Origin: Alphaproteobacteria bacterium UBA6347
Lineage (GTDB): Bacteria > Pseudomonadota > Alphaproteobacteria > CAAGCB01 > CAG-977
Reading direction: 5' to 3'
NCBI GenBank assembly: GCA_002440235.1
Contig: DJRZ01000046.1
Location: forward strand, 112,381-124,672
DNA: 12,292 bases
The notes beneath the pieces were generated by a model. The model did no database searches and had not been told where the DNA came from. It saw only the letters and a list, made by a program, of their open reading frames with translations. A program made the translations under genes and the position numbers. Shown in pieces: positions 1 to 12,292 of this stretch; the first letter of the stretch is position 1; each line of letters opens with the position of its first letter.

Positions 1-1
1 G

Positions 2-742
2 CAACGCACCATCGTCACGCCCAAAGCGCCGTCTTCGGTCATCGTGTGCCGTTCGCAGCAATGCGCCCCCGCGCGCACGAACATGACGCGCGAATTTATG
101 TACAACAGCCTGCTGAACCTGTTTGACAACAATCTGGATTCGACCGTGCTGATCTGCGACGCCGATCCGACCACCAGAATGTGTTTCGAAAACTACGTCC
201 AGTTCAACATCAAGGCGGGCGTCACCCCCGCGACGGTCGTCGTCGATTCGGCGAAGATCCTCAGCGTCAAATTGCGCAAAGCCGAACAGATCATCAACGT
301 GTCGCTGGATTACAACATGCACTACAACGCCGTGCGCCCCGCGTGCGTCAGCTCGACGAACGCCCTGTTCGTCAAATCCCCCGACTATGTGCTGATGGAG
401 GACACGGGCTACGTCTGCAAATTCACGACGACGTCCGATTCCATGATTTCCAGCGTGTTCGCGATCGACTACGTCGATTTGGACTACGGCGTCATCGGCG
501 CGAACTATTCGTTCGGCGTCGCGGGTCCCGCCTACGGCGGCGGCACGGGATACATGCTGATGCGTTTCCAGAAAAACGCCTTCCCGTCCGATCCGAAAAA
601 ATACGTTCTGCCCAAATATCCCGAAACGCCCAAACAGCCGACCACGGCGACGGGCAAAATCAAAGAGGAGTACGGCGTCAGAACCGACACGCCGAAGCTC
701 GCCCCCGGACAGTACAAAGTCACGCCTCTGCCGTTGAAATAA
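2..742 (+). CDS. Unrecognised protein, 5' end outside the window
   Basis: The reading frame is open from the first bases of the window (Q-R-T-I-V-T-P-K-A-P...) through to a TAA at 740-742. The true start therefore probably lies upstream, and the GTG at 44 is more likely an internal Val codon. About 246 residues are visible. I do not recognise a family. The visible part has six cysteines, including C-x4-C in VCRSQQC and C-x9-C in ICDADPTTRMC. The middle is rich in aromatic, Ser/Thr and Gly residues (GVAGPAYGGGTGY) and looks beta-rich. The C-terminal tail, about 55 residues, is rich in Pro and Lys (KYPETPKQP). Paired cysteines and a Pro/Lys tail would suit an exported or periplasmic protein, but the N-terminus needed to see a signal peptide is missing. 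It ends 11 bp before the AnmK-like gene, so the two are probably co-transcribed. Confidence 0.75.
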   Translation, partial: QRTIVTPKAPSSVIVCRSQQCAPARTNMTREFMYNSLLNLFDNNLDSTVLICDADPTTRMCFENYVQFNIKAGVTPATVVVDSAKILSVKLRKAEQIINVSLDYNMHYNAVRPACVSSTNALFVKSPDYVLMEDTGYVCKFTTTSDSMISSVFAIDYVDLDYGVIGANYSFGVAGPAYGGGTGYMLMRFQKNAFPSDPKKYVLPKYPETPKQPTTATGKIKEEYGVRTDTPKLAPGQYKVTPLPLK

Positions 743-753
743 AGGGGCGGAGA

Positions 754-2130
754 ATGATCACCGTCGGAGTGATGACGGGCAATTCGCTGGACGCCGTCGA
801 CGCCGTTCTGACCGGATTCGACGGCGGACGAATTTGCGATCTGAACGCCGCCACCCTGCCCTATCCCCCGCGGCTGCGCGACGGATTTTTAACCCTGCGC
901 CGCCAAATCGCCGATCACGGGGGCGACGTCGCCTTTTTGCGCGGAAACGAATTTTTCAACGCCGTTTCAGACGAATACACGCGGCTGGTCGCCCGCGCCG
1001 TGGACGCGCTTTTATCCGGATCGGACGTCCGCAAAGCCGACGTCGCCGCGATCGGCTGGCACGGACAGACGCTTGACCACTTTCCGCCGTCCGTCGCCGG
1101 AAACCGTCCCCCTTACACATTGCAAACCGCGGACGCGGGACGGCTGGCGGCGTTGACGGGACTGCCCGTGATTTACGATTTCCGTTCCGACGACCTGCTG
1201 AACGGGGGCGAAGGCGCGCCGCTCGCCCCGACGCACAACCGCCATATCGCCGCCGATTTGCGCGAAAGAGGCGTCTTTCCCGTCGCGTTCTGCAACGCCG
1301 GCAACACGGGCAACATCGCCGTCGTTTCCCGCCGGACAGACGGCGAAGACGCGACGTTCGGCTGGGACGCCGGACCGTTCAACCACTTCGCCGATATGCT
1401 GACGCGGCAAAACACCGGCGACGCCTGCGACGTCGACGGCGGACACGGCGCAAACGGGCGCGTCGTTCCGGAATTGCTGGAAAAGCTGTTCGATTCGGTC
1501 GCCCGAACGGCGGACGGCGAAAACTTTTTTGAAAAACAGCCGCCGAAATCGTCCGATCCCGCGCGCTACGCCAAAGATTTGAACGGTTTTAGCGCGGAGT
1601 ACGGTTTTGAAAACACCCTGCGCACGGTCGAATATCTGGCGGCTTACGCGTTTTTCGCGACGCTGTCGTTCATTCCCGAAACGGTCGTTTTCCCCAAAGC
1701 GTTCCTGCTGTTCGGCGGCGGGTGGAAAAATCCGCTTTGTTTAAACGATTTCAAAGGGTTGTTCGACGGACAAGGCGTCGTTCTGCCCCGCCACGCCGCC
1801 GCTTTTACCCGAACGCGCGACCGTTGCGCCGTCCCGCCCGCGATCGGCTTTTCGACCGAATACGGCTATGACGGAACGTATATGGAGGCGCGGATTTTCG
1901 CCGATATGGCGCGATGCCGCATCACGGGCGAACCGTTCAGTTTTCCGCAATCGACGGGCGCAAAGTCGCCGACCGTCGCGGGAATTTACGCTTTGCCGCC
2001 CGACGCGCGGGATTGCCTGTTGCCGCGGCTGTTCGACCGATACGGAACACGGGATCTGATTCCGAACCCCGCGCGTCCCGACGTGTTCAGCCGCGCCGCC
2101 AAAGATTCAAGCCGTCAGTCAACGCCGTAA
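754..2130 (+). CDS. anmK: AnmK-like anhydro-N-acetylmuramic acid kinase, divergent and extended
   Basis: AnmK phosphorylates and hydrolyses 1,6-anhydro-MurNAc to MurNAc-6-phosphate in cytosolic peptidoglycan recycling. The 458-residue protein keeps the sugar-kinase (ASKHA) motifs in order: GVMTGNSLDAVDA at 5-17 (family form GxMSGTSLDGID), GWHGQTLDHFP at 101-111, TADAGRLAALTGLPVIYDFRSDD in 125-147, GGEGAPLAP at 151-159, CNAGNTGNIAVV at 180-191 (usual NIGGIANIT), GWDAGPFNHFAD at 203-214, PPKS at 263-266 and GGGWKNP at 321-327. D205 aligns with the catalytic Asp of the DTGPGN motif. The family is usually about 370 residues; here there are internal insertions and a tail of about 45 residues after TVAGIYALP. 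Several consensus glycines and threonines are changed, so it may be a paralogue with another anhydro-sugar substrate. The ATG at 754 is preceded by AAGGGG at 742-747. No murQ or nagZ is in view. The 3' end overlaps the convergent metallopeptidase gene by 16 bp. Confidence 0.82.
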   Translation: MITVGVMTGNSLDAVDAVLTGFDGGRICDLNAATLPYPPRLRDGFLTLRRQIADHGGDVAFLRGNEFFNAVSDEYTRLVARAVDALLSGSDVRKADVAAIGWHGQTLDHFPPSVAGNRPPYTLQTADAGRLAALTGLPVIYDFRSDDLLNGGEGAPLAPTHNRHIAADLRERGVFPVAFCNAGNTGNIAVVSRRTDGEDATFGWDAGPFNHFADMLTRQNTGDACDVDGGHGANGRVVPELLEKLFDSVARTADGENFFEKQPPKSSDPARYAKDLNGFSAEYGFENTLRTVEYLAAYAFFATLSFIPETVVFPKAFLLFGGGWKNPLCLNDFKGLFDGQGVVLPRHAAAFTRTRDRCAVPPAIGFSTEYGYDGTYMEARIFADMARCRITGEPFSFPQSTGAKSPTVAGIYALPPDARDCLLPRLFDRYGTRDLIPNPARPDVFSRAAKDSSRQSTP

Positions 2131-2822
2131 CTGTACAGCAGGGCCGTGTTTTTTTTCAGCCACACCTCGGCTTTTTCGTAATCGGGACACAGATCGGCGA
2201 CGACCGCCCAAAACGCCGCGGAATGGTTCATCTGGCTCAGGTGCGCGACCTCGTGCGCGATGACGTAATCGGCGACGAACAGCGGCGCCAGCCCCAGCCG
2301 CCACGACAGATTCAAACGCCCGTTTCCGGAACAGCTGCCCCAGCGCGACACGGTGTCCCGCACCGTCAGTCCGGCGACTTTCTTTCCCGTCGCGGCGGCG
2401 GTTTCGCGCGCCCGTTTCAACGCGTAGACGGCAAATTCGCTTTTAAAAAAATCCCGCGCCCGACGCGCCAGATGTTCCGCCCGCCCCGACACCCAGACGA
2501 CGCCGCCGTCCAGCCAGACGCCCCTTCGCGCCGCCGGAGAATGATGTATCACGACGTCCCGTCCCAAAAAAGACAACGACATGCCGTCGCAAAAAACGCG
2601 CTTTTCCGGCAGCTTGTCCAGCTGTCCCGCGATCCACGCGGCTTTGGACGCCGCAAAAGCCGCCGCCGCGTTCAAAGACGCCCGTTTCGGCAAAACCAGC
2701 TCGGCTTGACGCGTTTTGCGGTCGATTTTCAGACGCACGCGCCCCGCGCGCGGATTGCGGACGACCGCGACGGCGATTTCCCGCCCGTCGTACGGAATCA
2801 AAACGGTCGCGCAATCGTTCAT
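2115..2822 (-). CDS. YgjP-like (DUF45/WGSC) zinc metallopeptidase
   Basis: A 235-residue protein of the YgjP/DUF45 family of predicted zinc metallopeptidases related to SprT; the cellular substrate is not established. The family signature is near the C-terminus: WGSC at 161-164, then HEVAH at 190-194 (zinc ligands H190 and H194, catalytic E191), then MNHSAAFW at 198-205, where H200 is the likely third ligand. The N-terminal half has the usual RNPRAGRVRLKID strand pattern and no signal peptide, so it is probably cytosolic. I chose the ATG at 2822 because it overlaps the upstream TGA as ATGA (2819-2822) and has GGGA six bases upstream, which suits translational coupling. An in-frame ATG at 2834 would add four residues but has a poorer ribosome site. 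The gene converges on anmK with a 16 bp tail-to-tail overlap. Confidence 0.88.
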   Translation of the reverse strand: MNDCATVLIPYDGREIAVAVVRNPRAGRVRLKIDRKTRQAELVLPKRASLNAAAAFAASKAAWIAGQLDKLPEKRVFCDGMSLSFLGRDVVIHHSPAARRGVWLDGGVVWVSGRAEHLARRARDFFKSEFAVYALKRARETAAATGKKVAGLTVRDTVSRWGSCSGNGRLNLSWRLGLAPLFVADYVIAHEVAHLSQMNHSAAFWAVVADLCPDYEKAEVWLKKNTALLYSYGVD

Positions 2823-3262
2823 AAATCGTCCCATTCAACGATGTAATCCTGAAACTCCTCTTCGGGTTTCGGGGGAACGCACCGCCCCGACGCCGACATG
2901 TTCGCCAAACGGACGCTCATCGGCGATCCCGTCACCAGCGGGTGCCACGACGGCAGCGGCTTGCCTTCGTTCAACAGGCGGTAGGCGCACGTTTTCGGCA
3001 GCCAGTAATAATATTTCAGCATTTCGGGCGTGATCCGCTTGCATTCCGGAACGTAGCGTTCGCGGTGTTCGTAATGCCGGCACCGGCAGGTCGTCCTGTC
3101 CAGCAGTTTGCACGCGATGTTGGTGAACGCCAGCGTACCGTCGTCCTCGAACACGACCTTTTCCAGACAGCATTTGCCGCACCCGTCGCACAGCGATTCC
3201 CATTCCGCCGCCGTCATTTCGGACAGCTTTTTCGTTTTCCAAAACGGTTCGTTCGCGCCCAT
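2819..3262 (-). CDS. YcgN family cysteine-cluster protein (UPF0260)
   Basis: A 147-residue protein of the CxxCxxCC family (YcgN/UPF0260), close to the roughly 150 residues of E. coli YcgN. The signature is CDGCGKCC at residues 25-32. Further cysteines at C51, C59, C61, C74, C92 and C128 make ten in all, which suggests that it binds a zinc or iron-sulfur centre. The family motifs TNIACKLLD (48-55), C-R-C-R-HYEHR (59-67), VPECKRITPE (71-80) and WLPKTCAYRLL (87-97) are present. The molecular function of the family is not established. The ATG at 3262 is preceded by AAAAGGG at a good distance. It is first in a two-gene unit with the metallopeptidase, joined by the ATGA overlap. Confidence 0.9.
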   Translation of the reverse strand: MGANEPFWKTKKLSEMTAAEWESLCDGCGKCCLEKVVFEDDGTLAFTNIACKLLDRTTCRCRHYEHRERYVPECKRITPEMLKYYYWLPKTCAYRLLNEGKPLPSWHPLVTGSPMSVRLANMSASGRCVPPKPEEEFQDYIVEWDDL

Positions 3263-3275
3263 GGTTCGCCCTTTT

Positions 3276-3302
3276 AAAATAAAAATTAAAACAGCGTTTC
3301 AA
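3276..3302 (-). promoter_or_regulatory. Weak candidate promoter for the YcgN-type gene
   Basis: On the minus strand TTGAAA (3302-3297) is followed after 15 bases by TATTTT (3281-3276) in an AT-rich stretch between the upstream terminator and the YcgN-type start. The -35 is good. The -10 is poor and the spacing short, so this is only a candidate. Confidence 0.3.
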
Positions 3303-3304
3303 AG

Positions 3305-3335
3305 AAAAAGGCATTACTTTCGGTAATGCCTTTTT
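3305..3335 (-). terminator. Intrinsic terminator after the MucR gene
   Basis: A perfect 13 bp inverted repeat (3305-3317 with 3323-3335) around a 5-base loop, with a GGCATTAC/GTAATGCC core flanked by A5 and T5 runs. It lies just past the MucR stop codon and terminates that minus-strand transcript. The A/T flanks would let it act in both directions. It separates the MucR unit from the YcgN-type unit. Confidence 0.85.
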
Positions 3336-3338
3336 GGA

Positions 3339-3755
3339 TTATTCTTTATTTTTTCTGTTCCGCATTCCCAGACCGATTTTTTTCGCCAGCCCCGAACGGC
3401 GTTCCGCGTAGTTCGGCGCGACCATCGGATATTCGGCGGGCAATCCCCAGCGGGCGCGGTATTCGTCGGGCGTCATGTTGTACGCCGTTTTCAGATGGCG
3501 TTTCAGCATTTTCAGCTTTTTGCCGTCTTCCAGACAGATGATGTAATCGGGGAAAACGGATTTTTTAACGGGAACCGCGGGCTGCAAACGTTCGGATTCG
3601 GGTTCGGCGGGCGCGTTGACGTTCGCCAGAGCGCGATAGACGTCGGCGATCAGCTTGGGCAGATCCGCCGCCGCCGTTTCGTTGTTGGAAACGTGCGAGG
3701 AAACGATTTCCGTCGTGAAAGCCAACAGATCTTCGTTCGTAATAGGTTCAGACAT
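3339..3755 (-). CDS. mucR: MucR/Ros family transcriptional regulator
   Basis: A 138-residue MucR/Ros protein; these alphaproteobacterial DNA-binding regulators recognise AT-rich sites and some members act like H-NS. The N-terminal helical part (residues 1-45, LAFTTEIVSSHVSNN) resembles the oligomerising region. A Pro/Glu-rich linker follows, then the C-terminal DNA-binding domain: FPDYIICLEDGKKLKMLKRHL (68-88), MTPDEYRARWGLP (94-106), YPMVAPNYAERRSGLAKKIGLG (109-130). The Ros zinc site C-x2-C-x9-H-x3-H-H is incomplete: C74 and H87 are kept, the second Cys is D77, and the last positions are A91 and Y92. Zinc-less members of this family are known, so it can still be functional. The start has AGGAG seven bases upstream. 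It is a monocistronic unit with its own promoter and terminator. Confidence 0.93.
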   Translation of the reverse strand: MSEPITNEDLLAFTTEIVSSHVSNNETAAADLPKLIADVYRALANVNAPAEPESERLQPAVPVKKSVFPDYIICLEDGKKLKMLKRHLKTAYNMTPDEYRARWGLPAEYPMVAPNYAERRSGLAKKIGLGMRNRKNKE

Positions 3756-3787
3756 TGGAATCTCCTGATTTGAATGTTACAGGGATA

Positions 3788-3816
3788 TTTATAAAATTAT
3801 TTTTCCCCGCGTTCAA
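3788..3816 (-). promoter_or_regulatory. Sigma70-type promoter of the MucR gene
   Basis: On the minus strand TTGAAC (3816-3811), a 17-base spacer and TATAAA (3793-3788) make a near-consensus promoter, about 30 bases ahead of the AGGAG ribosome site. The spacer is AT-rich with T-A steps, the type of DNA bound by MucR proteins, so autoregulation is possible but not shown. Confidence 0.65.
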
Positions 3817-3833
3817 GTAAAATCGGATTTTAT

Positions 3834-4892
3834 TTACTTCTTTTCCAAAAAGCACGCGTCGCCGTAGGAAAAAAAGCGGTATTCCGCGTCGACGGCGTGT
3901 TTATAGGCGGCTTTCATGCAGTCGACGCCCGAAAAGGCGCACACCAGCATGAACAGCGTCGAACAGGGCAGATGAAAATTCGTGAACAAAGCGTCGACCG
4001 CCTTGAACGTATAGCCGGGGGTGATGAAAATCGACGTTTCGCGGTCGAACGGGCGAACCGTCCCCGTTTCGTCCGCCGCGCTTTCCAACAGGCGCATCGC
4101 CGTCGTGCCGATGGAAACGATCCGGCGTCCGGCGCGTTTCGCGCGCGTGATGATTTCCGCGTTTTCGGGGGAAATGTGACCGTATTCGGCGTGCATGACG
4201 TGGTCTTTGGTGTCCGACACTTTGACGGGCAGAAACGTTCCGCCGCCGACGTGCAACGTGATTTTCACGTTTTCAATTCCCATCGAATCGATTTTCGCCA
4301 GCAGTTCTTTGGTGAAATGCAGTCCAGCCGTTGGCGCCGCGACCGCGCCGTCGTGTTTGGCGTACACGGTCTGATAGTTGCGCTTGTCGTCCTCGTATCC
4401 CGTTTTTTCGCGGTGAATGTAGGGCGGCAGAGGCATCACGCCGTATTTTTCCAGCGCGGCGAACAGATGCGACGGATCGGTCAGAAATTCCAAAACGACC
4501 GTCGCGCCGTCCGCGCCCCGCCCCAGCACTTTGGCTTCCAAAGCGTCCGCGTCGGGATCGTTCGGCGGATAAAAGCGAACGACGTCGTTTTCGCGCAACC
4601 GGCGCGCGTTTTTAATCAAGGCTTCCCATTGGTTCAGTCCTACCGCCTTGAACAGCGTCGCTTCGATCGCGGCGTCGCCCCTTTTCCCGAACAGGCGGGC
4701 GGGAATGACGCGCGTGTCGTTGAACACCAGCAAATCGTCGGGACGCAACAAATCCGGAAAATCGGAAATATGCCCGTCCGTGAACGCGTCGGGCGGGCAT
4801 ACATGCAACAGTTTAGCCGATTCGCGCGGCTCCGCGGGACGGGAAGCGATCCTTTCCCGCGGCAAATCGAAATCGAAATCCGTCACCAGCAC
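3834..4892 (-). CDS. queA: S-adenosylmethionine:tRNA ribosyltransferase-isomerase
   Basis: QueA transfers and isomerises the ribosyl part of SAM onto preQ1-modified tRNA to give epoxyqueuosine, the step before queuosine. The 352-residue protein is of normal family length. Recognisable blocks are VTDFDFDLP (3-11), DDLLVFNDTRVIPARLFGK (52-70), MPLPPYIHR (153-161), DGAVAAPTAGLHFT (181-194), LHVGGGTFLPV (213-223), TNFHLPCSTLFMLVCAF (304-320) and the C-terminal FFSYGDA (340-346). The start is a GTG at 4892 that matches the usual N-terminus. It lies only 9 bases after the stop of the SUKH gene and no strong ribosome site is visible, so it is probably translated by coupling and transcribed from the promoter ahead of that gene. 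The usual partner tgt is not next to it. Confidence 0.96.
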   Translation of the reverse strand: MLVTDFDFDLPRERIASRPAEPRESAKLLHVCPPDAFTDGHISDFPDLLRPDDLLVFNDTRVIPARLFGKRGDAAIEATLFKAVGLNQWEALIKNARRLRENDVVRFYPPNDPDADALEAKVLGRGADGATVVLEFLTDPSHLFAALEKYGVMPLPPYIHREKTGYEDDKRNYQTVYAKHDGAVAAPTAGLHFTKELLAKIDSMGIENVKITLHVGGGTFLPVKVSDTKDHVMHAEYGHISPENAEIITRAKRAGRRIVSIGTTAMRLLESAADETGTVRPFDRETSIFITPGYTFKAVDALFTNFHLPCSTLFMLVCAFSGVDCMKAAYKHAVDAEYRFFSYGDACFLEKK

Positions 4893-4901
4893 GGTTTTAA
4901 A

Positions 4902-5342
4902 TCACATGCGCGGGGAAACGACGCCTTCGAACATCGCGTCGAACGTGTCGTAATCTTCCATCACGTCGTGTCCCGTGAAATCCAAAACTTCGTATTTTTC
5001 GTTGGCGGTGTTGTAGACGTACAAATCGTCGTCGGCGCGCCCCAGCAAAACGAATCCTTCCAGATCGTCGCTGTAATCGGCGAAATCCTCGTTCGCGGTG
5101 ACGATGTCGTTCAGAGTGTAGCCGGATTCGGGATCGGACACCTGATCCGTGCTGAAAAATTCAATGCCGTTCCACGCGAACCCGTTGACGTCGCGCAGGA
5201 AATCGATATAGCCCTGCGGAACGGGCGGCAGTCCGATTTCCGCCATGTCCTTCTGGCACTGCGCCAGATCTTTGCTGGAAGCGGGGCGGACAATCATGGC
5301 GCCCTCGTCTTTGGACAGCTGTTTCAGAATATCTTCGATCAT
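4902..5342 (-). CDS. SUKH/SMI1-KNR4 domain protein, YrhA-like (SUKH_5); possible immunity protein
   Basis: A 146-residue acidic protein covering essentially one SMI1/KNR4 (SUKH) domain. The signature is LPPVPQGYIDFLRDVNGFAWNGIEFFS (38-64), the pattern of the YrhA-like SUKH_5 group. It continues to LEGFVLLGRADDDLYVYN and a C-terminal helix around DTFDAMF. SUKH proteins include many immunity proteins for bacterial nuclease toxins, although some have other roles. It is directly downstream of a colicin-DNase-like HNH gene on the same strand (73 bp gap), which fits a toxin-immunity pair, and its acidity fits binding to a basic nuclease. It has a promoter of its own inside the gap, so it could be expressed without the nuclease. 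The ATG at 5342 follows AGGA at a normal distance. The immunity role is inferred from superfamily and position only. Confidence 0.85.
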   Translation of the reverse strand: MIEDILKQLSKDEGAMIVRPASSKDLAQCQKDMAEIGLPPVPQGYIDFLRDVNGFAWNGIEFFSTDQVSDPESGYTLNDIVTANEDFADYSDDLEGFVLLGRADDDLYVYNTANEKYEVLDFTGHDVMEDYDTFDAMFEGVVSPRM

Positions 5343-5380
5343 CGTTTTTTCCTAAGCAGTAAAAGTGAACATTGGGACGT

Positions 5381-5409
5381 ATTTTAAAGGATAACGTCCG
5401 CCACTTCAA
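5381..5409 (-). promoter_or_regulatory. Sigma70-type promoter of the SUKH - queA unit
   Basis: On the minus strand TTGAAG (5409-5404), a 17-base spacer and TAAAAT (5386-5381) form a good promoter in the 73 bp gap between the HNH stop codon and the SUKH start. It would give the putative immunity gene and queA transcription independent of the nuclease gene. Confidence 0.6.
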
Positions 5410-5415
5410 CGGTTT

Positions 5416-6042
5416 TTAGCGACCGCCCCGATTTTGCAGACGCGACGCGACGGCGGCGTTCAGCTTTTCGCGGGATTTCGCGGGACGCTTCCAGACCATG
5501 TCGTCGCTCCACGGCAGTTTGACGCGCAGTCCCTTTTCGGTGTTTTGGTTTTTGATCTGCGGGTCGATGACCTTGTGATGCAGTTCGTCGTGCGGGGGGA
5601 TCGGCACCAGAATCAGGTTTTTAAAATCGTTCGTCCCGCCGCCGTGAATGGGCTTTTTGTGATGGACGTTGAACCCGTTGACGCTGCGCCCCTTGCGCAT
5701 CAGGTCCAGCCCCGCGTCCGTGACGCCGATCGCGCGCAGTTCCGTTTCGAAATTCGCCGCGATGTATTTCAAAAAATCGGGTTTCACAACTTTGTTGAAC
5801 TCTTTGCGGCGGGCTTCGCGTTCGGCTTTGGGCGGCGTTTTGTATTCCGCGTCGATCAGGCGGAAACCGTTGATGACGTCGAACGGAAAGACGCCTTTCG
5901 CCGCGCCTTCGCGTTTGTCGCCCAGCGAATAGAAACCGGCGGATTCGGATTCGACCGTCCGTCCCTTTTCCGTTTTTCGGTTTTCCTTTTCGGCTCCGCG
6001 CCCCGAATGTTTGCGTTTGACGTGAACGTATTTGTCTTCCAT
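5416..6042 (-). CDS. HNH nuclease of colicin/pyocin-DNase type (paralogue 1)
   Basis: A 208-residue protein with a ββα-metal HNH domain like that of colicin E7/E9 DNases. The core runs MRKGRSVNGFNVHHKKP (115-131), GGGTNDFKNL (134-143), PHDELHH (150-156). H127/H128, N138/N142, H151 and H155 give the HH...N...HxxxH frame, and the helical lead-in FLKYIA...L...G...D...M..G matches the one before the colicin HNH motif. The N-terminus has DKYVHVKRKH (3-12), then a basic, probably flexible linker to residue 50; the C-terminus is a helix ending RLQNRGGR. No signal peptide, receptor-binding or translocation domain is seen. The closest paralogue in the window is the one at 11638, which shares PHDELHH, the DPQ and PWxDDMV. 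A SUKH protein follows, so it may be an effector nuclease with its immunity protein; a domestic nuclease cannot be excluded. The ATG at 6042 follows CAGG. Confidence 0.88.
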   Translation of the reverse strand: MEDKYVHVKRKHSGRGAEKENRKTEKGRTVESESAGFYSLGDKREGAAKGVFPFDVINGFRLIDAEYKTPPKAEREARRKEFNKVVKPDFLKYIAANFETELRAIGVTDAGLDLMRKGRSVNGFNVHHKKPIHGGGTNDFKNLILVPIPPHDELHHKVIDPQIKNQNTEKGLRVKLPWSDDMVWKRPAKSREKLNAAVASRLQNRGGR

Positions 6043-6107
6043 ATCGACCTGCCCGCGTTAAAAGTTTTCTTGCGGAAAAATTTAGCACACCGCCCGCGGC
6101 GATAAAA

Positions 6108-6121
6108 GAAAATTTTGTCTA
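6108..6121 (-). promoter_or_regulatory. AT-rich GACAAAATTTTC motif upstream of HNH paralogue 1
   Basis: On the minus strand TAGACAAAATTTTC lies about 65 bases ahead of the nuclease start. It resembles the longer TAGACAAAAAATATTTTTT and TTGACAAAAAATATTTTTT elements upstream of the other nuclease genes. No convincing -10 is spaced from this TAGACA; an extended -10-like TGCTAAATT occurs further on (6087-6079). Confidence 0.35.
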
Positions 6122-6129
6122 AAATTTCG

Positions 6130-6147
6130 AAAAAGCCGTTTAGCGGC
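6130..6147 (-). terminator. Short hairpin plus T run at the end of the DTW gene
   Basis: On the minus strand GCCG-CTAAA-CGGC (6147-6135) is followed by TTTTT (6134-6130) and includes the stop codon of the DTW gene. The stem is only 4 bp, so termination would be weak. Confidence 0.4.
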
Positions 6148-6778
6148 GGGCGTGCAGAGCCTTGTATTTTTCCAGCATGCGCGCGAAAGCGTCCGTCAGC
6201 CCCCGCGCGATCGCGGGATCCTCGCCCAGAAAATCCAGACACTGGGCGCACGCTTCCAGCGTCGAAACGCTTTCTTTGCGGGGTTCTTTGCGCAGTTTGC
6301 CGTACAGGGAACGTTTTTGCGGCACCAGCAGCAGGCGTTGGGTTTTCAACAGCCACGGGTTGCGCCACCACAGCGCCTTTGCCTGCGACCACGACCCGTC
6401 CAGCAGAATGATGCCGTCCAGCCCCTTGACGCGTTCGGCGGTGTCGTCCAGCAGACCGCCTTTGCGACCGACGGCGTACAGCCCCGGCGCGACGGGCGTT
6501 TCGTTCTGCGCGCCCAGATACAGCACGCCCCATTTTTTCGGATCGGCGGGGTGTTTCAGAACCGCCGCCAGACTCGGACGCGACAGCGCGATTTCCAGCC
6601 GCGCGTTTTTCAGCGCGGACACGATGATGCCCGCCGTTCCCAGTTCCTTGTCCTGTTCCTGCGGGTGTTGCAGAATCAAAACGGCGTGTTTGTTGTCAAA
6701 CGGCTCCGCGTCCGTGCAGACGCAGAGCTGTTCCGATTTTCCGCACCGTTCGCAGGTGCCTGTCTGTTCGTGTGTCAA
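6140..6778 (-). CDS. DTW-domain protein, probable tRNA-uridine aminocarboxypropyltransferase
   Basis: DTW-domain enzymes (TapT/DTWD type) transfer the 3-amino-3-carboxypropyl group of SAM to uridine in tRNA, giving acp3U. The 212-residue protein has the N-terminal zinc cysteines C9, C12, C19 and C21 (CERCGKSEQLCVC), the LILQHPQE block at 34-41, the DTW signature as LDGSW (126-130) followed by QAKALWWRNPWL, and the ES-STLEA block near 169-176. The signature is DGSW in place of the usual D-x-T-W, a conservative change. I chose the TTG at 6778: it overlaps the DUF1150 TGA as TTGA (6775-6778), GGTGAG lies six bases upstream, and the protein then starts just ahead of the zinc motif. A GTG at 6883 would add 35 residues translated from DUF1150 DNA. 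It is third in the Hsp20 operon. Its exact tRNA target is not shown by sequence. Confidence 0.87.
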   Translation of the reverse strand: MTHEQTGTCERCGKSEQLCVCTDAEPFDNKHAVLILQHPQEQDKELGTAGIIVSALKNARLEIALSRPSLAAVLKHPADPKKWGVLYLGAQNETPVAPGLYAVGRKGGLLDDTAERVKGLDGIILLDGSWSQAKALWWRNPWLLKTQRLLLVPQKRSLYGKLRKEPRKESVSTLEACAQCLDFLGEDPAIARGLTDAFARMLEKYKALHARR

Positions 6779-6990
6779 TGGACGCTCACCGGTATCAGCT
6801 TGTTGTCGAAAATCAAAGATATAGCCTGATCTTCGTCGTCCGTACAAGCTAATTCGGTTCCCTGCGCCGCATAAACGAACCACTTTTTGCGGTCGCCGAC
6901 GATTTTGGTTTTGACATAGGCGACGGAATCGACGCCCAGCCGCGCCAGTTCGTCGGTCGAAATCATGTTTTCACCGGCGTTTGTCGGCAT
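6775..6990 (-). CDS. DUF1150 family small protein
   Basis: A 71-residue protein of the alphaproteobacterial DUF1150 family, whose function is not known. Typical features are ELARLGVDSVAYVK near the N-terminus and a short alpha/beta body (WFVYAAQGTELACTDDEDQA) ending VSVH. The ATG at 6990 has a near-perfect AGGAGG five bases upstream, so it should be well translated. It sits 26 bp after the Hsp20 stop and overlaps the DTW start by 4 bases. The Hsp20 - DUF1150 pairing recurs in alphaproteobacteria to my knowledge and suggests a role in the heat or protein-folding stress response, which is inference from neighbourhood. Confidence 0.88.
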   Translation of the reverse strand: MPTNAGENMISTDELARLGVDSVAYVKTKIVGDRKKWFVYAAQGTELACTDDEDQAISLIFDNKLIPVSVH

Positions 6991-7016
6991 GACGACCTCC
7001 TGTTTTCAAAACCGCG

Positions 7017-7502
7017 TCAGGCGGTTTTCTTTTCGGATTTTTCCTTGTCGAAAGGTTTGTTTTCGATTTTTTTGTCGTGTTCGATTCTGTTTTCCTTTTT
7101 GGAAATCTGAATCTTGCGGACTTTGGATTCGGGGGCGCGCTGTTTCAAATCGATGTGCAGCAGCCCGTTGTCCAAATGCGCGCCGACGACCTCGATCCCG
7201 TCGGCAAGCACGAACGACCGTTTAAACTGGCGCGACGCGATGCCGCGGTACAGGTATTGGCGCTGTTTGGCGTCTTCGTCTTCGACATGGCGACCGCAGA
7301 CGGTCAGCTGTTTGTCGTCCAGCTCGATGCTTAAATCGTCTTCGCCGAATCCCGCGACGGCGACCGTGATCTGCAAATGCGACGGATCGATCTGTTCAAT
7401 GTTGTAAGGCGGGTAGCTTTCGGAATTTTTCGCCGCGTTGTCCAGCAGCCGTTCCAAAGAATCAAAGCCCAGCATAAAGGGCGTGTTCGTCATCAAAGCC
7501 AT
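7017..7502 (-). CDS. Small heat-shock protein, Hsp20/IbpA type
   Basis: A 161-residue ATP-independent holdase chaperone that binds unfolding proteins. The alpha-crystallin domain runs from about residue 31 to 122 (YPPYNIEQIDP, then ITVAVAGFGEDDLSIELDDKQLTVCGRH), with the FKRSFVLADGIEV block at 93-105 and the signature AHLDNGLLHIDL at 108-119. A C-terminal I-x-I motif for oligomer contacts is present as IQI (131-133), followed by an unusually long Lys/Glu-rich tail to residue 161. The ATG at 7502 has AGGAG seven bases upstream, and a family-like N-terminus follows (MALMTNTPFMLGFDSLERLL). The frame stays open upstream only across the structured leader. It leads the operon with DUF1150 and the DTW gene, behind an RpoH-like promoter. 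Confidence 0.95.
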   Translation of the reverse strand: MALMTNTPFMLGFDSLERLLDNAAKNSESYPPYNIEQIDPSHLQITVAVAGFGEDDLSIELDDKQLTVCGRHVEDEDAKQRQYLYRGIASRQFKRSFVLADGIEVVGAHLDNGLLHIDLKQRAPESKVRKIQISKKENRIEHDKKIENKPFDKEKSEKKTA

Positions 7503-7590
7503 CTTATTTCTCCTGAAAAGCAAACAATCGGCGGAACCGTCGGCGGCTTCCGTCGCCGGAACGCCCCGAACGGGCGCGTCCCGACAAAAA
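7503..7590 (-). ncRNA. ROSE-like RNA thermometer in the hsp20 leader
   Basis: The leader of about 85 bases is GC-rich and full of inverted repeats (around GACGCGCCCGTTCGGGGCGT and GACGGAAGCC...GACGGTTCC). Its 3' end reads UUGCU (7523-7519), UUUC loop, AGGAG (7514-7510). That is the hallmark of ROSE elements: a UYGCU anti-Shine-Dalgarno pairing with AGGA around an odd G, which melts on heating. Position, host group and target gene all fit a ROSE element. The full fold was not computed. Confidence 0.62.
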
Positions 7591-7593
7591 GGA

Positions 7594-7622
7594 ATATAGG
7601 TTGCCTTTTCCCGAACGGCAAG
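7594..7622 (-). promoter_or_regulatory. RpoH (sigma32)-type promoter of the hsp20 operon
   Basis: On the minus strand CTTG (7622-7619), 18 bases, then CCTATAT (7600-7594). This fits the heat-shock sigma factor pattern of alphaproteobacteria (CTTG, 17-18 bases, CYTATnT). It lies about 90 bases ahead of the hsp20 start, leaving room for the structured leader. Confidence 0.6.
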
Positions 7623-7644
7623 AGGAACAACCCGTTTTTTCAAC

Positions 7645-7662
7645 AAAAAGTCGTTTTACGAC
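7645..7662 (-). terminator. Short terminator at the end of the TerC gene
   Basis: On the minus strand GTCGT-AAA-ACGAC (7662-7650) followed by TTTTTG. The hairpin contains the TerC stop codon. The stem is 5 bp with a 3-base loop, so it is modest. Confidence 0.45.
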
Positions 7663-8654
7663 GCCTCGCGCGCGTGTTCCTCCGCCTCTTCCTTTTCGGC
7701 GGATTTCAACAGCGACAGCAGGATTCCGCCGCCCAGCAGAGCGAACGTGACCAGCAGGGACCAGCTGTCCTCGATTTTAAAGAAAAACTCGCCCACGAAC
7801 ACTTTCAGTCCGATCGTCACCAGCAAAATCGCGCAGGCGGGCTGCAAATACGAAAAGCGGTGCATCGCCGCGCACACCATGAAATACAGCGCGCGCAACC
7901 CCAAAACGGCGAACATGTCGCTGGAATACACGGCGAACGTTTCGTGCGACACCGACAGCATCGTCGGCACGCTGTCGATCGCGAACAGGGCGTCGCCGAA
8001 TTCGATCAGCAGCAACGCCAGAAAAAGCGGCGTCGCGTACCACTTCATCTTTCCCGGTTCGGATTGCGACGGTTCGCGGACAAAGAAATGTTCGCCGCGC
8101 AGTTCGTTCGTCAGCCGCAGGTAATGGCGGAAAAAACGCAGCATTCTGCTGTCCGACAAGTTGATGGCGGGATCGTCCGAAAACAGCATTTTCAATCCGG
8201 AATAAATCAGGAAAACGGCAAAAATCAACAACACCGGATCCCATTGATCAAGGATTTCCGCCCCGATCACGAACATCACGCCGCGCAGGACCGCCGCGCC
8301 CAGAATGCCCCAAAACAGCACGCGGTGCTGCAAATTCCGCGGAATCGCCAAATAGGAAAAAACCAGCGAAATCACGAACACGTTGTCGATCGACAGCCCG
8401 ATTTCGACGACGTATCCCATAAAGTATTCCGCCGCCATGCCTTTTCCGAAATACCACCAGATCCACGCGCCGAACAGACAGGCGATCGACGCGTAAGCCG
8501 TGAACAGAATCAGGCTTTTTTTCGCGCTGATTTCCTGCGCCTTTTTTTCCAAAACGCCCAGATCCAGAAACAGGACGGCGGAAAAAACAGCAAAAAACAT
8601 CAGCCATATCCAAACCGGCTGGTGCAGAACGACCGCGTGCAGAAAATCAAACAT
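7656..8654 (-). CDS. TerC family integral membrane protein (Alx-like)
   Basis: A 332-residue polytopic inner-membrane protein with about seven to nine hydrophobic segments. TerC/Alx proteins are linked to metal-ion (notably manganese) export, sometimes to tellurite or pH stress. The two family signatures are intact: EIGLSIDNVFVI (84-95) and IEFGDALFAIDSVP (217-230), with acidic residues E84, D90, E218, D221 and D227 placed for metal binding. A cytosolic loop (160-205) lies between the two halves, and the C-terminus is a charged EKEEAEEHARE tail. I prefer the ATG at 8654; an in-frame GTG at 8666 would add four residues, and neither has an ideally placed ribosome site (GGAG is 11 bases before the ATG). 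It is last in a unit with pheA and the outer-membrane protein gene. Calling it a tellurite gene would be over-reading. Confidence 0.93.
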   Translation of the reverse strand: MFDFLHAVVLHQPVWIWLMFFAVFSAVLFLDLGVLEKKAQEISAKKSLILFTAYASIACLFGAWIWWYFGKGMAAEYFMGYVVEIGLSIDNVFVISLVFSYLAIPRNLQHRVLFWGILGAAVLRGVMFVIGAEILDQWDPVLLIFAVFLIYSGLKMLFSDDPAINLSDSRMLRFFRHYLRLTNELRGEHFFVREPSQSEPGKMKWYATPLFLALLLIEFGDALFAIDSVPTMLSVSHETFAVYSSDMFAVLGLRALYFMVCAAMHRFSYLQPACAILLVTIGLKVFVGEFFFKIEDSWSLLVTFALLGGGILLSLLKSAEKEEAEEHAREAS

Positions 8655-8671
8655 ACCCTTTGACACTCCGA

Positions 8672-9277
8672 TTAAAAATGATAGCGCAAGCCGAGCAGGA
8701 CTTTACGCATTTTCACGTCCTGACGCAAGCGTTCCCCGCCGTCCTTTTTCGTTTTCGCGTTTCCCGCGTCCATATAGGAATAGGACACGTCCAGCGTGAA
8801 ATTCGCGGGCAGTTCGATTCCGACGCCGCCGACCGCCTGCCACGCCAGATGATAGCGGATATCCCCCGCCATGTTCCGACCGTTCAATCTGAAATCCTCC
8901 AACGCGTTGCGCGCGACTCCGCCGCCGACTCCGATGTACGGGGTCGCGCCTTTGACGGAAAACAGATCGGCGAGAAGCGTTCCCGTCGCCGCGAAAGATC
9001 GGGCGTGCGCGCGCGTGCCGCTTGCCGCCGCGTTTTCAAAAGCCTGCGCCCCGCGAACGCGGACGCGTGTAAAGCTCAGATCGAATTCGGCGCGCAGGAA
9101 ATCGCCGTATTTCCGACCGAACCCCGTTTGCGCGGCGTACGATTCCTTAACGCCGCCGGCGGTCGAATAGACATAGCCCGCGTCCGCGCGGGTGTAAAAC
9201 CCGTCGTCCCCCTGACCGGCGAAAGCCGCCGGCGCGGCGCAGAAAAAGAGGACTGCGGAAAGGATTTTCCTGAACAT
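8672..9277 (-). CDS. Outer-membrane beta-barrel protein (OmpA/OprF-like 8-strand type)
   Basis: A 201-residue exported protein. A signal peptide is clear (MFRKILSAVLFFCAAPAAFA, probable cut after A20). The mature part alternates polar and hydrophobic residues as in an 8-stranded barrel: FYTRADAGYVYS, YGDFLRAEFDLSFTRVRV, SFAATGTLLADLFS, TPYIGVGGGVARN, WQAVGGVGIELPANFTLDVSYSYMDAG, and a last strand VLLGLRYHF ending in Phe, as Bam-inserted barrels do. This is the small outer-membrane porin-like/OMP_b-brl class. No specific substrate or adhesin function is recognisable. The start follows AGGA and lies 11 bp after the pheA stop, with the TerC gene just downstream. Confidence 0.87.
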   Translation of the reverse strand: MFRKILSAVLFFCAAPAAFAGQGDDGFYTRADAGYVYSTAGGVKESYAAQTGFGRKYGDFLRAEFDLSFTRVRVRGAQAFENAAASGTRAHARSFAATGTLLADLFSVKGATPYIGVGGGVARNALEDFRLNGRNMAGDIRYHLAWQAVGGVGIELPANFTLDVSYSYMDAGNAKTKKDGGERLRQDVKMRKVLLGLRYHF

Positions 9278-9288
9278 GGCGCGTTTTC

Positions 9289-10146
9289 CTACTGTTGTTT
9301 GCTTTTCAAGGCGGCGCGGTACGGATCGGCGGAGTAAGTCCCCAGCAGACGGACGGATCGGGCGAAAAAGCCCAGTTCCCGCATCGCCCTTTTGAAATCC
9401 GCCGATTCGCCGTGCGCGGCGACGTCGACCAGAAATCCCGCCGACATCAAAAACCGTTCGGGGTCAACGTAGCTTTCCAGCCGCAAAAGGTCAATCCCGT
9501 TTGTCGCGAATCCGCCCAGACATTTGTATAAAACGGCGGGTTCGTTTTTTACCCAGAACAGAAACGACGTGACGGCGCCGTCCGCGCCGACGTTTTCAGC
9601 GGGCGTCCGCGACAAAGCCCAGAAGCGCGTCGTGTTCAAAGAAGAATCCTCTATCCCCGACCGCAGGACGTTCAGCCCGTACAGCCGCGCCGCCGTTTCG
9701 GACGCGATCACCGCGACGTCCCCGCGTCCCGTTTCCGACAGTTCGCGCGCCGCCGCCGCGGTGTTGCCCGCCGCTTCGATCTTCGCGCCCAGCCGTTTCA
9801 GAAATCCCGCGCACTGCGACAGCGCCTGCGGGTGCGACCGCACGGTTTTGACGGCGGACAGATCGCCGGTCGTTCCCAGCAGGCAATGGCGCACGCGCAA
9901 AAAATGCTCGCCCGTCACGAACAGGTCGGTCGTTTTCAGCAGACGGTGCATGTCCGCCACGCGCCCCGCCGCCGAATTTTCGACGGGCAGGACGGCTTGA
10001 CGCGCCGCGCCCGCGCCGACCGCCGCCAAAGCGTCGTCGAACGTCGGATAAAACGCGATGTCCGCGTCCGGAAACATTTCCAGCGCCGCCTGATGGGAAA
10101 AAGCCCCCGGCACCCCTTGGCAGGCGACGCGCGCGCGTGTTGTCAT
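9289..10146 (-). CDS. pheA: Prephenate dehydratase with ACT domain
   Basis: Converts prephenate to phenylpyruvate in phenylalanine synthesis; this is the single-function form with no chorismate mutase domain. The 285-residue protein has the catalytic domain at about 5-180: GVPGAFSHQAA (11-21), VLPVENSAAGRV (52-63), SHPQALSQC (104-112), the IASETAARLYGL block (147-158) and the catalytic NTTRF (171-175). The regulatory ACT domain follows (about 192-270): TSFLFWVKNEPAVLYKCL, then LLRLESYVD. The phenylalanine-binding ESRP motif reads ESYV, a form common in alphaproteobacterial enzymes, so feedback control may differ from the enteric type. The ATG at 10146 follows GGAAGG. It heads the unit with the outer-membrane protein and TerC genes and is transcribed divergently from HNH paralogue 2. 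Confidence 0.95.
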   Translation of the reverse strand: MTTRARVACQGVPGAFSHQAALEMFPDADIAFYPTFDDALAAVGAGAARQAVLPVENSAAGRVADMHRLLKTTDLFVTGEHFLRVRHCLLGTTGDLSAVKTVRSHPQALSQCAGFLKRLGAKIEAAGNTAAAARELSETGRGDVAVIASETAARLYGLNVLRSGIEDSSLNTTRFWALSRTPAENVGADGAVTSFLFWVKNEPAVLYKCLGGFATNGIDLLRLESYVDPERFLMSAGFLVDVAAHGESADFKRAMRELGFFARSVRLLGTYSADPYRAALKSKQQ

Positions 10147-10167
10147 CTGACCTTCCGTTTTCAGTTT

Positions 10168-10196
10168 TTTCTATCGAAAAAAATATTTTTTGTCAA
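10168..10196 (-). promoter_or_regulatory. Promoter of pheA
   Basis: On the minus strand a perfect -35 TTGACA (10196-10191), a 17-base spacer that is almost entirely A/T, and TAGAAA (10173-10168). The start of transcription would fall about 15 bases before the ATG. The spacer holds the palindrome described at 10178-10194. Confidence 0.6.
10178..10194. repeat. AT palindrome shared with the HNH paralogue 4 promoter region (copy A)
   Basis: AAAAAATATTTTTT (10178-10191) is a perfect palindrome. Together with the adjoining GTC it matches, in reverse orientation, 17 bases at 11558-11574 exactly. It lies in the pheA promoter spacer and just upstream of the -35 of HNH paralogue 2, a suitable place for a shared operator. 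Low complexity weakens the case. Confidence 0.5.
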
Positions 10197-10201
10197 AACT
10201 G

Positions 10202-10228
10202 TTGAGTCCGTTTTCGATATGATATACT
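10202..10228 (+). promoter_or_regulatory. Extended -10 promoter of the HNH paralogue 2-3 unit
   Basis: TGATATACT (10220-10228) is an extended -10 with TATACT matching five of six consensus bases. TTGAGT (10202-10207) is a -35 at a short 15-base spacing, which an extended -10 tolerates. The leader of about 50 bases holds a small hairpin, GGCAA-GCGAA-TTGCC (10246-10260), ahead of AAAAGGA. It is back to back with the pheA promoter, the two -35 boxes being 5 bp apart. Confidence 0.6.
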
Positions 10229-10287
10229 CTTTTTCAAACAAGAAAGGCAAGCGAATTGCCCGAATCGCAGAATTAAAAGGATTTTTT

Positions 10288-10956
10288 ATGGCTGAAAAGG
10301 ATCTTTCGTCCCCGCGCGCCTACCGTTTCGTCCACGTCAAAAGACCGCGTCCGGCGCAGGGACAGAACCGCCCGACCGAAAAATTCGACTGTTCCGAAGC
10401 CGACAGCTTTTTGGGCGTCCCCTTGCGCGAGGTCGAATTCGTCATTCCGCCGAAAGCCGAACGCGAAAAACGCCGCGCCGAATTCGAACGGGGAATCCGC
10501 GCCGCTTTCGTCAAACATCTGGCGGAAACGCAAAAGGACGCCCTGTTGCGCGCCGGTCTGACCAGACAGCAGATCCGCGGCATGCGCGACGGATTCACCC
10601 CCAACGGTTTCAACACGCATCACAAACACCCGATTTACGGCGGAGGGACGAACGATTTTTCGAATTTGGTGCTGATCCGCCGCGAACCCTATCACGACAT
10701 GATGCACTACCACGTCATCACGCCGCAGACCGCCGCGATGAAAACGGGCGACCGCAAAACGGTCAAAATCCCCGATCCGCAGACGCCCGTCTACGTGCCG
10801 CCGACGCGCTACAAATTCCTGTTGCGCTGGGCGAAGCAGGGCAAAAAAACATACGGCAAACGCAAAAACATCACGCTTGCCGACGTCCGGCGCAAAGCCG
10901 CGCAAACGGGCGCCGTCATAATGAAATGCGTGAAAAATCCGCAACAGGGACGATAA
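10288..10956 (+). CDS. HNH nuclease of colicin/pyocin-DNase type (paralogue 2)
   Basis: A 222-residue member of the same family as the nuclease at 5416-6042. The HNH core is MRDGFTPNGFNTHHKHP (99-115), GGGTNDFSNL (118-127) and PYHDMMHYH (134-142); H111/H112, N122/N126, H136 and H140 keep the full catalytic frame. The helical lead-in FVKHLAETQ...LLRAGLTRQQIRGM matches the other paralogues. The N-terminus has YRFVHVKRPRP (12-22), the shared VHVKR motif, then a Pro/Gln linker. The C-terminal part after 172 is longer and more basic than in the others (KQGKKTYGKRKN) and ends QQGR. No secretion signal or delivery domain is seen. The ATG at 10288 follows AAAAGGA six bases upstream; the frame is open further up, but that runs through the promoter. 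It is followed two bases later by paralogue 3. No immunity-like gene is adjacent. Confidence 0.87.
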   Translation: MAEKDLSSPRAYRFVHVKRPRPAQGQNRPTEKFDCSEADSFLGVPLREVEFVIPPKAEREKRRAEFERGIRAAFVKHLAETQKDALLRAGLTRQQIRGMRDGFTPNGFNTHHKHPIYGGGTNDFSNLVLIRREPYHDMMHYHVITPQTAAMKTGDRKTVKIPDPQTPVYVPPTRYKFLLRWAKQGKKTYGKRKNITLADVRRKAAQTGAVIMKCVKNPQQGR

Positions 10957-10958
10957 CG

Positions 10959-11549
10959 ATGACCGACAATTTCGAACACAGAAAACCGACCAAGGCGGAA
11001 AAGGAAGCCCGCCGCGTCGAACGCGCCGCGCAACAGGAAATCGAACGGCAAAAACGCGTCGCCGCCCTGCCCGCTTCGGTTCACGGCGCCCCGATGGTCA
11101 AAATGGAATACACCGCCGTCGGAACGAAAAAAATCAAAGAAATGCGCCGTTCCTTCACCCCTTTGCGCAAAGCGTTTCTGAAACATCTGGCGCAGACGCA
11201 GTCCCCCGTGTTAAAGGCGCTGGGCATGTCGGACAACATGATCGCCGGCATGCTGAAAGGCAACGCCCCGAACGGGTTTAACGTGCATCACAAAAAACCG
11301 CTGGGCGGCGGCGGAAAGAACGAATTTTCGAACTTTATCCTGATTCAGAACAATCCCTACCACACCGATTTTCACAAAGCGTCGGACGTTCAAATCTGCA
11401 AAATGCAACCCGGCGAAACGAAAACCGTCAAAATCCCGATGCCCGAAGGCAGCATTTTCATTCCCCCCGCGATGAAACAGCGCGTCGCCGAAGCCGTCAA
11501 ACAGGCGTCCGCCGCCGCGATGATGAAAAAAGCGCGGGACGGTCGCTGA
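10959..11549 (+). CDS. HNH nuclease of colicin/pyocin-DNase type (paralogue 3)
   Basis: A 196-residue paralogue, the second gene of a unit with paralogue 2 (2 bp gap; ribosome site CAGGGA inside the end of the upstream gene). The HNH core is MLKGNAPNGFNVHHKKP (98-114), GGGGKNEFSNF (116-126) and PYHTDFHK (133-140), with H110/H111, N121/N125, H135 and H139 conserved. It departs from the others in two ways. The N-terminus lacks the VHVKR motif and instead has a highly charged predicted helix (KPTKAEKEARRVERAAQQEIERQKR within 9-33), and the residues after the last catalytic His (KASDVQ) lack the HxVxxPQ pattern. The C-terminus is an Ala/Lys helix ending ARDGR. The catalytic set is complete, so it is not obviously inactive. 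Its tandem arrangement suggests duplication and divergence. Confidence 0.86.
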   Translation: MTDNFEHRKPTKAEKEARRVERAAQQEIERQKRVAALPASVHGAPMVKMEYTAVGTKKIKEMRRSFTPLRKAFLKHLAQTQSPVLKALGMSDNMIAGMLKGNAPNGFNVHHKKPLGGGGKNEFSNFILIQNNPYHTDFHKASDVQICKMQPGETKTVKIPMPEGSIFIPPAMKQRVAEAVKQASAAAMMKKARDGR

Positions 11550-11555
11550 AAAAGT

Positions 11556-11585
11556 TAGACAAAAAATATTTTTTGTGGCAATATT
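11556..11585 (+). promoter_or_regulatory. Candidate promoter of HNH paralogue 4
   Basis: TAGACA (11556-11561), an 18-base spacer and AATATT (11580-11585). Each box is imperfect, but the -35 position matches TTGACA in the equivalent pheA element. The leader then holds a perfect 6 bp hairpin, GAATCG-TCAAA-CGATTC (11600-11616), before AAAGG and the start codon. No terminator separates this gene from paralogue 3, so read-through is also possible. Confidence 0.4.
11558..11576. repeat. AT palindrome upstream of HNH paralogue 4 (copy B)
   Basis: ACAAAAAATATTTTTTGT (11559-11576) is an 18 bp perfect palindrome inside the spacer of the candidate promoter. GACAAAAAATATTTTTT (11558-11574) is identical over 17 bases to the reverse complement of 10178-10194. 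It could be an operator for a dimeric regulator or a MucR/H-NS-like AT site. Confidence 0.55.
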
Positions 11586-11637
11586 CTTTCAACAGGTTCG
11601 AATCGTCAAACGATTCTTTGCATGAAAGGTTTTGATT

Positions 11638-12225
11638 ATGGTCGACACGGATCGCTACGTTCACGTCAAACGCGAAAAGAAAAAAGGCAAAGGCAAAAAC
11701 GGCGGAAAGCCCAAACAGACGCAATCCCAGCTGGACGCGCGCAACGGCAAATTCCCCTTTACCGAAATCAACGGCTTTAAATTGAAAGAAGTCGAATGGA
11801 CGGTTCCCGACCAGCAGACCCGCAAACGCCGCCGCCGCCAGTTCAACGCCGTGCGCGAAGAGTTTTTGAAACACATCGGCAAAACGCAGGAACAGGCTTT
11901 GCGCGACATGGGGCTGACCGACAAGCAGGTCGAAATGGTCAAAAAGGGACACGCCCCCAGCGGATACAACGTCCACCACAAACTGCCGATTCACGGCGGC
12001 GGACAGAACGTGTTTGAAAACCTGATTCTGATGCCCGTCAAACCGCACGACGAACTGCACCACACGGTGATGGATCCGCAGGTCGCGCAAATGCAGACGG
12101 GCGATTCGAAAAAGGTCGTCATTCCGTGGACGGACGACATGGTCTACGTTCCCGCCGAACGCCGGCGCGCCCAGCCGCAAAACGCGGCGGTCGTCGCCAA
12201 GGTCGCGGCGAACCGCGGCAGATGA
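11638..12225 (+). CDS. HNH nuclease of colicin/pyocin-DNase type (paralogue 4)
   Basis: A 195-residue paralogue closest to paralogue 1. Both share a near N-terminal RYVHVKRE/KYVHVKRK (6-13 here), INGFKL at 44-49, the core PSGYNVHHKLPIHGGG (107-122), NLILMPVKPHDELHH (128-142), xxMDPQ, and the PWTDDMVYVP strand (163-172). The catalytic frame is complete: H113/H114, N124/N128, H137 and H141. A Lys/Gly/Gln-rich, probably disordered linker (13-32) separates the N-terminal motif from the nuclease part. The C-terminal Ala/Val helix ends ANRGR, so all four paralogues end in GR. The ATG at 11638 follows GAAAGG; a TTG six bases earlier is in frame but less likely. The gene ends the cluster before a strong terminator, so no immunity gene follows in the same unit. 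Confidence 0.89.
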   Translation: MVDTDRYVHVKREKKKGKGKNGGKPKQTQSQLDARNGKFPFTEINGFKLKEVEWTVPDQQTRKRRRRQFNAVREEFLKHIGKTQEQALRDMGLTDKQVEMVKKGHAPSGYNVHHKLPIHGGGQNVFENLILMPVKPHDELHHTVMDPQVAQMQTGDSKKVVIPWTDDMVYVPAERRRAQPQNAAVVAKVAANRGR

Positions 12226-12246
12226 GTTTTTCATTCATACTCCTTG

Positions 12247-12276
12247 AAAAAGCGGGACTTGTTCCCGCTTTTTTTT
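12247..12276 (+). terminator. Intrinsic terminator after HNH paralogue 4
   Basis: AAAAAGCGGGA (12247-12257) pairs with TCCCGCTTTTT (12263-12273) around CTTGT, followed by further T residues. The core is GC-rich with a long T run, about 20 bases past the stop codon. The 16 bases after it show nothing recognisable. Confidence 0.85.
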
Positions 12277-12292
12277 GTATTTGTGAAAACCA

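Follow-up and report, generated by a model that had tools for sequence, protein, structure and literature searches.

Among the described systems closest to the proteins analysed here, HNH toxins occur in LXG/T7SS polymorphic toxins together with SUKH proteins, and in the excerpted text of the survey by Zhang 2012 (PMC3482391) Imm-SUKH is listed for Tox-ColE7, Tox-HNH and Tox-AHH. The X-T4SS of Xanthomonadales (X-Tfe/X-Tfi), as described in excerpts of PMC6536674, resembles the present system in being chromosomal with scattered toxin genes, one of which lies in the vir locus, and in having a C-terminal secretion signal (here a candidate) and immunity proteins (here predicted). According to the same excerpts, X-Tfe carry an XVIPCD of ~120 residues, whereas the tail found here has about 25 residues and the segment that follows the HNH match in our copies is shorter than an XVIPCD. 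Two further differences from that partial description are that the family member at the secretion locus is here predicted to be catalytically dead, and that one related genome, G001, has a secretin, PilO and a T2SSE ATPase among its T4SS parts. In the Legionella Dot/Icm complex DotLMNYZ-IcmSW, the tail of a VirD4-type coupling protein recruits auxiliary proteins that receive effectors (excerpts of PMC7280309 and PMC12857230). As far as these excerpts describe it, this coupling complex may serve as a model, by functional likeness, for the type IV coupling protein (T4CP), pseudo-HNH protein and SUKH protein described below.

Four intact HNH genes and one SUKH gene

We analysed a window of 12,292 nucleotides from Alphaproteobacteria bacterium UBA6347 (contig DJRZ01000046.1). 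As the first-pass annotation had reported, it contains four open and complete reading frames for HNH proteins, namely copy 1 (208 aa, 5416..6042, minus strand), copy 2 (222 aa, 10288..10956, plus strand), copy 3 (196 aa, 10959..11549, plus strand) and copy 4 (195 aa, 11638..12225, plus strand), with 2 nt between copies 2 and 3. The motifs N-(V/T)-HH-K-x-P, GGG-x-N, F-x-N-(L/F) and H-x3-H follow one another in this order in all four, again as reported, and the HH pair is intact throughout. Copies 1 and 4 carry the leader motif YVHVKR and copy 2 carries FVHVKR, while the proteins end in GGR, QGR, DGR and RGR, respectively. Copies 1-3 are 33-44% identical to copy 4, which indicates homology and not chance, and all 56 sequences of an alignment share residues H113, H114 and N128. 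An AF2 model of copy 4 (mean pLDDT 87.9) has two strands and a helix at 110-149, so that the HH pair, the Asn and a downstream His are combined with the strand-strand-helix core of HNH/His-Me finger nucleases, although the Pfam HNH profile scores of the window copies are under the cut-off.

By plain tblastn, copy 4 matched toxin domains at the C-terminus of polymorphic toxins. Its residues 43-175 (11764..12162, plus strand) could be aligned over ~130 residues with an LXG T7SS toxin (E 1e-14, 33% identity) and also matched a pre-toxin TG protein (E 1e-11) and HNH proteins of Cytobacillus and Polaromonas; copy 1, too, is a predicted nuclease toxin. A YrhA-family gene directly followed the toxin in all four records inspected out of the 15 with a match, and this is the family of a SUKH gene in the window (4902..5342, minus strand; NF038335, 99.2 bits against a cut-off of 55) that lies 73 nt downstream of copy 1 and encodes a predicted immunity protein. 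The first-pass annotation had listed the four HNH proteins correctly but overlooked this gene. It is 73-92% identical in 11 relatives, compared with 52-71% in six relatives for copy 1. Unlike ordinary toxin/immunity pairs, including those of LXG/T7SS toxins, copies 2-4 have no SUKH gene beside them within the window. In the gap that separates the SUKH gene from copy 1, a promoter-like TTGAAG-17-TAAAAT (5381..5409, minus strand), which at 9/12 in a consensus scan is weak evidence, suggests that the SUKH gene can be expressed independently of copy 1.

Searches of Pfam and NCBIfam found no N-terminal delivery domain (LXG, RHS etc.) in the 195-222-aa copies, in agreement with the earlier description of proteins lacking such a domain. 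They have a basic leader instead, and a short tail ending in Arg, which that description had missed and which may stand in for the domain. The copies are not pieces of split genes, since in relatives each orthologue is a gene of its own with the same neighbours on either side. Orthologous groups were recovered in the tree (support 100/100 for the copy 1 group) and dN was well below dS in the comparison with G001, which alone was used because those with G002 and G003 were partly saturated and several dS values could not be computed. The proposal of a maintained system and not a relic is thus upheld, in the form of toxin-type nucleases kept across the lineage.

The colicin label was not supported. 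Against the colicin/pyocin DNase profile PF21431, copies 1-3 gave no match at E<=1 and copy 4 reached only 19.5 bits (gathering cut-off 27); the fold appears to be generic. The window copies also differ from colicin E7/E9 and pyocin DNases in lacking receptor-binding and translocation domains and in having a SUKH neighbour. Stand-alone relatives of these DNases, as the first reading had it, are a very improbable identity for the four proteins. A phage origin was rejected, as tblastn confirmed none of 125 IMG/VR pattern matches; PHROG 31266 and 14497, both without known function, were matched with E down to 3e-12. A search with Rfam for RNA elements returned nothing at gathering score.

Association with a type IV coupling protein

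We found the HNH family in 24 of 385 sampled Alphaproteobacteria and one particular type IV coupling protein, scored as present at >=1000 bits, in 21. The two occur together in 20 genomes (Fisher p 2e-28, relatedness ignored), and in 13/14 when seven genomes first brought in by the HNH search are left out. In each of these 20 genomes the coupling gene adjoins a member of the HNH family, and the gene order at the secretion locus of relatives is coupling protein, HNH family member, SUKH. One genome, G278, has the coupling protein and neither HNH nor SUKH, while in G100, G111, G228 and G292 the HNH family is present and no copy of the coupling protein reaches this threshold. VirB4 was found in 13 of 14 related genomes and TrbI/VirB10 in 25 of 31; the exception G010 has HNH copies and no VirB4 match. 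From these relatives, a T4SS is likewise predicted for the window's own genome. The C-terminal tail of the coupling protein is acidic in close relatives and weakly so or not at all in most distant genomes. A PDB sequence search with the T4CP profile gave no match at E<=1e-5.

The family member next to the coupling gene differs from the free-standing ones. None of the 26 copies that are linked to the coupling gene or orthologous to such linked copies has kept the second catalytic His (for 23 of them the coupling gene was seen in the adjacent position), whereas all 28 free-standing copies (from the window, G001-G003, G009 and G011) retain it. The linked copies form one branch of the tree (support 100/100) and, judged by sequence, the linked copy is a predicted pseudo-toxin within the secretion locus. 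A likeness to DotN was considered and rejected, as neither DotN nor any other Dot entry is among the profile-search matches listed or the best 50 of 122 Foldseek matches for the dead copy.

A shared C-terminal tail and upstream element

The last 25 residues of copy 4 (12148..12222, plus strand; net charge +5) constitute a candidate secretion signal. Of 210 homologues, the best 120 include 117 with a terminal Arg, and an Arg-terminal tail is present in 65 of 82 complete family members compared with 7 of 134 background genes. DUF6782 metallopeptidases, an unrelated family, carry the tail as well; they number 17-35 copies in eight of ten genomes searched and are absent from the other two. A profile of 55 HNH tails separated 30 DUF6782 tails from 117 background tails with an AUC of 0.973 (0.945 with the last residue removed); position-shuffled DUF6782 tails still gave 0.817, and basic composition thus accounts for part of the signal. 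DUF6782 is not tied to this particular coupling protein, which is present in 10 of the 20 genomes (of 385) with DUF6782 at E<=1e-6. The idea that the N-terminal motif could independently mark additional effectors was rejected: of 12 DNA pattern matches in G001-G003, eight belonged to members of the HNH/AHH-like family and the remaining four did not place the motif at a protein start. The first part of AHH-like proteins matches the HNH profile weakly (E about 1e-5 to 1e-9), and as these proteins may be diverged kin of the HNH family they were excluded as independent evidence for the tail.

The 7-mer GACAAAA lies <=150 nt upstream of copies 1, 2 and 4. It forms part of the element TAGACAAAA upstream of copy 1 (6113..6121, minus strand) and copy 4 (11556..11564, plus strand), where it overlaps a promoter-like TAGACA-18-AATATT, and of TTGACAAAA upstream of copies 2-3 (10188..10196, on the opposite, minus strand), which is also upstream of a divergent prephenate dehydratase gene. 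The 7-mer, chosen post hoc after inspection of the data, precedes all 21 of the nuclease transcription units that were examined, compared with 7 of 93 background genes. Among 30 DUF6782 genes, 11 have the 9-mer upstream and 14 the 7-mer. An element of this type was rejected as the marker of a regulon across the genome, since the 10-mer TDGACAAAAW has 78 sites in G001 against 88 for the reversed control, and of 30 sites retrieved many were inside ORFs. TTGACA resembles a -35 box. A hairpin resembling an intrinsic terminator is located 3' of copy 4 (12246..12274, plus strand).

Alternative routes and targets

What was observed, from homology, co-occurrence and gene order to the lost catalytic His and the shared tail and upstream element, is best accommodated, and in our judgement probably explained, by the four HNH proteins being nucleases that a chromosomal T4SS exports as effector cargo, with a single, strongly conserved SUKH protein guarding the system. 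Of the roles offered by the first-pass annotation, which had overlooked the T4SS-linked pseudo-nuclease of relatives, effectors is the best supported; anti-phage nucleases found no support, as none of the four proteins matched a PADLOC model at E<=1. This result also counts against an intracellular role in DNA processing, DNA uptake or defence against phages, in which SUKH would be a regulator; such a role would suit chromosomal positions between housekeeping genes, vertical maintenance and a single SUKH more conserved than the nucleases. Given in addition the homology with secreted toxin domains, and an Arg tail in common with DUF6782 metallopeptidases that would be unexpected for cytosolic nucleases, we consider such a role decidedly improbable. 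Polymorphic-toxin-type nucleases might also leave the cell by another secretion system, in vesicles or by lysis, the coupling-linked copy then being a former paralogue that shares family and tail by chance. Small size and the absence of a large delivery domain are compatible with release without an injection machine, and G100, G111 and G228 (no T4CP) and G010 (no VirB4 match) fit this as well; yet the co-occurrence with the coupling protein, the fact that a family member adjoins the coupling gene in 20/20 genomes and the presence of one tail on two unrelated enzyme families speak against it, and we hold it to be improbable.

A stronger competitor, though still an unlikely one, concerns the target. 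The proteins could be T4SS effectors against eukaryotic cells, e.g. rumen ciliates/protozoa, with SUKH protecting only the producer's DNA; the delivery mechanism would be that of the T4SS-cargo reading above, and the target alone differs. The occurrence of one SUKH, beside copy 1, for four copies would agree with this, as would the large accompanying DUF6782 set, one member of which touches the M91 'Effector protein' profile under its cut-off, and basic leaders that could act as nuclear localisation signals. On the other hand, the HNH and YrhA pair is otherwise found in polymorphic-toxin loci, and the family is also present in SZUA-500 and CSMAG_1913 MAGs with titles naming no animal host.

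Proposed mechanism and significance

Returning to the T4SS-cargo reading, the host lineage would be gut and rumen Alphaproteobacteria with a chromosomal T4SS, in which a short basic leader and a ~25-residue Arg-terminal tail appear to have replaced the large delivery domain that usually accompanies a polymorphic-toxin HNH domain. The tail probably docks on the coupling protein, and the HNH domain would cut the DNA of the recipient cell. The SUKH protein beside copy 1 would protect the producer, probably against every paralogue, since copies 2-4 lack a SUKH gene of their own. The dead family member and its own SUKH, encoded behind the coupling protein, are probably part of the docking complex.

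More tentatively, we propose a wider scheme that we regard as possible. A VirD4-type coupling protein bound by a dead toxin and a former immunity protein, and thus a docking complex built from a toxin-antidote pair, would be the receptor for short Arg-tailed effectors. By means of the same tail, dozens of DUF6782 metallopeptidases would be exported alongside the HNH and AHH-like nucleases, all expressed from shared promoter elements, and one strongly conserved SUKH would guard against the whole nuclease set. These components may together represent an undescribed alphaproteobacterial type IV effector system. Among the openly licensed PMC papers that our searches listed or that we saw in excerpts, we found no description of such a system, which is not proof of its absence, and nothing on DUF6782.

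If this is true, an effector arsenal and a short, searchable export signal would be identified in an uncultured lineage from gut and rumen, and the tail would make the effector sets of these genomes predictable from sequence. It would also provide a case of a toxin-immunity pair that has turned into part of a secretion machine, in which the dead copy would open the docking step to direct tests in laboratory hosts.

HNH genes and a SUKH neighbour

We found four complete ORFs for small stand-alone HNH proteins exactly where the first-pass annotation had placed them: copy 1 (5416-6042, minus strand), copy 2 (10288-10956, plus strand), copy 3 (10959-11549, plus strand, 2 nt after copy 2) and copy 4 (11638-12225, plus strand). 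Copies 1, 2 and 4 start with the motif (Y/F)VHVKR, which in copy 3 is varied to FEHRKP; Gly-Arg closes each of the four proteins. Known profiles match these proteins weakly; the Pfam HNH score is below cut-off for each, and the kinship with colicin and pyocin DNases proposed in the first-pass annotation was not borne out by profile, Col-Pyo_DNase matching copy 4 alone and below cut-off. Immediately after copy 1, and likewise on the minus strand (4902-5342), comes a gene for a YrhA-family SUKH protein (99.2 bits, cut-off 55). An open-ended ORF at 2-742 (plus strand) has no Pfam or NCBIfam match at E<=1.

Surveying related genomes for copy number and context, as had been proposed from the window alone, we found the HNH family in all 14 relatives (G001-G014; 2-8 copies each), a result that is partly by construction since the relatives were chosen via an HNH search; the same set includes every available genome from the order of G001 (12), all of them positive. 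The window's gene order, queA-SUKH-copy 1-DTW-DUF1150-HSP20-TerC-OMP-pheA-copies 2-4, is complete in G001, G002, G003 and G008, and recurs in G006 with the HSP20 match missing. Copy 1 has been lost but SUKH retained in G005 and G007; G009, G010 and G014 retain SUKH and queA, copy 1 not being found within the stretch fetched. Identity to the window's SUKH is 73-92% in 11 relatives, exceeding that of queA in nine, and identity to the window's copy 1 is 52-71% in the six genomes that have it at this site. Because SUKH is so constant beside such variable partners, it looks from sequence like a guard against several nucleases, beyond copy 1 alone.

In a tree of 51 domains every window copy falls in its own supported orthologous group (100/100, 97/88, 100/99 and 100/98 for copies 1 to 4). 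Against G001, dN/dS was.31/.93,.37/1.22,.12/1.19 and.16/.74 for copies 1 to 4, and.05/.72 for SUKH. Gene loss is ongoing in G012, as a degenerate HNH copy with three stops (contig C2, 53734-54255) adjoins an intact one.

Association with a type IV secretion system

G001 carries, in this order, genes for a VirD4-type coupling protein (T4SS-DNA_transf, E 1e-56), an HNH family member of 353 aa and another SUKH of YrhA type (63 bits, cut-off 55). The order NERD-like membrane protein-coupling protein-HNH-SUKH was seen in 13/13 distant genomes with fetched loci of this kind. Among 385 sampled Alphaproteobacteria, counted without regard to kinship, 24 have the HNH family, 21 have this coupling protein with a score of at least 1000 bits (a threshold set after the scores were seen, the next being 827, 768 and 767) and 20 have both, the two genes being adjacent in all 20. 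Co-occurrence is 13/14 without the seven genomes first brought in by HNH search. G278 has the coupling protein, with neither HNH nor SUKH found; G100, G111, G228 and G292 have HNH, the coupling protein being absent at that threshold.

VirB4 is present in 13 of the 14 relatives, and TrbI/VirB10 and PilO are each found in 25/31 genomes. The G001 locus L128:234-12955 (contig C13) has an unusual T4SS mix, with T2SSE ATPase, PilO, secretin and lipoprotein beside VirB2 (TrbC) and VirB4. The VirB10/TrbI matches in the 12 genomes from the order of G001 fall within giant ORFs (about 2000-2700 aa). Three large membrane proteins that are related to one another (G001, L130:2815-8071, contig C14) look VirB6-like and adjoin the coupling-protein locus; the one tested has no Pfam match. 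Ten further genomes share with G001 (contig C4, L184:7205-9460) a second, more distant paralogue of the coupling protein. Its neighbourhood in G001 and G005 includes an aminopeptidase N gene that has the upstream element described below and encodes a basic C-terminus (KIKER, KSQGR). Away from the coupling gene, four of the distant genomes encode a small, conserved HNH protein of about 135-200 aa in which HH is intact (L170-L173).

All 26 copies that sit at the coupling-protein position, or are orthologous to those that do, lack the second His of HH (the coupling gene was observed adjoining 23), and HH is kept in all 28 free-standing copies from the window, G001-G003, G009 and G011. The 17 linked copies in the domain tree form a single branch (100/100). 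In the G001 linked copy, residues about 176-310 are predicted with high confidence in the family's strand and helix order, the whole model being poor (mean pLDDT 67.7); by this model the fold is kept despite the lost His. This presumably dead HNH protein and its SUKH may take part in docking, though that is somewhat less likely than not. In G034, G164 and G228, too, there are degenerate HNH domains, each as the first half of a tandem protein.

A shared C-terminal tail and upstream element

Among the 120 top-ranking homologues (of 210), 117 have Arg as their last residue, as do 65/82 complete family members in fetched loci versus 7/134 conserved background genes. Upstream elements traced in G001 pointed to DUF6782 metallopeptidases, whose tails are similar. 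This family is expanded, with 17-35 copies per genome in eight of the ten searched (L221-L250; some in tandem arrays) and none in G034 and G302. The 30 best-scoring fetched end in Arg (20), Lys (7) or Gly (3). A position profile from 55 distinct HNH tails told these 30 apart from the tails of 117 background proteins at an AUC of 0.973, which fell to 0.945 when the last residue was left out. The separation depends on both composition and order, because shuffling positions inside tails lowers the AUC to 0.817 (maximum 0.889 of 200).

Mean net charge in 120 proteins is +4.8 for HNH leaders (first 40 residues) and +4.9 for tails (last 25). The last 40 residues of the coupling protein carry -17 to -28 in G001, G002, G005, G006, G011 and G012, but the charge is weaker, -17 to +5, in the 13 distant genomes; G013, where the reading frame is broken, has -1. 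The tail is somewhat more likely than not to act as an export signal. An AHH-like nuclease family (L059:4329-5027, L063, L067, L072), with three tandem copies in G014, has the same leader motif and tail.

GACAAAA, a motif picked after inspection of these same sequences, lies in either orientation within 150 nt of 21/21 HNH or AHH-like transcription units (window, G001-G003) versus 7/93 background genes, several of these being T4SS genes or sharing copy 2's intergenic region. Across G001 the 10-mer element is not enriched (78 sites versus 88 reversed). Within the T4SS locus lies an ORF (about 320-410 aa; L130:9480-10709; counterparts in L131, L132, L135 and L180) that has TDGACAAAA directly upstream in 5/5 genomes and variable but basic ends (GKSM, NGSR, GGRG, YEGR, KRSR), and is a possible further substrate.

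Proposed function

We found no published description of such an HNH/SUKH/T4SS system in the openly licensed PMC literature searched. Among known systems it most resembles the Xanthomonadales X-T4SS (PMC6536674): effector genes are scattered, one lies inside the vir locus and the signal is C-terminal. Unlike that system, the toxin-immunity stock here is different, the tail is much shorter and the secretion locus carries a presumably dead toxin. We infer all functional steps of the proposed mechanism. The HNH copies are very probably nuclease toxins with SUKH-type protection, and their export would probably be by the T4SS; as for the target, the balance tips slightly towards bacteria over eukaryotes.
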